64,000 nt of DNA from the NCBI RefSeq assembly GCF_900215725.1, contig NZ_LT962471.1, positions 62,273-126,272 on the forward strand, read 5' to 3'. This DNA comes from Ezakiella peruensis. Lineage in GTDB: Bacteria; Bacillota; Clostridia; Tissierellales; Peptoniphilaceae. Position 1 is the first letter of the stretch; each line of letters begins with the position of its first letter. Of this stretch, positions 1 to 64,000 are shown one piece after another. The notes beneath the pieces are model-generated. The model did no database searches. It had not been told where the DNA came from and was given only the letters and a program-made list of their open reading frames with translations. Position numbers and translations under genes: made by a program.

Positions 1-24
1 AAAAAAGCGAGCACATGCCCGCCT
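1..24 (-). terminator. Rho-independent terminator of the stalk-domain gene
   Basis: Read on the minus strand there is a stem GCGxGCA / TGCxCGC with a two-base loop followed by TTTTTT. It lies 18 bases after the stop codon of the gene at 42-716, as expected for an intrinsic terminator. Confidence 0.7.
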
Positions 25-41
25 CTACAAATTAATAATAT

Positions 42-716
42 TTAATTTTTTGCCTTTCTATAGCCTGCATTAATCGCCTCTTCTTCAGTATTGAAAAAAA
101 CTGCATTTTTTAAAGAAACCTTATCATAGGAAGCACCGCCCGGCACATGGTAAATCATAGAATTTCTATTGCCGATTATCCTCCCGTCCGCCTTTAGATA
201 GGCCAATAAATCTCCGTTGTCCGGATTGTACTTTGTAGGATCCTTCTTGGCAGTGTCTGAAGTTAAATTATAAGTAGCATTTGTGTTCTCATTATCTGCA
301 TCCATGATTAAAACGGTTTGTGTGGCTTGGTCCCAATCAACTTTTTTGTCCAGGCATTCACCAATAACCCTAATCGGTAAGTAAGTCCTTTCCATGTAAA
401 CTACTGGTGCAATGTCCATAGGAACATCTATGCCATTCTTGTTGTAAGTAGTCGTGCCAATAATAAATTTAATTATAGTCGCTTCATTTGTCAAAGTAAC
501 CTCTTGGAGGTCCTGGTTCCAATCAACTGCAAGACCTAAATTTTCAGAAACCAACCTAACAGGCACAAGTGTTCGCTCGTTTACAACAATCGGACTAGCA
601 TCACCATAAACATTCTGCCCATTTATGTTTATCTTGATGTCACCCTCTGCACGTAAGCTAAATTGCATGGCAAGTGCAAATAATATGACTAAATAAATTG
701 AAAATCTCTTCTTCAT
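42..716 (-). CDS. Exported stalk-domain (copper amine oxidase N-terminal-like) protein
   Basis: 224 aa with an N-terminal signal peptide (about residues 1-23, cleavage near LRAEG). Residues 28-75 and 85-135 form the beta-rich copper amine oxidase N-terminal-like ('stalk') fold, recognised by the motifs RTLVPVR and RTYLPIRVI, each followed by a VDW segment. The last 45 residues (GNRNSMIYHVPGG to AGYRKAKN) resemble the Ada-like metal-binding tail found on secreted nucleases and stalk proteins, but the cysteine usually present after HxPG is replaced by Gly-Ala, so metal binding is doubtful. It probably acts at the cell surface; no enzymatic role can be assigned. The stop codon is followed by a terminator, and it appears monocistronic. 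Confidence 0.8.
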   Translation of the reverse strand: MKKRFSIYLVILFALAMQFSLRAEGDIKININGQNVYGDASPIVVNERTLVPVRLVSENLGLAVDWNQDLQEVTLTNEATIIKFIIGTTTYNKNGIDVPMDIAPVVYMERTYLPIRVIGECLDKKVDWDQATQTVLIMDADNENTNATYNLTSDTAKKDPTKYNPDNGDLLAYLKADGRIIGNRNSMIYHVPGGASYDKVSLKNAVFFNTEEEAINAGYRKAKN

Positions 717-801
717 AATCCGCCTCCGATCTTTATACTAACATTTTACTATAAAAAAGTACCTTTGTAAAGATGAAAATATATTTACAAAGTTTTCAAG
801 C

Positions 802-829
802 AAAAAGCCCGCATAAAAAATGCTAGCCC
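802..829 (-). terminator. Intrinsic terminator after the 886-1500 gene
   Basis: On the minus strand GGGCUAGCAU pairs with AUGCGGGCUU around a U-rich loop and is followed by a T run. It ends transcription after the gene at 886-1500 and the small peptidase remnant that follows it. Confidence 0.6.
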
Positions 830-833
830 ATCC

Positions 834-885
834 CTAATCCAACTTCTTAAGTCCATCATAAAGTTCATTAAAAAACTTTTTAAAA
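834..885 (-). pseudogene. C-terminal remnant of an HExxH peptidase gene
   Basis: Directly after the stop codon of the gene at 886-1500, this stretch reads KKFFNELYDGLKKLD and a stop in one frame. That matches the last residues (KSFNELYDGLKKLD) of the intact peptidase gene at 13173-13634 almost exactly. No start or upstream part remains. It is the decayed second gene of a duplicated two-gene unit whose other copy lies beside the CRISPR array. Confidence 0.75.
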
Positions 886-1500
886 TTATTTATAAATCCA
901 AGTCTCTGTTTTTTCGATAAAACCGTCCATAAAAATATTTTTGAGTTTCATGGCAATGGAATCAACGTCATCAGCCTCAAAAACAATGGTCTCATGATTA
1001 TTAAATATCTCCTGGCAGAGGGCAAGCAAAAAATCATCGCCCACCAATGACTCCTCAGCCAACACATAAGCAATTTCATTATCCTCCACAAAGGCAAAGT
1101 TTTTCTCATCAAGATAATAGACCTCGTTGGGTAAAATTTTCATAAAATCTTCAAAGCTCGCTGTCAAAGGATTGATTGCCTGGTGCATCTTTTTATAATG
1201 AAGATAATAAGCCCAAGAGAACTCACGATTTTTAACTGTCCTCATGATTTTTACATGACTTGTGGCAATTTGCAAGTCAGAAGAAGAAAATTCACATGAA
1301 TAACAAGTGCGCATAAGCTTAAAACCCTTTGACGAAGCAAAGTCTCTCTTTATAAGATCCTTGCCATCCAGCATAAGTTGAAGCGGCGCGCCATATCTGT
1401 TGGCAAGATCACGAAACGGAGGCAAAGACCTCATGTCTTCATTTCCAAAATCAATATAAATATTTTTATTGTGAAAAGAATTCCTATAAGTCTTAAACAT
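886..1500 (-). CDS. Hypothetical protein, possibly a divergent acetyltransferase-like fold
   Basis: About 204 aa when started at the ATG preceded by AAAGGGG; an in-frame start further upstream lacks a comparable ribosome site. It is soluble, with no signal peptide or membrane segment. The alternating strand/helix pattern and the C-terminal DGFIEKTETWIYK ending are reminiscent of GNAT proteins, but I see no clear acetyl-CoA loop, so function is not assigned. A decayed copy of its 3' end lies at about 13720-13782, directly beside the CRISPR array, and its own downstream partner is reduced to a remnant here. Confidence 0.65.
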   Translation of the reverse strand: MFKTYRNSFHNKNIYIDFGNEDMRSLPPFRDLANRYGAPLQLMLDGKDLIKRDFASSKGFKLMRTCYSCEFSSSDLQIATSHVKIMRTVKNREFSWAYYLHYKKMHQAINPLTASFEDFMKILPNEVYYLDEKNFAFVEDNEIAYVLAEESLVGDDFLLALCQEIFNNHETIVFEADDVDSIAMKLKNIFMDGFIEKTETWIYK

Positions 1501-1584
1501 AAATCCCCTTTGCAAAATAAACCCCATCAAGCCATAAATATTAATTAATTCTTAAATATTATTTTGCTAGCAATTGTAGAAAAT

Positions 1585-2211
1585 TTATAAATTTTTCTCT
1601 CTAAGAATATGCCATAAAATTTTATCTTCGAAGCCACAACTTTCGTACAGTTTATCTGCTTTAGTTTTATTATCTACTCTTCCTGAAACTGTGACAAAGC
1701 TTGCCTTCTTACTGAGTCTTCGAAGTAGTTCATAAACAATAGCTTTTCCTAATCCTTGTCCTCTATATTGTTCAGATACTTGGATCCAATCTAAATATCC
1801 TTCTTTGATTTTATTATCAAATTCAGCAATACCTGTAGCAGCTATAGCATCGTTTTTCTTATCATATAAGCAGATCCATAGCTCTTCATCATAAACTGGC
1901 TTCTCTTTATAAGATTCCAGTTCACTAACTGTTAATCCCTCTTCCTCATAGCATGAATTTATATGATTTACAAAGTCAGCAGTGCTAGCTTTAACAAATA
2001 TAAAGTCATCAGAAATAAACTGTTTGCCTACATCTTTTAGATAATGTGCTAACTTAAAGTAGACTTCATCAGTGTGTGTTTCCAATAAGCTAGAGTTAAA
2101 TTCATTTTCATTTAAGACTTTAATATGAGCAGGAGTTTTAAAGTTACATGCCTTCCAAAATGATAAGGCAGAGGCAGCCGTTGGTTTCTCTAAATATTCT
2201 TTTTTATCCAT
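1585..2211 (-). CDS. GNAT family N-acetyltransferase
   Basis: 208 aa. The C-terminal half (about residues 90-205) has the GNAT signature: a beta strand ending in WIQVSEQYRGQGLGKAIV, the acetyl-CoA pyrophosphate-binding Q-x-x-G-x-G/A loop, then a helix and the typical KLYESCGFE near the end. The N-terminal 90 residues are an extra alpha/beta domain. The substrate cannot be predicted. It sits with other GNAT genes in the first 4.6 kb of the window. Start ATG has a GTGAGG-type ribosome site nine bases upstream. Confidence 0.85.
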   Translation of the reverse strand: MDKKEYLEKPTAASALSFWKACNFKTPAHIKVLNENEFNSSLLETHTDEVYFKLAHYLKDVGKQFISDDFIFVKASTADFVNHINSCYEEEGLTVSELESYKEKPVYDEELWICLYDKKNDAIAATGIAEFDNKIKEGYLDWIQVSEQYRGQGLGKAIVYELLRRLSKKASFVTVSGRVDNKTKADKLYESCGFEDKILWHILREKNL

Positions 2212-2387
2212 TTTAACCTCACTTAGTTATTATCAGTATAAGAAGTGTCTTGTAGAATTGTGTTTGCATAATTAATAGCTCTATTAATAGCATATGAATA
2301 TATTATATCATATTTTAAAACTTCTTACAGGTCTAATATGTTTAAATTAAAGCATATTAAAATCTAGCAGAATTGAATTGCAATACC
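2212..2387. other. AT-rich intergenic stretch
   Basis: No gene, hairpin or repeat that I can support is visible here; it presumably carries the promoter of the acetyltransferase gene at 1585-2211. Confidence 0.4.
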
Positions 2388-3186
2388 TTAAACTAAAAAT
2401 AGGATTCTACCTAACAACAATCCAATTTTTTCTATCATTTTCTTTTCTTGTAAGGACTTAAATGCCCTCTCAATAATCCTCTTTGTCACGCCATTTTTTC
2501 TGAAAGTTCTATTGATGTCAAGCTTGGATTTTCTAGTAGAAGTTCTATAGCCTTCTTCTCAGTCTTATTCAAACCGACATTTTTATTGTCTATTTGATCA
2601 ATTACTTCTTGCTCAAAAGGAATGGTGCATCTAATATAGTTGCTTTCAATTTCAAAAACATCTTTTCCATATTTTTCTACAATAGTTGGAATCCCATGTC
2701 CAGTGTGTTCAGTTAGTCCCATATTTAGAAATATCCTCATCAATGTTGCGTTTCTAGGCTTACTTATTCCATCAAAAAATTGCTCTTTTGTCATTCCATT
2801 AGGAAGTCCACCATGTGATAATATATCAAGTCTATCATTAAACATTGAAATCTGTGGTTCAGTGATTGTCCAATCGTTATGAACCAAAGCATTTAAAATC
2901 GCCTCATTTACACAGTCAAAATCAAATAAATATGTATCTTTTCTGGGCCTTACTGTCGTATCAGAAATACATATATTTTCAGCCTGCAATCTGTTTTTTA
3001 TTTTTCCATAAGTCGTTAATATGCAACCGTAACCATAATCGCTTCTTTCAGATATAGAGGCTTTATTATGTCCTTGGAATTTCACAAAAATAAATGGAAT
3101 ATTGTTTTTATCGGATAATAGTTCTGCCAATAAATTATATTCTCCGGCTTCATTCCTTAAATTTAAATTCGTTTCAAAAGGTATCT
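2388..3186 (-). pseudogene. Broken AlbA_2/RecG-like ATP-binding regulator
   Basis: The readable frame (2486-3130) encodes the histidine-kinase-like ATPase half of the AlbA_2 'putative transcriptional regulator' family: NALVHNDW, DRLDILSHGGLP and GLTEHTGHGIP are the ATP-lid motifs. The frame is open upstream (NLRNEAGEYNLLAELLSDKNN) until an in-frame TAG near 3186, and the N-terminal AlbA_2 domain is missing. At 2486 a one-base slip in an A run (LSEKM) gives a premature TGA; in the other frame the expected winged-helix continues as GVTKRIIERAFKSLQEKK to a stop at 2388. The gene is therefore 5'-truncated and frameshifted, and is unlikely to be functional. Confidence 0.8.
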
Positions 3187-3341
3187 ATTTTGGTAGTGAA
3201 GCCATTCTGAGAATTAGAAGTATGCTTGAACAATGGCAAAAAATGAAGGAAAAATACGAGAATAACGAGATCACAAAAGAAGCATTGGAGGATTGGAAGA
3301 TAAATTATCCCGACAGTCTAAAAAAATTATGTTCGTTTTGA
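3165..3341 (+). other. Short open frame, possible mobile-element gene fragment
   Basis: A plus-strand frame encodes IYFGSEAILRIRSMLEQ and a charged helix ending YPDSLKK. It has no convincing start and abuts the broken regulator at 2388-3186. It vaguely recalls short accessory proteins of clostridial integrative elements, but I cannot identify it. Its position at the break point suggests it is the other side of a deletion or insertion junction. Confidence 0.25.
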
Positions 3342-3412
3342 AGAAAGTAATCTCAAACGCTTTCATAACTCGATGTCAGTCAAAGTTCCACCGGAAATAA
3401 AATAGGCACAGA

Positions 3413-3459
3413 AAAAGCACATCACTGAAAGATTCTATGATCTTAAAGTCATGTGCTTT
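3413..3459 (-). terminator. Intrinsic terminator of the acetyltransferase at 3506
   Basis: On the minus strand AAAGCACAT pairs with ATGTGCTTT, with an inner stem ACTTTAAGAT / AATCTTTCAGT, followed by TTT. It lies 47 bases after the stop codon of the gene at 3506-4033. Confidence 0.7.
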
Positions 3460-3505
3460 CACTATATAATTTTTTAAATGAGCCAGACAAATTGCGATTA
3501 GTATT

Positions 3506-4033
3506 TTATCGCCATTCTTGGCGAAGAATCCTCATCATAATAAAGTCACTGTACTCGTTGTTATAGTAGTATCCTTGCTCTTGAACACCTTCTTGCTTAA
3601 ATCCGATTTTTCTATAGAAATTCAATGCATTGGTATTCATCCCTACCACACCAATTGCCACTCGGTTCATTTCATAGTGATCAAAAGCAAGGTTCAGCAT
3701 AAGTCTAATAGCTTCTGTTCCATATCCTCTATGTTGCATTTTAGGGTCAGGGATGATAATCGAAAGATCAGTACAGTTCCAGGTAGGCCACATTCGTAAC
3801 AATCCCGTTTCACCTATTATATTCCCCTCTAAATCTGTAATCGTATACCATACTGAGTCTTTCTGTTTATGACCAATTTTAATCCTCTCTTTCTCAGCTT
3901 CTTCATCAGTAAGTTTTGTAAAGCCACATTGGAACATGACTAATGGCTGATTGTACCAGTAGGTAAAGAATTTCACATCTTCGATTTTTTGCTCACGCAA
4001 TATAATATTGTTTCCCTTAATTTCATTAATCAT
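3506..4033 (-). CDS. RimJ/RimL-type GNAT N-acetyltransferase
   Basis: 175 aa, full length for this family. It starts with the characteristic GNNIILREQKIEDVKFF strand-helix. The acetyl-CoA loop is HRGYGTEAIRLML (about residues 102-114), followed by NRVAIGVVGMNTNALNFYRKIGF, the classic RimJ/RimL ending. It probably acetylates an amine on a protein, amino acid, antibiotic or polyamine; the substrate is unknown. It is followed by its own terminator. Confidence 0.9.
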   Translation of the reverse strand: MINEIKGNNIILREQKIEDVKFFTYWYNQPLVMFQCGFTKLTDEEAEKERIKIGHKQKDSVWYTITDLEGNIIGETGLLRMWPTWNCTDLSIIIPDPKMQHRGYGTEAIRLMLNLAFDHYEMNRVAIGVVGMNTNALNFYRKIGFKQEGVQEQGYYYNNEYSDFIMMRILRQEWR

Positions 4034-4111
4034 ATTATTTCATATACCTCCAAATACTTCATTACACACATAGCTTCTAATTTACCTATCCCGACAGACA
4101 GGGATTTACCT

Positions 4112-4546
4112 CTACAAACGATATATCATCAGTCCATCGATAATACCACACTTTTGAAATCCATATTTTTCAGCTATCCGAATACTACTTTTTTGTTCAG
4201 GTACACATTCAATCACTACATGTTTACCTGAGTTTCTAGCTTTTGTCATCATCTCTGATGTCAAGCATGATGCAATCCCTAACCCCCAAAAGGAAGGTTC
4301 TAAAACCCATCCAATCTCGACACTCTCTGAATCATAATCATGATAAATCACATATCCGATGAAGTCGTTATCTTTTTCAACTGCATATATCAATGGTGTA
4401 TCAGAAAGACCGAATCGAAATAGGAATTGCTCGGCCTGCTCTTTTGTGTATGGTGCTTCGATATATTGCATTACTTTCGAATTCGACAAAAGTTTGTAAA
4501 GCGGTTCAAAATCACTGACTGTCATTTTTCTAATTCTTATATTCAT
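4112..4546 (-). CDS. GNAT family N-acetyltransferase
   Basis: 144 aa, a complete small GNAT domain: MNIRIRKMTVSDFEPLYKLL at the start, the acetyl-CoA loop in LEPSFWGLGIASCLTSEMM, and a final EKYGFQKCGI strand. It lies 78 bases upstream (in transcription order) of the acetyltransferase gene at 3506-4033 and may be co-transcribed with it. The substrate is unknown. Confidence 0.85.
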   Translation of the reverse strand: MNIRIRKMTVSDFEPLYKLLSNSKVMQYIEAPYTKEQAEQFLFRFGLSDTPLIYAVEKDNDFIGYVIYHDYDSESVEIGWVLEPSFWGLGIASCLTSEMMTKARNSGKHVVIECVPEQKSSIRIAEKYGFQKCGIIDGLMIYRL

Positions 4547-4586
4547 TCATACTCCACAACTTCTAATCTACCATTCTCTATTTTCC

Positions 4587-4622
4587 ACAAAAGCCTCCCA
4601 CCAAAACGATGGAAGGCTTTCT
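4587..4622 (-). terminator. Hairpin terminator, probable end of lon-engB transcription
   Basis: On the minus strand AAGCCTTCCATCG pairs with TGGTGGGAGGCTT around a short T-rich loop, followed by TTTGTGG. It is the first terminator-like structure after engB, beyond the palindromic element at 4869-5109. Confidence 0.5.
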
Positions 4623-4868
4623 AAAATTTTTTCCTACCTTATTGCCCTTCAGTCAATAAGTATCACTCGTAAAACTCGCTTAATTCAACAACTCTCTTTT
4701 GAATCTATTTTTTCTCGCTTTTTGTATCAAAACAGTATCATTTAGAGAAATTTGCTATATCAAAATCGCTAAAACCTCGTGTTTTCACGGTTTTATAGCA
4801 GTAACATATTTGCTTCCGTTCTATCAAATTTCGCTGGAAAATTATCTTCTATTTATTTTTATACATAC

Positions 4869-5109
4869 AATTTGCGAGGAAATTTCGATAAGGGCCGTAA
4901 GATTCACCAATCAACATCACGCGTTCGCGTTCGTTTCTTGGGAATCTCTGACACGAGACCTGCTAGCCAATCGACAGCGTCCTTGCGGACTTGTCTCTTG
5001 GGCTAGGGCTTCGAAGTGAAATAAATTTTTTAGGATGCAGGTGTACTAGAGCGTACATCGAGGACTAAAAAATTTTTTCACGAGAATATCGCGAAATTAG
5101 CCGCAAATT
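4869..5109. repeat. Nested palindromic element, copy 1 (after engB)
   Basis: The ends are imperfect inverted repeats (AATTTGCGAGGAAATTTCG and CGCGAAATTAGCCGCAAATT). Inside are hairpins: GATTCaCCAA / TTGGGAATC, and CTAGCCAA / TTGGGCTAG, the latter holding GTCC-TTGC-GGAC in its loop. The inner arm AAATTTTTTAG pairs with its copy across an apical GTAC / GTAC stem near 5044-5057. The right end stops one base before the engB stop codon. The six-frame coding potential inside is an artefact of the repeats. Confidence 0.85.
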
Positions 5110-5110
5110 C

Positions 5111-5716
5111 TTAGATGTATTTTTCGATCAGCTCTCTAGCCTTTTCAATTCCATATTTATTTGCTGATGAGAACGGTACAATCGGGTGCACTGCCTTTAA
5201 TTTTTTCTTAATCACCTTTTCCGCCTGCTGATATTTGCCCTTGGCGATTTTGTCTGCCTTGGTTGCAATTATTACGCAATCTATCCCTGTGTGGACGATG
5301 TAATCATACATGGCGCAGTCCAGAGCTGTAGGCTCGTGCCTGATGTCCACGATTAAAAAAATTGCCTTGAGGTTTTCCCGGGTTTCCAAATAGGTGTTGA
5401 TATAATCGGCCCACCTATCCTTTTCGTCCTGGCTGGTGGCAGCATAGCCGTAGCCCGGCAGGTCGACCAAGCGGACTTGATTATTTATATTGTAAAAATT
5501 TATGGTCCTGGTCTTGCCCGGCTTACCCGATGTACGCGCCAGCGCCTTCCTATTCATAATGGCATTTGTAAAAGAGGACTTGCCCACATTTGACCGGCCG
5601 GCCAGGGCAATCTCTGGAAGATTCGCTTCTGGGTATCCATCGGGCTTAACTGCGATTGCCTCCAATTCTGCTGAAATAATTTTATCTAAGTGCAATTTTA
5701 AACACCTCTCCAACAT
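5111..5716 (-). CDS. engB: Ribosome biogenesis GTPase EngB (YsxC/YihA)
   Basis: 201 aa, the usual length for this TrmE-Era-EngA-EngB GTPase. G motifs are visible: P loop GRSNVGKS (residues 40-47), switch I with a conserved TRTINFY, G3 DLPGYG (85-90), G4 TKAD and G5 SS/SA near the C terminus. The family assists late assembly of the 50S subunit and is often essential. The start overlaps the end of lon by 35 bases, and lon-engB is the same order as lonA-ysxC in Bacillus, so the two are co-transcribed. The stop codon directly abuts a palindromic repeat element. Confidence 0.97.
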   Translation of the reverse strand: MLERCLKLHLDKIISAELEAIAVKPDGYPEANLPEIALAGRSNVGKSSFTNAIMNRKALARTSGKPGKTRTINFYNINNQVRLVDLPGYGYAATSQDEKDRWADYINTYLETRENLKAIFLIVDIRHEPTALDCAMYDYIVHTGIDCVIIATKADKIAKGKYQQAEKVIKKKLKAVHPIVPFSSANKYGIEKARELIEKYI

Positions 5717-8012
5717 TTTTTACAAAATGAAATTCAATATTTTCCTTTACATTATCAGGAATTTCGCTCAAATCTTTTGCGTTATCCTCTGGAATTATAA
5801 CTTCCTTGATCCCCATCCTGTTTGCAGCCAAAACTTTTTCCTTGAGGCCGCCAATGGCAAGGACCCGTCCAGTTATAGTCAGCTCCCCTGTCATGGCAAC
5901 TGTCCTGTCGACTGGTTTGTTGCTTAATGCTGATAAAATCGCTGTTGCAATCGTGATGCCAGCACTCGGTCCATCCTTTGGGACTGCCCCTTCGGGCACA
6001 TGGATGTGGATGTCGGTTTTTTTGTAAAAGTCATCCTCCACTCCAAGTTTTTCTGCATTCTTTCTAATATAAGTCACAGCTCCGAAAGCCGATTCTTTCA
6101 TTACATCGCCTAGCTTACCTGTAAGTTGGATCTTGCCCGAGCCCGGAGTTGCGATTGCCTCTACTTGCAAGTTGACTCCGCCAACAGAAGTCCATGCAAG
6201 TCCATTTGCCACACCAACCTTGTCCCGCTTACCCAGCACATCTGCAGTGAAAATCTCTGGTCCCAAAAATTCGTGAACCTCTTTTATACCTACAGACACC
6301 TTATCAACTTCACCCTTGGCAATTTTAACAGCGGCCTTTCTAATGACCTTGGCCAGCTCGCGTTCCAAATTGCGGACGCCAGCCTCACGGGTGTAGGCTT
6401 CGATAATTTCTCTTATGGCGGGCTTGGTGATATTAAAATTATTTGTGTTTAAGCCTGCATTTTCTCTTTGCTTGCGCAAGAGATATTTGCTGGCAATATT
6501 TAACTTCTCATCATCTGTGTAACCGCTAATCCTGATGACTTCCATCCTGTCCAAGAGGGCTGGCGGTATGTCCAGAGAGTTTGCAGTCGTGATAAATAAA
6601 ACTTGGCTGAGATCAAATTCCAAATCCAAATAATTGTCCACGAAGTCCTTATTTTGTTCAGGGTCAAGGACCTCTAAAAGCGCAGACGCAGGGTCCCCCC
6701 TAAAGTCTGAATTGATTTTGTCGATTTCATCCAAGAGGAAGACTGGATTTTTTGTCCCAGCTTTTTTAATGCCAGAAATAATCCTGCCCGGCATGGCGCC
6801 AACGTAAGTCCTCCTGTGGCCGCGAATTTCTGCCTCGTCGCGAACTCCGCCAAGTGACACGCGAACAAATTCACGGTCAAGAGCCTCAGCTATGCTCCTT
6901 GCGATACTGGTCTTGCCAACTCCTGGCGGACCTACAAATAATAAAATATTGCCCTTGGAATCAGGATTTAATTTCTTAACAGCCAGGTATTCGACAATCC
7001 TGTCCTTGATATCGACCAGGCCATAGTGGTCGCGATTTAAAATCTCCATGGTCCTGTCCAAATCGATTTCTGATTCAGAGGCTTCCTCCCACGGCAGGTC
7101 CAAAATCAAATCCAAATAATTTCTGATAACGCCCGTCTCAGCTGTATTAAAAGCATTTTGCGAAAGCCTCTTGACTTCCTTTAAGGCCTTTTCCTTGACC
7201 TCGATGGGCATTGGCTTGTCGTTGATGGCCTTCTTGAGCTCCTCAATCTCGGCGTGGATTTCCTCTTCCTCGCCCAATTCCTTGCGGATAGCTTTGATTT
7301 GCTCGCGCAAATAATAATCCTTTTGCATCTTGGACATCTGGTTTCTAACGCGGACGTTAATTTTTTCCTCCAATTCCAAGAGCTCTAATTCTTTTTGCAA
7401 GACTTCGTAATAATAAGTCAAACGCTTCTTTATATCCAATTCCTTGATCAGGTTTTGGTATTCGTCTTCCTTTAAAAGCGTAATGGCAGCCGCAATATCG
7501 GTAAAGCGTTCTGGGTCGTCTTCGTCGTAAACATTCATAAAAACATTTTCAGGAATCTTTGGGTGCAGGCTGACATACTCTTCCAGGTCCTTCTTTATAA
7601 GCCTGACTAGTGCTGTCACTTCATCATCAAAATCATTTTCTTCAAAATCGGGTTCATAAGTAGCAACATTGGCTTCAAAGTATTCGCCCTCATCTGTAAA
7701 GTTTTCTATATGGCCACGCATCTTGGCCTCAATCATAACGCGAATGCCGCCTGTAGGCAGCTTCATAATCTGTTTAATATTGGCAACCGTCCCCCAGTGG
7801 TAAAAATCATCCGCCTTTGGGTCCTCGGTCTTGGCGTCTTTTTGGGTAACCAAAAGAATAGGCTCTTCCTTCATAGAGGCAACTTCAATCGCCTTCATGG
7901 ACTTGGGCCTGCCAACATCAAAGTGAATCATCATATATGGAAAAATCGAAAGACCACGCAGGGGTACAACCGGCATGCTTTCAAGATTAATTTTATATTT
8001 ATTAGTAATCAT
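5682..8012 (-). CDS. lon: ATP-dependent Lon protease
   Basis: 776 aa, normal for LonA. It has an N-terminal LON substrate-binding domain (VVPLRGLSIFPYMMIHF), a coiled middle region, an AAA+ domain with Walker A GPPGVGKT (K367) and Walker B FLLDEID, and a C-terminal serine protease domain with the Ser-Lys dyad S683 (DGPSAGI) and K726 (GGLKEK), 43 residues apart as in other Lon enzymes. It degrades misfolded and regulatory proteins in the cytoplasm. It is first in a lon-engB operon. I see no CtsR or CIRCE operator upstream, so heat regulation cannot be argued from this sequence. Confidence 0.98.
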   Translation of the reverse strand: MITNKYKINLESMPVVPLRGLSIFPYMMIHFDVGRPKSMKAIEVASMKEEPILLVTQKDAKTEDPKADDFYHWGTVANIKQIMKLPTGGIRVMIEAKMRGHIENFTDEGEYFEANVATYEPDFEENDFDDEVTALVRLIKKDLEEYVSLHPKIPENVFMNVYDEDDPERFTDIAAAITLLKEDEYQNLIKELDIKKRLTYYYEVLQKELELLELEEKINVRVRNQMSKMQKDYYLREQIKAIRKELGEEEEIHAEIEELKKAINDKPMPIEVKEKALKEVKRLSQNAFNTAETGVIRNYLDLILDLPWEEASESEIDLDRTMEILNRDHYGLVDIKDRIVEYLAVKKLNPDSKGNILLFVGPPGVGKTSIARSIAEALDREFVRVSLGGVRDEAEIRGHRRTYVGAMPGRIISGIKKAGTKNPVFLLDEIDKINSDFRGDPASALLEVLDPEQNKDFVDNYLDLEFDLSQVLFITTANSLDIPPALLDRMEVIRISGYTDDEKLNIASKYLLRKQRENAGLNTNNFNITKPAIREIIEAYTREAGVRNLERELAKVIRKAAVKIAKGEVDKVSVGIKEVHEFLGPEIFTADVLGKRDKVGVANGLAWTSVGGVNLQVEAIATPGSGKIQLTGKLGDVMKESAFGAVTYIRKNAEKLGVEDDFYKKTDIHIHVPEGAVPKDGPSAGITIATAILSALSNKPVDRTVAMTGELTITGRVLAIGGLKEKVLAANRMGIKEVIIPEDNAKDLSEIPDNVKENIEFHFVKNVGEVFKIALR

Positions 8013-8060
8013 ATTACCTCCTTCTTAAATTATATCATAAGACATCTTATTTGCAAACAA

Positions 8061-8085
8061 AAACGGCCATTATAAATGGTCGTTT
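8061..8085. terminator. Bidirectional hairpin upstream of lon
   Basis: AAACGGCCATT pairs with AATGGTCGTTT around ATA, with T-rich flanks on both sides. A sister hairpin lies near 10165-10195. It may insulate lon from the lipoprotein gene upstream. Confidence 0.45.
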
Positions 8086-8119
8086 ATTTTTGTTGTTGTT
8101 ACAAGCTCAATATTTCCCC

Positions 8120-8180
8120 TTCACCTTTCGGGCGGGACTTTTCGGGCTACATAAAGTAGCCCCTACAACCGCAGAGCGAT
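8120..8180 (+). repeat. ATAAA-loop hairpin module
   Basis: GGGCTAC and GTAGCCC flank the loop ATAAA at 8144-8162, followed by CTACAAC. The same loop and tail recur with different but self-complementary stems near 34953, 49302, 52321, 52644 and 60102, which points to conservation of the fold rather than of the bases. Confidence 0.75.
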
Positions 8181-8266
8181 TTTTGAATAAATACCATTGA
8201 TATATACACAATGTATTTTAAATTTTTTCAATAAAAAATGGCCTTTAACGACCATTATCTATACAT

Positions 8267-8514
8267 AATTTGCGAGGAAAAATTGATGAATTTTTGTAGC
8301 TTGAGACATTTTGTCGAATGAGGCGTACTAGAGGGTACGTCGTTTCCTCAGACTGTTGTACTCAATCGTTTTTCCCTTCGGTCGAACGATTGAACAACAG
8401 GTTGCGTGAGTCGCTACATACCAATCGAGCTTCGTTGTCACTCGCTCTCTTGGGCAGGGCTTCAATTCGCAAAAAATCGAACACTGCAAAAATTCGCAAT
8501 TTTAACCGCAAATT
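8267..8514. repeat. Nested palindromic element, copy 2 (after the lipoprotein gene)
   Basis: It has the shared left end AATTTGCGAGGAAA and right end TTTTAACCGCAAATT. The apical stem CGTAC / GTACG (8324-8328, 8335-8339) is followed by inserted hairpins: CTGTTGT / ACAACAG (8353-8359, 8394-8400) enclosing CAATCGTT / AACGATTG, and then CCAATCGAGC / GCTCTCTTGG. It ends 9 bases from the stop codon of the gene at 8524. Confidence 0.85.
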
Positions 8515-8523
8515 TATTGCAAA

Positions 8524-10098
8524 TTATTTAATTAGGCTTAAAATTTTCGTGTATAAGAGGTAAGAATAAAAATCCTCCCTTGCCGGCAGCTTATAAAAAA
8601 GCTCTGTTGCATCCACGATTCCTTCCCCGTCTACAGAAGCTTGATCGATTACAAGGCTCCCGTCTTTTAGGCTTATAAATGGCGTGAACTCCGTAACTTG
8701 GTCCCTGTGCCTCAAAATAATCTTGGCATTTGAATAAATGTCGCTGATATTTACCGCCAGCAAGGCTGGACCAGTAACGGACATATTTTCAACCGCCAGA
8801 TTTTCCACTTGAGATAACTTTCCTTGTTCAGTCAAATCCAACTGCCTAAGGGCAATAGATGTCGCCTTGTACTTGGGGATTACCAAATAAAATTCTTGGC
8901 CCATCAGACTTATATCAAAAGTTTCTGGGTCTGTCGTAATCATTGGCAAAAATACTGGATCTGCGTAATTGTTAAAGACCATCTGCCAAGGATAGAGGCT
9001 TGCTACCACACTCTTCGTAGTCTCTTCATCATAGGCTCCGCCAACAAAGAGTATAAAGGCCTCTATATTTTTGTCCTCTGGATTTAGGCCGAGAGCCTTG
9101 GCCGTTTGGATAAAGGCTGGCGAGATTTCGCTATCGTTTATATTCAGACCAGCAATGGGAGCTGTCGCTATGGATTCTCCACTACCACCATCAACATACT
9201 GTTTGTAAATAAAATTTGCCTGGCCATTTTGATCTATAAAAATCCGACTCTTTTGAGGATTATAGGAATCCCATAACTCATCTAAGGCCTTGCCTTCAAA
9301 ATACTTGGTGCCCCACAAGAAATATGTATCGTCCATCTGCGAATCATAAAGATTAGCCATGCGATTATATTCCCCTTGGATAGTAGCTTCCAGTCGGCCC
9401 ATTATCTCGTCCTTGCCAATGCCAAAGTGTTTTAAAAGTTCTTCGTCACTTATCAGTTTACCAGTACTTGGGTAAATCCTGTCTGGAATTAAAAAGTTAT
9501 AAACCTTGTGCTTTATAAAATATCCTTCATTAAGATTTAAATATTTCAGGTGGACGCTAATAATTTCCCCGTCATCAAAGGCAGAAAAACTTGCATCCAC
9601 AGGCAGGTCGGTGCCAGCATAATCGTCTTTACTTTCCTCAATAATCTTTAAAAATTCTTGAGAAAGATTTATTAGCTCATCGTTGACCTTCATGGCGTCA
9701 TTGGATGTCAATAAAATCTCTGGCAGGTGGAGGCCGTCAATGGGATTCTTGGCCAATTCCATTAATTTTGGATCGGTCAAGTCCTTCCAAAATTCCCTGT
9801 CCTTGACATGGTCAGACCTAGACCCCATGATGGCTCCATCAACCAAAGCCTGGTCTAAACTTTTGAAGGGATCTCTACTAGTCATCGCCTTCTTACTAGT
9901 GGACGCCTCTTCACCAGCGTCTGCCCTTTCACCAGCATCCGCCTTGTCATCAGTGTCCGCCTTCTTATCAGTATCCGCCTTCTTATCAATGACCGGCCTC
10001 TTGCTAGTGGCAGGGTCATCAACTTTTTTCGAACACGCCATAGTAAAAACCATGGCGAAAATTATCGCAATTATAATAAACAGATTAAATCTCTTCAT
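8524..10098 (-). CDS. Large exported lipoprotein of unknown function
   Basis: About 524 aa from the ATG preceded by GGAGG; a GTG one codon upstream is too close to it. A signal peptide ends in FTMAC, a slightly atypical lipobox, so the mature protein would be anchored through the cysteine. Residues about 25-75 are a low-complexity linker of repeated KKADTD / DKADAG / ERADAGEEAS units, encoded by short DNA repeats at about 9890-10005. The remaining 450 residues form a globular extracellular region with no motif I recognise. It is flanked on both sides by palindromic repeats and seems to be transcribed alone. Confidence 0.75.
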   Translation of the reverse strand: MKRFNLFIIIAIIFAMVFTMACSKKVDDPATSKRPVIDKKADTDKKADTDDKADAGERADAGEEASTSKKAMTSRDPFKSLDQALVDGAIMGSRSDHVKDREFWKDLTDPKLMELAKNPIDGLHLPEILLTSNDAMKVNDELINLSQEFLKIIEESKDDYAGTDLPVDASFSAFDDGEIISVHLKYLNLNEGYFIKHKVYNFLIPDRIYPSTGKLISDEELLKHFGIGKDEIMGRLEATIQGEYNRMANLYDSQMDDTYFLWGTKYFEGKALDELWDSYNPQKSRIFIDQNGQANFIYKQYVDGGSGESIATAPIAGLNINDSEISPAFIQTAKALGLNPEDKNIEAFILFVGGAYDEETTKSVVASLYPWQMVFNNYADPVFLPMITTDPETFDISLMGQEFYLVIPKYKATSIALRQLDLTEQGKLSQVENLAVENMSVTGPALLAVNISDIYSNAKIILRHRDQVTEFTPFISLKDGSLVIDQASVDGEGIVDATELFYKLPAREDFYSYLLYTKILSLIK

Positions 10099-10164
10099 CA
10101 CAAACCTCCTTTATGTAAATACAGATTTCTTGACTATATTTATTTATACCCTTTGCAAATAAAA

Positions 10165-10195
10165 AATGGCCATGATAAATGGCCATTAGATTTTT
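10165..10195. terminator. Bidirectional hairpin
   Basis: AATGGCCAT and ATGGCCATT flank a GATAA loop, with T-rich sequence on the plus side and an A-rich start that reads as a T run on the minus side. It resembles the hairpin at 8061-8085. Confidence 0.45.
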
Positions 10196-10239
10196 GTTGT
10201 TAATAATTTTTTTGAACATATCAATTTTTTCCTTCACCT

Positions 10240-10402
10240 TTTGGGCGGGACTTTTCGGTCCACATTCTCCTCAGACTCTTGTACTCAATCGTTTGTCCCT
10301 ACGGTCCAACGATTGAACAAGAGGTTGCGTGAGTCAACGCTAGCCAATCATCTTCACGCTTTCGTGCTCGATTCTTGGGCGTGGCTGCAAGTGGACCCTA
10401 CG
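10240..10402. repeat. Partial nested palindromic module
   Basis: GGTCCAC at about 10257 pairs with GTGGACC at about 10392, enclosing CTCTTGT / ACAAGAG (10276-10282, 10317-10323) around CAATCGTT / AACGATTG. The segment is a close relative of the inner part of the element at 8267-8514, but with the C and G of one stem pair exchanged. Confidence 0.75.
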
Positions 10403-10477
10403 TATGTTCTGATAACTTTTATGTTTTTATTTACATTAAGCAAATTTATTTTTTAATTATTCTCTACCTATATACAT

Positions 10478-10660
10478 AATTTGCGAGGAAATTTCGATGA
10501 GATTCTCTCTACCTATATACATAAATTTCGTAGGAAAATTCGATGAGAAAGGCGAAGTACAGAAATTTTGCGAATGAGGTGGGCTTAGTGCCCTCCGCAA
10601 TGAGCAAATATTTCGAAACAAGCCTTTATCGCGAATTTAACACGAAATTAACCGCAAATT
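10478..10660. repeat. Nested palindromic element, copy 3 (supplies the pgeF stop codon)
   Basis: It starts AATTTGCGAGGAAATTTCG and ends CACGAAATTAACCGCAAATT. A second left-end-like sequence (AAATTTCGTAGGAAA) is nested at about 10523. The apical stem is GGGC / GCCC (10581-10584, 10590-10593). The last element base is also part of the TAA stop of pgeF. Confidence 0.85.
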
Positions 10661-11355
10661 TATGGGATATAGATTATTGCGTTCAATCCATAATCTGTTT
10701 TTTCCCTTCTATATGAATGGAAGATTTTACTCGTAAATGTATCGTGTTTGCAAATATGAATGTCATTCGCCTTTAATCCTGCCCTGATCAATTCTGTTTT
10801 GACGAATTTTTGCAGGTCAAAATAATATTTGCCTGGGTTTTTTCCATCCAGGGTCAAGAACTTGTTAAAGTCCCTCCGCCCTTTGAATTCCCTTACAAAG
10901 TCCTCACTCACTTGAAATGAATCTTTTTGTATGGACGGTAAGAGATAGGCTTCCATCTCTGTCCGCCTGCCTAGCTTATTTATGGCCTCAAAATAGATGC
11001 GTTTTTGCACGCCTCGCCAACCTGAATGCAGGAGGGCGGCCCTCTTTGAATTTTTATCCTTGATTAAAATCGGTATGCAATCTGCCGTGACGACCATGAC
11101 TGGACGATCCTCAGTAATAAAGCCGTCCACACCCACGTACTCGCCAGGATGCGGGTCTACGATTATATTTTTTGTGTGCTTTTGCCTGGTCTTTGAAATG
11201 AGCTTATCTGTCATCTTGAAGTGCCTTAGGAATTTATTGGTGTTTTTCACATTGTAGCGACGAAAATTATAGGGAAGGCCCGTCATAAAAAGTTTAGACC
11301 CGTCTGCAAATTCACCCACATAAATTCCCTCTGCATATTTTTTCATTTGATCCAT
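10660..11355 (-). CDS. pgeF: PgeF/YfiH-type multicopper-like purine nucleoside phosphorylase
   Basis: 231 aa of the YfiH/'polyphenol oxidase' family, full length. The metal ligands expected in the family are present: a histidine in RQKHTKN (H60), cysteine in TADCIPI (C93) and histidine in LLHSGWRG (H110). Members phosphorolyse or deaminate purine nucleosides, and the E. coli homologue clears wrongly built peptidoglycan precursors; which role applies here is not visible. It overlaps the bofA-like gene by 13 bases and is last in a MATE-bofA-pgeF operon. Its stop codon is formed at the border of a repeat element. Confidence 0.9.
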   Translation of the reverse strand: MDQMKKYAEGIYVGEFADGSKLFMTGLPYNFRRYNVKNTNKFLRHFKMTDKLISKTRQKHTKNIIVDPHPGEYVGVDGFITEDRPVMVVTADCIPILIKDKNSKRAALLHSGWRGVQKRIYFEAINKLGRRTEMEAYLLPSIQKDSFQVSEDFVREFKGRRDFNKFLTLDGKNPGKYYFDLQKFVKTELIRAGLKANDIHICKHDTFTSKIFHSYRREKTDYGLNAIIYIP

Positions 11356-11585
11356 AAATAATACACCACCATTATTACCGCCATTGGCACACCGAAAAAT
11401 CCTATTAGAAGGGAGTTCAAAAAGTTCAGGGGAATCTCACCGCCCACCATGGATATAAAAGCGTTTATAACAATAATTATAACAAATCCAACAGCTGCGT
11501 TTACCAGGAGCTTGATAATCGTCTTAAAAGAAAATTTTAAGATCAAATAGACTAAGATTACAATTGCAATTGCGACTAGGCTCAT
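11343..11585 (-). CDS. BofA-like small membrane protein
   Basis: 80 aa, with two or three hydrophobic helices and the family's central NAAVGFVIIIVIN and C-terminal GFFGVPMAVIMVV segments. BofA in Bacillus holds the SpoIVFB pro-sigma-K protease inactive. Peptoniphilaceae are mostly regarded as non-sporulating, so the role here is open. It starts with ATGA overlap on the MATE gene and overlaps pgeF, hence translationally coupled. Confidence 0.8.
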   Translation of the reverse strand: MSLVAIAIVILVYLILKFSFKTIIKLLVNAAVGFVIIIVINAFISMVGGEIPLNFLNSLLIGFFGVPMAVIMVVYYLWIK

Positions 11586-12940
11586 GCTGCCAGCCTCCTA
11601 ATCCATTTTTGCTTTCTGGTCCTGGGCAGAGTGATAGCCAACTTGGCAATTTCTTCCAGAGAAATCAAAACCATAACTCCATAGAGTGGCCAGCCCAAAA
11701 CTATGGCTCCCAAATAAGCCATTGGGACGCCAATCAGATAGGCAGTCGAAGTTTCAGCCACCAGGGAATATTTTATATCGCCACCACCGCGGACAACGCC
11801 GACCACGATTGTGGAGTTGGCGGTCTTGATTGGATAAAAAATTCCCATTACAACCAAGGCCTCCATGGCAATTTGCCTAACCTCAGGAGTCAGATCAAAG
11901 AGCAAGAGCAGATATTTCCTGGCCAAAATTAAAATTATTCCAAGTAATGCCCCCAGATAAAGCGAAGCGATGATTGACTTGTCGGCCATGTCTTGGGCCC
12001 GGTTCAAATCGCCCTCGCCAATCTTGGTCCCCACCACAACCGCAGTTGCAGACGAGAGTCCACGGGCAAATATATAAAGCATATTGGAAACGGCAAAGGC
12101 CACTTGAACGGCCGCCGTTGAATCAACACCAGTCTTGGCATAGAAAAAGTTATAAAGGACTTGGGCAAAGGACCAGAGGATTTCCTCCAAAATTACCGGT
12201 ATAACTATTAGGGAAAAGTTTTTGAAAAATTTAAAATCCGTCTTAAAAAATTCGGCAAGCCTAAAATAAAGGGGCCCCTTGTATTTGACAACTACAAAAA
12301 TATAAACGCCCAGCTCTATAAATCTGGCGATAATTGTCCCGACAGCTGCGCCCAAAACGCCCAGCTCAGGCATGCCAAATTTACCAAAGATAAAGCAGTA
12401 GTTAAAAAATGCGTTGGCAAAAAACGAAATAATCGAAGCCATTAGTGGCGTACGGGGATTACCCGTCGACCGCATGGCCACGCCAAAGGCAAAGGACAGG
12501 GATGTCACTATATATGAAGCAGAAACCGCCCTTAGGTAAATTACGCCCGCCTCAATAACCATAGGATCATCGGCTATAAAAAGCGCAATGATCTGATGGG
12601 GAAAAGTCAGAGCGCAAATATTAAAGATCAGGGCTATTACAAAGGAATACTTGAGGGAGAGGATCATGGTCTTTCGCACAGACTTGTAATCCTCCCTGCC
12701 ATTAAACTGGGAAAATAAAATAGCCGATCCCGTATTTAAACCAAACAGAAAAAAACTAAAGAAAAAGAAAACCTGGTTGGCAAGACCCACGCCTGCAATG
12801 GCGGCAGTGCCAAGCTTGGTAATCATAAAAGTATCCAAAGTATTTAGCGACGAAGCGATCAGCGACTGGATTGTAACCGGTATTGCAATCTGCAAGGTCG
12901 CATTTACAAACTCCTTATCCCTTAAAATTTTTTTAAGCAT
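11582..12940 (-). CDS. MATE family multidrug/sodium efflux transporter
   Basis: About 452 aa from the ATG following GGTGGAGG; an upstream in-frame start is unlikely because it precedes that ribosome site. Twelve hydrophobic helices in two bundles, with the typical MATE start (AIPVTIQSLIASSLNTLDTFMI) and the GVGLANQVFFF and GPLYGVMVL segments. MATE proteins expel cationic drugs and dyes using sodium or proton gradients. The substrate is unknown. It heads an operon with the bofA-like gene and pgeF. A second, distinct MATE gene lies at 22876-24249. Confidence 0.93.
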   Translation of the reverse strand: MLKKILRDKEFVNATLQIAIPVTIQSLIASSLNTLDTFMITKLGTAAIAGVGLANQVFFFFSFFLFGLNTGSAILFSQFNGREDYKSVRKTMILSLKYSFVIALIFNICALTFPHQIIALFIADDPMVIEAGVIYLRAVSASYIVTSLSFAFGVAMRSTGNPRTPLMASIISFFANAFFNYCFIFGKFGMPELGVLGAAVGTIIARFIELGVYIFVVVKYKGPLYFRLAEFFKTDFKFFKNFSLIVIPVILEEILWSFAQVLYNFFYAKTGVDSTAAVQVAFAVSNMLYIFARGLSSATAVVVGTKIGEGDLNRAQDMADKSIIASLYLGALLGIILILARKYLLLLFDLTPEVRQIAMEALVVMGIFYPIKTANSTIVVGVVRGGGDIKYSLVAETSTAYLIGVPMAYLGAIVLGWPLYGVMVLISLEEIAKLAITLPRTRKQKWIRRLAA

Positions 12941-13074
12941 AAAAAACCTCCACCAGTAAAAGCAAATATACATTTATTTTACCACAGACCCCTGCCTCCT
13001 GCAATTACATTTTGGTTACTAATGCCAGCAAGGGTCAGCTTTTTTGGCAAATCACGCGACATTATAGTGAAAAA

Positions 13075-13126
13075 CAAAAAATAACGCCTAGCGTTGGAGA
13101 GGCCGTGGTTTATCCCGGCCATTTTT
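13075..13126 (-). repeat. ATAAA-loop hairpin module with second hairpin
   Basis: On the minus strand it reads ATGGCCGGGATAAACCACGGCC, then CCAACGCTAGGCGTT and a T run. It is a degenerate relative of the modules at 49300 and 52313, which share the ACGC-TTC-GCGT second hairpin. Both strands end in T runs, so it could act as a two-way terminator. Confidence 0.6.
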
Positions 13127-13135
13127 TTATACAAA

Positions 13136-13160
13136 AAAGGCCCACAATAATGTGGGCCAA
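13136..13160 (-). terminator. Terminator of the HExxH peptidase gene
   Basis: On the minus strand GGCCCACA pairs with TGTGGGCC around TTAT, followed by TTTTTTG. It lies 15 bases after the stop codon at 13173. Confidence 0.85.
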
Positions 13161-13172
13161 ATTTTCAATCCC

Positions 13173-13634
13173 TTAATCCAATTTCTTAAGGCCATCATAC
13201 AATTCATTAAAGGACTTTATTTTTTTCATTCTACCAAAAGAAAATTCTGTGTTTTCTCCAAATTCCAACAGGAAGCATTTTGCAAGCTCCTCTACGGTAA
13301 CTTCAAGAGTTTCAAAAAAAGTTTGATATGCGAAGTTCTGCTCCTTGCTGCCCTCTTTAAACATATTAATTATCATTGACTCACACACTTGGTCCAGTGG
13401 ATACATCTTTATGTGCATGAACTCGTGAACAATCGTCTCTTCAATGTTTTCATCCTTAGGGCTAGCAGCATTTAACATTAGAATCGCCTTTTTATCAGTT
13501 GGATCAATTTTAAAATCCCCCGTCTTCTTCCAGTCCTCATCCTCCACAAATTCCAATCTAATATCCCACTCAGGAACAATCCTGAGTTTTTTTGTATACT
13601 TATCAAAAATTTCCCTTGCCTTCAACCTATCCAT
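13173..13634 (-). CDS. HExxH zinc-metallopeptidase-like protein
   Basis: 153 aa from the ATG with a GGAGA ribosome site four bases upstream; a longer in-frame start exists but is less well supported. Residues 70-74 are HEFMH within EETIVHEFMHIKMYPLD, the zinc-binding HExxH of gluzincin-type peptidases. The rest is charged and soluble, with no signal peptide. ImmA/IrrE-like or SprT-like folds are possible; no substrate can be named. Its 3' end is duplicated as a remnant at 834-885. It lies next to the distal end of the CRISPR array. Confidence 0.75.
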   Translation of the reverse strand: MDRLKAREIFDKYTKKLRIVPEWDIRLEFVEDEDWKKTGDFKIDPTDKKAILMLNAASPKDENIEETIVHEFMHIKMYPLDQVCESMIINMFKEGSKEQNFAYQTFFETLEVTVEELAKCFLLEFGENTEFSFGRMKKIKSFNELYDGLKKLD

Positions 13635-13719
13635 ACCATCTCCTATATTTTTCAAAACACAAAATCATGCTAATATTCTTGAATCAATTATAGCACAAGA
13701 TATAAACAATTTCATAAAA

Positions 13720-13782
13720 ATTTATTAATCCAAGTCTCTGTTTTTAAGTAAAGTCATCCGCAAAGATACTTTTCAAAATTTA
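13720..13782 (-). pseudogene. 3' remnant of a relative of the 886-1500 gene
   Basis: On the minus strand the sequence reads like the last codons of the gene at 886-1500 (KNIFMDGFIEKTETW), sharing AAACAGAGACTTGGATT, but with a frameshift and a stop. It is joined without a gap to the degenerate last CRISPR repeat at 13783. It lies upstream of the HExxH gene, in the same relative order as at 834-1500. Confidence 0.7.
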
Positions 13783-14545
13783 GTTTTAGTCCTATATTAA
13801 ATTACATAACTCTCAAACCCATACGGGATGCACCGAAACCAAGGAATTGTTTTAGTCCTATATGAAATTACATAACTCTCAAACACGAATCGGACACCAA
13901 AGCCGAGAAGAAATGTTTTAGTCCTATATGAAATTACATAACTCTCAAACAGGGCAGGACCGTGGTTGAAGATGTCAAAGGTTTTAGTCCTATATGAAAT
14001 TACATAACTCTCAAACCTGACGAAAGTAACAGAGACTCCACCTTTGGTTTTAGTCCTATATGAAATTACATAACTCTCAAACTTCCAACTCATTATTTGC
14101 CTTGCTGTCATTGTTTTAGTCCTATATGAAATTACATAACTCTCAAACTTCCAACTCATTATTTGCCTTGCTGTCATTGTTTTAGTCCTATATGAAATTA
14201 CATAACTCTCAAACACATCACCTTTTTCATATCTTACGATTGTTGTTTTAGTCCTATATGAAATTACATAACTCTCAAACAGCGTATTCATTGGCAATCG
14301 CTCCGCAATATGTTTTAGTCCTATATGAAATTACATAACTCTCAAACCTATATACAGCTCTTTTGATAGAGATAAGGGTTTTAGTCCTATATGAAATTAC
14401 ATAACTCTCAAACTCTTCGGGTATACAGTGCTTCATAAATGGAGTTTTAGTCCTATATGAAATTACATAACTCTCAAACAAAACATATAAAGAAGCCTTG
14501 TATATTTATGTTTTAGTCCTATATGAAATTACATAACTCTCAAAC
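13783..14545 (-). CRISPR. Type II-A CRISPR array, 12 repeats and 11 spacers
   Basis: 36-base repeats with 30-base spacers (one of 31, at 14281-14311). In crRNA direction (minus strand) each repeat begins GTTTGAGAGTTATG and ends ATAGGACTAAAAC. Repeats start at 13783, 13849, 13915, 13981, 14047, 14113, 14179, 14245, 14312, 14378, 14444 and 14510. The repeat at 13783 carries a G-to-T change (plus-strand ATATTAAATT) and marks the leader-distal end. Spacers at 14083-14112 and 14149-14178 are identical, indicating duplication of a repeat-spacer unit. The minus orientation follows from the cas gene direction, the decayed distal repeat, and pairing of the repeat's 5' half with the tracrRNA. Confidence 0.98.
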
Positions 14546-14585
14546 CTCAAATTCAAAGGTTTAAGGTTAATAGCCATGACGTAAG
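14546..14585 (-). promoter_or_regulatory. Short CRISPR leader with ATTTGAG leader-anchoring sequence
   Basis: Only 40 bases separate the csn2 stop codon from the first repeat. In crRNA direction the last seven leader bases are ATTTGAG, the element shown in Streptococcus thermophilus type II-A loci to direct new spacer insertion. No strong separate promoter fits in this gap, so pre-crRNA may come from the cas operon or a promoter inside csn2. Confidence 0.75.
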
Positions 14586-15254
14586 CTATATTTCACATAG
14601 GTCTTGGTCAATTATTCTTAAATGTTCACAAGTTTTGACTTCCCTTGTGATTTTATTTTGTAGGGCTAAAAGCTTAATTTCATTGTAGCATAAGAATTTA
14701 TTTAGTTCAACTAGATCTTCTTCTGTTAAAAAGCTATCTAGGTTTACTATTATAAATAATTTTTTATTCAATAATTCTGAACTTACTTTTATATACTCGG
14801 TTAGTCTTTCTAATATTGATGTTTTTTCATAATCGAATTCTACCGAGAGTGCTTTGAAGAAATTTTGGTAGTTTATTTCATCTGATTTTAGAGAAAATCT
14901 AGACCTGTACCTTAGTTCATCTACAATATTTGCAATGGCGCTTTCCATTTCTAGCTTTTTTATATACATGTCCTCTGAGCATAAGTCTTCTTCAAGTTCT
15001 GTATAGAGTTTTTTCAATATAGTAGCTGCATTGGCTTCTATATTAAATAGGTCGAATATTATATCAGTTGTTTTAGATATATCTATCTTCTTGTAGTCGT
15101 CTATAAGTTCAATTTCTTCGCTCTCTTTATTGCTAACTTCTATTAATGTTCTAAGAAAGTTAGTGAAGTGTTCTGTATCCTCTATAACCAAAGTATTTAA
15201 AGTTTTTGCCTTTATTTCATATGAGTTTTCAAGGTATTGGCTTACAAGGTTCAT
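14586..15254 (-). CDS. csn2: Csn2, type II-A adaptation protein
   Basis: 222 aa, the length of the short Csn2 group. Position (last cas gene, before the array) and pattern fit: an alpha/beta core with a C-terminal KKLFIIVNLDSFLTEEDLVELN and EVKTCEHLRIIDQDLCEI. Csn2 forms a ring that slides on double-stranded DNA ends and is needed for spacer acquisition with Cas1, Cas2 and Cas9. It overlaps cas2 by four bases. Its presence assigns the locus to subtype II-A. Confidence 0.92.
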   Translation of the reverse strand: MNLVSQYLENSYEIKAKTLNTLVIEDTEHFTNFLRTLIEVSNKESEEIELIDDYKKIDISKTTDIIFDLFNIEANAATILKKLYTELEEDLCSEDMYIKKLEMESAIANIVDELRYRSRFSLKSDEINYQNFFKALSVEFDYEKTSILERLTEYIKVSSELLNKKLFIIVNLDSFLTEEDLVELNKFLCYNEIKLLALQNKITREVKTCEHLRIIDQDLCEI

Positions 15255-15571
15255 AATATTATCAGCCTCCTATCATCTGTGATATATTCATCTGAGACTT
15301 CGCCTACCAGTATTTCCATTCTTGAAAATTGTTTTTCAGTTATTATAAACATTTGCACCAGGCCTTTATCTGGCTTATTGTCCCTGACTTTATTGGCTAT
15401 CAATTGCGCCATGCTTTGGTTAAGGGCAATTTTTGTATAGACTGATTCTTGCATCATCATAAAACCATTTTTTATTAAAAATTTTCTAAACTCCCTATAA
15501 TTTCTCTTGTCTTTTGCATTTAAGGTTGGGAGATCAAACATTACTATTAGTCTCATATATCTATAACTCAT
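15251..15571 (-). CDS. cas2: Cas2, spacer integration subunit
   Basis: 106 aa. The ferredoxin-like fold starts YMRLIVMFDLPTLNAKDKRNY, in which the aspartate of FDLP is the conserved residue, followed by RKFLIKNGFMMMQESVYTK, typical of type II Cas2. It bridges two Cas1 dimers in the integrase complex. It overlaps cas1 by 11 bases and csn2 by four. Confidence 0.97.
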   Translation of the reverse strand: MSYRYMRLIVMFDLPTLNAKDKRNYREFRKFLIKNGFMMMQESVYTKIALNQSMAQLIANKVRDNKPDKGLVQMFIITEKQFSRMEILVGEVSDEYITDDRRLIIL

Positions 15572-16439
15572 ACTTGGGGAACCTTAATAGTGATAGGTCT
15601 CTATTGTTTAGGGTATCAAAAACAGACCTAACGTATATGTCTATTGCTTGATTTACTCGTGTGTTTTTGTTGTCTATACTTATCTCCTTATTTAATAAAT
15701 TAATTAACTCAAACTTTTGGTCTTGGTCGAAGGTCTTTTTAACACTATTATATACATGGTCATCAACAAGGCCCCTCCATGGCTCTATGAGATCGCTTGA
15801 TAGATTAAATTGATTGAACATATTGTCATGAAATATGCCAATTTGTGTTATGTATCCATTTGACACAACCTGTCTATTTATCGATGAGAGTAGAATTGAA
15901 TAGCCGTAATTTAGGGCAGCATTTAAATTTGAATCATCACTCCTAGAAAAATCTTTACCAAAGAGGGCATTAAAATAAACCTTTGCAGCGTGTCCTTCGC
16001 GATTTGTGCTGTCATAAAATTCAACTTCATCTATATATTTTTCTAACAACTTGTATTCGTTTTTCTTGCAAGATTTAAGGAGACTCATTTGATTTTTTAT
16101 TTTTTGCCTGACTATTAGCTGCCAGACATCCCCTTTTATATAATCATCCCACTTTATCTGAGAGCGGATTTTCTCGCTAGTATTGTAGGATGAATAAAAG
16201 GGCGATACCTCTGCTGTGGGATTTCGCTTTTCATCGCAGAATATTAATTTGATTTTGTTTTTGACTATCTCATTTAATAGTGCAAATGTAATAGAGGCCT
16301 CAGTCGTATTTACAATAATGTGAGATATGTCTTTTAAGTATATTTTGCGAACCTTGTTGCCATCTTGCCTTACGACAAGATGGCTTAGTTTTAATTCAAG
16401 TTTCGCACGATTATCTATGACCACTACTCTCCAAGTCAT
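15561..16439 (-). CDS. cas1: Cas1, CRISPR integrase
   Basis: 292 aa, normal for type II Cas1. The metal-binding residues are visible: E148 in NREGHAAKVYF, H204 in GIFHDN and acidic D216/E219 in DLIEPWR. The N terminus begins MTWRVVVIDNRAKLELK, a beta-sandwich as in other type II-A proteins. It catalyses insertion of spacers at the leader end. It overlaps cas9 by four bases (translational coupling). Confidence 0.98.
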   Translation of the reverse strand: MTWRVVVIDNRAKLELKLSHLVVRQDGNKVRKIYLKDISHIIVNTTEASITFALLNEIVKNKIKLIFCDEKRNPTAEVSPFYSSYNTSEKIRSQIKWDDYIKGDVWQLIVRQKIKNQMSLLKSCKKNEYKLLEKYIDEVEFYDSTNREGHAAKVYFNALFGKDFSRSDDSNLNAALNYGYSILLSSINRQVVSNGYITQIGIFHDNMFNQFNLSSDLIEPWRGLVDDHVYNSVKKTFDQDQKFELINLLNKEISIDNKNTRVNQAIDIYVRSVFDTLNNRDLSLLRFPKYEL

Positions 16440-19400
16440 AATTTTAACAAGTCCACTTCGTTTTCAAAGAGGCCTGTAATTGATTGGTTTATGATTTTAA
16501 ATTCTTGATAGTTTCCTATATTATTAGTCTTGGAGCTCAATCTACCATAGTCTGATTTTAAATCTATAGATTTTAAGTCTTGGCGTACACCAGAAGCTCT
16601 GATGGCTTTTACTAGCATCAATAGAGTTTTACACTTTTCTTTAAAATCCATTGATTTGAATTTAAAATCTATATTTTCGATTTTATCATCTTGGAATAAA
16701 TTCAAAAATGATTTTTTAAATACAGATGTTTTAAATTTATTCACTATTATATCAAACGTATTGTATACAAGTTCTTCCGTTAAATCTTGTATCCTTTCAA
16801 TTGTTAGGTAATCATTCTCACTGGATTTATCAATTTGCTTTATTGCCCATTCATTTTTCTTTGGTAATATTAATTGAAGTGCACTCCTTAATTCCAATGT
16901 TTTGTCACTTCCACCAGTTATAAAATAATAAGATCCATCTATTTTTAACAAAGTTCTCATCTTTACTACAGGATATACTACTCTATAATCTTCAATTCCG
17001 AATCTATCTTTCAAATATTTGCTAAATATTTCATCACTCAATTTTTTATCATTCTTTTGCTTAGCGTATATTTCTCTTTCAACTGGCATTAATTTTCTTT
17101 CTATTTTATTTTTTGATTTAATATCCAACACTGCAAAGCAAGCCTTGTTTATATTAGTATATCCACCATATTTTTCTATTGAGCTCTTAGGCCCCTTATC
17201 TTTTAGAGGGCGACTTCCTTTGTTTTTTCTTTGCAGGGTAGCATTAAATAGTGCACCACTTTCTATATAATTCATGCGAGTAAATCTGTAGTTGGTCCCC
17301 TCTAGTTCTTTTCTTATTCTCTTGATGCTAGCATTTTTAACAGTGCCTTTTTCATCGTCTGCTATCCATGCTGTATAGCCCCCGCGCTTTACGTCATATT
17401 TAAACATGTTTTCCAAGTTATAACTTCTAGCTTTCTCTTGTTTTTTGACAAAGTTCATGGGGTCTTTGGTAAATTTTGTATTGTAGACATTGCCAACGAT
17501 TATATTTATATAAGCGTCATGCATGTGGTGGAGGTCATTGACTGCACGGCATTTTACTATATCAAATTCCTGTCTGAATCTGCTAGCATTTTCTGCCTTA
17601 GAGTAAACTATTTCTGAATTTTTGCAAATGGTTTTTAAGAGATTTGCTGTTTCTTTGGTAGCCTGCCTGGTCTCAACTATTTGCCTGGATATAAATTGGA
17701 CAAGTTCATCATCAGTAAATCCTGTCCTACGTGTAAGTCTGGTATATTTCTTTTGACCAATTAGTCCCTTGTCATATAGAATTTTCCAATAAGCATAGCA
17801 ATTTTTATTTAAAATCTCATCCGGTATTGGGTATGAATTGCCTTTCTTGCTATTTAAATCTTTCTTAACCAAAACTCTGTTTTCAATTGAATCATCATAG
17901 ATTTTTGACTTTGGATAAATGTGGTCTTGGTCATAGATGTTTTTCGATGAGAGTTCTGAAATATCAATTGGCTCAAGACTATACATACACCTGCCAAGCT
18001 GGGTGTAGTAGAGATAAAGATTGTCCCATCTGAATTTGTTTTCCTCTTCTCCTTCGATTTCACTTAAAAGATAGCTATATCTTTCTTCGCCGATTTCTGA
18101 TATAAAGGCTTTTTTGCCATCCTTGTAAAATTTTAAGAGCTGATTTTTTCTAGATTCTTTTCTAGCCTTGACTTCTTCTTTGCCCCTGGCCATTTCAATA
18201 AAGATTTTCTTGGAATCAGTGCCCATTATATTTTTAATTTCATCAACTATTCTTAGACTTTGCCATAACATTCTCTTAACTGAAGGTGATAAATAAAGCT
18301 CATCAACCATCTCATAGGAGAGTTTTCTATCGTCAACTGGATTTAACTTTTGAATTTCCTCTGTAAAAGTGAAGCTGGCGCTCATTAATTCCATTAAGTT
18401 TAAATTGTACTCACGCATAAAATGGATTATAGATCCTCTTTCGCCTGTAATTTTATTGGCGCCTTCTAAACCTGTGAGTAGTTTTTTACTTAATCTGCCC
18501 CAGTCTTTATAATTTAGGCCAGCCATCTTTTTGATTTCTGAATCTGTAAAATACTTGCCGTATCCCGCCTTTATTTTCTTTTGCAAGTAAGATTTGTCAT
18601 CTCCATAGAGGACGATTAGCTTGATAATTTCTTCGATTTTATCCCTATAGTCGTCGCTGTCAACCTTGTCCCCAACAATGGCCTTAAAATCGTTATAAGA
18701 GTTTAGCCCTTGTTTAAAATCCCCATCTGTGCCGGACAATAGGATTTCTCCATTTATATTAAATTCTTTTTTGAGAAGATTAGCGACAGCCTTTAATGTT
18801 ACTTTTTTCCTGGTCTTAAAGAGTTGATCGAAGATTTTCTTCTTCATTTCTTCAGTAATAGGAAGATCATTTAATTTTAAATTGTTGAGTTCATTTAAAA
18901 CCATATACTCATTGTAGAGAAGCGAGGCCTTTGGTAGAACTTTTTCATCTTTTAAATATGTGCACCTGCCAATTAAGCTATCTATAAACTCTTCCCTTGA
19001 AGAATCCAAATCAACTACATCTTTAAAATTCCATGGCGTGATTTCGCTGTCCTTTTGCTTCTTAATCCAAGCATATTTTGAGTTAGGATTTAAAGGCCCA
19101 ACATAATATGGAATCCTAAATTCCATAATCGAAGCAATCTTGTCGCAAACGCTTCCATATTCATCGGATACGTTTAAAAATTCATGGTGTTTGGATTGGT
19201 TTTCAAGGATCTTATTTAGCTCCATAAGTTTCAATTGATAAGGTATAACTCCATTATCAGAAGATTTTATCTTTGGCATGAAATTTTTAAATTCCATATC
19301 CCTTAGCATTCCATCTATTAGTTCAAGGTCAGCTTTGCTACCATTAACTTTATTAATTTTGTATTTTATAGTTTCTAGGTGCTTTTTAGCAAACTTATAA

Positions 19401-20548
19401 AAAGCTTCTTGGTCTGTAAACTTATTCGCCTTCACTCTCTTGTTATTGGATATACTTGACTTGGTATATGAAACATAGTTATCGTTTACTTTTTCACTCC
19501 TAAAGATGTCGAAGTAGGCTGATTTATGGTACTGTCTAACTAGGCGCTTAAATTCCTTGAGGTCCTGGCCATGCTTGTTATATTTTTTTACAAAGGCGTT
19601 AGAAATGTACTTATTGCCATCTTTTGATTTATCGGCTTCTTTTAATAAATTTTCAAGTATAGATGAGTCATAGATTTCTTTTAATATATTTACAAGGGCA
19701 ATTTTATCCCCAAGGGCTAACTCGTAATCGCTATATTTATCATCAAAACTCGTCGTAGAAAAATCCACTGATTTGATTGCCGAATCATCAAAGTCTTCAG
19801 GATTTTCAAATAGATCTACTAGCTTTTGAGAGCTACCAATCATAATAGCAGATACTGCCTTTAGAAATTTTGTATCTCCAATAACACTTTTAAGTTCTTT
19901 CTTTTTTGCGGTCTTGTTTAACTTAGGATCTGTAAGTATATTTATCAAATTTTCATTATCAAACTCAAGATCAAGACCGTATTCATCATTTAAGTGGACC
20001 TTTAATTCATTTAGAGAATTTTCAAAGGAGCTCTTTGTATCAAATTTTTGTCCTTCAAAAATAAAGTGGCCACGATTTTTAAGTAAGTAATGGCAAGCTA
20101 AATAAACCAGTCTAATATCTTTTTTGCTATCATCTTCAATCAAGTCCATAAGGAGATGGTGGATAGTCGGATATTTTTTGTGGAAGTTCTTGTCTTTAAA
20201 ATCTTTATCATTAAATAAAGTGTACTTGGACTTTAACTTTTGATCTTTGTCCTCCATATAAAGGTCGCTGTTATCTAGACGCAAAAAGAAATTTGGATCT
20301 ACTTTAGCAACTTCCTCTGCAAAAAAATCTTGCAAGAGACTTAAGCGTTCTTTTTTGCGGTCAAGTCTTCTCCTGGCCCCTCTTTGCCCTCGTCTTTCTT
20401 CAGCAGTTTTGGCATCATCAAAAAGACGAACTCCCCACATCTTCTTGGAGTTGAATTTTAGAACATTGTAAGCCTCGTCTGTTACTGCCCAGCCAACTGA
20501 TGATGTACCTATATCAAGTCCGATATAATAATCTTTTACTTTTGTCAT
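16436..20548 (-). CDS. cas9: Cas9, RNA-guided DNA endonuclease (type II-A)
   Basis: 1370 aa, close to the Streptococcus pyogenes enzyme in length. All nuclease residues are present: RuvC-I D12 in YIGLDIGTSSVGW, RuvC-II E785 in IFIEMARG, RuvC-III H1008 and D1011 in HHMHDAYIN, and HNH H876 in YDQDHIYPKS. The arginine-rich bridge helix (RRGQRGARRRLDRKKERL) follows RuvC-I. The protein ends with the conserved INQSITGLFENEVDLL. It uses a tracrRNA:crRNA duplex, encoded just upstream (20598) and at 13783-14545. RBS GGAGG precedes the ATG. The PAM cannot be read from this sequence; the PAM-interacting region (about residues 1130-1340) has no pattern I can match to a known PAM. Confidence 0.99.
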   Translation of the reverse strand: MTKVKDYYIGLDIGTSSVGWAVTDEAYNVLKFNSKKMWGVRLFDDAKTAEERRGQRGARRRLDRKKERLSLLQDFFAEEVAKVDPNFFLRLDNSDLYMEDKDQKLKSKYTLFNDKDFKDKNFHKKYPTIHHLLMDLIEDDSKKDIRLVYLACHYLLKNRGHFIFEGQKFDTKSSFENSLNELKVHLNDEYGLDLEFDNENLINILTDPKLNKTAKKKELKSVIGDTKFLKAVSAIMIGSSQKLVDLFENPEDFDDSAIKSVDFSTTSFDDKYSDYELALGDKIALVNILKEIYDSSILENLLKEADKSKDGNKYISNAFVKKYNKHGQDLKEFKRLVRQYHKSAYFDIFRSEKVNDNYVSYTKSSISNNKRVKANKFTDQEAFYKFAKKHLETIKYKINKVNGSKADLELIDGMLRDMEFKNFMPKIKSSDNGVIPYQLKLMELNKILENQSKHHEFLNVSDEYGSVCDKIASIMEFRIPYYVGPLNPNSKYAWIKKQKDSEITPWNFKDVVDLDSSREEFIDSLIGRCTYLKDEKVLPKASLLYNEYMVLNELNNLKLNDLPITEEMKKKIFDQLFKTRKKVTLKAVANLLKKEFNINGEILLSGTDGDFKQGLNSYNDFKAIVGDKVDSDDYRDKIEEIIKLIVLYGDDKSYLQKKIKAGYGKYFTDSEIKKMAGLNYKDWGRLSKKLLTGLEGANKITGERGSIIHFMREYNLNLMELMSASFTFTEEIQKLNPVDDRKLSYEMVDELYLSPSVKRMLWQSLRIVDEIKNIMGTDSKKIFIEMARGKEEVKARKESRKNQLLKFYKDGKKAFISEIGEERYSYLLSEIEGEEENKFRWDNLYLYYTQLGRCMYSLEPIDISELSSKNIYDQDHIYPKSKIYDDSIENRVLVKKDLNSKKGNSYPIPDEILNKNCYAYWKILYDKGLIGQKKYTRLTRRTGFTDDELVQFISRQIVETRQATKETANLLKTICKNSEIVYSKAENASRFRQEFDIVKCRAVNDLHHMHDAYINIIVGNVYNTKFTKDPMNFVKKQEKARSYNLENMFKYDVKRGGYTAWIADDEKGTVKNASIKRIRKELEGTNYRFTRMNYIESGALFNATLQRKNKGSRPLKDKGPKSSIEKYGGYTNINKACFAVLDIKSKNKIERKLMPVEREIYAKQKNDKKLSDEIFSKYLKDRFGIEDYRVVYPVVKMRTLLKIDGSYYFITGGSDKTLELRSALQLILPKKNEWAIKQIDKSSENDYLTIERIQDLTEELVYNTFDIIVNKFKTSVFKKSFLNLFQDDKIENIDFKFKSMDFKEKCKTLLMLVKAIRASGVRQDLKSIDLKSDYGRLSSKTNNIGNYQEFKIINQSITGLFENEVDLLKL

Positions 20549-20563
20549 AAGTTACCTCCATAC

Positions 20564-20592
20564 TTGACAAATAAATTATCCCATGCTATAAT
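20564..20592 (+). promoter_or_regulatory. Consensus promoter of the tracrRNA
   Basis: TTGACA (20564-20569) and TATAAT (20587-20592) are separated by exactly 17 bases, a perfect sigma-A promoter. It points away from cas9 and toward the anti-repeat. The cas9 promoter must overlap on the other strand (GATAAT near 20575-20580 is a candidate -10). Confidence 0.9.
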
Positions 20593-20597
20593 ATGTA

Positions 20598-20695
20598 TGA
20601 AATTACATGACGAGTTCAAATAAAAATTTATTCAAACCGCCTATTTATAGGCCGCAGATGTTCTGCATTATGCTTGCTATTGCAAGCTTTTTTAT
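20598..20695 (+). ncRNA. tracrRNA
   Basis: The anti-repeat starts with TATGAAATTACAT (20596-20608), identical to the complement of the CRISPR repeat, then GACGAGTTCAAAT, which pairs with the repeat's GTTTGAGAG end with a bulge as in other type II-A duplexes. Four hairpins follow: AATAAA-AA-TTTATT (20619-20632), GCCTA-TTTA-TAGGC (20639-20652), GCAGA-TGT-TCTGC (20654-20666) and the terminator GCTTGC-TATT-GCAAGC plus T run (20672-20695). Transcription should start near 20598. The RNA base-pairs with pre-crRNA for processing and holds the guide in Cas9. Confidence 0.95.
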
Positions 20696-20735
20696 TGCCA
20701 AAAATTATAGCTACATAATATCTTTTGACTTGCAT

Positions 20736-20758
20736 CTTGCTCTTTTAGCAAGATTTTT
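20736..20758 (+). terminator. Second terminator after the tracrRNA
   Basis: CTTGCT-CTTTT-AGCAAG followed by ATTTTTAT, about 45 bases beyond the first tracrRNA terminator and sharing its CTTGC core. It would define a longer read-through form. Confidence 0.7.
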
Positions 20759-20837
20759 ATTTAATCATTTGCAAATCACTTTAATATATTATATCACATT
20801 TGACCTAAAATTTCATTGACTTTACACTTAAAAAATA

Positions 20838-20866
20838 AAAACTCACGTTAAAAACGTGAGTTTAAT
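20838..20866. terminator. Two-way hairpin terminator
   Basis: TAAACTCACG and CGTGAGTTTA flank a TTTTTAA-type loop with T-rich flanks on both strands. It would separate the tracrRNA region from the DUF1846 gene and its repeat-filled 3' region. Confidence 0.6.
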
Positions 20867-20876
20867 ATACCCATAT

Positions 20877-21186
20877 ACATAATTTGCGAGATTTCTTAAT
20901 AATTTGCGAGGAAATTTCGTTTTAAAATCATTTTTGTCTTTCTACATAATTTGCGAGGGCCGTAAGATTCTCTAATCAACATCACGCATCCGCGTTCGTT
21001 TCTTGAGGATCTCTGACACGAGACCTGCTAGCCAATCGGTCAAAAAATTTGGTCACCATAATCTCGTCCTCGCGGCATCGAGCCTGCTCGTACGAGGTGT
21101 CCACAATAAAGTGGACGGTACATGGCTACATATATATACATTGAATAATTAATATGTTTTTATATCTCCTCTTTCCTTTTCCACAT
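20877..21186. repeat. Mosaic of truncated palindromic elements
   Basis: Three left ends occur in tandem (AATTTGCGAG at about 20881, 20902 and 20948). They are followed by the GGCCGTAAGATTC / GAGGATCTCTGACAC hairpin module, CTGCTAGCCAATCGGTC cut off by another module, and GTCCAC-AATAAA-GTGGAC at 21099-21116 with the conserved tail GGTACATGGCTAC. No gene is visible. Confidence 0.8.
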
Positions 21187-21315
21187 AAATTTCGCTGGAA
21201 AATTTGATGAGATTTGGAGTGGACGAATTTTTTGCCGACGCAGGTGTGCTTGGTGCACATCGAGGAGGCAAATAAATTGGGGCCGCTTCAAAGGTCGCAA
21301 ATTTAACGTGAAATT
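21187..21315. repeat. Nested palindromic element, copy 4 (after the DUF1846 gene)
   Basis: The left end is AAATTTCGCTGGAAAATTTG and the right end CGCAAATTTAACGTGAAATTT, an inverted pair. The apical stem is TGTGC / GCACA (21245-21249, 21254-21258). It runs directly into the stop codon of the gene at 21316. Confidence 0.8.
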
Positions 21316-22782
21316 TTAATAGTCGGAGGTTATGTCGATTGCTAGTTTCCTGAATAGTTCATAGTCAATCGTAGGCAATATCCCCGTCGAATGTCCTTTA
21401 AGTCCAGAGAGTCTCTTTAGGTTTCCAATACTTACCTTGGCGGAGGGGTTATACATTTGGCTAGTAGCCAAAGAAATTAAAACCTCTTCCAGATTGAGCT
21501 GGGTATTGGAATTTTTTTCTATATCTCTTTTCATATCGAGAATTGGATTTAAAATGGCTGGATCAATCATGTGGAGTTCGTCAGGCAGGCCTGAAATGAA
21601 TTTCAGGGCATTTAAAAGTGCGGCTGCAGCTGAGTCCATGAGTTCGGATTCCTTGCCTGTGATGACCTGGCCGTCTTCGAGTTCAAGGGCGGTTATGTTT
21701 TTTACAATGCCCTCTTCATTGAAGATTTTCTCCTTGCGTTCGCGAGCAGCCTTAGTGGAGACCCTTTCTTCTGCTTTGAGGTTAAGCTCGTCCATTAGCC
21801 GCCTGATGTTGGCAAGCTCATCTCCATTTAACATATATTTTTTGTATTCAAATTGAGCGTTCAAATACCGCCTTATGATTTCTTGCTTGGCTGCCTGCCT
21901 GCAAACTTCGTCATCAATAATGCCGTCTTTGATGCAATTAACTCCCATATCCGTTGGCGACTTGTAGGCGTCCGCCCCCATAATCCTGTCCAGCATGCGT
22001 TTTAAGATTGGGAAATTTTCTATGTCGCGATTGTAATTAATAGCGATTTCCCCATAGGCTTCCAGATGGTATGGATCAATTTGAATAACGTCTTTTAAAT
22101 CTGCGGTCGCAGCTTCATAGGCCATGTTAACCTCGTGCTTTAAGGGCAGATTCCAAACTGGGAAAGTTTCAAACTTGGCATAGCCAGCCCTGACTCCGCG
22201 AATATTTTCCAAATAGAGTTGGGAAAGACAAGTTGACATCTTGCCCGAACCCGGTCCAGGCGCAGTAACAACTACGATTGGCCTGGTCGTTTCTATATAA
22301 GAGTGCTTGCCAAAGCCCTCGTCTGACAAAATCGTGTCGATGTCGTTGGGAAAACCAGCTGTATCTTCGTGCTCGTAAGTTTTGATGCCGTCTGCATTTA
22401 GCTTTCTGATAAAGCCATCCACATTTTCGTGCTTGTAATAACGATTGATGACCACAGAGTTGACCATGATATGCTTTTCCTTGAGTGTGTCGATCAGCTT
22501 CATGCACTCGGCCTCGTAGGTCATGCCTGTGTTGTTGTTCATCTTGTTGGTCTCGATATCATAAGCGCGGATGGCAATTACCACCTCAAGCTTGTCGCGG
22601 AGCTCTTCAAAAAGGGCAAACTTAATATCAGGATCGTAGCCAGGCAAAACGCGTGAGGCGTGCATATCGCCCAAAAGCTTGCCGCCAAATTCAAGATAAA
22701 GCTTCTCAAACTTGCCGACCCTGTCCAAAATCTTTTTAGATTGCTCCTTTAAATATATTTCATTAGAAAAACCAATTTTCAT
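21316..22782 (-). CDS. DUF1846 family protein
   Basis: 488 aa, full length for this conserved Firmicute family of unknown function, with the recognisable start MKIGFSNEIYLKEQSKKIL and the segments GGKLLGDMHASRVLPGYDPD and VVTAPGPGSGKMSTCLSQLY, the latter a P-loop-like glycine-rich turn (GPGSGKMS). It is soluble and probably an enzyme, but no reaction is established. It appears monocistronic. Its 3' end borders a palindromic element. Confidence 0.9.
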   Translation of the reverse strand: MKIGFSNEIYLKEQSKKILDRVGKFEKLYLEFGGKLLGDMHASRVLPGYDPDIKFALFEELRDKLEVVIAIRAYDIETNKMNNNTGMTYEAECMKLIDTLKEKHIMVNSVVINRYYKHENVDGFIRKLNADGIKTYEHEDTAGFPNDIDTILSDEGFGKHSYIETTRPIVVVTAPGPGSGKMSTCLSQLYLENIRGVRAGYAKFETFPVWNLPLKHEVNMAYEAATADLKDVIQIDPYHLEAYGEIAINYNRDIENFPILKRMLDRIMGADAYKSPTDMGVNCIKDGIIDDEVCRQAAKQEIIRRYLNAQFEYKKYMLNGDELANIRRLMDELNLKAEERVSTKAARERKEKIFNEEGIVKNITALELEDGQVITGKESELMDSAAAALLNALKFISGLPDELHMIDPAILNPILDMKRDIEKNSNTQLNLEEVLISLATSQMYNPSAKVSIGNLKRLSGLKGHSTGILPTIDYELFRKLAIDITSDY

Positions 22783-22843
22783 ATTATCACCTGGGATAAT
22801 TTTATCAAATTAAAGGATTTATTGCAATAAAAAATCTTCCAAT

Positions 22844-22870
22844 AAAAAACCTGCGTCGGCAAACGCAGGA
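22844..22870 (-). terminator. Terminator of the second MATE gene
   Basis: On the minus strand CCTGCG pairs with CGCAGG around a short loop and is followed by TTTTTTATT, six bases after the stop codon at 22876. Confidence 0.85.
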
Positions 22871-22875
22871 TAATT

Positions 22876-24249
22876 TTATATTCTTAAATTGACTTCCTCT
22901 CCCCTCATGCCTGGCAGGAGGATTTTCTTGCGCCCGTACATATAATTTATAAATAGAGCGATCGATGCCAGAGCCCAGGTAACAGGATAGGAAATGTAGA
23001 GGATAAGCCTGGTTTGATACATTTGAAAGACCGTCATTAGCCAAACAATCCTGAGGCCGCAAACTGCAACAAGGGTAATAATCATCGGCGTAATGGAGTA
23101 GCCCATGCCACGAAGGACACCAACTTGGACATCCATAATACCGCAAAGAGCATAATAAACAGCCACGATTGACAAACGCTCTAGCCCATAGACCACAACG
23201 TTTGGATCATTGGTGTATAGATTTAAAAGTGGAGTTCCCACAGCGTAAGCGCCAATGCCCATGGCCAGACCAATCACTGCAACCACAGCTAGGCAAGTCT
23301 TATAAATCTTGGAAACGCGTTCAAAATTTCTGGCCCCCATATTTTGACTGGTAAAACTCAGAGCCGTTTGATAAATTGCGTTCATGCCCATGTAGACAAA
23401 GCCCTCCACAGACCCAGCCGCAGTATTTCCCGCCATTACCACTGGTCCAAAAGAATTGATGGCCCTTTGGATCATGATATTTGAAATGCTAAACATGGCT
23501 CCTTGCAAACCTGCAGGCAGACCAATCTTTAACATGGCCCCAACCTTGTGCCAATTTAAATTTAATTTCTTGACATCCAGCCTCATTAGGTCGTCGCCCT
23601 TCATCAGACTCATGATGATCAAAACCGCAGACAAGTATTGGCTGATAACAGTCGCCCAGGCAACCCCAGCCACGCTCATCTTAAAGACAATTACAAATAA
23701 TAAATTAAAAATAACATTGACTACCCCTGACAAGGTCAAAAAGTACATAGGCCTCTTGGTGTCGCCCGCCGCCCTCAAAAGGGAAGCGCCAAAGTTAAAG
23801 ACCATAAAGCCCGGCATGCCAAGGAAAAATATCCGCAAATACTCAGTCGCCAAGTCCAAAACTTCAGGCGGAGTGTCCATCCACTCCAGCAAAATCCTGG
23901 ACGTAAAAACGCCAAAGACCAAAACCAAAATCCCAGAAATCACCGACAAGCTAATGGACGTGTGCAAGGTATCCTGTGAGTTCTCATAATCTCTGGCCCC
24001 CAAATACCTGCCCATAACAACCGACGCCCCAATGGAAATACCAATAAAAATATTAAGCATCAAATTTATAATAGCCCCCGTTGACCCAACCGCCGCCAGG
24101 GCGTGGTCAGAGGCAAACTTACCAACTACAATAATGTCCGCCGCATTAAACATCAATTGCAAAATCGAAGTCAGCATAAGCGGCAGAGCAAATAATATAA
24201 CAGGCCCCAATAAAGGCCCCTCTAACATCTCAACTCTCTTGTTAAACAT
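22876..24249 (-). CDS. MATE family efflux transporter
   Basis: 457 aa from the ATG at 24249, chosen because GGAGGGG lies eight bases upstream; the frame is open for 20 further codons without a ribosome site. Twelve hydrophobic helices; it begins EMLEGPLLGPVILFALPLMLTSILQLMFNAADIIVVG, the hallmark of the NorM/DinF-type branch. It probably exports cationic compounds. It differs clearly from the MATE protein at 11582 and is flanked by terminators, so it is a single-gene unit. Confidence 0.93.
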   Translation of the reverse strand: MFNKRVEMLEGPLLGPVILFALPLMLTSILQLMFNAADIIVVGKFASDHALAAVGSTGAIINLMLNIFIGISIGASVVMGRYLGARDYENSQDTLHTSISLSVISGILVLVFGVFTSRILLEWMDTPPEVLDLATEYLRIFFLGMPGFMVFNFGASLLRAAGDTKRPMYFLTLSGVVNVIFNLLFVIVFKMSVAGVAWATVISQYLSAVLIIMSLMKGDDLMRLDVKKLNLNWHKVGAMLKIGLPAGLQGAMFSISNIMIQRAINSFGPVVMAGNTAAGSVEGFVYMGMNAIYQTALSFTSQNMGARNFERVSKIYKTCLAVVAVIGLAMGIGAYAVGTPLLNLYTNDPNVVVYGLERLSIVAVYYALCGIMDVQVGVLRGMGYSITPMIITLVAVCGLRIVWLMTVFQMYQTRLILYISYPVTWALASIALFINYMYGRKKILLPGMRGEEVNLRI

Positions 24250-24341
24250 TGCATGTCCCCTCCAATATATTCCGTAATTATACCACAATTTTTTTACATA
24301 TTCAATCAACTTCGTAAGTCGTAATAATTTTTTAACAAATT

Positions 24342-24374
24342 AAAAAGTCGAGAGTTAATTAAACCCTCGACTTA
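24342..24374 (-). terminator. Terminator of the C39-like peptidase gene
   Basis: On the minus strand AAGTCGAG pairs with CTCGACTT, with a TTTAATTAA loop, followed by TTTAATTTG. Confidence 0.8.
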
Positions 24375-24411
24375 GTATATAATTATATTTTGATATTTCT
24401 ATAGAAATCTT

Positions 24412-25221
24412 TTATTTTCTAGTAGCACCAATTATATATCTATTGTTACCATTGGAATCGACAGTATTTAATATATCCATCAATGTATCAAATGAAATAA
24501 ATTGGTATCCATAATATTTCCCATCCTGTTCACCATTATTATCCATAATCTTTATTCCCAAGCTTGATGTGGGAACTTGGTCATTATAATATATGATTGT
24601 AATATAATGGCCACCAGATTTTTCATAATTATAATAAGGAAGTTTTTCCATAAGAGCATTGACTACAGGAGCATGACCTCTTGATAAGCTTTCTAATATA
24701 AAATTGTGCAAGTCTTTATATGTGGGTTTTGTAATATATGTCCATTTGCTGTCAGTATACTTATTAAAAGTATCTCTCATTTGATAAACCATTGTACCCG
24801 AACTTGCACTAGTTCCCATCTCTTCAGCTAATGTTTCTTGTTTACTAGAAAGATTGTCTCCGGCGACTTTGCCTTGATCATTTGAATAATAAAGTGATGT
24901 TAATAAACTTGCAGGACCACAATAATAGTCCTCAATTTGCTTAAACATTTTAACTCTATTCTTGCTTGCTTTTAATTCTTTTGAATATTTAGAACCCGAA
25001 ACCACATAGTCGTAATAATTATATCTATTCCTGGCAATAATTTCTATCATTTCCATTGCAGATTCTGGATTTAATTCTAAATCTTCTCTAAACTCTTTTA
25101 ATTCCATATATTCATCAAGCACTTGTTTTTTAACTTTGTTAAATCCTTCTTCTGATTTAATCGCAAGAATAGGACTTGCAAAAAGTATCAGTGCAACTAG
25201 TAATGCAATTACTCTTTTCAT
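24412..25221 (-). CDS. Secreted C39-like cysteine peptidase
   Basis: 269 aa with a signal peptide (residues 1-20, ending ILA). The C-terminal domain is papain-like peptidase C39-like: catalytic Cys101 in EDYYCGPASLL, His205 in SGGHYITI and Asp227 in IMDNNGE. There is no ABC transporter part, so this is a free secreted enzyme rather than a bacteriocin-processing exporter. RBS AGGAGG. It starts nine bases after the end of an interrupted small exported protein gene (25231-25563), so the two form an operon and may act on or with each other. Confidence 0.85.
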   Translation of the reverse strand: MKRVIALLVALILFASPILAIKSEEGFNKVKKQVLDEYMELKEFREDLELNPESAMEMIEIIARNRYNYYDYVVSGSKYSKELKASKNRVKMFKQIEDYYCGPASLLTSLYYSNDQGKVAGDNLSSKQETLAEEMGTSASSGTMVYQMRDTFNKYTDSKWTYITKPTYKDLHNFILESLSRGHAPVVNALMEKLPYYNYEKSGGHYITIIYYNDQVPTSSLGIKIMDNNGEQDGKYYGYQFISFDTLMDILNTVDSNGNNRYIIGATRK

Positions 25222-25230
25222 AATATCCTC

Positions 25231-25563
25231 CTAACTATTTATATAAACAATTCCCTTGTATACAATTTCAAGCAAATCCACATTAGTCCTTGGATCTGGA
25301 ATTTTATTTACAGTATAAATTGGTATATAGCCACTATAATATCCATCATTATAATAATACCTATTTTCATAAGTATCTGTTGCCAATCTATACACTGTAA
25401 CTCTTACCTCTTTATAATTTCCTCCCGTTCCTGGCCCCACTCCTAAAAACTCTACGCCTATTTTCTATTCATATATGAAACCATTAACATTATTTGCCAT
25501 TATATTTTGTGTTAAAAATATAATGCACAAAATGCACAATATGAAGAAAGTAGTTTTTTTCAT
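25231..25563 (-). pseudogene. Small exported protein interrupted by one in-frame TAG
   Basis: From an ATG with AAAGGAGG upstream, the frame encodes a signal peptide (MKKTTFFILCILCIIFLTQ, then NIMA) and NNVNGFIYE, then TAG at 25465-25467 (codon 33), then continues without another stop through GPGTGGNYKEVRV and YYSGYIPIY to IVYKGIVYINS. The whole frame would be 110 residues. Only one base change separates it from an intact gene. The later part could also start at GTG 25440 but without a signal peptide. I do not recognise the family. It is first in a two-gene unit with the C39-like peptidase. Confidence 0.75.
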
Positions 25564-25789
25564 AATATCCTCCTTTTGTTGATTCGATTTTAATTTTCTA
25601 GCGAAATAGTACGAACGCAAAATCTATTTCACATTCCTTGCGTCAAATTGCATTTTTTAATCTAAATGTAAACATGACATCTTCTTCTATAATTAGTATA
25701 TCATAAAACAGATTATGCGTCAAGCCATTAAAGCGTTTCTTGGATATTTAGTTACGATTTAAATCTTAATTTCTCATAAATTTTTCCCC
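25564..25789. other. Intergenic stretch
   Basis: It holds the ribosome site and presumed promoter of the unit at 24412-25563. Otherwise it is AT-rich with no recognisable feature. Confidence 0.4.
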
Positions 25790-25820
25790 AATAAAAAACC
25801 AGCGAAATAATTTCGCCGGT
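25790..25820 (-). terminator. Hairpin terminator
   Basis: On the minus strand ACCGGCGAAAT pairs with ATTTCGCTGGT and is followed by TTTTTTATT. It is the second of two terminators after the lipoprotein gene at 25970. Confidence 0.7.
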
Positions 25821-25902
25821 GTGAAATGCTTAATAGCTAATTAGAGATTGTAAAATACTTGTAGGGTGTCTTATTTATTATCATCCTTCCAATCCTCTTA
25901 CA

Positions 25903-25933
25903 ATAAAAAGAAGTAGATTTTTTTCTCTACTTC
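25903..25933 (-). terminator. Terminator of the lipoprotein at 25970
   Basis: On the minus strand GAAGTAGA pairs with TCTACTTC around GAAAAAAA, followed by TTTTTATTG. Confidence 0.75.
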
Positions 25934-25969
25934 TCCTTATAATTTATATTTTATTTTTCCTTATATTTT

Positions 25970-26386
25970 TTAATAACCTTGATCTTCTATTTTCCATTCC
26001 CTATCTTTGTCTTTTCGAACTAAGGTCCAGCTGTAATTTTTGTATTTTCCCTTACTTAATACAGGATTTTTACCAGTCACATCAAATTCTGAAAATAGAA
26101 CGATAATATTATTTGGATCTATATCAGTGCCCTTGCCTGCTCCATATTTCACAAAATCTTTTATTGCATCTTCAGATTTAGCTTCATCGTAGGAAACTGC
26201 TTTTAATTCTGACCCCGGAAATGAAAAATTATCCTTTACTACTTTAATTGCAGAATCTATTTCTTCTTGGCTAAATTTACTTGAATCACCTTTATCAATT
26301 GTAATATCTCCATCTGCTTTTCCTTTACATCCTGTTAATGAAAATAAAATCAATAAAGCAAAAAGAATTCTAAAACCAGGTTTCAT
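25970..26386 (-). CDS. Small lipoprotein, DUF4829-like
   Basis: 138 aa from the ATG with GGAGG eight bases upstream; an earlier in-frame start lacks this. The signal peptide ends in the lipobox LTGC, so the mature protein is a membrane-anchored lipoprotein. The rest (SAIKVVKDNF, LFSEFDV, YSWTLVRKDKDREWKIEDQGY) matches the compact fold of secreted DUF4829-type proteins whose role is unknown. It has its own terminators. Confidence 0.8.
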   Translation of the reverse strand: MKPGFRILFALLILFSLTGCKGKADGDITIDKGDSSKFSQEEIDSAIKVVKDNFSFPGSELKAVSYDEAKSEDAIKDFVKYGAGKGTDIDPNNIIVLFSEFDVTGKNPVLSKGKYKNYSWTLVRKDKDREWKIEDQGY

Positions 26387-26450
26387 AATATTTCCTCCTT
26401 TGATTATATACCATGTCCACACAATAATTTGTCTTGCCGAGGCTTACCCT

Positions 26451-26880
26451 CTATTCATTGTCTACATACATAAAACCCTTGCCAAGTTCAAGCAAGAATT
26501 TTTCAATATGGTCTATTTGTGCTTTTTCTAAATCACTTTCCATCATCGGCTTTTCTTCTGGCAAGCCTAAAAATTCAAATACATAAGGGTCTTTTACAAG
26601 GTCGGCTGCCTTATTTATTTCATTGCCCTTTAAGGCTAGGTCTAGGACTTTTTCTTTGTTTTCTTCTCCTGATGATAGGAGCAATCTTTCAAAAAGTGAA
26701 GTTTTTATTTGTCTTTTAAGTTCTCTTACTGACCAATTTGCATTTATACTTTCTTTTTCATAGAAGCTTGGTTTTTTCTCATCGCTGAGAGATAAGAGTT
26801 CGCAATAATGGGACATTAGTCAATTTTCCAGACAGTGTCTGGCAAATTGGATATGATAAAGATTGTAAGTCCCCTTTCAT
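26451..26880 (-). pseudogene. Remnant of a YhcG/DUF1016-type nuclease gene
   Basis: The readable part (26451-26816) contains the central DUF1016 signature FYEKESINANWSVRELKRQI, VKDPYVFEFLGLPE and DHIEKFLLELGKGFMYV. Upstream the matching QTLSGKL lies in another frame, so a frameshift separates it from SHYCELLSLSD. The PD-(D/E)XK C-terminal nuclease half is missing: the frame stops after VDNE. In intact systems YhcG is a restriction/R-M-associated or repair-linked nuclease. Here both ends are lost. Confidence 0.85.
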
Positions 26881-26882
26881 TA

Positions 26883-27407
26883 TTAAACGCCATCAAAATA
26901 CTCTTCAGTATATAAAACCTCAACTTCTCCGGACCAATTTAGTATTGAACCAATAAAGTCATTGATATCTATGCCAGGCATTTCATAAATTTCTTCATCT
27001 CCAAATGTTCCCGAAGCATTTTCAATAAAAACGGTTTCATAGCCCCTGTCAGAACATAAGATGCTAGCAAACAGGCAACAATATTCCGTATTAAAGCCGC
27101 AAATATATACTTTAGACACGTCATTGTCTTTTAGGACTTGAGCAAGATTGGTTTTATAAAAAGGATTGCAAGACGTTTTTTCAATCACATAATCTCCAAG
27201 CCCTTGAATCTCTGCCCACACTTCTGCATCTCTAGACCCCTTAAAATAAGGAGTGTCTTCATCATCCGAAAGATGCTTGGTCAAGATTACAAGGTCCTTG
27301 TTCTTTTTAAAATCATCAATTAGACTTTTAATATTATTTAAAGTCTCTGAAAAATCCTTTTTCTTCAATATTCCCTTTTGCACATCCAATACAATTAATG
27401 CATTCAT
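26883..27407 (-). CDS. Isochorismatase-like cysteine hydrolase
   Basis: 174 aa from the ATG after AAGGAGA; the frame is open further upstream but runs into a repeat element. The triad of the family is present: D8 in IVLDVQKG, K77 in VIEKTSCNPF and C110 in GFNTEYCC. The fold is complete up to the closing strand region, but no metal or substrate specificity can be derived (nicotinamidase and isochorismatase both belong here). It lies alone between a broken nuclease gene and a repeat. Confidence 0.87.
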   Translation of the reverse strand: MNALIVLDVQKGILKKKDFSETLNNIKSLIDDFKKNKDLVILTKHLSDDEDTPYFKGSRDAEVWAEIQGLGDYVIEKTSCNPFYKTNLAQVLKDNDVSKVYICGFNTEYCCLFASILCSDRGYETVFIENASGTFGDEEIYEMPGIDINDFIGSILNWSGEVEVLYTEEYFDGV

Positions 27408-27429
27408 GATTGTCTCCTTGGTTTTTAAA

Positions 27430-27563
27430 TTTAATAAGAATTTATCGCACGATTTGTGAAGGGCGTCAAATTTCAAAATGAAACAAAAATTTTGGGCCAC
27501 ATAAAGTCGCCCCTACATGGAAATTTTTGTTGCGTGAGTCAGCAGTCGTTAAAACGAAGGCTC
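27430..27563. repeat. Partial palindromic element
   Basis: It has a left-end-like GATTTGTGAAGGGC, a damaged ATAAA-loop module (GGGCCAC / GTCGCCC at 27494-27512, with one mismatch), CTACATGG, and GTTGCGTGAGTC as in copy 2. No gene is visible. Confidence 0.6.
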
Positions 27564-27691
27564 GATTTGTGAGGAAAAATTGATGAATTTTTGTAGCTTG
27601 AGACTTTTTGACGAATGAGGCGTACTCAAGTGTACGTCGGAATGAGCAAAAAGTCGAACACTGCAAAAAGTCGCAATTTTAACCACAAATC
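27564..27691. repeat. Nested palindromic element, copy 5 (after the DUF2207 gene)
   Basis: The ends are GATTTGTGAGGAAAA and TTTTAACCACAAATC. The apical stem is CGTAC / GTACG (27621-27625, 27632-27636), the flanking arm GCAAAAAGTCG recurs. The right end is five bases from the stop codon of the gene at 27697. Confidence 0.85.
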
Positions 27692-27696
27692 ACCCC

Positions 27697-29439
27697 CTAG
27701 CGGCTGCCGCCTCCAGATCCTCCTCCACTAAATCCTCCCCCACCACCGAAGGATGCTCCTCCGCCAAAGCCTGATGATGATTTTGCGCTGGAAGATCCTG
27801 AGCTAAAGCCTCTATGGGCTGACTGTCCCATGGATTGTGAGAGATAGTACATTTGATATGGGTGGATATAAAATCCATTATTAGAATTTTCTTGGGCGAA
27901 AGTATAATCTGGGATGAGTTTTTCAAAGGCCTTGGAAACTTCTTCTCCCATGCCATAAATGGTGGCGATTATTAAATAATAATCCCAGAGTTCAACTTCC
28001 CTGACCCCGCGTTCGTTAATTAGGGTAAAGTCTTTGAAAAATCTCCTCATGGCGTAGGCGTTTGCACATTCCCTCTTGCCTTTTTCTGTTAAGAGGAGTT
28101 TTTTGTCCGCCTCTAAATAATCGTTTGCCTTCAGATATTCAATGCCTCTATCGTATAATTTTTTAAACAAGTCCGTGTAAGACGAATAGTGCTTCTTAAA
28201 ATATTTTTGCAACTCTTTGCCTTCCAGGATAGAGTTGTCACCTGCAGCTTCAACTACTGCCCTCCATAAAGAACCTTCTTCGCTGTCCAAGATATTTGGC
28301 TCTTTTAAAATAATCAAGGACTGTTTCTTTTTATTTTCTAGATTTTCATCAGGTCTCAAGGCCCCTTCCTTTATCCACTTTAAGAAGTAAGCTGAGAATA
28401 CATTTTCCTCCAGCTTTTTGGGTGGATTTTTTTGCTGGGCCATGAAAAATATGGCTGGAATATAATTGTCCAAGAGGGTGTCCCTGTAATAAGGCGGATT
28501 TTCAAAGTCAACTTCCTTGAGGTTTTTGACTTTTTTCCTTGAGCTAGCCTTAAAGATTCCCCGGCCAATCAAGATTAAAAATAAAACCCAAAAGCCACTA
28601 AAGGCATTTCCAATAAAACGGAAAAAGCTCGAGAGCCTGGAAGGGCTTTTATAATATCCCCCATTATATTCTGGATATTCATCTCCGCCATGGTAATCAG
28701 ACGAATTATCTTCATTATCAAATGAAGATCCCACAAAGGCCCTGTCCTTTAAATCTTCAAAAGTCCCTTGTCCCTGATAAGAGGGATGAATGAGGCCTTT
28801 ATCAAAAGCCATCATCAGGGTCATAGATGATCCGCTGTCGTAACTTTCGTCAAGGGCGACAACTTTTCCCCCATCAAAATTAATGGTCCCCCTGTTGCCA
28901 AAGGACCATATACGGGCGTTTTCTTCAGATAATTCGACCCCGTCCACACTTAGAGTGACCCTAACCTTGTCAGGTGCTGGATTCATCTGGTCGTTTACAA
29001 AACGAATTAAAAATCCATCGTAATCTTCAAAGGCTTGGACTGCATTTATATAATCAAAGCTGACCATATAAGTATAGTCGCCCATCTGGGTCTTACCCCA
29101 GCAGAGCTCCAGGCCATCACCAGTATAATTTATCCCATAGCGAAGACTCTTGGAATCAAAACTTCCATCCACATTCCAATTATCGTCCTCAGTCCATTCC
29201 AAGCCGTCTTCGCCTTGTACGCGAAAATTTGAAATAGACATGTGGTTTAGATTTTGCATTGGGATATACCACTCAGTCCCGTCGGTGTTATAAACCCTCC
29301 ACTCCTGTGTTACATGAGCCGTCCCATCATCTGTAATATTAACTTTTACATTGATCTCTTCTATGGAGTTTGCCCCGATATTTATTGCTAAAAAACAAAT
29401 AAATATTGCCAGCAAACTCAACTTTAAAAATTTTTTCAT
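27697..29439 (-). CDS. DUF2207 membrane protein
   Basis: 580 aa. A signal peptide (1-23) is followed by an extracellular beta domain (residues about 25-230, starting IEEINVKVNITDDGTAHVTQEWRV), a transmembrane segment near 275-295 (FSGFWVLFLILIGRG), a cytoplasmic part, and the glycine/serine-rich tail GGGGGFSGGGSGGG typical of DUF2207. The second transmembrane region usually present near 480-500 is weak here. The family has no known biochemical role and often accompanies LemA, as it does here one base downstream of the lemA-like stop. Confidence 0.9.
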   Translation of the reverse strand: MKKFLKLSLLAIFICFLAINIGANSIEEINVKVNITDDGTAHVTQEWRVYNTDGTEWYIPMQNLNHMSISNFRVQGEDGLEWTEDDNWNVDGSFDSKSLRYGINYTGDGLELCWGKTQMGDYTYMVSFDYINAVQAFEDYDGFLIRFVNDQMNPAPDKVRVTLSVDGVELSEENARIWSFGNRGTINFDGGKVVALDESYDSGSSMTLMMAFDKGLIHPSYQGQGTFEDLKDRAFVGSSFDNEDNSSDYHGGDEYPEYNGGYYKSPSRLSSFFRFIGNAFSGFWVLFLILIGRGIFKASSRKKVKNLKEVDFENPPYYRDTLLDNYIPAIFFMAQQKNPPKKLEENVFSAYFLKWIKEGALRPDENLENKKKQSLIILKEPNILDSEEGSLWRAVVEAAGDNSILEGKELQKYFKKHYSSYTDLFKKLYDRGIEYLKANDYLEADKKLLLTEKGKRECANAYAMRRFFKDFTLINERGVREVELWDYYLIIATIYGMGEEVSKAFEKLIPDYTFAQENSNNGFYIHPYQMYYLSQSMGQSAHRGFSSGSSSAKSSSGFGGGASFGGGGGFSGGGSGGGSR

Positions 29440-29440
29440 C

Positions 29441-29989
29441 TTAGATATCTAGATTTGGCATCTCCGTTTTTTCATCAGGAGTTTTGATGTAGTCTTCTGC
29501 CTTATAGCCAAGCATGCCTGCAAACAAAGATGCTGGGAAGACTTTTACAGCTTGGTTTAACTTAGTGGTCGTGTCGTTAAAGACCATCCTTGCCATGCGA
29601 ACATTGTTTTCGTAGCCGTTGATGTCGTTCATGAGATTTGAATAAAGGCTGTCGGCCTTAAGGTCTGGATAATTTTCCACGACTAGGCTTATCTCTCTCA
29701 TAGCGCTTGAAAATGCATTGTCGTTTGCCTCTACATCAGCAGCAGTCTTTGGCATGGAGCCCGACCTTTGACCAATAACATTCATCAGCGTATCCGCTTC
29801 GTGGCCTGCGTAAGATTTAACGGACTTAGCAAGTTGAGTCAGGGCATCCCACCTGGATTGTTGTTGGACACCAATGCTTGATAAAGCGTTTTCTCTTCTT
29901 TCGCCTAGGCCTACCAATTTTCTTTGCAGAGAAATTACATATAAAATAATTAAAACTGCAATACCTAAAATAATATATAATGCTGTCAT
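29441..29989 (-). CDS. lemA: LemA family protein
   Basis: 182 aa from the ATG preceded by AAGGAGG. An N-terminal membrane anchor (residues 2-20) is followed by the LemA helical bundle: NALSSIGVQQQSRWDALTQL, NDINGYENNVRMARMVFND and FPASLFAGMLGYK. Function is unknown; the family is exposed on the outside or inside of the membrane depending on species. It is co-transcribed with the DUF2207 gene, a recurrent pair in Firmicutes. Confidence 0.95.
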   Translation of the reverse strand: MTALYIILGIAVLIILYVISLQRKLVGLGERRENALSSIGVQQQSRWDALTQLAKSVKSYAGHEADTLMNVIGQRSGSMPKTAADVEANDNAFSSAMREISLVVENYPDLKADSLYSNLMNDINGYENNVRMARMVFNDTTTKLNQAVKVFPASLFAGMLGYKAEDYIKTPDEKTEMPNLDI

Positions 29990-30125
29990 AATATACCTCC
30001 TTATATTTATTATACCCAATCAAAAGTTTTTTCTAATTATTATAAGCGTAAAATAAATTTGACATTTGTCCTCTTCCTATTATAAAATTAAGGTGTATAA
30101 TGTATACTGGAAATGAGGAGGACAG

Positions 30126-30887
30126 ATGAAAAAAAGACGAGCCATATTTTTTGATATAGACGGAACCCTGGTGCCCTTTGGCGACGAGCGCTGGACTGAC
30201 CAAACGGTTGGCGTTTTAAAGGAGCTTATAAATCGCGGCTATGATTTATTTATCGCAACTGGCCGCCACCATTTAAACACGCCCAAGTACATCAAGGAAA
30301 GCGGTCTTTTTACTGGCTTTGTCTGCTTGAACGGACAGATGATTTTTGTGGATGACAAGTGCGTCCACCAGGCTGCAATTTCTGACTCCGCCATCCAAGG
30401 GCTTAAGGACTTTTGTAATGCAAGAGATTTGACTGTCATGTTTGCAAGCGCTTCTTATTTTCATTTGTCAAAGCCCGACAAGGACTTCGAAGCCTATGTC
30501 GAACAGCTGACCACTTATAAATACGATCCAAATCCCGACGCCCCGATTTTGCAGGCGACCATGTACATTGAACCTCATCTTGACCAAGACCTGCAGGCGG
30601 TCATTCCCGACTGCGTAATCACCCGCTGGAACGACAGGTACATTGACATAAATGCCAAGTCGTCTTCCAAGGCCGAGGGGATAAAATATTTTATGAAACA
30701 CTTTAACATTGACCACAAAAACACAATAGCAGTTGGCGACGCAGGCAACGACCGGTCCATGATAAAATTTGCTGGGACAGGAATCGCCATGGGCAACGCC
30801 GACTTTGAAACCCAAGCCTGCGCAGACATAGTTATAGGCGCCGATATCGACGGCGGAATAAAAGATTTATTAGAAATTTTAAAATAG
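30126..30887 (+). CDS. Cof-type HAD superfamily phosphatase
   Basis: 253 aa, standard for the Cof/YidA group. Motif I is FFDIDGTLVPFG (nucleophile and acid aspartates), motif II the TGR turn in IATGRHH, and motif IV GDAGNDRSMIKFAG binds magnesium. The cap of the C2B type lies between. It dephosphorylates small phosphorylated metabolites such as sugar phosphates or FMN; the exact substrate is unknown. GAGGAGG lies five bases before the ATG. First gene of a three-gene plus-strand operon. Confidence 0.95.
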   Translation: MKKRRAIFFDIDGTLVPFGDERWTDQTVGVLKELINRGYDLFIATGRHHLNTPKYIKESGLFTGFVCLNGQMIFVDDKCVHQAAISDSAIQGLKDFCNARDLTVMFASASYFHLSKPDKDFEAYVEQLTTYKYDPNPDAPILQATMYIEPHLDQDLQAVIPDCVITRWNDRYIDINAKSSSKAEGIKYFMKHFNIDHKNTIAVGDAGNDRSMIKFAGTGIAMGNADFETQACADIVIGADIDGGIKDLLEILK

Positions 30888-30898
30888 AAAGGAGAAAC

Positions 30899-31360
30899 AT
30901 GGCAAGGAAAAATGATCGTGCTACAATTGTTAGAGTAGTCGCCTTTATAATTTTAATATATTATGTATACGTGCTTTTGAAGACCTCGATCTTTACAAGG
31001 CTTTTTTCAAAAAATTTAATGAGGGGCTTGGAGCTCACGCCCTTTAAGTCATTGGCTTTTACGGCAGACGCCTTCAAGGATCCGGCTGGAATTTTTCGGT
31101 CGACTGGTTTTAAGACCCTGTCCGGCCCTGTCTTTATGTTTTTGCCACTGGGCTTTCTCTTGCCCTTTGTCAATCCCCAGCTCAAAAAATATATAAATAT
31201 ACTTGGGATTACGGCGGCCCTATCTCTATCGATTGAAATCCTTCAATACATTACAAAAACTGGGATCAGCTCAATCGACGACTTACTCTTAAATATAATC
31301 GGCGCATCACTTGGATTTTTAATTTACAAAATCCTCCGCTTTGCCTTTGTGAACTCATAA
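30899..31360 (+). CDS. VanZ family membrane protein
   Basis: 153 aa with four to five hydrophobic helices and the VanZ-like pattern GPVFMFLPLGFLLPF, LSLSIEILQYITK and SIDDLLLNIIGASLGF. VanZ from vancomycin-resistant enterococci gives low-level teicoplanin resistance, but most homologues have unknown roles. Ribosome site AAAGGAG. Its stop codon overlaps the next gene's ATG (TAATG), so it is coupled to the D-Ala-D-Ala carboxypeptidase, in keeping with a cell-wall role. Confidence 0.88.
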   Translation: MARKNDRATIVRVVAFIILIYYVYVLLKTSIFTRLFSKNLMRGLELTPFKSLAFTADAFKDPAGIFRSTGFKTLSGPVFMFLPLGFLLPFVNPQLKKYINILGITAALSLSIEILQYITKTGISSIDDLLLNIIGASLGFLIYKILRFAFVNS

Positions 31361-32520
31361 TGAAAAATATTAAAAGATATTTGGCGGCCGTCCTCGCTCT
31401 TCTTATCTTCCTCAGCCCAATTTCCTTGGCCAAGGAAATCGAAACGGACGCGGCCTACGCCATCTACGATTATTCAACCAATAAAATATTATACGGACAA
31501 AAAATCGACGAGGAAATTGCAATCGCTTCTGTCACAAAACTCATGACAGCCCTCCTGGTCTTCGAGCAAATCGAGGCCGGCGACCTAACACTCACCGACA
31601 CCTACACTTACAGCCAAGAGGAATTAAATCTTTATATGTATGGTTCAGATGTTGGCATTCAACTGGGTCAAAAGGTCACTGTGGACGAACTCTTGCAACT
31701 ACTTATGATTCGGTCTTCCAATTCATCGGCCCAAGCCCTAGCAAAACTCATTGCTGGAACCGAAGCAGAATTTGTTAAACTCATGAATGCAAAGGCCCAG
31801 GCCCTGGGCATGAGTCACACGCGTTTTATAAATAGCCACGGCCTACCTATAATTGCGACTGACGATCAAAACACATCGACTATCAAGGACCTGACAATTA
31901 TGGTCAAAGAACTTTACTCTAAGTATCCGCAAGTCATCGACTACTCGAAAAATGCTGAGGCAAATCTAGACCGCATTGGCATCCATATAAAATCGACCAA
32001 TCCTTTACTCGGCTACAAGACCGTGGACGGATTAAAAACGGGGACCACAAGTCGGGCTGGTAAGTGCCTGATTGCAAGTGCAACTGAACCTGCAGAAGGC
32101 ATCGACCTGACCAGGCGGGTCTTTACATTTTTGTTTGGTGCAAAAACTGATAAAGAAAGAATGAACGTGTCCAGAGATCTAATCGACTTGGCCCTGGACG
32201 ACTATGTTTACAAGAGGGTTATCGGCACTGATATGACTTTCAAGCAAGACCTGGATCCCATTAACTTTGACCAGGAATCCATAGAAATAATTCCAGCCCA
32301 CACACTGGACAGGCTCTTGGACAAAAAATATCTCTACCAGCTGGAAGTCTTTCACAATGACCCAGTCGAAGAGGACATCAAGGCCGGCGACCTCATGGGC
32401 AAGCTAGTCCTAAAACAAAACGGCGAGGAAATTGACGCCGTCGACTTGATTGCAAAAACATCGGTCAAAAGAAGCCCAATGCTCAGGCGCTGGTGGAAGA
32501 AAATTAAATCATGGTTTTAA
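31360..32520 (+). CDS. D-alanyl-D-alanine carboxypeptidase (low-mass penicillin-binding protein)
   Basis: 386 aa with a signal peptide (1-24). All S11 peptidase motifs are present: SxxK at S57-K60 (SVTK), SxN at 119-121 (SSN) and KTG at 226-228 (LKTGTTSRAG). The domain after residue 270 is the beta-rich C-terminal part, and the last residues (RRWWKKIKSWF) form an amphipathic membrane-attachment helix. The enzyme removes the terminal D-alanine from peptidoglycan stem peptides. Co-transcribed with the vanZ-like gene and ended by a terminator. Confidence 0.95.
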   Translation: MKNIKRYLAAVLALLIFLSPISLAKEIETDAAYAIYDYSTNKILYGQKIDEEIAIASVTKLMTALLVFEQIEAGDLTLTDTYTYSQEELNLYMYGSDVGIQLGQKVTVDELLQLLMIRSSNSSAQALAKLIAGTEAEFVKLMNAKAQALGMSHTRFINSHGLPIIATDDQNTSTIKDLTIMVKELYSKYPQVIDYSKNAEANLDRIGIHIKSTNPLLGYKTVDGLKTGTTSRAGKCLIASATEPAEGIDLTRRVFTFLFGAKTDKERMNVSRDLIDLALDDYVYKRVIGTDMTFKQDLDPINFDQESIEIIPAHTLDRLLDKKYLYQLEVFHNDPVEEDIKAGDLMGKLVLKQNGEEIDAVDLIAKTSVKRSPMLRRWWKKIKSWF

Positions 32521-32526
32521 AAAAAT

Positions 32527-32557
32527 ATCCCGACGTGTAAATCCGCCGGGATTTTTT
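32527..32557 (+). terminator. Terminator of the HAD-vanZ-carboxypeptidase operon
   Basis: ATCCCGACG pairs with CGCCGGGAT around GTAAATC, followed by TTTTTTG, seven bases after the stop codon. Confidence 0.85.
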
Positions 32558-32640
32558 GTGATTTCATTTTCAAAGCCAAAGGACCTAAGTTTCATAATTA
32601 TTTTGTTGTAAATTTTTCATGAAGAAAACGATTTTCTACA

Positions 32641-33042
32641 TTAATTCCATAATAATTCCAACTCACCTGTTGCTTTTTCAAATTTTATAATCAAATAGTA
32701 TCGACATTTTTTATCAACATTTATACTAGAATTTGGCATATCAGAATCCAGACCTAACAATATTTTTTTGTTACTGTCCCATATTTCTGCCGAAACAAGC
32801 CCATTTTCAACTTTACTCTTTAAGCAAAAATCATAGGTGCGATTTTCCTTAAATTTAACTATTTTTTTAATATAGCCATTGCAGGATGCAAATTTTATCC
32901 TGCATTCTTCCTTATTTCTAAGGGAACCAATAAATAATTTAGCTGTTTTCCTACTTATTATTAAATAACCCTTAATCCACAAAATATAAAACATTATGCT
33001 TAAAAAAGTAATAAATAATATCCCTATAAATAAGTATTTCAT
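32641..33042 (-). CDS. Single-pass membrane protein of unknown function
   Basis: 133 aa. One N-terminal hydrophobic helix (residues 4-28, ends WIKGYLIISRKT) is followed by a soluble domain of about 100 residues rich in beta strands (ECRIKFASCNGYIKKIVKF, GLVSAEIWDS). The family is not recognised. Two or three cysteines are spaced through the domain. It lies between convergent units and is probably transcribed alone. Confidence 0.65.
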   Translation of the reverse strand: MKYLFIGILFITFLSIMFYILWIKGYLIISRKTAKLFIGSLRNKEECRIKFASCNGYIKKIVKFKENRTYDFCLKSKVENGLVSAEIWDSNKKILLGLDSDMPNSSINVDKKCRYYLIIKFEKATGELELLWN

Positions 33043-33136
33043 CTTCTTGTCTCCCTCTTTTTTAGATTGTTTTTTATAACAAGTGGAAATATTCTAATTC
33101 TTTTCAGATTCTTGTACAATCTCTTTACATCGAATA

Positions 33137-33874
33137 TTATTTCTTAAAGGCCAGAATCTTGCCTCTTTTGATATATCTTTCCATATTTTCGTGGCCCCAC
33201 TTGTTAAGATATTCTTCAGTCAAATCTTCTTCGATTACTGCATAGGGATCAAAGCCGCATTCCTTTAAAATATTTTCTAACGAATCCTTCGTTATAGACC
33301 CGCCGACTCAGGTGGCGTGCATATGGGGATCGTCAAGTATTTCCTGGGGCAGAGGATTTATTTGAACAATATCAGAGATTGAAAGCCTTCCGCCTGGTTT
33401 TAAAATCCTATAAATCTCTTGATAGACCTTCTTTTTATCTGGCAATAAATTTATAACGCAATTTGATATTACGCAGTCGCAAAAATTGTCAGGCAAATTA
33501 ATATCGTCAACTTCGGACACAATAAAGTCCGTATTGTCAAAGCCGCGTTTTTCCTTTATATAAGAGGCCTTTTCAACCATCTCTGGCAATTTGTCAATGC
33601 CGATTGCCTTACCCTTGGTCACAATCTTGGACGCCTTAAAAACATCCATGCCCTTGCCCGAGCCCAGGTCAACCAAAATATCCGTCTCTTTTAAATTTGC
33701 ATTCTCAATAGGATTGCCGCAACCAAGTCCTAGGTTGGCCCCCAACTCTAAATCTTCTTCTGTATAACCAAGAGACAGGGCCAGCCTCCGCTCCATCTCG
33801 CCGTCCTTGCTAATACCATCCTGGTTTGCAATATTCCTATAAAAATCAGCAGTTGTCTTTTTAAAATCTTTCAT
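33137..33874 (-). CDS. arsM: ArsM-like methyltransferase, predicted selenoprotein (UGA = Sec189)
   Basis: 245 residues when UGA at 33308-33310 is read as selenocysteine; without it the protein stops after 188. Features of arsenite methyltransferase: GANLGLGCGNP, SAM-binding VDLGSGKGMDVF, ISNCVINL (C139), LKPGGRLSISDIV. The family motif DPELYAGCVxGA aligns with DPHMHATUVGGS here, so the UGA occupies the conserved cysteine. C139 and U189 are 50 residues apart, as are the two As(III)-binding cysteines (174 and 224) of the algal enzyme CmArsM. After the UGA the frame stays open for 56 sensible residues (SITKDSLENILKECGFDPYA, EEYLNKWGHENMERYI) to TAA. A SECIS-like hairpin follows. The start overlaps the yaaA stop codon by one base. 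The N-terminal cysteine cluster usual in ArsM is lacking, so the substrate may differ. Confidence 0.87.
33278..33294 (-). promoter_or_regulatory. Bacterial SECIS-like hairpin
   Basis: In the mRNA, UAACGAA-GGA-UUCGUUA forms a seven-base-pair stem with a GGA loop. The loop GG lies 21-22 bases after the UGA, within the range known for SelB-binding SECIS elements (in E. coli fdhF the loop GG is at about 19-20). Confidence 0.82.
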
Positions 33875-34581
33875 TATAAATCTCTCCTAAATACATATAA
33901 TTTATCATTTGAATTTTCTTTATCATATACAAAACCATCATCATTAAAATCTTTCAAGTAATCTAGATTTGTAATTTTATTTTTCACTATAAAATTCGCC
34001 ATCTTACCCCTAAGTTTTTTGGAAATAGTCGAGTGGCGTCTTATCTTTCCATCCCTAAGCTCATAAAAATCAAAGTCTATAAAGTCAAAATCATCTCTCT
34101 TAAGCAAAGATGAAAATTCATCAGAGGCCAAATTTAAAATCCTCTCACCTTTTTCAAAATAATTATTATAATAGTCCGCCCAAAGTTTCTTCAGGCTCAT
34201 CCCCTTGACCTTGATCCCGGTATTAAAGTCCAGGCGATAGGGTTTGATCAAGTCGTCGGTCCTCAGCGGTCCATAAAAAGCAGAGAGTATAATTACATGG
34301 TCTCTGGCAAAATCATCAGTCGCATCAAAGTCAATTTCCCTAAAGGCCATGCCCTTGTACATATCGATGGCATAATAGGCGTCACTCTTGTCAAAGTCCT
34401 GGTAATATCCGTAAACCTCGTCAGCGAGCTTGTCGGACACCTTAAGCTTCTTTTGCAAGTCATTCTTTGACATCTTTTGAATTTCTTCCAAAATCTCCTG
34501 GGAAATCTCATTTAATTTTATCTTTTTATCTATACTCTTTTCAAAAGCCATCTCCTTGGACGGCGATAAAATAATCTTCAT
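33874..34581 (-). CDS. yaaA: YaaA family peroxide-stress protein
   Basis: About 235 aa from the ATG at 34581; a GTG two codons upstream overlaps the AGAGGTGG ribosome site. It starts MKIILSPSKEM, the family signature, with YKGMAFREIDF and the conserved AFYGPLRTDDLIKPYRLDF in the middle. The E. coli protein lowers free iron and DNA damage during peroxide stress and binds DNA. It is followed by the selenoprotein gene with a TAATG overlap, suggesting a joint oxidative or metalloid stress unit. Confidence 0.93.
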   Translation of the reverse strand: MKIILSPSKEMAFEKSIDKKIKLNEISQEILEEIQKMSKNDLQKKLKVSDKLADEVYGYYQDFDKSDAYYAIDMYKGMAFREIDFDATDDFARDHVIILSAFYGPLRTDDLIKPYRLDFNTGIKVKGMSLKKLWADYYNNYFEKGERILNLASDEFSSLLKRDDFDFIDFDFYELRDGKIRRHSTISKKLRGKMANFIVKNKITNLDYLKDFNDDGFVYDKENSNDKLYVFRRDL

Positions 34582-34619
34582 ATCCACCTCTATTATCTAT
34601 ATACCACAAAATCCACAAA

Positions 34620-34655
34620 TTAAAAGAGCCGGGAATCAATCCCAGCCCTTTTATC
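34620..34655. terminator. Hairpin upstream of yaaA
   Basis: AAAAGAGCCGGGA pairs with TCCCAGCCCTTTT. It reads as a terminator on both strands and would stop transcripts coming from phoR. Confidence 0.55.
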
Positions 34656-34747
34656 TATTTTCTTAGGAGAAAATAATATGAATTATATTATTTTTCAGAA
34701 AAATTTAAATCATCCTACGATTCTATAATCAAAAACAAAAGTTCTTA

Positions 34748-34900
34748 GACACATCCATAGGAGAAAAAGTTTATCTCGCCCACGGGACATTGAGTCTCCG
34801 TGGCCGAGGTGTCCACAATAAAGTGGACGGTACATGGCTACATAAATATCCGTTGGATAATTAATGTGTTTTTATATGTCCTCTTTACCTTTATACATAT
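34748..34900. repeat. GTCCAC module repeat
   Basis: Nearly identical to 52448-52560: ATAGGAGAAAAAGTTT, CTCGCCCACGGGACAT / GTCTCCGTGG, then GTCCAC-AATAAA-GTGGAC (34811-34828), GGTACATGGCTAC and ATATCCGTTGGATAA. An inverted copy lies at 59110-59205. Confidence 0.85.
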
Positions 34901-35250
34901 AATTTGCGAGGAAAAATTGATGAATTTTTGACTTTTGAGGCAAGACTTTTGCGGGCGACATAAAGTCGCCCCTACAACGTTCTAAAAAATCGTCTTGCTT
35001 TTACAGCACTCGTAATTTGCTATGGCCGTAAGATTCACCAATCGAGCATCGTTACACTCGCTCTCTTGGGAATCTCTGACACGAGACCTGCTAGCCAATC
35101 GACGGCGTCCTTACGGACTTGTCTCTTGGGCTAGGGCTTCGAAATTTCGTTGAGATTCGACGTGAAAAATTTAATCGGTCATGTAGCGTCTACCTTTATG
35201 GTAGACAAACCGATTAAATTTCACGAGAATGTCGCGAAATTAACCGCAAA
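34901..35250. repeat. Longest nested palindromic element, copy 6 (after phoR)
   Basis: Ends AATTTGCGAGGAAAA and GTCGCGAAATTAACCGCAAATC. Within are: the ATAAA-loop hairpin GGGCGAC / GTCGCCC (34953-34971), the GATTCACCAA / TTGGGAATC hairpin with CGAGC / GCTC in its loop, CTAGCCAA / TTGGGCTAG with GTCC-TTAC-GGAC in its loop, and AAATTTAATCGGT / ACCGATTAAATTT enclosing GTCTACC-TTTAT-GGTAGAC (near 35187-35205). The right end is adjacent to the phoR stop codon. Confidence 0.85.
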
Positions 35251-36900
35251 TCAATACGGAACCTCCACACTAAAGACCGTTCCCTGTCCAAGTACACTCT
35301 CCAAGGATATCTTTCCCCCCAACTTATCCACTCCATGTTTTACAATCGAGAGGCCTATGCCTGAGGAGTCCTTCCTATGTCTGGATGGGTCGACTGTGTA
35401 GAAGCGTTCAAAGATTTTTTCTTGGTCTTTGTCAGATATTCCGATGCCGTTGTCTTCGACTTGGATCATAAAATAAGTCTCGCGGTCAATCAGATTTACC
35501 TTGATATATCCATTTTCTTGGCCGTATTTGTAGGCGTTATCTACCAGATTGTAGACGATTTCTTCGATGATCTTTTTGTTGCCTTGGTAATTTATCTCAT
35601 CGAGTTCTTTGTCTAGTCTGATATTTTTTTCTTTTGCTTTAAGTTCATACAAATCCAGAGTGTTTTTAACGATTTCATCTACTCGCAAGTGTTCGGTTGG
35701 AATTTCTTCCATTTCTTCCAGCTTGGAGAGATTCATCATGGATTCGATAAGCCTTAGGATTCTCTTGCCTTCTTCTAGGATTGTGCCGCCAATTTTTTTG
35801 ACGTCGCCTTCATTTACCTTGCCGATAGATAAGAGCTCTGCGTAACCGTTGATGGATGTGAGCGGAGTCCTGAGTTCGTGGGCAACATTTGAAGTAAATT
35901 CCTTGCGTTCGCGTTCCAAAACTGCAGCTTCGGTCACGTCTCTTAGGACGATAATCTTGCCTAACAATTCGCTGCGACCAGTTAGTGGTGTGATGATGGC
36001 CCTGACTTGTAGGTCTTCAATTTCCATATCCACAGTTGAGGCTTGGTCTTCGGATAAGCCCGCTATAAACTTTTCGTCGCGGGTCAGATAAAAGACCGAT
36101 CGATTAGTGTAATCCACATGGACGTCGCGGCCCAAGAGTATGAGGGCTCTCTTGTTGACGAGTTCAATCCTGTTTACATCGTTAACAAAAATCAAGCCTT
36201 CTCTCATGTTGGCCAGCATAACTTCCATGGTGTGCCTGTAATCTTCCAGCTCTCCCATCTTTTGATTGAGGCTTTCTCCTTGGTCCTCGATAACTCTCTT
36301 GACCGGATAGAGCTCCTTGTACATGAGACTGCCGCCAGTTGTCAGATTTTGAACTTGGTCTTTCAAATCATTTACAATTGAATTTGAAATGGCGTTTCCA
36401 ATTATAAAGGTGATTATCATTGCCAAAATTATAGTAAAGATTACTGGCAAGAGGGCCTTTTGAAAGGACCTGTGTATATTTTGTTGGGGTTCGGAGATTC
36501 TTAAAACTGATCCTGTGTCTAACCTAACTGCGTAGTAATAATAGTTTTCGTGCATGGTCTCCGAATAGCGGATGGCGTTGCCGTGGCCCATTTGTCTGGC
36601 CTCGATAATCTCCTCACGCTCATCATGGTTTTCCATGTCCTCAAACCACTTGTCGGAGTCGTAGGCTACGTTGCCGTCTTCATCCACCAGGGTTATACGC
36701 ATGTCTTTGAAAGCGTTCTTGGCTTTTTTATAATATTCTATATCCTCAGTCATGGAGCCCATGAGGTCAACTAGATTTTGCAAGCGCTTTTCGTGGGCGT
36801 CCTTGCTATTGTTGTAAAGTACGACCGATGTCAGGGCAGCGGTTATAAGAATAGCAAGCACAACTAAAATTGAGAAGCTGTTGTATATTTTTCTTTTCAT
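35251..36900 (-). CDS. phoR: PhoR-type sensor histidine kinase
   Basis: 549 aa. Two membrane segments (about residues 10-30 and 155-178) flank an extracytoplasmic sensor domain; a PAS-like domain (about 225-325, LEDYRHTMEVMLANMREGLIFV) precedes HisKA with phosphoacceptor H341 in VAHELRTPLTS, then a HATPase_c with NLVDNAYKYG, DNGIGI and SSGIGLSIVKHGV. It should phosphorylate PhoB when phosphate is short. It overlaps phoB by four bases and is last in the pst-pho operon. Its stop codon borders a palindromic element. Confidence 0.93.
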   Translation of the reverse strand: MKRKIYNSFSILVVLAILITAALTSVVLYNNSKDAHEKRLQNLVDLMGSMTEDIEYYKKAKNAFKDMRITLVDEDGNVAYDSDKWFEDMENHDEREEIIEARQMGHGNAIRYSETMHENYYYYAVRLDTGSVLRISEPQQNIHRSFQKALLPVIFTIILAMIITFIIGNAISNSIVNDLKDQVQNLTTGGSLMYKELYPVKRVIEDQGESLNQKMGELEDYRHTMEVMLANMREGLIFVNDVNRIELVNKRALILLGRDVHVDYTNRSVFYLTRDEKFIAGLSEDQASTVDMEIEDLQVRAIITPLTGRSELLGKIIVLRDVTEAAVLERERKEFTSNVAHELRTPLTSINGYAELLSIGKVNEGDVKKIGGTILEEGKRILRLIESMMNLSKLEEMEEIPTEHLRVDEIVKNTLDLYELKAKEKNIRLDKELDEINYQGNKKIIEEIVYNLVDNAYKYGQENGYIKVNLIDRETYFMIQVEDNGIGISDKDQEKIFERFYTVDPSRHRKDSSGIGLSIVKHGVDKLGGKISLESVLGQGTVFSVEVPY

Positions 36901-37571
36901 CTGTCCTCCATTTTGTATCCAACATTTCTAATCGTCTTTATATACTGACCTTTTTTGCCTAGCTTTTGCCTTAAAAATGCGATGTGCACGTCGACCGTTC
37001 TGGATTCGCCTTCAAAATCAAAGCCCCAAATCTCAGACATAATCTTGTCTCTGCTTAAAACTATGCCCTTGTTTTGGACCAGGTAGGCCAGGAGTTCGAA
37101 TTCCTTGTAAGTGAGTTCAATTTCGCTATCGTCAACATAAACCCGTCTGGAAATTTTATCTATACGTATGCCGTTTGCTTCGATAATGGTCGAGTCGTCT
37201 TGGGAAACCCGCCTCAAAATCGCCCGCACTCTGGCACAGAGTTCCAAAATCGAAAATGGCTTGGTGATATAATCATCTGCGCCCAAGTCCAGGCCCTTGA
37301 CCTTGTCTATCTCGTGGTCCTTGGCCGTTAGCATGACTACAGGCAAATCCTTGTAGGAATTGTGCCTGAGCCAATCTAAGATAAATAAACCGTCTTCGCC
37401 TGGCAGCATTATATCAAGCAAAAATAAGTCTGGGGTCTCTCCTTCCAAGCCCTTTTTCATGGACTTGAAATCTTCAAAACCCTTGACTTCGAAACCTTCA
37501 TTTGAAAGTGCATATATAATTAAATCTCTAATGCTCTTGTCGTCCTCAACGCAAAATATCTTGGTCATCAT
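36897..37571 (-). CDS. phoB: PhoB/PhoP response regulator
   Basis: 224 aa, an OmpR-type regulator. The receiver domain has the phosphorylated Asp53 in FLLDIMLPGEDG, T in MLTAKDH and K in DYITKPFS. The C-terminal winged helix has the ELLAYLVQNKG and SRTVDVHIAFLRQKLG segments. It presumably binds the repeats upstream of pstS. Two consecutive ATG codons follow AAAGGAG. It overlaps phoU by 26 bases and phoR by four. Confidence 0.95.
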   Translation of the reverse strand: MMTKIFCVEDDKSIRDLIIYALSNEGFEVKGFEDFKSMKKGLEGETPDLFLLDIMLPGEDGLFILDWLRHNSYKDLPVVMLTAKDHEIDKVKGLDLGADDYITKPFSILELCARVRAILRRVSQDDSTIIEANGIRIDKISRRVYVDDSEIELTYKEFELLAYLVQNKGIVLSRDKIMSEIWGFDFEGESRTVDVHIAFLRQKLGKKGQYIKTIRNVGYKMEDR

Positions 37572-38223
37572 TGTACTCCTTTAACGATGGATGAGTACCC
37601 GTCTCTGCATACACCACCCATTCGGCAATGTTTTCAGCATGGTCGCCAATTCTTTCGACATACTTGGCTATTTGCAAAAAATCTAGGGCAAGCTCTGGAT
37701 CGTATTTACCTTCTTTTATAATGTTGATTATATTTACCCTGACCTTGAGGAAGTCTTCGTCGACTATGTCGTCCTTGGCGTCTTGGTCTTCGGCCAGTCG
37801 CACGTCTTCAGCTACAAAGGCATCCATACTTATCCTAAGCATATCTTGGACTGTCAGATACATATTTTCTAAAATCGGGTAGTCAAAGGGAATCTTTTGG
37901 TCAGGCATGAGCTTTTGAATTTCTGCAATGTCTTCTGTGTGGTCACCGATTCTTTCCAGGTCGGTAATTATTTTTAAGACAGATGCTATAGTTCTAAAAT
38001 CCTTGGCCCGTGGACTATGAGTTACCAATAACCTTAAGCACTTGGACTCGATTTCCTTTTCCATGGCGTCCGTCCGTCTGTCGTTTGCTATAATTTCATC
38101 CAACATTTTTTTATTATTTTGGTCAAGGGCCACAAAAGTATCACGCACATTTGCTTCTACAAAGGCGCCCATATTTATCAAATCTTGTTTTAATTGACCA
38201 ATTTCTTTTGCTAAGTTTGTCAT
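37546..38223 (-). CDS. phoU: PhoU phosphate-signalling protein
   Basis: 225 aa with two repeated three-helix PhoU domains: the conserved ERIGDHTEDIAE near residue 95 and VERIGDHAENIAEWV near 200 contain the metal-binding E/D motifs. PhoU damps PhoR signalling and modulates the Pst transporter. It lies between pstB (two bases upstream) and phoB (overlapping). Confidence 0.96.
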   Translation of the reverse strand: MTNLAKEIGQLKQDLINMGAFVEANVRDTFVALDQNNKKMLDEIIANDRRTDAMEKEIESKCLRLLVTHSPRAKDFRTIASVLKIITDLERIGDHTEDIAEIQKLMPDQKIPFDYPILENMYLTVQDMLRISMDAFVAEDVRLAEDQDAKDDIVDEDFLKVRVNIINIIKEGKYDPELALDFLQIAKYVERIGDHAENIAEWVVYAETGTHPSLKEYNDDQDILR

Positions 38224-38225
38224 CC

Positions 38226-38978
38226 TTAACCAAACCTCCCGGTAATATAATCTTCTGTCCTCTTGTCTCTAGGATTTTCAAACATTTCTTGAGTAGGACT
38301 AACTTCAATCAAGTCGCCGTTTAAGAAAAAGGCTGTCTTGTCTGTGATCCTACTTGCTTGAGCAATGTTGTGGGTTACTATAACTATAGTATAGCTCTCT
38401 TTAAGGTCTAGTGCAAGCTCCTCAATCTTACCTGTTGAAATCGGGTCGAGGGCTGAAGTTGGTTCGTCCATGAGGATTACCTCTGGTTCAACCGCCAGGG
38501 CACGAGCTATGCAAAGCCTTTGTTGTTGACCACCTGAAAGTTCTCTGGCGTTTTTGTAAAGCTTGTCTTTGACTTCGTCCCAGATAGCAGCTTGCTTTAG
38601 AGAATGCTCTACAATTTCTTCCAAGTCTCTTTTATTTTTTACGCCGTGGGTCCTTGGACCGTAGGCGATGTTATCAAAAATACTAATAGGAAAAGGGTTT
38701 GGCGCTTGAAAGACCATGCCCACTCTTTTTCTTAAAAGATTTACGTTGTATTTGGGGTCGTAGATGTCTTCGCCATCCAATAAAATTTTCCCCTCTACCC
38801 TTGACCCGATAACCAGGTCATTCATCCTATTTAAACATTTTAATGTGGAGCTCTTGCCGCAACCAGATGGGCCTATAAAGGCGAGGATTTCGTTTTCCTC
38901 AACTTCCAAGCTCAAGTCGTGGACTGCGTGAAAGTCTCCGTAATATAAATTTAAATTTGAAACACTTATCTTAGTCAA
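38226..38978 (-). CDS. pstB: PstB, phosphate ABC transporter ATPase
   Basis: 250 aa. Walker A GPSGCGKS, signature [14 protein letters not shown], Walker [14 protein letters not shown] and the H-loop IVTHN are all present. Family traits include [15 protein letters not shown] and [24 protein letters not shown]. It powers phosphate uptake with PstC and PstA. One base separates it from pstA. Confidence 0.98.
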
Positions 38979-38979
38979 A

Positions 38980-39879
38980 CTAATCTCCTCCTAATTTCTT
39001 GGCAAGTTTGCCCGATATAAAGTTTAGTAAAAATACAATTAATAATAAGATAAAGCCCGTTGCAAAGGCCTCACCTGTGTGTCTAACTTCACTGGAAAGC
39101 TTGTACATGTGAAGGGCGAGGGTTGACCCACTTTCCAATGGAGTTTTTGGAATATTGGTACTGGACCCCAAAGTGTATAAAAGGGCCGCAGTTTCTCCAA
39201 CCACCCTGCCAATAGCCAAGATGACACCGGATAAAATTCCCGGCATGGCCGTTGGTAAAACTATTTTAAAAATTGTCCTGATGTGGCCAGCGCCCAGGGC
39301 AAATGATCCTTCCCTGTAGGACTTGTCAACGCTTAAGAGTGCTTCTTCGGTCGACCTTACAATGGGTGGCAAAATCATAATGCAAATTGTTAAGAGGCCC
39401 GATAAAAAACTGTAGCCGAATTGTAGGGCTATACCAAAAAACAAATACCCGAAGAGGCCGTAGACAATTGATGGAATACCTGCCAAAGTTTCCGTTACGA
39501 TCCTGATCACTTGAACAAATTTTGAACCTGGCTTGGAGTATTCTACCAAATAAATTGCAGTCGAAATTCCAATTATAGATGAAATTATTATTGAAGATAC
39601 AACCATAAAAATTGTCGTGACCAGGGCCGGCATCATGGAAACGTTTTCACTGTTGTATTCAAAAGAAAATAGGGATGGTTTGAGGTAAGGAATACCCTTT
39701 ATGCTAACATATCCTATTATAAATAAGAGGATACCCACTGCAAATATTATTGAAAATGAGGTCATAATAGTGTAGCCTACAGATTTTCTTTTGCCTGTGA
39801 CCTTGTTTTCCTCCATAATTTTTGAAGCCCGAATGGCAGGGTCGGCTAGATTTTTTTCCTTGTAAATATTATTTTCCAT
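38980..39879 (-). CDS. pstA: PstA, phosphate ABC transporter permease
   Basis: 299 aa with six hydrophobic helices and the permease loop [29 protein letters not shown] (EAA motif). An N-terminal cytoplasmic extension of about 30 residues ([18 protein letters not shown]) precedes the first helix. It overlaps pstC by 11 bases. Confidence 0.97.
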
Positions 39880-40744
39880 TTGAAGCCCCCTTGTTTTTTA
39901 AGATTAAAAATGATCCGTTTATCAAAAGTATAAAGATGAAGAGAACCGTAGCTGTAGCAATCAAGGCCAACTGGTGGTCACCTGATGAGTAGGCCATTTC
40001 CAAAACTACATTTGTGGTCATGGTCCTGATGCCCTTGGTAATGTCGTAGGTGATCCGCGCTTGGTTTCCCGCTACCATGGCAACTGCCATGGTTTCTCCG
40101 ATGGCCCGGCCAATGCCAAGGATTATTGCGGCAAAAAGTCCGCTCCTAGCTGCAGGGACCATTATCTTCATAATAGTACGCGAGTGGCTGGCTCCCAAGG
40201 CCACGCTTGCCTCGTAATAACTTTTTGGTACTGCTCTGAGGGACGCCTCTGCGATTGAAATAATGGTTGGCAAAATCATAATGGCAAGGAGGATTCCCGC
40301 TGCCAAAATGCTAGTCCCCTTTGAATCTGGAAATATAATTCTAATCAGGGGTACGATTATTTGCAGGGCAAAAAAGCCGTATACAATTGAAGGCACACCT
40401 GCCATCAAATCTACCATTGGCTTTAAGAACCTGTGGAGCCTGCCGTTTGCTTCCCAGGTTAAAAAAATTGCTGAAAAAATTGCAATTGGAACTCCAATCA
40501 AGGCTGCCAAAATTGTAATATAAAATGATCCGAAGATCATTGGTAAAATTCCATATGATGGTGGGTTTAAACCGGGATTCCAGTTCGTCCCAAAGAGAAA
40601 TTCTTTGACACCCACCTTTACAATAAATGGAACCCCGTTTTTAAAGATGAAATAACAAATGAAGAGGAAGGCTACAACAGAAATTGCTGAAGCCATCATA
40701 AATATGCCCTTCATTATGTTTTCTTTATAGTCTTTCCTCTTCAT
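39869..40744 (-). CDS. pstC: PstC, phosphate ABC transporter permease
   Basis: 291 aa with six hydrophobic helices; EAA loop EASVALGASHSRTIMKIMVPAARSG and the PstC segment AGVPSIVYGFFALQIIVP. It forms the membrane channel with PstA. It starts four bases after the pstS stop codon. Confidence 0.97.
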   Translation of the reverse strand: MKRKDYKENIMKGIFMMASAISVVAFLFICYFIFKNGVPFIVKVGVKEFLFGTNWNPGLNPPSYGILPMIFGSFYITILAALIGVPIAIFSAIFLTWEANGRLHRFLKPMVDLMAGVPSIVYGFFALQIIVPLIRIIFPDSKGTSILAAGILLAIMILPTIISIAEASLRAVPKSYYEASVALGASHSRTIMKIMVPAARSGLFAAIILGIGRAIGETMAVAMVAGNQARITYDITKGIRTMTTNVVLEMAYSSGDHQLALIATATVLFIFILLINGSFLILKNKGASNGK

Positions 40745-40748
40745 AGTC

Positions 40749-41711
40749 TTACTTTACTTCTTCCCAATTAGCTGTTTCGCCAGTGTATATAGATCTGATT
40801 TGATCAACAGTGAGTTCGTCGATTGGGTTTTCATTGTTAACGATAACAGCGATACCGTCTCTAGCAAGTACTAGGTCGTCTAGGTTTTCTTCTTCTTCTG
40901 GTTTAAGAGCACGTGAGCTCATGCCGATGTCACAAATGCCTTCTGTAGCTGATTTAATACCTGCGCCTGAGCCTGTTGCTTGGATGTCAGCTTTGAAATC
41001 TGGGTTCAGAGCCTTGTAAGCATCAACAAGTTTTTCCATAAGTGGAGTAACTGATGTTGAACCAGCGATTGTAAGTGTACCTGACATTTTAGCTGGTGTG
41101 TAAGATTCACTTGTTTCAACTGGGATACAGCCATCTTCTTCAACAATTTTTTGTCCTTCAACGCTCATGCAGAATTTCAAAAAGTCTTTAGCTAGGTCTG
41201 AAAGTTCAGCTTCCTTATAAGCAAGCATGAATGGACGAGCGATTGGGTATTTGCCAGCAACAATTTCTTCTGGTGTAGCCATAGCGCCGTCAACCTTAAG
41301 AGCCTTAACTGAATCGTTTAGAGATGCTAGTGAGATGTAACCGATAGCTGCCTTGTCGCCTGAAACTGTAGTTACAACAGCGTCTGTTGCGTTAGCGATT
41401 GTAGCTTCGATTGTTGTGTGGTCTTCTTCTTCACCCTTGTCGTTCTTTGTAATGATCTTGGTGATTTCTGTGAAGGCACCGCGTGTACCTGAACCAACTT
41501 CTCTGCTTACTACATTGATAGCGCCCTTAAATTCTGCTGGGGCTTCTTCTTTCTTTTCTTCTTTTTCTTCTGTTTTTGTTTCTGTTTTTTCTTCTGTCTT
41601 CGTTTGAGTCTTGGTATCTGTTTTTGCTGTGTCATCTTTTTTGCCACATCCTACAAATACAAGTGCAAGGGCAAGTGCGATTGCAATAATTGTTAATTTT
41701 AAATTCTTCAT
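40749..41711 (-). CDS. pstS: PstS, phosphate-binding lipoprotein
   Basis: 320 aa. The signal peptide ends in the lipobox VGCGKK; residues 25-65 are a charged K/T/E-rich tether; the rest is a periplasmic-binding-type phosphate receptor, with VSREVGSGTRGAF and, in the second lobe, GSTSVTPLMEKL and ATGSGAGIKSATEG. The motifs that hold phosphate (GSGTRG and GSGAG) occur in the reverse order to typical PstS, as in the circularly arranged PstS-like forms. First gene of the pst-pho operon. Confidence 0.93.
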   Translation of the reverse strand: MKNLKLTIIAIALALALVFVGCGKKDDTAKTDTKTQTKTEEKTETKTEEKEEKKEEAPAEFKGAINVVSREVGSGTRGAFTEITKIITKNDKGEEEDHTTIEATIANATDAVVTTVSGDKAAIGYISLASLNDSVKALKVDGAMATPEEIVAGKYPIARPFMLAYKEAELSDLAKDFLKFCMSVEGQKIVEEDGCIPVETSESYTPAKMSGTLTIAGSTSVTPLMEKLVDAYKALNPDFKADIQATGSGAGIKSATEGICDIGMSSRALKPEEEENLDDLVLARDGIAVIVNNENPIDELTVDQIRSIYTGETANWEEVK

Positions 41712-41776
41712 TTTTTCCTCCTAAAATTTAAAAAATCATTTGCATCTCCTGATGCACCTATATAATACCGCCCATT

Positions 41777-41834
41777 TGTTAAATACCTATTTCCCATTTG
41801 TAAAATCTATGTAAAATATGTAAAATTGGTAAAG
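41777..41834 (-). promoter_or_regulatory. Tandem Pho-box-like repeats upstream of pstS
   Basis: On the minus strand TTTTACA occurs at 41799-41805, 41810-41816 and 41819-41825, with TTTAACA at 41777-41783 and a weaker CTTTACC at 41828-41834. Most are spaced by 11 or 22 bases, the helical phase of Bacillus PhoP boxes (TTAACA units 11 apart). TATTAT on the pstS side (about 41762-41767) is a candidate -10. This is where the PhoB encoded at 36897 should bind. Confidence 0.65.
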
Positions 41835-41926
41835 TTTTTTAATTTTACAAATCTCTCTTATATTCTATATATAATATTGCTTTATAAGTTGGCCAAAGGG
41901 GTATAAGTCATCATAGGAGGTTTTTT

Positions 41927-43342
41927 ATGAAGATTTATATTAAAGACACTGAAGATTTAAAAGTTAGATTTATCGCATCAGACAAAGAAGACATTTGCTG
42001 CGATAAGGTCAAAAATTTGTTTGACAAGAAATTTTTCACAGGCGACCTAGGTGAAGTTTTCTTAAGTCTAGACGAAGGCAAGCCATCACTTTTCGTTGGC
42101 CTAGGCAAGATGGCCGACTACAGCCTCGACAATATGAAGATTGCAGGCCTCAAAGCTGGACAAAAGCTAGCCAAAATCGGTGCAGAAAAAGTTATGTTAA
42201 AATTCTGCTCCAAGGCAGAAGACAAAAACGAACAAGTCCTAGCAATTCTGGAAGGGATTTTAAATTCAACCTATTCCTTCGACAACTACAAGTCAAAGAA
42301 ATCTGACCCATCCAAGCTTACTGAAATTAATATCTGTCCAAAATGCGCAGAAAATTTGAAGGATGCAGACATCAATGAGCTCCTAGACAAGTGGGCAGGC
42401 ATCGTCTTTGCAAGAGACTTAGTAAACACTCCTGCAAATGACATGACCCCATCAATCTTGGCAGAAAATGCTCAAAGCTTAAAAGAACTTGGCGTGGATG
42501 TAAAAGTTTACGGACAAAAAGAAATCGAAGGCTTTGACATGAAGGCCTATCTATCAGTGGCCAGAGGATCAAATGAAGAGCCAAAACTAATCGTTATGGA
42601 ATATATGAAGGGCGAAGGCGCTCCAATCGTTTTAGTCGGCAAAGGCTTAACTTACGACTCAGGTGGATACAGCTTGAAGCCATCAGACGGTATGAAGACA
42701 ATGAAATCCGACATGGGCGGATCAGCTGCAGTAATCGGTGCTATGAAGGCCATTGCAAAGTCAGGTCTAAAGAAAAACGTGGTTGCCATTGTAGCAGCTT
42801 GCGAAAATATGCTTGACGGTGGAGCCTACAAACCTGGAGACATCATCGGATCAATGAAGGGTCTTACCATCGAAGTTGACAACACAGACGCAGAAGGCCG
42901 TTTGACCTTGGCAGATGCTGTTCACTACGGAGAAAAAAATTACAAGCCAAAGATGATAATCGACCTGGCAACACTTACAGGCGCTTGCCTAGTTGCAGTG
43001 GGTCAGCATTACTCAGGAGTTATCGGCAGATGTGACAAGTGCATTAACACTGTTCTTGACGCAGCCAAGGCCGAAGGCGAAAAAGCTTGGGGCCTACCAT
43101 ACGGCAAAGACTTCCAAGAATTAAATAAATCTGAAATCGCTGACATCAAAAACACAGGCGGCAGATTTGGCGGATCATCATCAGCCGGTGAATTCGTTGG
43201 TGCCTTCCTAGAGCCAAGTACTCCATGGGCCCACGTAGACATCGCAGGACCAGCCTTTAACTCAGCTCCATACAGATACGAACCAGCAGGCGCAACCGGC
43301 CACATGGTAAAAACATTATATAGAATTGTAAAGGAGTCATAA
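41927..43342 (+). CDS. pepA: Leucyl aminopeptidase (M17)
   Basis: 471 aa. The C-terminal catalytic domain carries the M17 signature NTDAEGRLTLADAV and the metal/lysine segment VGKGLTYDSGGYSLKP, plus MKSDMGGSAAVIGAM. The N-terminal domain (1-160) is the non-catalytic one of the family. It removes N-terminal residues from peptides, using two metal ions. AGGAGG ribosome site. Divergent from pstS; first of a three-gene operon. Confidence 0.95.
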   Translation: MKIYIKDTEDLKVRFIASDKEDICCDKVKNLFDKKFFTGDLGEVFLSLDEGKPSLFVGLGKMADYSLDNMKIAGLKAGQKLAKIGAEKVMLKFCSKAEDKNEQVLAILEGILNSTYSFDNYKSKKSDPSKLTEINICPKCAENLKDADINELLDKWAGIVFARDLVNTPANDMTPSILAENAQSLKELGVDVKVYGQKEIEGFDMKAYLSVARGSNEEPKLIVMEYMKGEGAPIVLVGKGLTYDSGGYSLKPSDGMKTMKSDMGGSAAVIGAMKAIAKSGLKKNVVAIVAACENMLDGGAYKPGDIIGSMKGLTIEVDNTDAEGRLTLADAVHYGEKNYKPKMIIDLATLTGACLVAVGQHYSGVIGRCDKCINTVLDAAKAEGEKAWGLPYGKDFQELNKSEIADIKNTGGRFGGSSSAGEFVGAFLEPSTPWAHVDIAGPAFNSAPYRYEPAGATGHMVKTLYRIVKES

Positions 43343-43575
43343 TGGACTTAAAATTATATTACAAACCAGAATGCCCATTTTGCAAAAAAGTTTTAAGCTT
43401 TATGGAAAAGAACGATATCGAACTCGAACTAAAAAATATTCACGATGAAGAAAATAAAAAATTCCTCGTTGAAAAAGGCGGCATGAACCAAGTGCCCTGC
43501 CTCTTTATCGATGGCAAGGCCATGTACGAATCAGACGATATCATTGAGTTTTTAAAGGAAAAATTCAACAAATAG
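43342..43575 (+). CDS. Glutaredoxin-like protein
   Basis: 77 aa, a single thioredoxin-fold domain with the CPFC active site (KPECPFCKKVLSFM), the cis-proline in NQVPCLFIDG and the ending YESDDIIEFLKEKF. A third cysteine precedes LFIDG. Disulfide reductase role; no GSH dependence can be read from the sequence. It starts on the pepA stop codon (TAATG). Confidence 0.93.
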   Translation: MDLKLYYKPECPFCKKVLSFMEKNDIELELKNIHDEENKKFLVEKGGMNQVPCLFIDGKAMYESDDIIEFLKEKFNK

Positions 43576-43583
43576 GAGATAAA

Positions 43584-44828
43584 ATGGATATAAAAACATT
43601 TTTTGACAAGTCAAAACTAAATTTTGAAGCCATGGACAATTTATCAGCCATGCTTGATGAAGCCGGCTTTGAAAGATTAAACGAAGAAGACAAGTGGGAT
43701 TTAAAATCCGGCGGCAAATACTATGTAATAAAGAATGAAACTTCTCTCTTTGCCTTTAGAATGGGCAAGGACAAGAAAAATGGTTTCACAATCGTAGGGT
43801 CTCACTCGGATTCACCAGGCTTTAGGATTAAACCCAATCCAGAAATGGTCAAGGAAGATGTCGTCGTCTTAAACACAGAAGTTTACGGCGGACCCCTTCT
43901 ATACACCTGGTTTGACAGGCCACTTTCAATTGGCGGCAAGGTCACTGTAGATTCTGGCGACCCTTTAAAGCCAAGGGTCATCAAGTACAGGTCCAAGGAA
44001 AATTTAATGGTCATCCCATCAGTTGCAATTCACATGAATCGCGAAGCCAACAAGGGCTGGGAAATAAATCCCCAAGAGCACACCCTTCCAGTTGTTGGAT
44101 TAGACAAGGACTTTAAGTTAATCCCATATATTGAAAAGGAAATCGGCGAAAAAATAATCTCCCACGAACTCTATTTAATTAACGACAACGATTTTGAATA
44201 CGTAGGAGTAAACGACGACTTCTTTATGACAGGCAGGATCGACAATCTAGGCATGGCCTTTGCAAGTGTAAATGCCATCATAAATGCCAAGGGCGGAGAC
44301 AAAACCGCAGTCGCCTATGTATCGGACAACGAAGAAATCGGATCAATGACAGCCCAAGGTGCCTTTGCCCCATTCTTTAGAGACACACTTGAACGCATAG
44401 TCGTGGCCACAGGCGGAAATTTTGAAGACTTTAGAATAGCCCTCAAAAATTCCTTTATGATCTCAGCCGACCAAGCCCACGCTGCCCATCCAAACTTTGG
44501 AAAAGTTGCCGACCCGACCAACCGCCCACGCATGAACGAAGGACCAGTTATCAAGGTCGCAGCAAACGGTGCTTACACATCGGATGCAAATTCCATTGCA
44601 GTCTTTAGAAACCTGGCAAAAATTGCCGGTGTCAAGACCCAAACCTTTGTAAACCGTTCAGATAAACGCGGCGGATCAACCATCGCCTCAATCACCACAT
44701 CCAAGATCGACATACCAATAGTCGACGTAGGAAACCCAGTCTGGGGCATGCACTCCGCAGTCGAAACCGGCGGCGTCAAAGACCAAGAAGCCATGGAAAA
44801 AATCATGACCACCTTGTTCGAACAATAG
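43584..44828 (+). CDS. apeB: M18 family aminopeptidase
   Basis: 414 aa. Metal ligands are visible: HSDSPGFRIKP near residue 76, DNEEIGS near 254, and a final HSAVE (GMHSAVETGG). GGNPVWGMHSA-type ending and NRSDKRGGSTIA are M18 signatures. It cuts acidic or neutral residues from peptide N termini. Eight bases after the glutaredoxin; the trio suggests peptide recycling coupled to thiol control. Confidence 0.93.
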   Translation: MDIKTFFDKSKLNFEAMDNLSAMLDEAGFERLNEEDKWDLKSGGKYYVIKNETSLFAFRMGKDKKNGFTIVGSHSDSPGFRIKPNPEMVKEDVVVLNTEVYGGPLLYTWFDRPLSIGGKVTVDSGDPLKPRVIKYRSKENLMVIPSVAIHMNREANKGWEINPQEHTLPVVGLDKDFKLIPYIEKEIGEKIISHELYLINDNDFEYVGVNDDFFMTGRIDNLGMAFASVNAIINAKGGDKTAVAYVSDNEEIGSMTAQGAFAPFFRDTLERIVVATGGNFEDFRIALKNSFMISADQAHAAHPNFGKVADPTNRPRMNEGPVIKVAANGAYTSDANSIAVFRNLAKIAGVKTQTFVNRSDKRGGSTIASITTSKIDIPIVDVGNPVWGMHSAVETGGVKDQEAMEKIMTTLFEQ

Positions 44829-44856
44829 AGAACGTAAAGTAAAATATGTAAACTTA

Positions 44857-44890
44857 AAAAGCTTGTGGGTTTGCCACAAGCTTTTCTTCT
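44857..44890 (+). terminator. Terminator of the aminopeptidase operon
   Basis: AAAAGCTTGTGG pairs with CCACAAGCTTTT around GTTTG, followed by CTTCTTG. A-rich flank also allows minus-strand use for the ABC cassette. Confidence 0.85.
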
Positions 44891-44962
44891 TGTTCTATAA
44901 CATTATATTCTATAACTTAGCCCTCAAAACTATCTCCTCTTTTATTCGTTTCAAAAATATTC

Positions 44963-45631
44963 TCATAGTACTTTGTTTAATTTACCATTCTTCATATTAT
45001 ATATAGTGAAATCATCAAATTCCGTTAACTCGTGGCTTACCATTACTACATTTTTGCCAGAATTTACATATTCTCTTAAAAATGCAAACAGCTTTTGTTT
45101 TAATCTCGGAGCTAATGCATTTGTTGGCTCATCAAGTAACAGTATCATTGGTTCATTTATGATAGCTCTGGCTATTGCAACTTTTTGTTTCTCACCCCCA
45201 GAAAGATGTTTTACTTTTTTCTTTTTTATATCTTCCATTTCTAAAAGAGAAATGCATTTGTCAATTTGTTGCTTCCTATCAAAAATATTATATTTATCAC
45301 TATAAAAAAGAGGTATTGTTATATTGTAAATCACAGATTCATTTTCAATCAAATTATAATCTTGAAATACAAAGCCTATCTCCCTATTCCTAATTCTCGG
45401 CAATTTGGATTTTTTTATTTCATCAACATTTATTTCATTTAAAATATAATGACCTTTATATTTTTTGTCAATTAAACCTATAATTTTTAGTAAAGAAGTT
45501 TTTCCACTACCATTTTCACCTACTATTAATACACCTTCTCCCCTGTCCATTTTAAATTCACACTCATCTAAGACTAATAACTCGTCTTTTGTGTTTTCAA
45601 AATATTTCTTTGAAACTTTTAATTCAATCAT
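44963..45631 (-). CDS. ABC transporter ATPase of a bacteriocin-type export cassette
   Basis: 222 aa, MacB/LolD-like single ATPase. Walker A GENGSGKTSLLK, signature HLSGGEKQKVA, Walker B MILLLDEPTNAL and H-loop VSHEL. The D-loop position is odd: NALAP where SALDP is normal, so the aspartate that contacts the opposite subunit is alanine. The upstream genes encode two FtsX-like permeases, which it should serve. It is last of a four-gene unit. Confidence 0.9.
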   Translation of the reverse strand: MIELKVSKKYFENTKDELLVLDECEFKMDRGEGVLIVGENGSGKTSLLKIIGLIDKKYKGHYILNEINVDEIKKSKLPRIRNREIGFVFQDYNLIENESVIYNITIPLFYSDKYNIFDRKQQIDKCISLLEMEDIKKKKVKHLSGGEKQKVAIARAIINEPMILLLDEPTNALAPRLKQKLFAFLREYVNSGKNVVMVSHELTEFDDFTIYNMKNGKLNKVL

Positions 45632-46642
45632 CTACTCACCACCTACATATCTTTCAAGATTTTCATTTTTAATTAATACATATAATATAATCTCTGCAAA
45701 AACAAATTCTATAATGCATAATATAGGAATTACTTTACTCGCTATTGCATCTTTATCAATAGTATTTGCCCATGTTAAAAATAAAAAATTGCAAATCATT
45801 ATAATTATTATAAACAAAGAGTTTCTCAAAAAAATATCCTTAATAGTAGCTCCTGATATAATATGCACAATGTTTTCATTACGCATTTTATATAGGACAT
45901 TCTTATAAAATATTATAAGTGATATATATATACCAGTTATTACAATAATTAAAAATGGTATTACATATATTATTATAAAGCTAACCTCATTTTCTTTGCT
46001 ATTCTCTATATATTTAATTCGTATAGTCTTATCTTCAAATTTTTTAAGAAATTCTTCAGCTACTTTATTTTTAATTTCCTCTTCTGAAAAGCTTAGATTA
46101 CTTATAACATCAGAAAAACTGTCCGCCGTCAATTTATAATCTGTCAATTTATTCAAATCTGCCATATAGAAGTTTTTATCTTTAGTGTCAAAGTCAGGAA
46201 TATTTAACTTTTCAATATTTATATAATCTATACTATCATTACTATCATTTACTTTAACAGCTTCCTTTCTCAGTTTATCGTTATTTTTAGAAACTGCCCA
46301 TATATATCTTACCTTACTATCATCTATAAAATTACCAACCAAAACAAATATTCTACAATTGTATTTTTCGTTTAAATCCTGTGAAATAAAGTAACTTTGA
46401 CCATTTCTAGATAACAATGCATCTGTTTCTTTTATCATACTATCTAAATCATTAAATTCAAAAGATGTTGGCACTGGTTCAAAATAAATCTGTTTATCGA
46501 GACTTAAATCTACATTTCTATTCCTATTTATCGCTATACTCATACTTGTTACCATAAGACTGACAACAATAACTAGAAATAAAGTGACGATAAAAATTGT
46601 TTTATTATTTATTATATCCTTAATTGCTTTTCTAATAATCAT
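45632..46642 (-). CDS. FtsX/MacB-like permease (second)
   Basis: 336 aa with the four-helix topology: one N-terminal helix (residues 15-35), an extracytoplasmic domain of about 180 residues, and three helices in the C-terminal third (IIYVIPFLIIVITGIYISLI, SLFIIIIMICNFLF, IPILCIIEFVFAEIIL). It is a paralogue of the next gene upstream. In lactococcin-972-type loci a single protein of about 680 residues (DUF1430) does the job; here it may be split into two halves of 336 and 337. Zero bases separate it from the ATPase. Confidence 0.75.
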   Translation of the reverse strand: MIIRKAIKDIINNKTIFIVTLFLVIVVSLMVTSMSIAINRNRNVDLSLDKQIYFEPVPTSFEFNDLDSMIKETDALLSRNGQSYFISQDLNEKYNCRIFVLVGNFIDDSKVRYIWAVSKNNDKLRKEAVKVNDSNDSIDYINIEKLNIPDFDTKDKNFYMADLNKLTDYKLTADSFSDVISNLSFSEEEIKNKVAEEFLKKFEDKTIRIKYIENSKENEVSFIIIYVIPFLIIVITGIYISLIIFYKNVLYKMRNENIVHIISGATIKDIFLRNSLFIIIIMICNFLFLTWANTIDKDAIASKVIPILCIIEFVFAEIILYVLIKNENLERYVGGE

Positions 46643-46646
46643 ATAT

Positions 46647-47660
46647 TTACCTCACTTCTCTTAACGAAAATATTATATTTATTACAAAGCTTATTAAATT
46701 AACTACAATTATAGTAACTAAAATCAATGAGCATGTCTCCATTATATTTGCTCTAGACAAGGATAATAAACCAAAAGCATCTAAATATAATAAACTTAGT
46801 GTCATTGAAACGGTCGATAACATTAATACTGTAATAAGATTTGTAATAAATTTATTTAAGAATATTTCCTTAATACTAGCCCCACATATTCTAATAGCGT
46901 TCATATAAATTTTATATTTTGATAAAAATATAAAACTTACTACTATGAATAAAATATAAAACAATATTGTACTAATCAGAAAAAATTTTACATATAATCT
47001 TCCCTTAAAAGATACTTTTATAGTCTCATAAATAGAATTGGCTTTACTTTTTAGATTAAACCCCGCGCTAATTAATTTGCTAGTAGCTTCATTAATAATA
47101 CGGTTGCTATCACTATCAATATATATACTGGTTATATCCCCTCTATCAATTGAAAATAAATTTTTTGCTATCTTGATATCTTCTTCTGCTTGAAAAATCT
47201 CAGAATATATATCAAAAATATGTATTATATCTGTATTATATTCTTCTTCAAAATATTTTATTTCAGATTGGCTAATAGTTATTCCATTATTAAGCATTTC
47301 CACAACAGGATATGATAATATAGAAACATTGCTATTTTTAATATAATCATTCTGCGAAAAATATCTATAATGTCCATTATAAATTACTTTGGAAGAGTTA
47401 ATATAGTAAAACATATTAGGATCATATACACCTATAATGCTATTGTCATTTGTCTGAGCAATGACTTTAATATCTTCATATTCTTTTAAAAAGTCAAGTG
47501 AAGTATCTTTTGTCTCAGCTCTTTCAAAATGTACGAAATCTCTGCTCATGCCATAATATATTTTACTAAAATCACTTCCTACTAAATAATTTATACCAAA
47601 AACTATGACTATTGAAAATAAAATCAACAATATATAATATATTAGATTTCTCTTAATCAT
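46647..47660 (-). CDS. FtsX/MacB-like permease (first)
   Basis: 337 aa, same topology as its neighbour: N-terminal helix YYILLILFSIVIVFGINYL, a long outside domain and three C-terminal helices (FFLISTILFYILFIVVSFIF, FITNLITVLMLSTVSM, LILVTIIVVNLISFVINIIF). RCGAS-like turn RICGASIKEIFLNKF before the second helix matches the coupling region of FtsX-like permeases. RBS AAGGGGG. It starts 12 bases after the hairpin that follows the first gene of the unit. Confidence 0.75.
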   Translation of the reverse strand: MIKRNLIYYILLILFSIVIVFGINYLVGSDFSKIYYGMSRDFVHFERAETKDTSLDFLKEYEDIKVIAQTNDNSIIGVYDPNMFYYINSSKVIYNGHYRYFSQNDYIKNSNVSILSYPVVEMLNNGITISQSEIKYFEEEYNTDIIHIFDIYSEIFQAEEDIKIAKNLFSIDRGDITSIYIDSDSNRIINEATSKLISAGFNLKSKANSIYETIKVSFKGRLYVKFFLISTILFYILFIVVSFIFLSKYKIYMNAIRICGASIKEIFLNKFITNLITVLMLSTVSMTLSLLYLDAFGLLSLSRANIMETCSLILVTIIVVNLISFVINIIFSLREVR

Positions 47661-47672
47661 AAGACCCCCTTA

Positions 47673-47710
47673 TAAAATTAAATGCTGGAAAAATCCAGCA
47701 TTTAATTTTA
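47673..47710 (-). terminator. Attenuator hairpin between the secreted protein and the transporter genes
   Basis: A perfect 17-base-pair stem (TAAAATTAAATGCTGGA with its complement) with an AAAA/TTTT loop. It overlaps the stop codon of the gene at 47708 and ends in TTTTA. It would stop most transcripts after the first gene and let some through to the permeases, or protect the first message. Confidence 0.8.
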
Positions 47711-48187
47711 TTTAACAATTTTCCATTCTTTTAATATTTTCCCCTCACTAAAAACTCCGCCACCGTATATTGAATCTCCAACACTATGAACATTATTTCC
47801 TCTTAAAGGAGACTTTTTATAATTATAAGTAACCGTGGTTTTTGGACCGAAATTAAGCTCATCAATTGCTATTACTCTCTCAACCCTTTTTGCTGAGTCA
47901 TTTTGTCCATAAGAATAGGTTGTCACTTCGCTTATTTCCCCCTGTACATCATATCTAATTCTTACCCACTCAAAATAACATTCTCTGTCATTTTCGCAAA
48001 TATCTCTATCTGTTCCTCTTACTGAAACTTCTCCAGTATATATAGCATCCAAAAGAGAATCTCCATGCTCTGATTTTGCGTACGTTCCATCTGAATGCCA
48101 AAATAGTATATCAACTTTAGCATACACCCCTATTGCCATTGCTAGCACTAGCATAACAGCAAAATAAAACCCAATTTTCCTTTTCAT
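47708..48187 (-). CDS. Secreted small protein, putative exported peptide of the ABC cassette
   Basis: 159 aa with a clear signal peptide (MKRKIGFYFAVMLVLAMAIG, cleavage near VYA-KVD). The mature part of about 135 residues is hydrophilic, with a cysteine pair in DICENDRECYF and repeated Y/G-rich strands (YSYGQND, TVTYNYKKSP). It has no known domain that I recognise. Its place before two permeases and an ATPase, with an attenuator after it, resembles lactococcin-972-type bacteriocin loci, but the sequence itself does not show that family's signature. AAGGAGG ribosome site. Confidence 0.7.
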   Translation of the reverse strand: MKRKIGFYFAVMLVLAMAIGVYAKVDILFWHSDGTYAKSEHGDSLLDAIYTGEVSVRGTDRDICENDRECYFEWVRIRYDVQGEISEVTTYSYGQNDSAKRVERVIAIDELNFGPKTTVTYNYKKSPLRGNNVHSVGDSIYGGGVFSEGKILKEWKIVK

Positions 48188-48210
48188 AACAATCCTCCTT
48201 AGTTTTATTT

Positions 48211-48252
48211 AAATAGTATACTAATTTATTTAAGTAAACTATTATACTATTT
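48211..48252 (-). promoter_or_regulatory. Inverted-repeat operator/promoter of the ABC cassette
   Basis: AAATAGTATACTA (48211-48223) and TATTATACTATTT (48240-48252) form an imperfect dyad (11 of 13 positions). It includes a TATACT -10 candidate on the minus strand, 24 bases upstream of the start codon at 48187. A repressor binding here would block the promoter. Confidence 0.5.
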
Positions 48253-48476
48253 ATTAACTGCATTGTATCATATAAAATATATAAATGCAAGTCTTTTTAT
48301 ATTTTATATTTCATAATATTATTTTTATTAACATTAATTTTATTATAAATAAAATTAATACAAAATTTCTTTTCTAAAAATATATTTTCGTATTCAATTA
48401 TTAATATTTCCTATCTGTATTATTAATTATCCTTTCTAAAGTCGATTTCGAACAATAAAATATCTAAAATAAAATT
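48253..48476. other. Very AT-rich intergenic stretch
   Basis: About 220 bases of almost pure A and T. No open frame or hairpin of note is visible. It may carry upstream promoter elements. Confidence 0.4.
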
Positions 48477-48503
48477 AAAAGGGAGATGAAATAAATCATC
48501 TCC
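48477..48503. terminator. Terminator of the coiled-coil lipoprotein gene
   Basis: AAAAGGGAGATGA pairs with TCATCTCCCTTTT around AATAAA, T-rich on both strands. It lies 85 bases beyond the stop codon at 48589. The loop is the same AATAAA as in the dispersed hairpin modules. Confidence 0.75.
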
Positions 48504-48527
48504 CTTTTTGCTGTGTCAATAACTCGT

Positions 48528-48565
48528 CCACCTGGCATCGAGCCTAGGTGAACGAGAATGTCCTT
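48528..48565. repeat. Short palindrome related to the dispersed modules
   Basis: CTCGTCCACCTGG pairs with CCTAGGTGAACGAG around CATCGAG. The related CCTCG...GGCATCGAGCC...CGAGG occurs near 21067-21097. Confidence 0.55.
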
Positions 48566-48588
48566 TCACATCTTATAGATATATTTTA

Positions 48589-49221
48589 TTAATCAAATCT
48601 AAAAGATGCTTTTATCTCTTCCAACATAGGTTTTAATTCTTCGATAAGTGCTTTAATAGCAGAGGATTCTGTATCATAAGAAGAATCTCTAAAATAAAAT
48701 GCAATATCTCCCTGCTTGCACAAAAATTCCGCTCCAGGATAAGTTGCATTATTCGTACACACAATTATTTTAAATAAGACCCCTGCAACTTCTATATCAT
48801 TTTCATCTTTTGTAAAAAATTCAAAGTTCAAGCTTTCTATATTTTCTTCTATCTTATCTTGCATGACATTATAAAATTTAATATTATATTTTTCCTCGGG
48901 AATTTCTATACTAAATCCATAATCATCATTATGATAAATCAACTTGTTAGCTTTATATATACCGTATAGACTCTTTTCATAGTCTTCAATAATTTTGCTT
49001 TCTATTTCTTTTTGATGCTCTATTTCTTTTTTTAATTCATCAACTTCCCTTTGTTGACTTTCTATTTGTTTTTTAAGGTTTTCTATTTCTACCTGCTTTT
49101 CTATCTCAACTTCATTTCGTGCATTCTCCATTTCCACTTTTTCTTCTTGCATCTTCTTATCGGCACAAGCAGAAAAGAAAGAAAGAAATATAAGAAATGC
49201 AATTAGTAATACCTTTTTCAT
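48589..49221 (-). CDS. Coiled-coil lipoprotein
   Basis: 210 aa from the ATG with GGAGG seven bases upstream; the frame is open further upstream. Lipobox FSAC ends the signal peptide. Residues about 25-80 are a heptad-patterned coiled coil (VEIEKQVEIENLKKQIESQQ). The C-terminal 120 residues form a compact domain (YGFSIEIPEEKYNIKFYNV) resembling the PsbP/DUF-type beta sandwich of small surface proteins. No family is named. It would sit on the outer side of the membrane. Confidence 0.75.
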   Translation of the reverse strand: MKKVLLIAFLIFLSFFSACADKKMQEEKVEMENARNEVEIEKQVEIENLKKQIESQQREVDELKKEIEHQKEIESKIIEDYEKSLYGIYKANKLIYHNDDYGFSIEIPEEKYNIKFYNVMQDKIEENIESLNFEFFTKDENDIEVAGVLFKIIVCTNNATYPGAEFLCKQGDIAFYFRDSSYDTESSAIKALIEELKPMLEEIKASFRFD

Positions 49222-49299
49222 AAGTACCTCCTTTATTACTTTAATCATATCAAACAACAAATAAAAGTCAAGCTTTTCCTTGTGTTGATGACAAAAAAA

Positions 49300-49345
49300 T
49301 ACGGCTGACATTAAGTCAGCCGCTACAACGCTTCGCGTTATTTTT
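49300..49345. repeat. Two-hairpin module with ATTAA loop
   Basis: CGGCTGAC and GTCAGCCG flank ATTAA, then CTACAACGC-TTC-GCGTT and a T run. Same design as 52313-52365 with a different stem. Confidence 0.75.
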
Positions 49346-49384
49346 TATTTTTTATATTTGTTTATCTTCTCTAGCTACTTACAT

Positions 49385-49600
49385 CACTCTAAATTTGTGA
49401 GGGCCGTAAGATTCACCAATCAAACATCGTTACACTCGTTCTCTTGGGAATCTCTGACACAAGACCTGCTAGCCAATCGGTCAATTTCTTGGCGACCATT
49501 TCAGGATCGCCGCTACGGGAAATTGACCTCTTGGGCTAGGGCTTCGTAATTTCGATGAGATTCGCGTGATTCACAAAAAACATCAATATCTTTCTACATA
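49385..49600. repeat. Palindromic element with extended nested loop
   Basis: Left end AAATTTGTGAGGGCCGTAAG, the GATTCACCAA / TTGGGAATC hairpin, then CTAGCCAA / TTGGGCTAG, whose loop holds GGTCAATTTC / GAAATTGACC, and inside that GGCGACC / GGATCGCC. The right side ends TTCGTAATTTCGATGAGATTCG. The third level of nesting is the clearest in the window. Confidence 0.85.
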
Positions 49601-49601
49601 C

Positions 49602-49727
49602 AATTTGCGAGGAAAAACGGGAATATTTCGCGATGTGCAGAAATTTTGCGAATGAGGTGGGCTAATTGCCCTCCGCAGTGAGCAAACATTTCGAAACAAG
49701 CGAAAGAAACCGTTTTAACCGCAAATT
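49602..49727. repeat. Nested palindromic element, copy 7 (after the stalk-domain gene)
   Basis: Ends AATTTGCGAGGAAAA and TTTTAACCGCAAATT. Apical stem GGGC / GCCC (49659-49662, 49668-49671), arms AAATTTTGCGAATGAGG and GCAAACATTTCG. The right end lies ten bases from the stop codon at 49738. Confidence 0.85.
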
Positions 49728-49737
49728 GCGAAATTTT

Positions 49738-50907
49738 TTAGATGACTGCTACTACAGCATACATCCTAAAGTCTTGAATACCTATTTGGAAAGTTAGGCT
49801 TGTGAGTCTGCCTTTTTTGTCTGCTGTGTAGAAAGGAATCTTTGAACAGTCTTCTAGCTTGGCGCTTTCGAGTGTACTGCCATCAGAATAATTTGCAACA
49901 AAGGTGATTGTTCCAAATGGTGCGGTTTCAATTTCCTTTTTATCTGCAGTTAAATAATAAGGTATATTTACATTATTCTTAAATAAGTCAAATACAAACA
50001 TGTGTTCTTGGTTAACGTTGATTCCAAAGTCATCAACAAGGCTTAGGGTATCCAAACTTTCTCCGGCAAATCTATCGGCCTTCAAGAAATAATAATGCAG
50101 GGTGTTCTTAACGAAATATTGGTCGTCCTTGGATCCTGACAATTTCATATTAGCCAAGTAAGCGGTTTGCTTGTCGAGAAGGTCTTCGATATTTTCGTAG
50201 GTCATCTCTTGGTAAATTTCAACTGGAACCTTAACAGCTTCGCCTTGGTCGCTCTTGATAATTAGATAATACCAATCCTCTTCGATCAATAGGCCGCCAT
50301 CCTTCACATCTTTTAAGCCATTTTTGCTTAAAAAGCCCATAATTTCTTCGGGACTTGCGTTTGGATTTTTCTTTTTAGCTTTTTCGTGTGATTTTTCTTC
50401 TTCCTTGTATTCAGCACTTGTGTCAACGACTATAGCCTTGGTTTCCTTGTTGTAAGCTACCAAAAATCCAACAATCTTTCCAATGTCACGGAGTTTTACA
50501 TAGTTGTTGCCATCTATTACAGCTGCCTTGAGTTCAACTTCTTTGCCGTCAACTAGGATTTTATTTATGACCATCTGTGCCTCAGTCTTGTCGTGCTTCA
50601 TTTCTTGCAAATCAGTGTCTAATTTTTCGTAACCCTCTCCAAGAACCAGACCGATTTGCTTCTTTTCGTCATCAAAAACTACATTGAATTTCTTGTCTGT
50701 TTCATTTAATAAAGCTGCGACATCTCTCAATTTATAATAATTGTTGCCATTTATCAAATAGCCACCGATTGTGGCCGCTTCCCCATTTAGTTCAAATAGT
50801 TGATAGCTCTTAACAGCTTCAGCCATGGCATCTGTCTCATTTTCAGCTCTTAGCACAGGTGCTAAGACCATTAAAATTGCAAGTGCAATTGATAAAATTC
50901 TTTTCAT
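49738..50907 (-). CDS. Exported stalk-domain protein (paralogue A)
   Basis: 389 aa with signal peptide (1-22, ends LRAENE). Residues 40-155 are two stalk (copper amine oxidase N-terminal-like) segments: GGYLINGNNYYKLRDVAALL and IDGNNYVKLRDIGKIVGF. A charged linker (EEEKSHEKAKKKN) leads to a C-terminal domain of about 200 residues without a known match. It is 60-70 percent similar by eye to the gene at 51032 in the first half. Surface function unknown. Confidence 0.85.
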   Translation of the reverse strand: MKRILSIALAILMVLAPVLRAENETDAMAEAVKSYQLFELNGEAATIGGYLINGNNYYKLRDVAALLNETDKKFNVVFDDEKKQIGLVLGEGYEKLDTDLQEMKHDKTEAQMVINKILVDGKEVELKAAVIDGNNYVKLRDIGKIVGFLVAYNKETKAIVVDTSAEYKEEEKSHEKAKKKNPNASPEEIMGFLSKNGLKDVKDGGLLIEEDWYYLIIKSDQGEAVKVPVEIYQEMTYENIEDLLDKQTAYLANMKLSGSKDDQYFVKNTLHYYFLKADRFAGESLDTLSLVDDFGINVNQEHMFVFDLFKNNVNIPYYLTADKKEIETAPFGTITFVANYSDGSTLESAKLEDCSKIPFYTADKKGRLTSLTFQIGIQDFRMYAVVAVI

Positions 50908-50995
50908 AAATACCTCCTTAAATGTATCTTACTTTTATAATAACAAAAAGCCCAGAAAAAAGTCAAGTTATTTAAATCTTTATATTTTAAACAAA

Positions 50996-51022
50996 AAATG
51001 CACCCTCATAGAGGATGCATTT
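50996..51022 (-). terminator. Terminator between the two stalk-domain genes
   Basis: On the minus strand AAATGCATCCTC pairs with AGGGTGCATTT, followed by TTTTTG; it ends the gene at 51032, so the paralogues are transcribed separately. Confidence 0.85.
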
Positions 51023-51031
51023 AGAGCCATA

Positions 51032-52231
51032 TTATATAAGAATAACTCTGGCTAAGACTATATTAGAATCTGCAGGACTCATAATTAACATAATGCTAGT
51101 CATATCTGCGCCATTTTCATTTGCCTTAACTTCCAAATTGGTAATATTATTTGATGGGTAAGGTTTGTTTGCAATGCTATCCCCATATGTTACCATAACA
51201 GCTGCTTGTCCCATTACACTTGGTGCGATTGTTACTTCCCCATCTTTGTTAACAAAGAAAGGTATATATAAAGCACCGTCTTGAATGCCCACAAATAGTT
51301 TTTGTTTACCAGCTAAAGTAAAGTTAAGATTGTTTGCCAAAGTTAAACTATCAATTTTATTCTCTTCTAATAAATCTTTGTTTAAGAAATATATTTTGCT
51401 AACAGTTTCATAGCTAATGCTAGCTGAGTCTCCTTTATTTAAACTATAAAAATAATCAGTTTGCTCTTGAATTTGTTCTTGCAATTTGCTACTATCAAAA
51501 GCTTGATAATTTTCGATCCTGTAAGCAGCTTCTGATCCGTTTTGACCCTTTTCTATAAAATAGTATTTACCATTTTCTTCTTCAATTCTAAATTCATTTA
51601 AACCATATTTTTTTATGTTTTCTTCGTCAGCCAAAAATGCCTTGATTTCATCGATAGAAGCATTTAATTCCTTGGCCTTAACTTCTTCCTTCTTTTCTTC
51701 TTTTTCTTCAACCTTTTCTTCTTCGGCTTCCACTTCAGCCTTTGTATCTACGATAATGGCTTGTGTTTCCTTGTTGTAGTCTACCTTAAATCCAACAACT
51801 GCGCCTAGATCACGAAGTTTTACATAATTGTTTTGGTCGATTAAAGCTGCCTTGAGTTCAACTTCTTTGCCGTCAACTAGGATCTTGTTTGTAACCATCT
51901 TGGCCTCTGTCTTGTCGTGCTTCATTTCTTGTAGGTCAGTGTCTAACTTTTCGTATGGCTTGCCAAGTTCCAAAGCGATTTGCTTCTTTTCATTGTCAAA
52001 TACAACGTTAAACTCTTTGCCTGTGCCGTTAAGTAGTGCTGCCAAGTCTCTTAGCTTGTAGTAGTTGTTGGCATTTATTAAATATCCGCCAATCTTTACT
52101 TCTTCCCCATCGAGTTCGAATGGTTGGAAACTCTTTTGAGCTTCAGCCATTGGGTCTGCTTGTCCTTCAGCCCTTGCAATAGGTGCTAAGACCATCAGAA
52201 TTGCAAGTGCAATTAGTAATACCTTTTTCAT
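51032..52231 (-). CDS. Exported stalk-domain protein (paralogue B)
   Basis: 399 aa, signal peptide (1-20, ends ARAEGQ). Two stalk segments: GGYLINANNYYKLRDLAALLN and IDQNNYVKLRDLGAVVGF. A Glu/Lys-rich linker (EEKVEEKEEKKEEVK) joins a C-terminal domain that starts ASIDEIKAFL, parallel to paralogue A. The N-terminal 180 residues are very close to paralogue A, the C-terminal halves have drifted, which suggests tandem duplication followed by divergence of the outer domain. Confidence 0.85.
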   Translation of the reverse strand: MKKVLLIALAILMVLAPIARAEGQADPMAEAQKSFQPFELDGEEVKIGGYLINANNYYKLRDLAALLNGTGKEFNVVFDNEKKQIALELGKPYEKLDTDLQEMKHDKTEAKMVTNKILVDGKEVELKAALIDQNNYVKLRDLGAVVGFKVDYNKETQAIIVDTKAEVEAEEEKVEEKEEKKEEVKAKELNASIDEIKAFLADEENIKKYGLNEFRIEEENGKYYFIEKGQNGSEAAYRIENYQAFDSSKLQEQIQEQTDYFYSLNKGDSASISYETVSKIYFLNKDLLEENKIDSLTLANNLNFTLAGKQKLFVGIQDGALYIPFFVNKDGEVTIAPSVMGQAAVMVTYGDSIANKPYPSNNITNLEVKANENGADMTSIMLIMSPADSNIVLARVILI

Positions 52232-52312
52232 AAGTACCTCCTAAAAATATTATCACTTTAATCATAGCAAATATCGAATAAAAGTCAAGTTATTTTGTTA
52301 GATGAAAAGCAA

Positions 52313-52365
52313 AAAAAAATGGCCGGAATAAACCGGCCGCTACAACGCTTCGCGTTTTTTTGTCC
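52313..52365. repeat. Two-hairpin module with AATAAA loop
   Basis: GGCCGG-AATAAA-CCGGCC, then GCTACAACGC-TTC-GCGTT and TTTTTT. Minus strand also ends in a T run, so it may be a two-way terminator. Confidence 0.75.
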
Positions 52366-52447
52366 TTATAAATTCTCTTTTCCTATATAAATTTAATTTG
52401 TGAAGTAAAACGGATGAGATTTAAAAACATGCTTAGATGATGTATCC

Positions 52448-52560
52448 ATAGGAGAAAAAGTTTCTCTCGCCCACGGGACATCGAGTCTCCGTGGCCGAGG
52501 TGTCCACAATAAAGTGGACGGTACATGGCTACAAAAATATCCGTTGGATAAATGCATTCG
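52448..52560. repeat. GTCCAC module repeat, second copy
   Basis: Almost identical to 34748-34862: ATAGGAGAAAAAGTTT, CCCACGGGACAT / GTCTCCGTGG, GTCCAC-AATAAA-GTGGAC, GGTACATGGCTAC, ATATCCGTTGGATAA. Confidence 0.85.
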
Positions 52561-52589
52561 TTTTTTATTATCTCTCTGCCTATTTACAT

Positions 52590-52690
52590 ATAATTTGTGA
52601 GGAAAAATTGATTAATTTTTGTCTTTTGGGGCTAGACTTTTGCGGGCGACATAAAGTCGCCCCTACAACGTTCTGAAAAATTGTTTTATT
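52590..52690. repeat. Partial palindromic element with ATAAA-loop hairpin
   Basis: Left end AATTTGTGAGGAAAAATTG, then GGGCGAC-ATAAA-GTCGCCC (52644-52662) and CTACAACGTTCTGAAAAATTG, parallel to the first 100 bases of the element at 34901. Confidence 0.75.
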
Positions 52691-52702
52691 TTTATCCCTC
52701 TT

Positions 52703-52829
52703 TAAATTTGTGTGGAAATTTCGATGAGATTCGAAGTGAAAGAAATTTTTTAGGACGCAGGTGTACTCAAGTGTACATCGAGGACTAAAAAATTTTTTCA
52801 CGAGAATGTCGCGAAATTAACCACAAATT
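52703..52829. repeat. Simple palindromic element, copy 8 (after the 52842 gene)
   Basis: The clearest uninterrupted copy: about 60-base imperfect arms from AAATTTGTGTGGAAATTTCG to GCGAAATTAACCACAAATTT, with GAAATTTTTTAGGACGCAGG / GAGGACTAAAAAATTTTTTC in the middle and an apical TGTAC / GTACA stem (52762-52766, 52773-52777). The right end lies about 12 bases from the stop codon at 52842. Confidence 0.88.
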
Positions 52830-52841
52830 TAACACGAAATA

Positions 52842-53291
52842 CTATTTTTTGAGCTTCCTGACAGGAATGTGTTTTTTGTCTTTGACTTGTTCAATCCTAT
52901 CCGCCGACAACACAATGGCGTTCCAAGAAACTAGGAGCACGATTAGTATTGTTATAAAGTCATACATATAAGCTGTTGGTCCTTTAAAGACAAAGTTTGT
53001 AAGGACCAGGCCAATTACGTGAAAGATCACAGCTAGTGGCAGGCCTTTTTTGTAGGCTTCGTATCTGTCGACTGGATTTAAAAATGAGGACCGTTTGAAG
53101 TTAAAGCCTCTGCCATTTGTCATCAACAAGACAAATAAGACCAAAAGTGTGGTCACGTAAGTGATATTTATAATTATCTTGCCAGTTTTATTTACATCAC
53201 TTGTATCGATTACCTGCATCAAAATCGCTGTGCCGATCAAATAGATAACTGCGATAATGGTGATTAATTTTTTAGCATTTAATTTTCTCAT
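52842..53291 (-). CDS. Four-helix membrane protein
   Basis: 149 aa with four hydrophobic helices (about residues 9-27, 40-60, 85-103, 108-128) and a short basic tail (KKHIPVRKLKK). No family is recognised. It overlaps the end of msrAB by four bases (ATGA), so it is translationally coupled to it, the last gene of the carD operon. Confidence 0.75.
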   Translation of the reverse strand: MRKLNAKKLITIIAVIYLIGTAILMQVIDTSDVNKTGKIIINITYVTTLLVLFVLLMTNGRGFNFKRSSFLNPVDRYEAYKKGLPLAVIFHVIGLVLTNFVFKGPTAYMYDFITILIVLLVSWNAIVLSADRIEQVKDKKHIPVRKLKK

Positions 53292-54220
53292 ACTAGTGGC
53301 TTGTATTCGCCGTACCCCCTTTCGTCCATTTCCTCATAAGGAATAAAGGTGATGGCTGCCCCGTTGATGCAGTACCTGAGTCCGCCTTGGTCTGCAGGTC
53401 CGTCGTTAAAAACGTGACCCAAGTGGTTGTCGCCAGCCCGGCTTCTGACCTCGGTCCTAATCATGCCGTGGGAAGTGTCTTTCAAGTAATTTATTTTGTC
53501 TTGCAAGATTGGCCTGGTAAATGATGGCCAGCCGCAGCCTGCATTAAATTTTGTCGACGATGCAAATAGTGGTTCGCCCGTAATCTTGTCAACGTAAATT
53601 CCCCGCCTGTATTCGGCGTTTAATTCGCTGGTCCCTGCGCGTTCGGTCTTGTTCTCACGCATAACTGCGTATGAGAGCTCGTCCATCTCGGCTTTTAACT
53701 CGTCGTCAGATTTCATTTTATAGTCGCCCACAATTAAGGGCTCATGTGCCAAGGCTAAGTTGACATGGCAGTAGCCTGTAGGATTTTTGTCCAAATAATC
53801 TTGGTGGTAGTCTTCGGCCTTGATGAAATTTTTTAGTGGCTGAACTTCCACAGCCAGGTCACCGAGTTTTTCTTCAAAGTACCTATAGACTGACATGATT
53901 GCTGGCAAATCGCTTTCGTCTGTATAATAAATTCCGGTCCTGTACTGCCTGCCCCTATCTCCACCTTGCTTGTTAACTGACTTTGGATCGATAATCCTAA
54001 AGTAGTGGAGGAGAATTTCTTGCAGGGAAATTTTTGAAATATCGTAAATGATTTTCAAAGTTTCTGCGTGATCGGTTGCGTCCACCTCCTGGTAGTTGGT
54101 GTAGTCTGTATTGCCGTTGGCGTAACCAACTTCTGTATCCTCGATGCCAGCGATTTTTTTGAAGTAACCTTCCGTTCCCCAAAAGCATCCAGCCGCCAAA
54201 TAAATTATCCTATGTTTCAT
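53288..54220 (-). CDS. msrAB: MsrA-MsrB fusion peptide methionine sulfoxide reductase
   Basis: 310 aa from the ATG with GGAGGA upstream. MsrA domain first, with catalytic cysteine in LAAGCFWGTEGYF; MsrB domain after about residue 165, with GCGWPSFTRPI, RSRAGDNHLGHVF and catalytic cysteine in LRYCINGAAITF. The CxxC zinc pairs of many MsrB proteins are absent. All active-site residues are Cys codons, not UGA. It repairs both S- and R-methionine sulfoxide. The order in the operon (mrp, msrAB, membrane protein) is compact. Confidence 0.96.
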   Translation of the reverse strand: MKHRIIYLAAGCFWGTEGYFKKIAGIEDTEVGYANGNTDYTNYQEVDATDHAETLKIIYDISKISLQEILLHYFRIIDPKSVNKQGGDRGRQYRTGIYYTDESDLPAIMSVYRYFEEKLGDLAVEVQPLKNFIKAEDYHQDYLDKNPTGYCHVNLALAHEPLIVGDYKMKSDDELKAEMDELSYAVMRENKTERAGTSELNAEYRRGIYVDKITGEPLFASSTKFNAGCGWPSFTRPILQDKINYLKDTSHGMIRTEVRSRAGDNHLGHVFNDGPADQGGLRYCINGAAITFIPYEEMDERGYGEYKPLV

Positions 54221-54230
54221 TTTGTCCTCC

Positions 54231-54989
54231 TTATTGGTCCAAGAGTTTTTGTAATTCTTTGGCCAGTTCAAAGTACTCGTAGACTTCCAAGAACTCGACT
54301 TCGCCTGCGTCTACAGCCCGGCCAATGTCCGTATCAAAAGGAATTTCTGCAATCCGCTTTAGGCCTGGGCGTTCGTCGTACTTGCCAAATAAATATTCTT
54401 TTTCTCCGCAATTTTTGCACCTGTAATAGGCCATGTTTTGAACTTCGCCAATTAAATTTTGGTTGAGCCTTAGAGCCATCTCAACGGCCTTGTCAACTGC
54501 CACATTGGCCATCTTGGATGGGGTCGACACAACTACGACTCCGTCAACATTATATGATTGGTAAATAGTAAGTGGCACGTCGCCAGTTCCCGGCGGCATG
54601 TCCAGAATTAAAAAGTCCAGGTCCCCCCAATTAATTTTGGAATAAAAATCCGAGAGCACGTTCATAAGTACGGGCCCCCTCCAAATTACTGGGTCAGTCT
54701 TGTTTGGCAAAAGCAAATTCATAGACATGAGGCTGATGCCTGTGTCAGTTACATTGGGATAGAGCTCGGTCTCGGTCCCGTGGGCCAGGTCCTCTACGCC
54801 AAAAATTTCTGGTATGGATGGACCTGTTAAGTCGCAGTCCAAGATGCCGACCTTGAGTCCCAGCTTGTTTAAATGGGTCGCGATAAGGCTTGATGTGAGC
54901 GATTTGCCAACCCCGCCCTTGCCGCTTACAACAGCGAGCGTGTATTTTATCTTTGAATTTTCATTTAAATTAAATTTTTCTACTTGCAT
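54231..54989 (-). CDS. mrp: Mrp/NBP35-type iron-sulfur P-loop ATPase
   Basis: 252 aa. Deviant Walker A VVSGKGGVGKSL, DMPPGTGDVPLTI, and a CxxC motif in YYRCKNCGEKEYLFG, the bridging iron-sulfur site of the dimeric carrier. It probably delivers Fe-S clusters to enzymes, possibly IspG/IspH of the same isoprenoid pathway as its neighbours. One base separates it from ispF. Confidence 0.95.
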   Translation of the reverse strand: MQVEKFNLNENSKIKYTLAVVSGKGGVGKSLTSSLIATHLNKLGLKVGILDCDLTGPSIPEIFGVEDLAHGTETELYPNVTDTGISLMSMNLLLPNKTDPVIWRGPVLMNVLSDFYSKINWGDLDFLILDMPPGTGDVPLTIYQSYNVDGVVVVSTPSKMANVAVDKAVEMALRLNQNLIGEVQNMAYYRCKNCGEKEYLFGKYDERPGLKRIAEIPFDTDIGRAVDAGEVEFLEVYEYFELAKELQKLLDQ

Positions 54990-54990
54990 A

Positions 54991-55467
54991 TTAATCCTTC
55001 TTTATCATAGCTATGGCCAGAGCCTCGATTGAAAGCCCTTGACCGCTTGCGTCCATCTTTTCTTTTGTGGTGGCCTTTATGGCGATCTGACTCTGGCCAA
55101 GATCCAATGCCGCCCCAATATTTGCCTTCATCTTTTCTATGTGGGGATTTAGCTTTGGCTCCTCGGCAATGACTGTCGAGTCGATATTGCCAATGGTATA
55201 GCCAGCCTCGTCCAATTTTTTCTTGACTTCTTTTAAAAGTTTAATTGAAGAAATCCCCTTGTACTTGGGATCGGTGTCAGGAAAATAATAGCCAATATCC
55301 CTGAGGCCAGCCGCGCCCAAGAGGGCGTCCATAATGGCGTGGATGAGGACATCCGCATCGCTGTGGCCCAAGAGGCCATCGTGGTCCCTGAGCTCCTCCC
55401 CACCTATAATTAGCGGCCGCGACTTTTCAAAAACGTGAATGTCGTAGCCTTGTCCAATTCTAAACAT
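54991..55467 (-). CDS. ispF: IspF, 2-C-methyl-D-erythritol 2,4-cyclodiphosphate synthase
   Basis: 158 aa, standard. Zinc ligands in GQGYDIHVF (D8, H10) and GHSDADVLIHAIMDALLGAAG, plus FPDTDPKYKG and the closing KATTKEKMDASGQGLSIEALA. It closes the cyclic diphosphate in the MEP isoprenoid pathway. Six bases after ispD. Confidence 0.98.
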   Translation of the reverse strand: MFRIGQGYDIHVFEKSRPLIIGGEELRDHDGLLGHSDADVLIHAIMDALLGAAGLRDIGYYFPDTDPKYKGISSIKLLKEVKKKLDEAGYTIGNIDSTVIAEEPKLNPHIEKMKANIGAALDLGQSQIAIKATTKEKMDASGQGLSIEALAIAMIKKD

Positions 55468-55473
55468 TAATTT

Positions 55474-56187
55474 TTAATTCTCCTTTAATGACTTCCTGAA
55501 AAGTTCCGCCAGGACCAAGTCCTCTGGTGTGGTAATTTTTATATTGTCGTAGGACCCCATGACCATGGTCACCTGGAGGCCAAATTTTTCCACCAGGGAC
55601 GAGTCGTCGGTTCCCTCGATATTTTCTCTTTCTGCATAAATATAAGCCCGCCGCAAATCTTCCGCATAAAAAATCTGCGGAGTTTGAGCCGCCCAAAGTA
55701 GGGCCCTCTTTGGCGTCAGATAAACCTTGTTGGACCCATCGTCAAAAACATTTTTGATCGTGTCCTTGACCGGAACGCCAACCACGACCGCCCGTAGGTC
55801 CAGCATCTGCTCAATTGCCGAATCAATGGTCTCCACATGGACAAAGGGACGAGCCCCGTCATGGCTGAGGACAATGTCCACATCGTCTGATAAAATTTTC
55901 AGGCCATTTTTTATGGATTCCTGGCGTGAAGATCCGCCTTCTACAAGGGCGACCACTTTTTTAAAGCCGCCGGGCTCAATAATATTTTCGCGGACATAAT
56001 CGATTTCCTCCTTGCGGGCAAGGACTATAATCTGGTCCACGTACTTGGATTTTTCAAATTTATTAATGGTGTGGGATAAAATTGGCTTGCCATCTATAAG
56101 CAAAAAAGTCTTGTTGATATCCGACTTCATCCTGTTGCTCATGCCGGCCGCCGCAATTAAAACCGCCACTTTCATTGATTCAATCAT
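55474..56187 (-). CDS. ispD: IspD, 4-diphosphocytidyl-2-C-methyl-D-erythritol synthase
   Basis: 237 aa. CTP-binding start VLIAAAGMSNRMKSDINKTF (with the G-x-x-x-R-M pattern), LSHDGARPFV in the middle and ITTPEDLVLAE at the end. It activates MEP with CTP. Seven bases from yacL and directly followed by ispF. Confidence 0.97.
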   Translation of the reverse strand: MIESMKVAVLIAAAGMSNRMKSDINKTFLLIDGKPILSHTINKFEKSKYVDQIIVLARKEEIDYVRENIIEPGGFKKVVALVEGGSSRQESIKNGLKILSDDVDIVLSHDGARPFVHVETIDSAIEQMLDLRAVVVGVPVKDTIKNVFDDGSNKVYLTPKRALLWAAQTPQIFYAEDLRRAYIYAERENIEGTDDSSLVEKFGLQVTMVMGSYDNIKITTPEDLVLAELFRKSLKEN

Positions 56188-56194
56188 AGTTCAC

Positions 56195-57244
56195 CTAAAC
56201 AATTTTAACGAAAATCATCCGCCCAGCCGAAGTTTGCAAAACACTGGTAACCTCCACGTGTTGGCTGGTATCTACCAAACCTGATCCATCTTCGACCACG
56301 ACCATGGTTCCGTCGTTTAAAAATCCAACGCCCTGACCAGCTTCCTTGCCCTGGCGGACAATTTGTAAATCAAATCTCTCGCCCGGCAAAACCACCGGCA
56401 TAAGGGCAGCTGATAAATCATTTATATTGAGAACGCGAATGCTCTTGACTCCTGCGACCTTGTTTAAATTGTAGTCGTTGGTCATGACGACCCCGCCTTC
56501 CTTCTTGGTCAATTCCAAAAGTGCCAGGTCAACCGTGGTCTTCTTATCTTTTTCGTAATCCACAACCCGGACTTGATCTTTAAACTCGTGGGTCATTTGA
56601 TTTAAAATATCCAGGCCTCGCCTGCCCTTTTCCCTCCGCATGGAGTCGGCCGAGTCCGCAATAAATTGGAGCTCTTCCAAGACAAAAGAGGGCACAATGA
56701 GGTCCCCATCAATAAAACCAGTTCGAAGGGCATCCAAAATCCGCCCGTCAATAATAACAGAGGTATCTAAAAACTTTTTACTAGCCTCAGTCCCCGCCGA
56801 CTTGTACTTTCTAATATAAGCTTCCAGATCATCCTTGCGTCTTACGGCAATGCCCACCGAGACCATGATAACTGTAATATAAATAATAACTGAAAGAATA
56901 TCCACAACGATCGGAATCTTGATTCCAGAAATTATTTTAACAGCAATATATGAAAGGCCCAGGCCAATCAAAAGCCCCACCGTCCCCAAGATAACATCGA
57001 GGACGCTTAGCTTTTTGATATCGCTATCCAATTTGTCAATTAATTTCCTAACCCGGTCAATGAAAAATTCAGATGATAAATAAAAAATAATAAAAAATAA
57101 AAGAACAGCTGCGGCATAAGTCGCAATTTCATATCCCAGTTTAGGAAATTCAAACTTAATTAGAGAAGTTACAAGCAGGGCCAAACCATAGCCTATAACT
57201 CCTCCCAAAAGGGCAATTAGCCACTTAATTATTTTTCTTGCCAT
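56195..57244 (-). CDS. YacL family PIN-TRAM membrane protein
   Basis: 349 aa. Four hydrophobic helices (about 8-30, 38-58, 85-108, 115-133), then a PIN nuclease domain starting FLDTSVIIDGRILDAL with acidic residues at the family positions (VMTNDYN), and a C-terminal TRAM domain (GERFDLQIVRQGKEAGQGVGFL). It is found next to CarD and IspD in many Firmicutes. RNase activity is likely but unproven. Confidence 0.93.
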   Translation of the reverse strand: MARKIIKWLIALLGGVIGYGLALLVTSLIKFEFPKLGYEIATYAAAVLLFFIIFYLSSEFFIDRVRKLIDKLDSDIKKLSVLDVILGTVGLLIGLGLSYIAVKIISGIKIPIVVDILSVIIYITVIMVSVGIAVRRKDDLEAYIRKYKSAGTEASKKFLDTSVIIDGRILDALRTGFIDGDLIVPSFVLEELQFIADSADSMRREKGRRGLDILNQMTHEFKDQVRVVDYEKDKKTTVDLALLELTKKEGGVVMTNDYNLNKVAGVKSIRVLNINDLSAALMPVVLPGERFDLQIVRQGKEAGQGVGFLNDGTMVVVEDGSGLVDTSQHVEVTSVLQTSAGRMIFVKIV

Positions 57245-57251
57245 AATAAAC

Positions 57252-57731
57252 CTACTCTAAAATGCACTCTTCAATTCTCTTAATTGCAGTGGCCTCGTCA
57301 ACATCGTAGGCCATAATGATTTCGCTCAAAAGCAAATTCATAGAATTGGTCAGCATCCGCCTGTCTCCGCCAGATAGATTTCTCTCCTTGCTCAAAAGTG
57401 TCAGGTCACGAACAACCTCGGCCACCTCTATAATATCGCCTGACTTGAGCTTTTCAAAATTATTTCTGTGCCTCTTGGACCAATTGCCATTGGTCTTTTT
57501 GGCTTCGGCCTTGAGAGTTTCCAAAATCCCGTCCAGCTCGTCCTTCTCAATAATAGGACGCAGGCCCAAATCTTCGGCCTTGTCAACTGGCACGGAAACC
57601 ACAACCTCGTTTACAGGAATCTTGATCGTGTAATAATCCTTGACCTCACCCAAAAGCTCCTTCTTTGAAATTTCGGTGATAACTCCAGCCCCATGCATAG
57701 GATAGGAAACCTTGTCACCAATATTAAACAT
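57252..57731 (-). CDS. carD: CarD family transcriptional regulator
   Basis: 159 aa. The N-terminal RNA polymerase-interacting domain starts MFNIGDKVSYPMHGAGVITEI, followed by a helical DNA-binding part (HRNNFEKLKSGDIIEVAEVVRDL). CarD binds the polymerase beta lobe and stabilises open complexes at growth-related promoters. AAGGAGG ribosome site. It heads the carD-yacL-ispD-ispF-mrp-msrAB operon. Confidence 0.95.
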   Translation of the reverse strand: MFNIGDKVSYPMHGAGVITEISKKELLGEVKDYYTIKIPVNEVVVSVPVDKAEDLGLRPIIEKDELDGILETLKAEAKKTNGNWSKRHRNNFEKLKSGDIIEVAEVVRDLTLLSKERNLSGGDRRMLTNSMNLLLSEIIMAYDVDEATAIKRIEECILE

Positions 57732-57837
57732 AAAACACCTCCTTATGTGTGTATGTAAAATTAAAAACTAATTTTGCTTACAATACGCCTTCTATACCAT
57801 TGATACCCAAAGAGCAAGCAAATTACCCAAAAGGCAT

Positions 57838-58000
57838 TTACGGTTAATTTCGCAATTGAGATTTCTCATACGAATATTTATCAGCATGTTGTAGGGTCCA
57901 CTTGCAGCCCTGCCCAAGAGACAAGTCCGCAAGGACGCCGTCGATTGGTATGCATGACTCACGCAATTTGTTGACCAAGAAAACAAAATTGTATGTAGAC
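57838..58000. repeat. Inverted, degenerate palindromic element
   Basis: Reversed relative to most copies: GGTTAATTTCGC comes first, then GTAGGGTCCACTTGCAGCCCTGCCCAAGAG, CAAGTCCGCAAGGACG (GTCC-GCAA-GGAC), CGATTGGTATGCATGACTCACGCAA and CAAAATTGTATGTAG. It fills the gap before carD. No gene is visible. Confidence 0.7.
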
Positions 58001-58023
58001 TGTCTGTAAGAATCTAAAAAGCA

Positions 58024-58054
58024 AAAAAGCAAGGGCCATCAAGCTCTTGCTTTT
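58024..58054 (-). terminator. Terminator of the exported protein at 58062
   Basis: On the minus strand AAAAGCAAGAGCTTGATGGCCCTTGCTTTTTTG: nine-base stem AAAAGCAAG / CTTGCTTTT plus T run, eight bases after the stop codon. Confidence 0.85.
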
Positions 58055-58061
58055 AATTTTT

Positions 58062-58964
58062 CTAATATTTAATTCCCAGATAGTCCAAGATTTTTACTAA
58101 ATCTTCCCTTCCAATAAAACTAGTCTTGTCTTCGATATTAAAATCCGTCATTTCAATGACCATATCGTCGATTCTCATTTCCTTATTTTCATTGTAGATG
58201 ATGACTTTCTTGTCGGCCTTTGTGATCTCGGTCGTATTGGTATCTCTGATCCAATTAACCTCTGCACCCAGACCTTCAAGAGCTTTTCTCATGTAATAAA
58301 GATCAGCTGTTTTTTCATAGGCCTTTAGGATATCCTCTTTATCCGTCTCTTTACTATCATCAGCTTCGTCTGTAATTCCTTTTGCCTGTAGAATTTCAAT
58401 TTTTTCTGGGGCTGCAATCGGTGGAAGGCTCCTGGTTGCGATTGTGTAGAGAACTAAAAGCTCGTTTGGCAAAAAGTCCTTCACTTCTTCGCCTGCAAAG
58501 TTTTTTGCCTTGCCGTCTTCGCCCAAATTTAAATCCAATCTATTGCCTATGCCGTGGCCGTCTTTGTCAAAATAATCCACGTCTATAGAAAATTTTGACT
58601 CGTCCACATTTACTCCGATGACGTCCGGAGTCATCTGTGCTGGTAGTGAAAGCATCATTGGCGTATCAGCCCTATAGAAATATTGGATTTTTTCTCCTTT
58701 TTTGAATTTGTAGCCTTCAACAAATTCGCCCGTCTTTAGGTCGACTACTTTTGTCTTTACATATAAAAACATTTCCTTTTCGCCCATGTCGCCCTTGTCC
58801 ATATCGTTTTCGACTAAGATTCCCTCATAGTCGCCCTCTGGAACTTCTGTTACTGTGGCAAATCTCACTTCATATTTCATTGGCTTCTCCTCATTTTCCT
58901 TGGCAAATGACAAGCTGGTAAAAAGCATGACACAAGCCAAAGCTATAGATAAAATTCTTTTCAT
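58062..58964 (-). CDS. Exported protein with C-terminal stalk-like half-domain
   Basis: 300 aa with a signal peptide (1-21, ends SLSFAKE). Residues 25-180 form a beta-rich domain (VEGYKFKKGEKIQYFYRADT, LDLNLGEDGK) I cannot name. The C-terminal 80 residues (ALEGLGAEVNWIRDTNTTEITKADKKV, IGREDLVKILDYLG) look like half of a copper amine oxidase N-terminal stalk unit, as in the genes at 42, 49738 and 51032. GGAGATG ribosome site. Transcribed alone. Confidence 0.75.
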   Translation of the reverse strand: MKRILSIALACVMLFTSLSFAKENEEKPMKYEVRFATVTEVPEGDYEGILVENDMDKGDMGEKEMFLYVKTKVVDLKTGEFVEGYKFKKGEKIQYFYRADTPMMLSLPAQMTPDVIGVNVDESKFSIDVDYFDKDGHGIGNRLDLNLGEDGKAKNFAGEEVKDFLPNELLVLYTIATRSLPPIAAPEKIEILQAKGITDEADDSKETDKEDILKAYEKTADLYYMRKALEGLGAEVNWIRDTNTTEITKADKKVIIYNENKEMRIDDMVIEMTDFNIEDKTSFIGREDLVKILDYLGIKY

Positions 58965-59109
58965 ATTACATCTCCTTTTTGAATAACAAATATAAGCCTA
59001 TCGCTTTATATCAGTACAATTATTTTAACACAAAGGGATTTTATTTTCAAATTTTACGATTGGTTTAAAGAATTTGATGTTTTGCGACCGAGTTTTATCA
59101 TACGGATAT
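58965..59109. other. Intergenic stretch
   Basis: It holds the ribosome site and presumed promoter of the gene at 58062 and T-rich sequence; no further feature is seen. Confidence 0.4.
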
Positions 59110-59205
59110 TCTTTTAGCCATGTACCGTCCACTTTATTGTGGACACCTCGTCCACGGAGACTCGATGTCCCGTGGGCGAGAAAAACATTTTCTCCTGCGT
59201 ATGCT
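59110..59205. repeat. GTCCAC module repeat, inverted copy
   Basis: The reverse complement of the modules at 34748 and 52448: GTAGCCATGTACC is represented by AGCCATGTACC, then GTCCAC-TTTATT-GTGGAC, then TCCACGGAGAC / GTCCCGTGGGCGAG and AAACATTTTCTCC. Confidence 0.8.
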
Positions 59206-59286
59206 TTTCAGAACGCTTTTGCCTGGCAAAATTCTCTTGCATATGATAAAATTAATACACACGATAAATATACACGAGGTGATTAC

Positions 59287-59958
59287 ATGAACATAGGAAT
59301 CCTAGTTGCAGTAGAATTTGATGCTTTTTACAATATATATGGAGAACCCCTTGAGTCATACAAGCACGGGGGATTTGAGGTTTTAAAATACCATATCCAC
59401 GGCAAGGACGTTTACGTTTGCCCTTCAAAGGCTGGACAAATTCGTGCGGCCATGGCTATGACCCTCCTTCTCGACTTTTACAAGTGCGAGACCATCATCA
59501 ACTACGGTGTGGTGGGCGCCTTGAGCAACCAAGAGGTCGAAGATCTAGCAGTGGTCGATAGCGTTTGCCACTACGAATGGGACACAACTGACGCTGATGG
59601 TGGACCCAAGGGCAAGTACGAAGCCTTTGACGAAATATTTTTCAAGTCCACGCCAAGGCTTGTGGACCTGGCCCAAAAAATCGACCCGCATTTAAAAAAG
59701 GTCAAGCTGGCTTCAGGCGACAAGTTTGTGGCAGGCCTTGAGGCAAAGACAGCCCTCCACGAAGAATGGGGTTGTGACATCGTAGACATGGAAGGGGCTG
59801 CCATAGCCATCGCTTCAAAACTCTACGGAGCCAACTTCGTCATGATAAAGGCGGTTTCAGATGCCCTGACCGAAGGCGGCGCAGCCTTTTACGACAACTT
59901 TGAACGCGCATCCAAGGTCGCAGTTAAAATCATCGACGACCTGATAAGAGAAATTTAA
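59287..59958 (+). CDS. MTA/SAH nucleosidase-like protein
   Basis: 223 aa from the ATG at 59287 with GAGGTGA six bases upstream; the frame is open upstream through a repeat, which is not coding. It resembles 5'-methylthioadenosine/S-adenosylhomocysteine nucleosidase and relatives: MNIGILVAVEFDAF at the start, NYGVVGAL for the phosphate/ribose site, VDMEGAAIAI for the sugar site and KAVSDALTEGG with the catalytic aspartate. Substrate could be MTA, SAH or another purine nucleoside; the usual MAMEAAA is VDMEGAA here. Confidence 0.85.
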   Translation: MNIGILVAVEFDAFYNIYGEPLESYKHGGFEVLKYHIHGKDVYVCPSKAGQIRAAMAMTLLLDFYKCETIINYGVVGALSNQEVEDLAVVDSVCHYEWDTTDADGGPKGKYEAFDEIFFKSTPRLVDLAQKIDPHLKKVKLASGDKFVAGLEAKTALHEEWGCDIVDMEGAAIAIASKLYGANFVMIKAVSDALTEGGAAFYDNFERASKVAVKIIDDLIREI

Positions 59959-59981
59959 TTTATAAATGCACCTTACAATTT

Positions 59982-60010
59982 AAGTCCTGGCCACCTGGTC
60001 GGGGCTTTTT
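59982..60010 (+). terminator. Terminator of the nucleosidase gene
   Basis: AAGTCCUGGCC pairs with GGTCGGGGCTT around ACCU, followed by TTTGTC. Confidence 0.7.
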
Positions 60011-60027
60011 GTCTTCAAAAAAATATT

Positions 60028-60065
60028 AAAAGACCGGCTGATAAATAAAAATCAACCGGTCTTTT
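60028..60065. terminator. Hairpin terminator, both strands
   Basis: AAAAGACCGGxTGA pairs with TCAACCGGTCTTTT around a TAAATAAAAA loop, T-rich afterwards on plus and on minus. It ends both the nucleosidase gene and the folC-like gene. Confidence 0.8.
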
Positions 60066-60097
60066 CTTTTGCAAAAATTCCCAAACAAAAAGAAAAA

Positions 60098-60128
60098 TTC
60101 GATCCACATAAAGTGGACCCTACAAGCT
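60098..60128 (+). repeat. ATAAA-loop hairpin module
   Basis: TCCAC-ATAAA-GTGGA followed by CCCTACAAGC; another stem variant of the dispersed module. Confidence 0.7.
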
Positions 60129-60161
60129 TTGTCTTATTTTTCTTTTTTGATTAAATATAAA

Positions 60162-61481
60162 TTAATGTTTGCCCTTCATTTTAAAAATTTCCCTGACCAT
60201 GGGGAGGGACCCGCAGCACAAAACTATATCCTTTTCACTAGCCTTGTCCACAGCGCACTTGTAGGCCTCTTCAAGGTCTGGAATCACCTGAACATCTTTC
60301 CTGTATTTCAAGACCCTAGCCTCTAAGTCATCAATGTCACATGAGTGATTTGGATCGTAAGTTTTTGTCAGCACAAGGTCATCTGCCAGGCCACAGACTT
60401 TTTCCAAAACATAATCGTCGACCTCATCACAAGTATAAAGGACCACAAGCCTGTCATAGATAAAGAGTTTCAAGGCCTCAGCCAAGGCGTCAACCGCCAC
60501 TGGATTATGGGCATCGTCAACCAGGACGCGTGGATGCTTAAAGGCAAGTTGCAAACGCCCGTCGGACTTAGCCGTGTAAATGCTCGGCCTGATGATCTCT
60601 GTATAGACTTTAAAGTCACCCTTTAAACGATGCAAGACGATCATGGCGAGGGCAGCATTGTACATCTGGTGGATGCCAATAAGGCTAGTTATCATTCCAG
60701 TGTAGCCCATAAAATGAAAATCCGTTTCGTGCTCGTTAATGGCGTCGACAACGACCTCTTCCTTTTTAAAAGTGTAATAGTCCGCATGATTTTCTTGGGC
60801 AATTTCCCTTAAAATTTCGTCAACCTCATCCTCTAGGGGGTAGGCAAAAACTGGGCAGTCTTTTTTTATAAGCTTTCCAATATTTTTTGCGACCTCTTCA
60901 AGAGTCTCGCCCAGACCCGCTGCCTTGTCCACATAAATTTTTGTAAGCACAGTGGCAAAAGGCGAACTCACGATATTGAAAAGTTCAGCCGATTTATGGG
61001 CTGCAAATTCAACCACAGCAAAGTCCACATTTTCCTGGCAAAAATACATAAACATTATAGCCATCAAAATGTCCTGGCAAGAGACCCTTAAGCCCTCCTC
61101 GTTCAAAGCAGCAATCACTGGACGCAAGCTATCAATATAAAACATGAAGCGTTTTTTGGAAATGCTCTCATAGTTAATGGAAATACTATTGTTGATTTCG
61201 CCCAAATAAGGATCTATAAAAAGCCCACAGGAACCCGTCTTCCGTAAATTATTAGTCAGGAAATTACAAACCGACGACTTGCCATTAATTCCGCCAACAG
61301 CAATTACCTTTAACTTGTCCTGAGGCTTGTCAAAAAATTCCATCAGCCTCCTCAGGCCCTGACCATTAGAAAGCCCCACCCGCGAACCTATAAAATCCAC
61401 GTATTCACCAAAGTCTGCCTCATCGTAATCCTCATCCTTAAATTCCAGATTCCTTATTTCATCAATAGAAAAATCTTTCAT
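60162..61481 (-). CDS. folC: FolC-like folylpolyglutamate synthase (Mur ligase family)
   Basis: 439 aa. The P-loop is GGINGKSSVCNF, one residue off the usual GTNGKGS; ATP/metal site in VVEFAAHKSAEL; central GMITSLIGIHQMYNAALA; and C-terminal VDDAHNPVAVDALAEAL, the DxAHNP signature of FolC. The enzyme adds glutamates to (dihydro)folates, and some fused forms also make dihydrofolate. The changed P-loop is unusual but Lys and Ser are kept. Start ATG with GGGGTGATGGG upstream. Confidence 0.85.
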   Translation of the reverse strand: MKDFSIDEIRNLEFKDEDYDEADFGEYVDFIGSRVGLSNGQGLRRLMEFFDKPQDKLKVIAVGGINGKSSVCNFLTNNLRKTGSCGLFIDPYLGEINNSISINYESISKKRFMFYIDSLRPVIAALNEEGLRVSCQDILMAIMFMYFCQENVDFAVVEFAAHKSAELFNIVSSPFATVLTKIYVDKAAGLGETLEEVAKNIGKLIKKDCPVFAYPLEDEVDEILREIAQENHADYYTFKKEEVVVDAINEHETDFHFMGYTGMITSLIGIHQMYNAALAMIVLHRLKGDFKVYTEIIRPSIYTAKSDGRLQLAFKHPRVLVDDAHNPVAVDALAEALKLFIYDRLVVLYTCDEVDDYVLEKVCGLADDLVLTKTYDPNHSCDIDDLEARVLKYRKDVQVIPDLEEAYKCAVDKASEKDIVLCCGSLPMVREIFKMKGKH

Positions 61482-61544
61482 CCCATCACCCCTTTCGTAT
61501 AATACACTAATTTAATTTTATCAAAAAGAGGAAAATACTTCAAG

Positions 61545-61573
61545 AAAAAAGCCCAGGATTTGTCCTGGGTCTT
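61545..61573 (-). terminator. Terminator of the SLH surface protein gene
   Basis: On the minus strand ACCCAGGA pairs with TCCTGGGC(T) around CAAA and is followed by TTTTTTCTTG, eight bases after the stop codon at 61581. Confidence 0.88.
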
Positions 61574-61580
61574 AAATTTC

Positions 61581-64000
61581 TTACTCGTGAATTATATCGG
61601 TATTATAATTCGCTTCAACATATTTTATTAGTCTATCCATTACTACAGCAAAATATTCGCGAGTAACTTCTTTGTCATAAGCATTTTCTCCATACTGGTT
61701 AACTTCAATAAAATCTGCTTCAACTAAATCAATAACTTCATACTTACACCAATCAAGTAAATATGAATAATCATTCTCATCCACATCTTTTACCTTTGGT
61801 AGTTCAACACCAAATTTATTAAGCATTCTATGAAGCATTACAGCAAATTCTTGTAAAGTTATCTTTTGATTTGGTTTGAAAGTTCCGTCTTCATAACCCT
61901 TAATAATGCTCTTAGCTGCAGCCCATCTAACAGATTCATAATACCAATCACCAAATTTGATATCCAAGAAATTTATACTCTTATCAATCGACTTGTCAAT
62001 CGATAATCTCATAAATACTTCTGTGATCATAGCTCTTGTAATTGTTGTTTCTGGCTCAAATTTATTATCACCAGTACCCTTCAAGATACCTCTGGCCACT
62101 ATATCTCTGATTGCATCGCCTACCTCGGTTATAGGAATATCAATCAAATCTACAGTATAAATTGGCTTTTCAATCAATAGAGGACTGTCTGGTTTTTCTT
62201 GACCTTTAGTTTCATCTTCAGTATTTTCTTTGTTTTCATCTAACTCAGTTCTATCGCTATTTTCTGGTTTATATTCTGGGCTAGGTTCATAATAATGACC
62301 ATCGTAAATTGGCCAATCATCAGGTCTAGGCCTTGGGCTTACTTCAATTTTTTCCCACTTTGCATATAAAGTAATATTAGAAATTATACGTGTATTAAAA
62401 TCAAATTTTTCAGTCAAATCTTGATCCAAATACCATCCTGCGAAGTCATAACCTTCTCTTACTATTTCAAGAGCCGAGACCCTTTGACCTTCTATAACCT
62501 CTATAAATTCATCTTCTGACCCATTGCGTTTTACGAATCTAACTTCAAAAGTTCTTGGCTCTACAACGATTTCTTCCCACTTTGCGTAAAGAGTTGTGTT
62601 TGATTCGATAGGAGTTTCGAAATTAAATTCTGTAGTTAGTTCTTTATCTGTGAACCATCCTACAAAGTCATATCCTTCCTTTTCTGGGTTTTCAGGTTTC
62701 GCGATTTTTTCGCCGTCTCTAACTTCAACAACTTCGTTATCTGTTTCGTTGTTCTTTACAAAAGTTACTTCGAATTTTGCTGGATCTACTACGACTTCTT
62801 GCCACTTTGCGTAGAGAGTTGTGTTTGCTTCGATAGGAGTGTCGAAATTAAATTCTGTAGTCAATTCTTCGTCTACAAACCATCCTACAAAGTCATATCC
62901 TTCCTTTTCTGGTTTTTCAGGTTTTTTAACTTTTTCTCCTTCTTTAACTTCTACAACTTCGTTATCTGTTTCATTATTCTTTACGAAAGTTACATTAAAG
63001 GTTTTCGATTCCTTATCAACTATTACATTGAATTTTACTGGTGTATAGCTACTTTCAGAATTATAATAAGTTGTCTTAATTGGATTTTCAACAACCTTCA
63101 TGCCTTCAGGAATATTAATTGCCTTTACTTCAGATTCATAACCGGCAGCTGCAGGAACCTTATCTATTGGAAATTCACCATATTTTTCACCTTTTTGTCT
63201 AATGACTATATATTCTAAGTCAACTCTTTCTCCATCTTGGTCCACAGCGCTTACATCAATCTTAGTTGGTTTCCTAAAAAATACTGCATCTGTAGATTTA
63301 AAAGTGATTGGTGAGCTATAAACATTAAATTTACCATAACTTTGATATTCAGGTAATAGTCTATCTTCATCTAAACTCCTAGCCTTTATCTCGTACCTGC
63401 CTTTTTTAAGATTAAACTCAGCATTATAGTAATTAGTATACTTACCCTTAGTTACAGTTCCAATGTGTTCATTTCCATCTTTATCAACTACATAAACTTC
63501 AGCATTTTTATAGTTGAAATTCCTGCTTAAATCTTGTATAGGAATAATTACTTTGACCCTAGACTGATCGAGTTCATGCCACTTAGCATAGAGGGTTTTA
63601 TCATCCTTAATTGGGCTTTCAAAGTCGAATTCTTCACTAAAGTTTGCATCTGTAAACCAGCCCAAGAATTTGTAGCCTTTCTTTTGAACTTCAGGTACCA
63701 TTACCTTTAATCCATCAGGAACTTTTTTAATTTCATCGGCTGAACCATTGTCTTTAACAAATTTAACCTGGTGGATTCTTGCACTTGCATCTACTGTGAT
63801 TTTAAATTTAACCGGTTCAAAAGCTCCTTGTATAAAGGTTGGACCATTAAAAGAAGTCTTAAGTGGATTTAGTTCAACCTTTATACCCTCAGGAATATTT
63901 ATTACATAAACCTCATAGTTATTATCGCGAACTGCAGGAACCTTGTCTATATTATATTCGCCATGCATATCCCCAGATTTTCTAACTACCTTATATTCTA
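61581..64000 (-). CDS. Large surface protein with InlB-type repeats and SLH domains (5' end beyond window)
   Basis: At least 800 residues, continuing upstream past position 64000: the frame is open to the edge (EYKVVRKSGDMHGEYNIDK parallels a later repeat, so no start lies here). It contains several InlB B-type/Listeria-Bacteroides repeats, each ending GYDFVGWF...LTTEFNF...NTTLYAKW, separated by Ig-like spacers with VKFVKNNGS-type strands. Then a proline/glutamate-rich linker (about 545-590), then three SLH domains (ITEVGDAIRDIVARGILKGT, FGDWYYESVRWAAAKSIIKG, and a weaker third) that bind pyruvylated cell-wall polymer. It is probably an adhesin or cell-surface scaffold. Two neighbouring repeats are nearly identical at DNA level (about 62590-62780 and 62810-63000). 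Confidence 0.92.
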   Translation of the reverse strand, partial: EYKVVRKSGDMHGEYNIDKVPAVRDNNYEVYVINIPEGIKVELNPLKTSFNGPTFIQGAFEPVKFKITVDASARIHQVKFVKDNGSADEIKKVPDGLKVMVPEVQKKGYKFLGWFTDANFSEEFDFESPIKDDKTLYAKWHELDQSRVKVIIPIQDLSRNFNYKNAEVYVVDKDGNEHIGTVTKGKYTNYYNAEFNLKKGRYEIKARSLDEDRLLPEYQSYGKFNVYSSPITFKSTDAVFFRKPTKIDVSAVDQDGERVDLEYIVIRQKGEKYGEFPIDKVPAAAGYESEVKAINIPEGMKVVENPIKTTYYNSESSYTPVKFNVIVDKESKTFNVTFVKNNETDNEVVEVKEGEKVKKPEKPEKEGYDFVGWFVDEELTTEFNFDTPIEANTTLYAKWQEVVVDPAKFEVTFVKNNETDNEVVEVRDGEKIAKPENPEKEGYDFVGWFTDKELTTEFNFETPIESNTTLYAKWEEIVVEPRTFEVRFVKRNGSEDEFIEVIEGQRVSALEIVREGYDFAGWYLDQDLTEKFDFNTRIISNITLYAKWEKIEVSPRPRPDDWPIYDGHYYEPSPEYKPENSDRTELDENKENTEDETKGQEKPDSPLLIEKPIYTVDLIDIPITEVGDAIRDIVARGILKGTGDNKFEPETTITRAMITEVFMRLSIDKSIDKSINFLDIKFGDWYYESVRWAAAKSIIKGYEDGTFKPNQKITLQEFAVMLHRMLNKFGVELPKVKDVDENDYSYLLDWCKYEVIDLVEADFIEVNQYGENAYDKEVTREYFAVVMDRLIKYVEANYNTDIIHE

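Follow-up and report, generated by a model that had tools for sequence, protein, structure and literature searches.

In the algal arsenite methyltransferase CmArsM the residues Cys72, Cys174 and Cys224 bind As(III); the first methylation requires the complete set, the second just Cys174 and Cys224 (PMC3877260). For mouse AS3MT, Cys157 and Cys207, which correspond to Cys156 and Cys206 of the human enzyme, were proposed by Fomenko et al. to be redox-active, catalytic and disulfide-forming (PMC4211708). A survey of such enzymes used as its criterion the presence of at least three of the four CmArsM cysteines 44, 72, 174 and 224 (PMC5552862). Forms that contain selenocysteine (Sec) have also been catalogued. 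An arsenite methyltransferase with the motif UxxG (NCBIfam model NF008823, WP_011987699.1) is entered in the table of a prokaryotic selenoproteome catalogue with reference to Fomenko et al. 2007, in a row that precedes those headed 'Predicted with high confidence' (PMC13188914), and a Sec-containing arsenite methyltransferase appears in the list of PMC9312934 as well. The corresponding table row for ocean data reads 8, 4 and 245 (PMC2398784), another table row gives 39 and 41, which we took as organisms and genes (PMC5029168), and methyltransferase selenoproteins are mentioned for algae (PMC2375036). Three further NCBIfam models, ArsM_AhpD_UU (NF041537), ArsM_DUF2284_UU (NF041536) and MTase_UXPK_star (NF047649), describe selenoproteins in which, judging by the model names and the entries of PMC13188914, a second domain is joined to a methyltransferase domain and two or three Sec are present.

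Here we analysed a stretch of 64,000 nucleotides from Ezakiella peruensis (contig NZ_LT962471.1, positions 62,273 to 126,272), referred to as the window. The initial annotation had described a methyltransferase gene that is intact except for an in-frame TGA, and we recovered this TGA as codon 189 of a minus-strand frame (Table 1). The frame is opened by the ATG at 33874, comprises 188 codons before the TGA and 56 after it, and closes with a TAA ending at 33137. The 56 codons carry family sequence, as had been claimed, and the region is conserved in relatives. The SAM-methyltransferase domain detected with Pfam (residues 66-205) spans the TGA. The top NCBIfam match was the arsenite methyltransferase model NF008823 over residues 26-232, with a score under the curated cut-off of 263 bits. 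Two features that mark membership in ArsM (NF008823/PRK11873) were found, namely the SAM-methyltransferase domain and the three As(III) ligand positions, the third of them as predicted Sec. A mechanical ORF caller ended the gene at residue 188, just as the initial annotation had expected of normal annotation. Three other TGA-interrupted frames with at least 80 codons before and 40 after the TGA were found in the window, at 2880, 27690 and 30468, and the latter two overlap longer ORFs. The interrupted frame is very probably an intact arsM-like selenoprotein gene, as judged from the comparisons below.

Table 1. Coordinates of the features in the window.
Feature	Position	Strand	Remarks
arsM-like gene	33137..33874	-	245 codons if TGA is Sec, ATG to TAA; NCBIfam NF008823 216.9 bits, E 3.5e-64
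In-frame TGA	33308..33310	-	predicted Sec codon 189, column of CmArsM Cys224
Candidate SECIS hairpin UAACGAA-GGA-UUCGUUA	33278..33294	-	loop 20 nt after UGA; weak alone, enrichment in relatives
Cys139 codon	33458..33460	-	column of CmArsM Cys174; invariant in 15 rows
Cys52 codon	33719..33721	-	column of CmArsM Cys72; invariant in 15 rows
yaaA-like gene (peroxide stress protein)	33874..34587	-	immediately upstream of arsM

When U was searched as Cys, phmmer aligned C52, C139 and U189 with Cys72, Cys174 and Cys224 of chain 4kw7, which we take to be CmArsM. The chain 4fs8, named CmArsM in PMC3877260, was matched over the same range. The 50 residues between C139 and position 189 equal the spacing from 174 to 224 in CmArsM, an agreement to which the initial annotation had drawn attention. 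In an alignment of 15 rows, in which Sec was shown as Cys, both cysteines and the Cys/Sec column were invariant, and in the orthologues L006 and L011 the three ligand positions are the sole Cys/Sec residues of the protein. The initial annotation had arsenic bound by one thiol and one selenol; the predicted selenol, U189, is retained here, while the thiols would be two, C52 and C139. As position 189 corresponds to human Cys206, the predicted Sec falls on a position that was already singled out in 2007, according to the account in PMC4211708.

The three aligned ligand positions are thus shared with CmArsM and human AS3MT, from which the window protein differs by Sec in place of Cys224 and by being 130 to 140 residues shorter. 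It contains no Cys before the first ligand and therefore has no counterpart of the fourth conserved cysteine of CmArsM, Cys44. Counted by the survey criterion of PMC5552862, it has two Cys, with Sec as the third residue and none before residue 52. Like the catalogued NF008823 selenoprotein it is of the ArsM type with Sec in UxxG, here UVGG; it differs in scoring under the cut-off of the model and in lacking an N-terminal CC pair, WP_011987699.1 itself being represented here by its catalogue entry. The three exception models for ArsM-type and methyltransferase selenoproteins were the next NCBIfam matches. Their methyltransferase domain is related to that of the window protein (E 2e-32 to 6e-37), but the latter lies far under their cut-offs, with 127.2 of 510 bits for ArsM_AhpD_UU, 123.6 of 575 for ArsM_DUF2284_UU and 112.4 of 460 for MTase_UXPK_star, and it has a single domain and one Sec. 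As a selenoprotein ArsM is already present in the published catalogues cited above, the window protein is not novel as a kind, in line with the earlier caution that the kind might have been catalogued.

To follow the TGA among relatives, 61 genomes including that of the window were searched, 37 of them from the same family. Family matches at E <= 1e-50 were obtained in 14 of the 37 genomes, each with one TGA and at the same codon in 14 of 14, and identity to the window protein went down to 39-40%. No family match without TGA was detected at this threshold in the 61 genomes searched. The next relatives read, L015-L017, carry Cys in the TGA column. Over a total of 127 loci (a few repeats of one gene included) this column was either TGA (38 loci) or Cys (89 loci) in every case, which agrees with the claim that the TGA sits on the conserved family cysteine and with the Cys/Sec alternation that the initial annotation had proposed to look for. 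The loci consisted of 17 from the relatives, 30 of the 39 listed matches of a class sample, and 80 of the 556 found in named genomes; three of the 127 had no search motif and were read individually. The hairpin and later tests were run on distinct sequences, 30 with Sec and 86 with Cys; L100, L101 and L109 were left out. The 56 codons 3' of the TGA were under purifying selection, with a dN of 0.000 and a dS of 0.50 between L001 and L002, one of nine pairs tried, most of which were saturated at silent sites.

These observations bear on the possibility that the gene is decaying and that its TGA is a mere nonsense mutation which ends the protein at residue 188. The stop of the ORF caller at the TGA and the weakness of the window hairpin on its own (see below) would fit such decay. 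They are set against a TGA whose codon position is shared by 14 genomes of the family at identities as low as those given, a site that is either TGA or Cys in every locus, a conserved sequence after the TGA, and the association of TGA-containing ArsM with SelB described below. We consider decay very improbable. A close relative with plain decay at the site, the case named beforehand as speaking against Sec, was not found among the 127 loci.

Some further copies were noted during these searches. In a Lachnospiraceae record an ArsM-like frame with TGA at the same column (L109, near 4001-4657) was missed by the motif search, and it stands outside the hairpin, tree and CC tests. A second ArsM fragment in another genome (G003:C33:281889-282130) shows 65% identity over residues 5-81 and several stops, and is likely the remnant of a duplicate ArsM. 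G005 contains a second, longer Cys-type ArsM copy (L067, G005:C1 about 990171-990638), the N-terminal part of which lies outside the same open frame. For the genome of the window itself, no second ArsM match was obtained in the search of the 61 genomes.

The machinery for Sec insertion was complete in the genome of the window. The genes selD, selA and selB are contiguous on contig C1 (721045-725330), and a tRNA-Sec (selC) with the anticodon UCA lies at C1:824780-824872, so that all four genes which the initial annotation had proposed to look for are present and the absence of selB or selC, which would have spoken against it, was not found. The selD gene carries an internal TGA itself. Within the 37 genomes of the family, SelB scored over its cut-off in 14/14 genomes with TGA-ArsM and in 5/23 of the others (p 2e-6, relatedness ignored). 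In 27 further genomes of the class with an ArsM match the corresponding numbers were 9/9 with TGA and 6/18 with a match that has no TGA (p 0.001, relatedness likewise ignored). The association refers to family and class genomes, the TGA loci of named records being outside it.

Alternatively, the TGA might be read as Trp or by a near-cognate tRNA, with no involvement of selenium, and the modest strength of the window hairpin would be compatible with that. In the window, TGA ends 8/42 of the stop-free stretches of at least 200 codons and thus also serves as a stop; together with the complete Sec machinery and the fact that Cys alone alternates with TGA, this argues against selenium-free read-through, to which we give hardly any credence. 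Reassignment of TGA was rejected, as were near-cognate read-through and gene decay.

We then considered the hairpin that the initial annotation had placed downstream of the UGA. Its sequence and position are as described, with GG at bases 21-22 after the UGA. A published rule for bacterial SECIS elements asks, in the form given in PMC13188914, for a G among the first two loop bases, a loop 16-37 nt after the UGA and an energy of <= -7.5 kcal/mol. The window hairpin fits this rule in loop, G and spacing, and the energy of the hairpin taken alone is above the limit. A 22-nt piece had -4.5 kcal/mol, and 6/200 dinucleotide shuffles folded as well; the stem had -3.7 kcal/mol, with p about 0.075 against synonymous recodings. 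Within 41 nt the minimum-energy fold was a GU-rich alternative of -8.6 kcal/mol, as good as which were 13/200 shuffles. Because of the weak energy, the p of about 0.075 and the more stable GU-rich alternative, the hairpin is plausible but not proven: its sequence and place stand, its strength taken alone does not, and another fold competes with it.

The initial annotation had proposed to look for a conserved hairpin in homologues. In a scan with the loop, stem, G-position and spacing limits of PMC13188914, restricted to perfect stems and with no energy limit, a candidate hairpin was present in 28/30 distinct Sec genes, compared to 40/86 Cys genes. The two Sec genes L003 and L010 had no candidate under the perfect-stem rule. 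Hairpin energies were lower in Sec than in Cys genes with p 3e-8, a value which is optimistic because the rows are related. The mean was -4.6 kcal/mol in Sec genes vs -1.0 in their synonymous recodings, and -1.8 vs -1.4 in Cys genes; tested against a gene's own recodings, the hairpin had p < 0.05 in 15/30 Sec and 7/86 Cys genes. The limit of -7.5 was reached by 3/30 Sec and 5/86 Cys genes and hardly tells the two groups apart. The machinery, the Cys/Sec alternation and the hairpins thus support Sec at the conserved cysteine.

The stop codon TAA of yaaA overlaps the ATG of arsM by one base at 33874 (TAATG), from which the two genes are probably co-transcribed. Of the 15 loci compared, those of G000 and G005 alone have yaaA next to ArsM, and no ArsM neighbour was common to most of the 15. 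Thirty selected neighbours, from genomes other than G003 and G005 and with ORFs of at least 90 codons called, were scanned with Pfam and turned out to be mainly unrelated housekeeping genes and transporters, the exceptions being ArsR-type genes in G035 and G010 and arsenic genes in G060. Large neighbours had been guessed from their lengths to be metal pumps; this was dropped, since Pfam assigned them to Lon protease, DNA ligase, UvrD helicase and DUF3160. An ACR3 gene over the cut-off is present in the genome of the window, on another contig than the arsM-like gene, and none over the cut-off was found in the near-identical genome G005. On contig C4 (L066, 2899-7570) a run of genes was read by eye from the translations as arsR, arsD, arsA, acr3 and arsC, of which ACR3 alone was tested by profile. 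For ArsP (PF03773) the genome of the window gave only a weak match below the cut-off. Two other genomes each had an ArsP_1 permease gene with a single in-frame TGA (G042:C2:224828-225700 and G058:C2:202647-203519), and these genes may encode Sec-containing organoarsenical permeases.

The surroundings leave room for the view that the protein is a Sec methyltransferase whose main substrate is another soft element or thiol, such as antimony, methylarsenicals only, or selenium or tellurium species. The window gene stands outside any ars operon and has yaaA as its partner, and the protein is under the NF008823 cut-off. Across the family ACR3 is not linked to TGA-ArsM (6/14 vs 5/23, p 0.16, not significant), and the selected neighbours scanned in 10 of the 12 remaining TGA genomes (ORFs of at least 90 codons) included no ArsR-type gene. 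The location of the ACR3 run on another contig and the failure to find ACR3 over the cut-off in G005 also speak against arsenic. Arsenic, on the other hand, is favoured by the three ligand positions, which are kept and in two orthologues are the only Cys/Sec residues, by the ArsR-type genes of G035 and G010, which precede the TGA-ArsM by 11 and 22 bases, and by the presence of the ACR3-containing run in the genome of the window. Four of the eight scored subclade members pass the ArsM cut-off (L008, L009, L077 and L079, with the window protein, L003, L014 and L107 below it), and the best match without TGA in the 61 genomes searched, the Cys form of G060, sits behind genes with ArsA, SBF (ACR3 over cut-off) and LMWPc domains. 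We regard a main substrate other than arsenite as unlikely, though clearly less so than the two readings without Sec.

A tree was calculated from 114 distinct rows, with duplicates and rows of <190 or >420 residues excluded. The Sec rows formed two groups. One comprises 26 Bacillota rows and is free of Cys rows (98/96); the other, from Desulfobacteraceae and a deltaproteobacterium, has 4 rows. Two origins of Sec were considered on the ground of these two groups in the free tree and were not adopted, as the AU test does not reject a single group (p 0.4). The window protein falls within a subgroup of 17 rows (99/99) of the Bacillota Sec group.

Extra cysteines in ArsM take part in a disulfide cascade. 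Within the stretch of 58 residues that precedes the first ligand an N-terminal CC pair was found in 78/86 Cys forms and 13/13 other Sec forms, and in 0/17 members of the window subgroup (L001-L014, L077, L079 and L107). Two of the 17 have one Cys in this region, upstream of the probable start. The shared residue set left in the subclade is two thiols and one predicted selenol. Eight of the 86 Cys forms have no CC, seven of these having no Cys at all in the pre-ligand region; six of the seven make up one clade, mostly of Acidobacteriota and Planctomycetota, and the seventh, L168, is outside the tree. Sec alone was rejected as the cause of the missing pair, because the other Sec forms keep CC and some Cys forms are without it. 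The 17 members are one lineage and not 17 events. We propose that the window subgroup may do without the extra cysteines thanks to its Cys-Sec pair. Tentatively, the subclade may represent a minimal selenium-dependent ArsM, in which Sec was fixed at the third ligand and the N-terminal CC then became dispensable and was lost, because the Cys-Sec pair would do the redox recycling for which extra cysteines are used elsewhere; we hold this to be possible but rather doubtful. No description of such a loss was met in the literature consulted on Sec-containing ArsM, in searches that were not aimed exactly there.

Taken as a whole, we assign a probability of about 0.88 to the explanation that the locus encodes a Sec-decoded enzyme of the ArsM type. 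The protein would be a standalone selenoprotein, related to arsenite S-adenosylmethyltransferase of the PRK11873 type (ArsM). UGA189 would be decoded as Sec by way of SelA, SelB, SelC and SelD with the help of the short hairpin that follows in frame after about 20 nt. Two thiols (Cys52 and Cys139) and one selenol (Sec189) would bind As(III) for methylation from S-adenosylmethionine, and Cys139 and Sec189 may keep the arsenic bound during the second methylation. The same two residues could oxidise to a selenenylsulfide that is re-reduced in turnover.

On this explanation the gene, truncated in appearance, is intact and encodes a selenoprotein; it occurs in 14/37 of the family genomes examined. 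Surveys that require three of four cysteines, as the criterion of PMC5552862 does, would probably omit such proteins. Sec and Cys forms of one predicted arsenic-binding site occur in nature, two of them with the three ligands as their only Cys/Sec residues, and would offer a clean system to study the benefit of selenium in arsenic chemistry and the need of extra cysteines in turnover. The window protein would add a stripped-down example of a Sec-containing ArsM-like protein, from an anaerobic bacterium.
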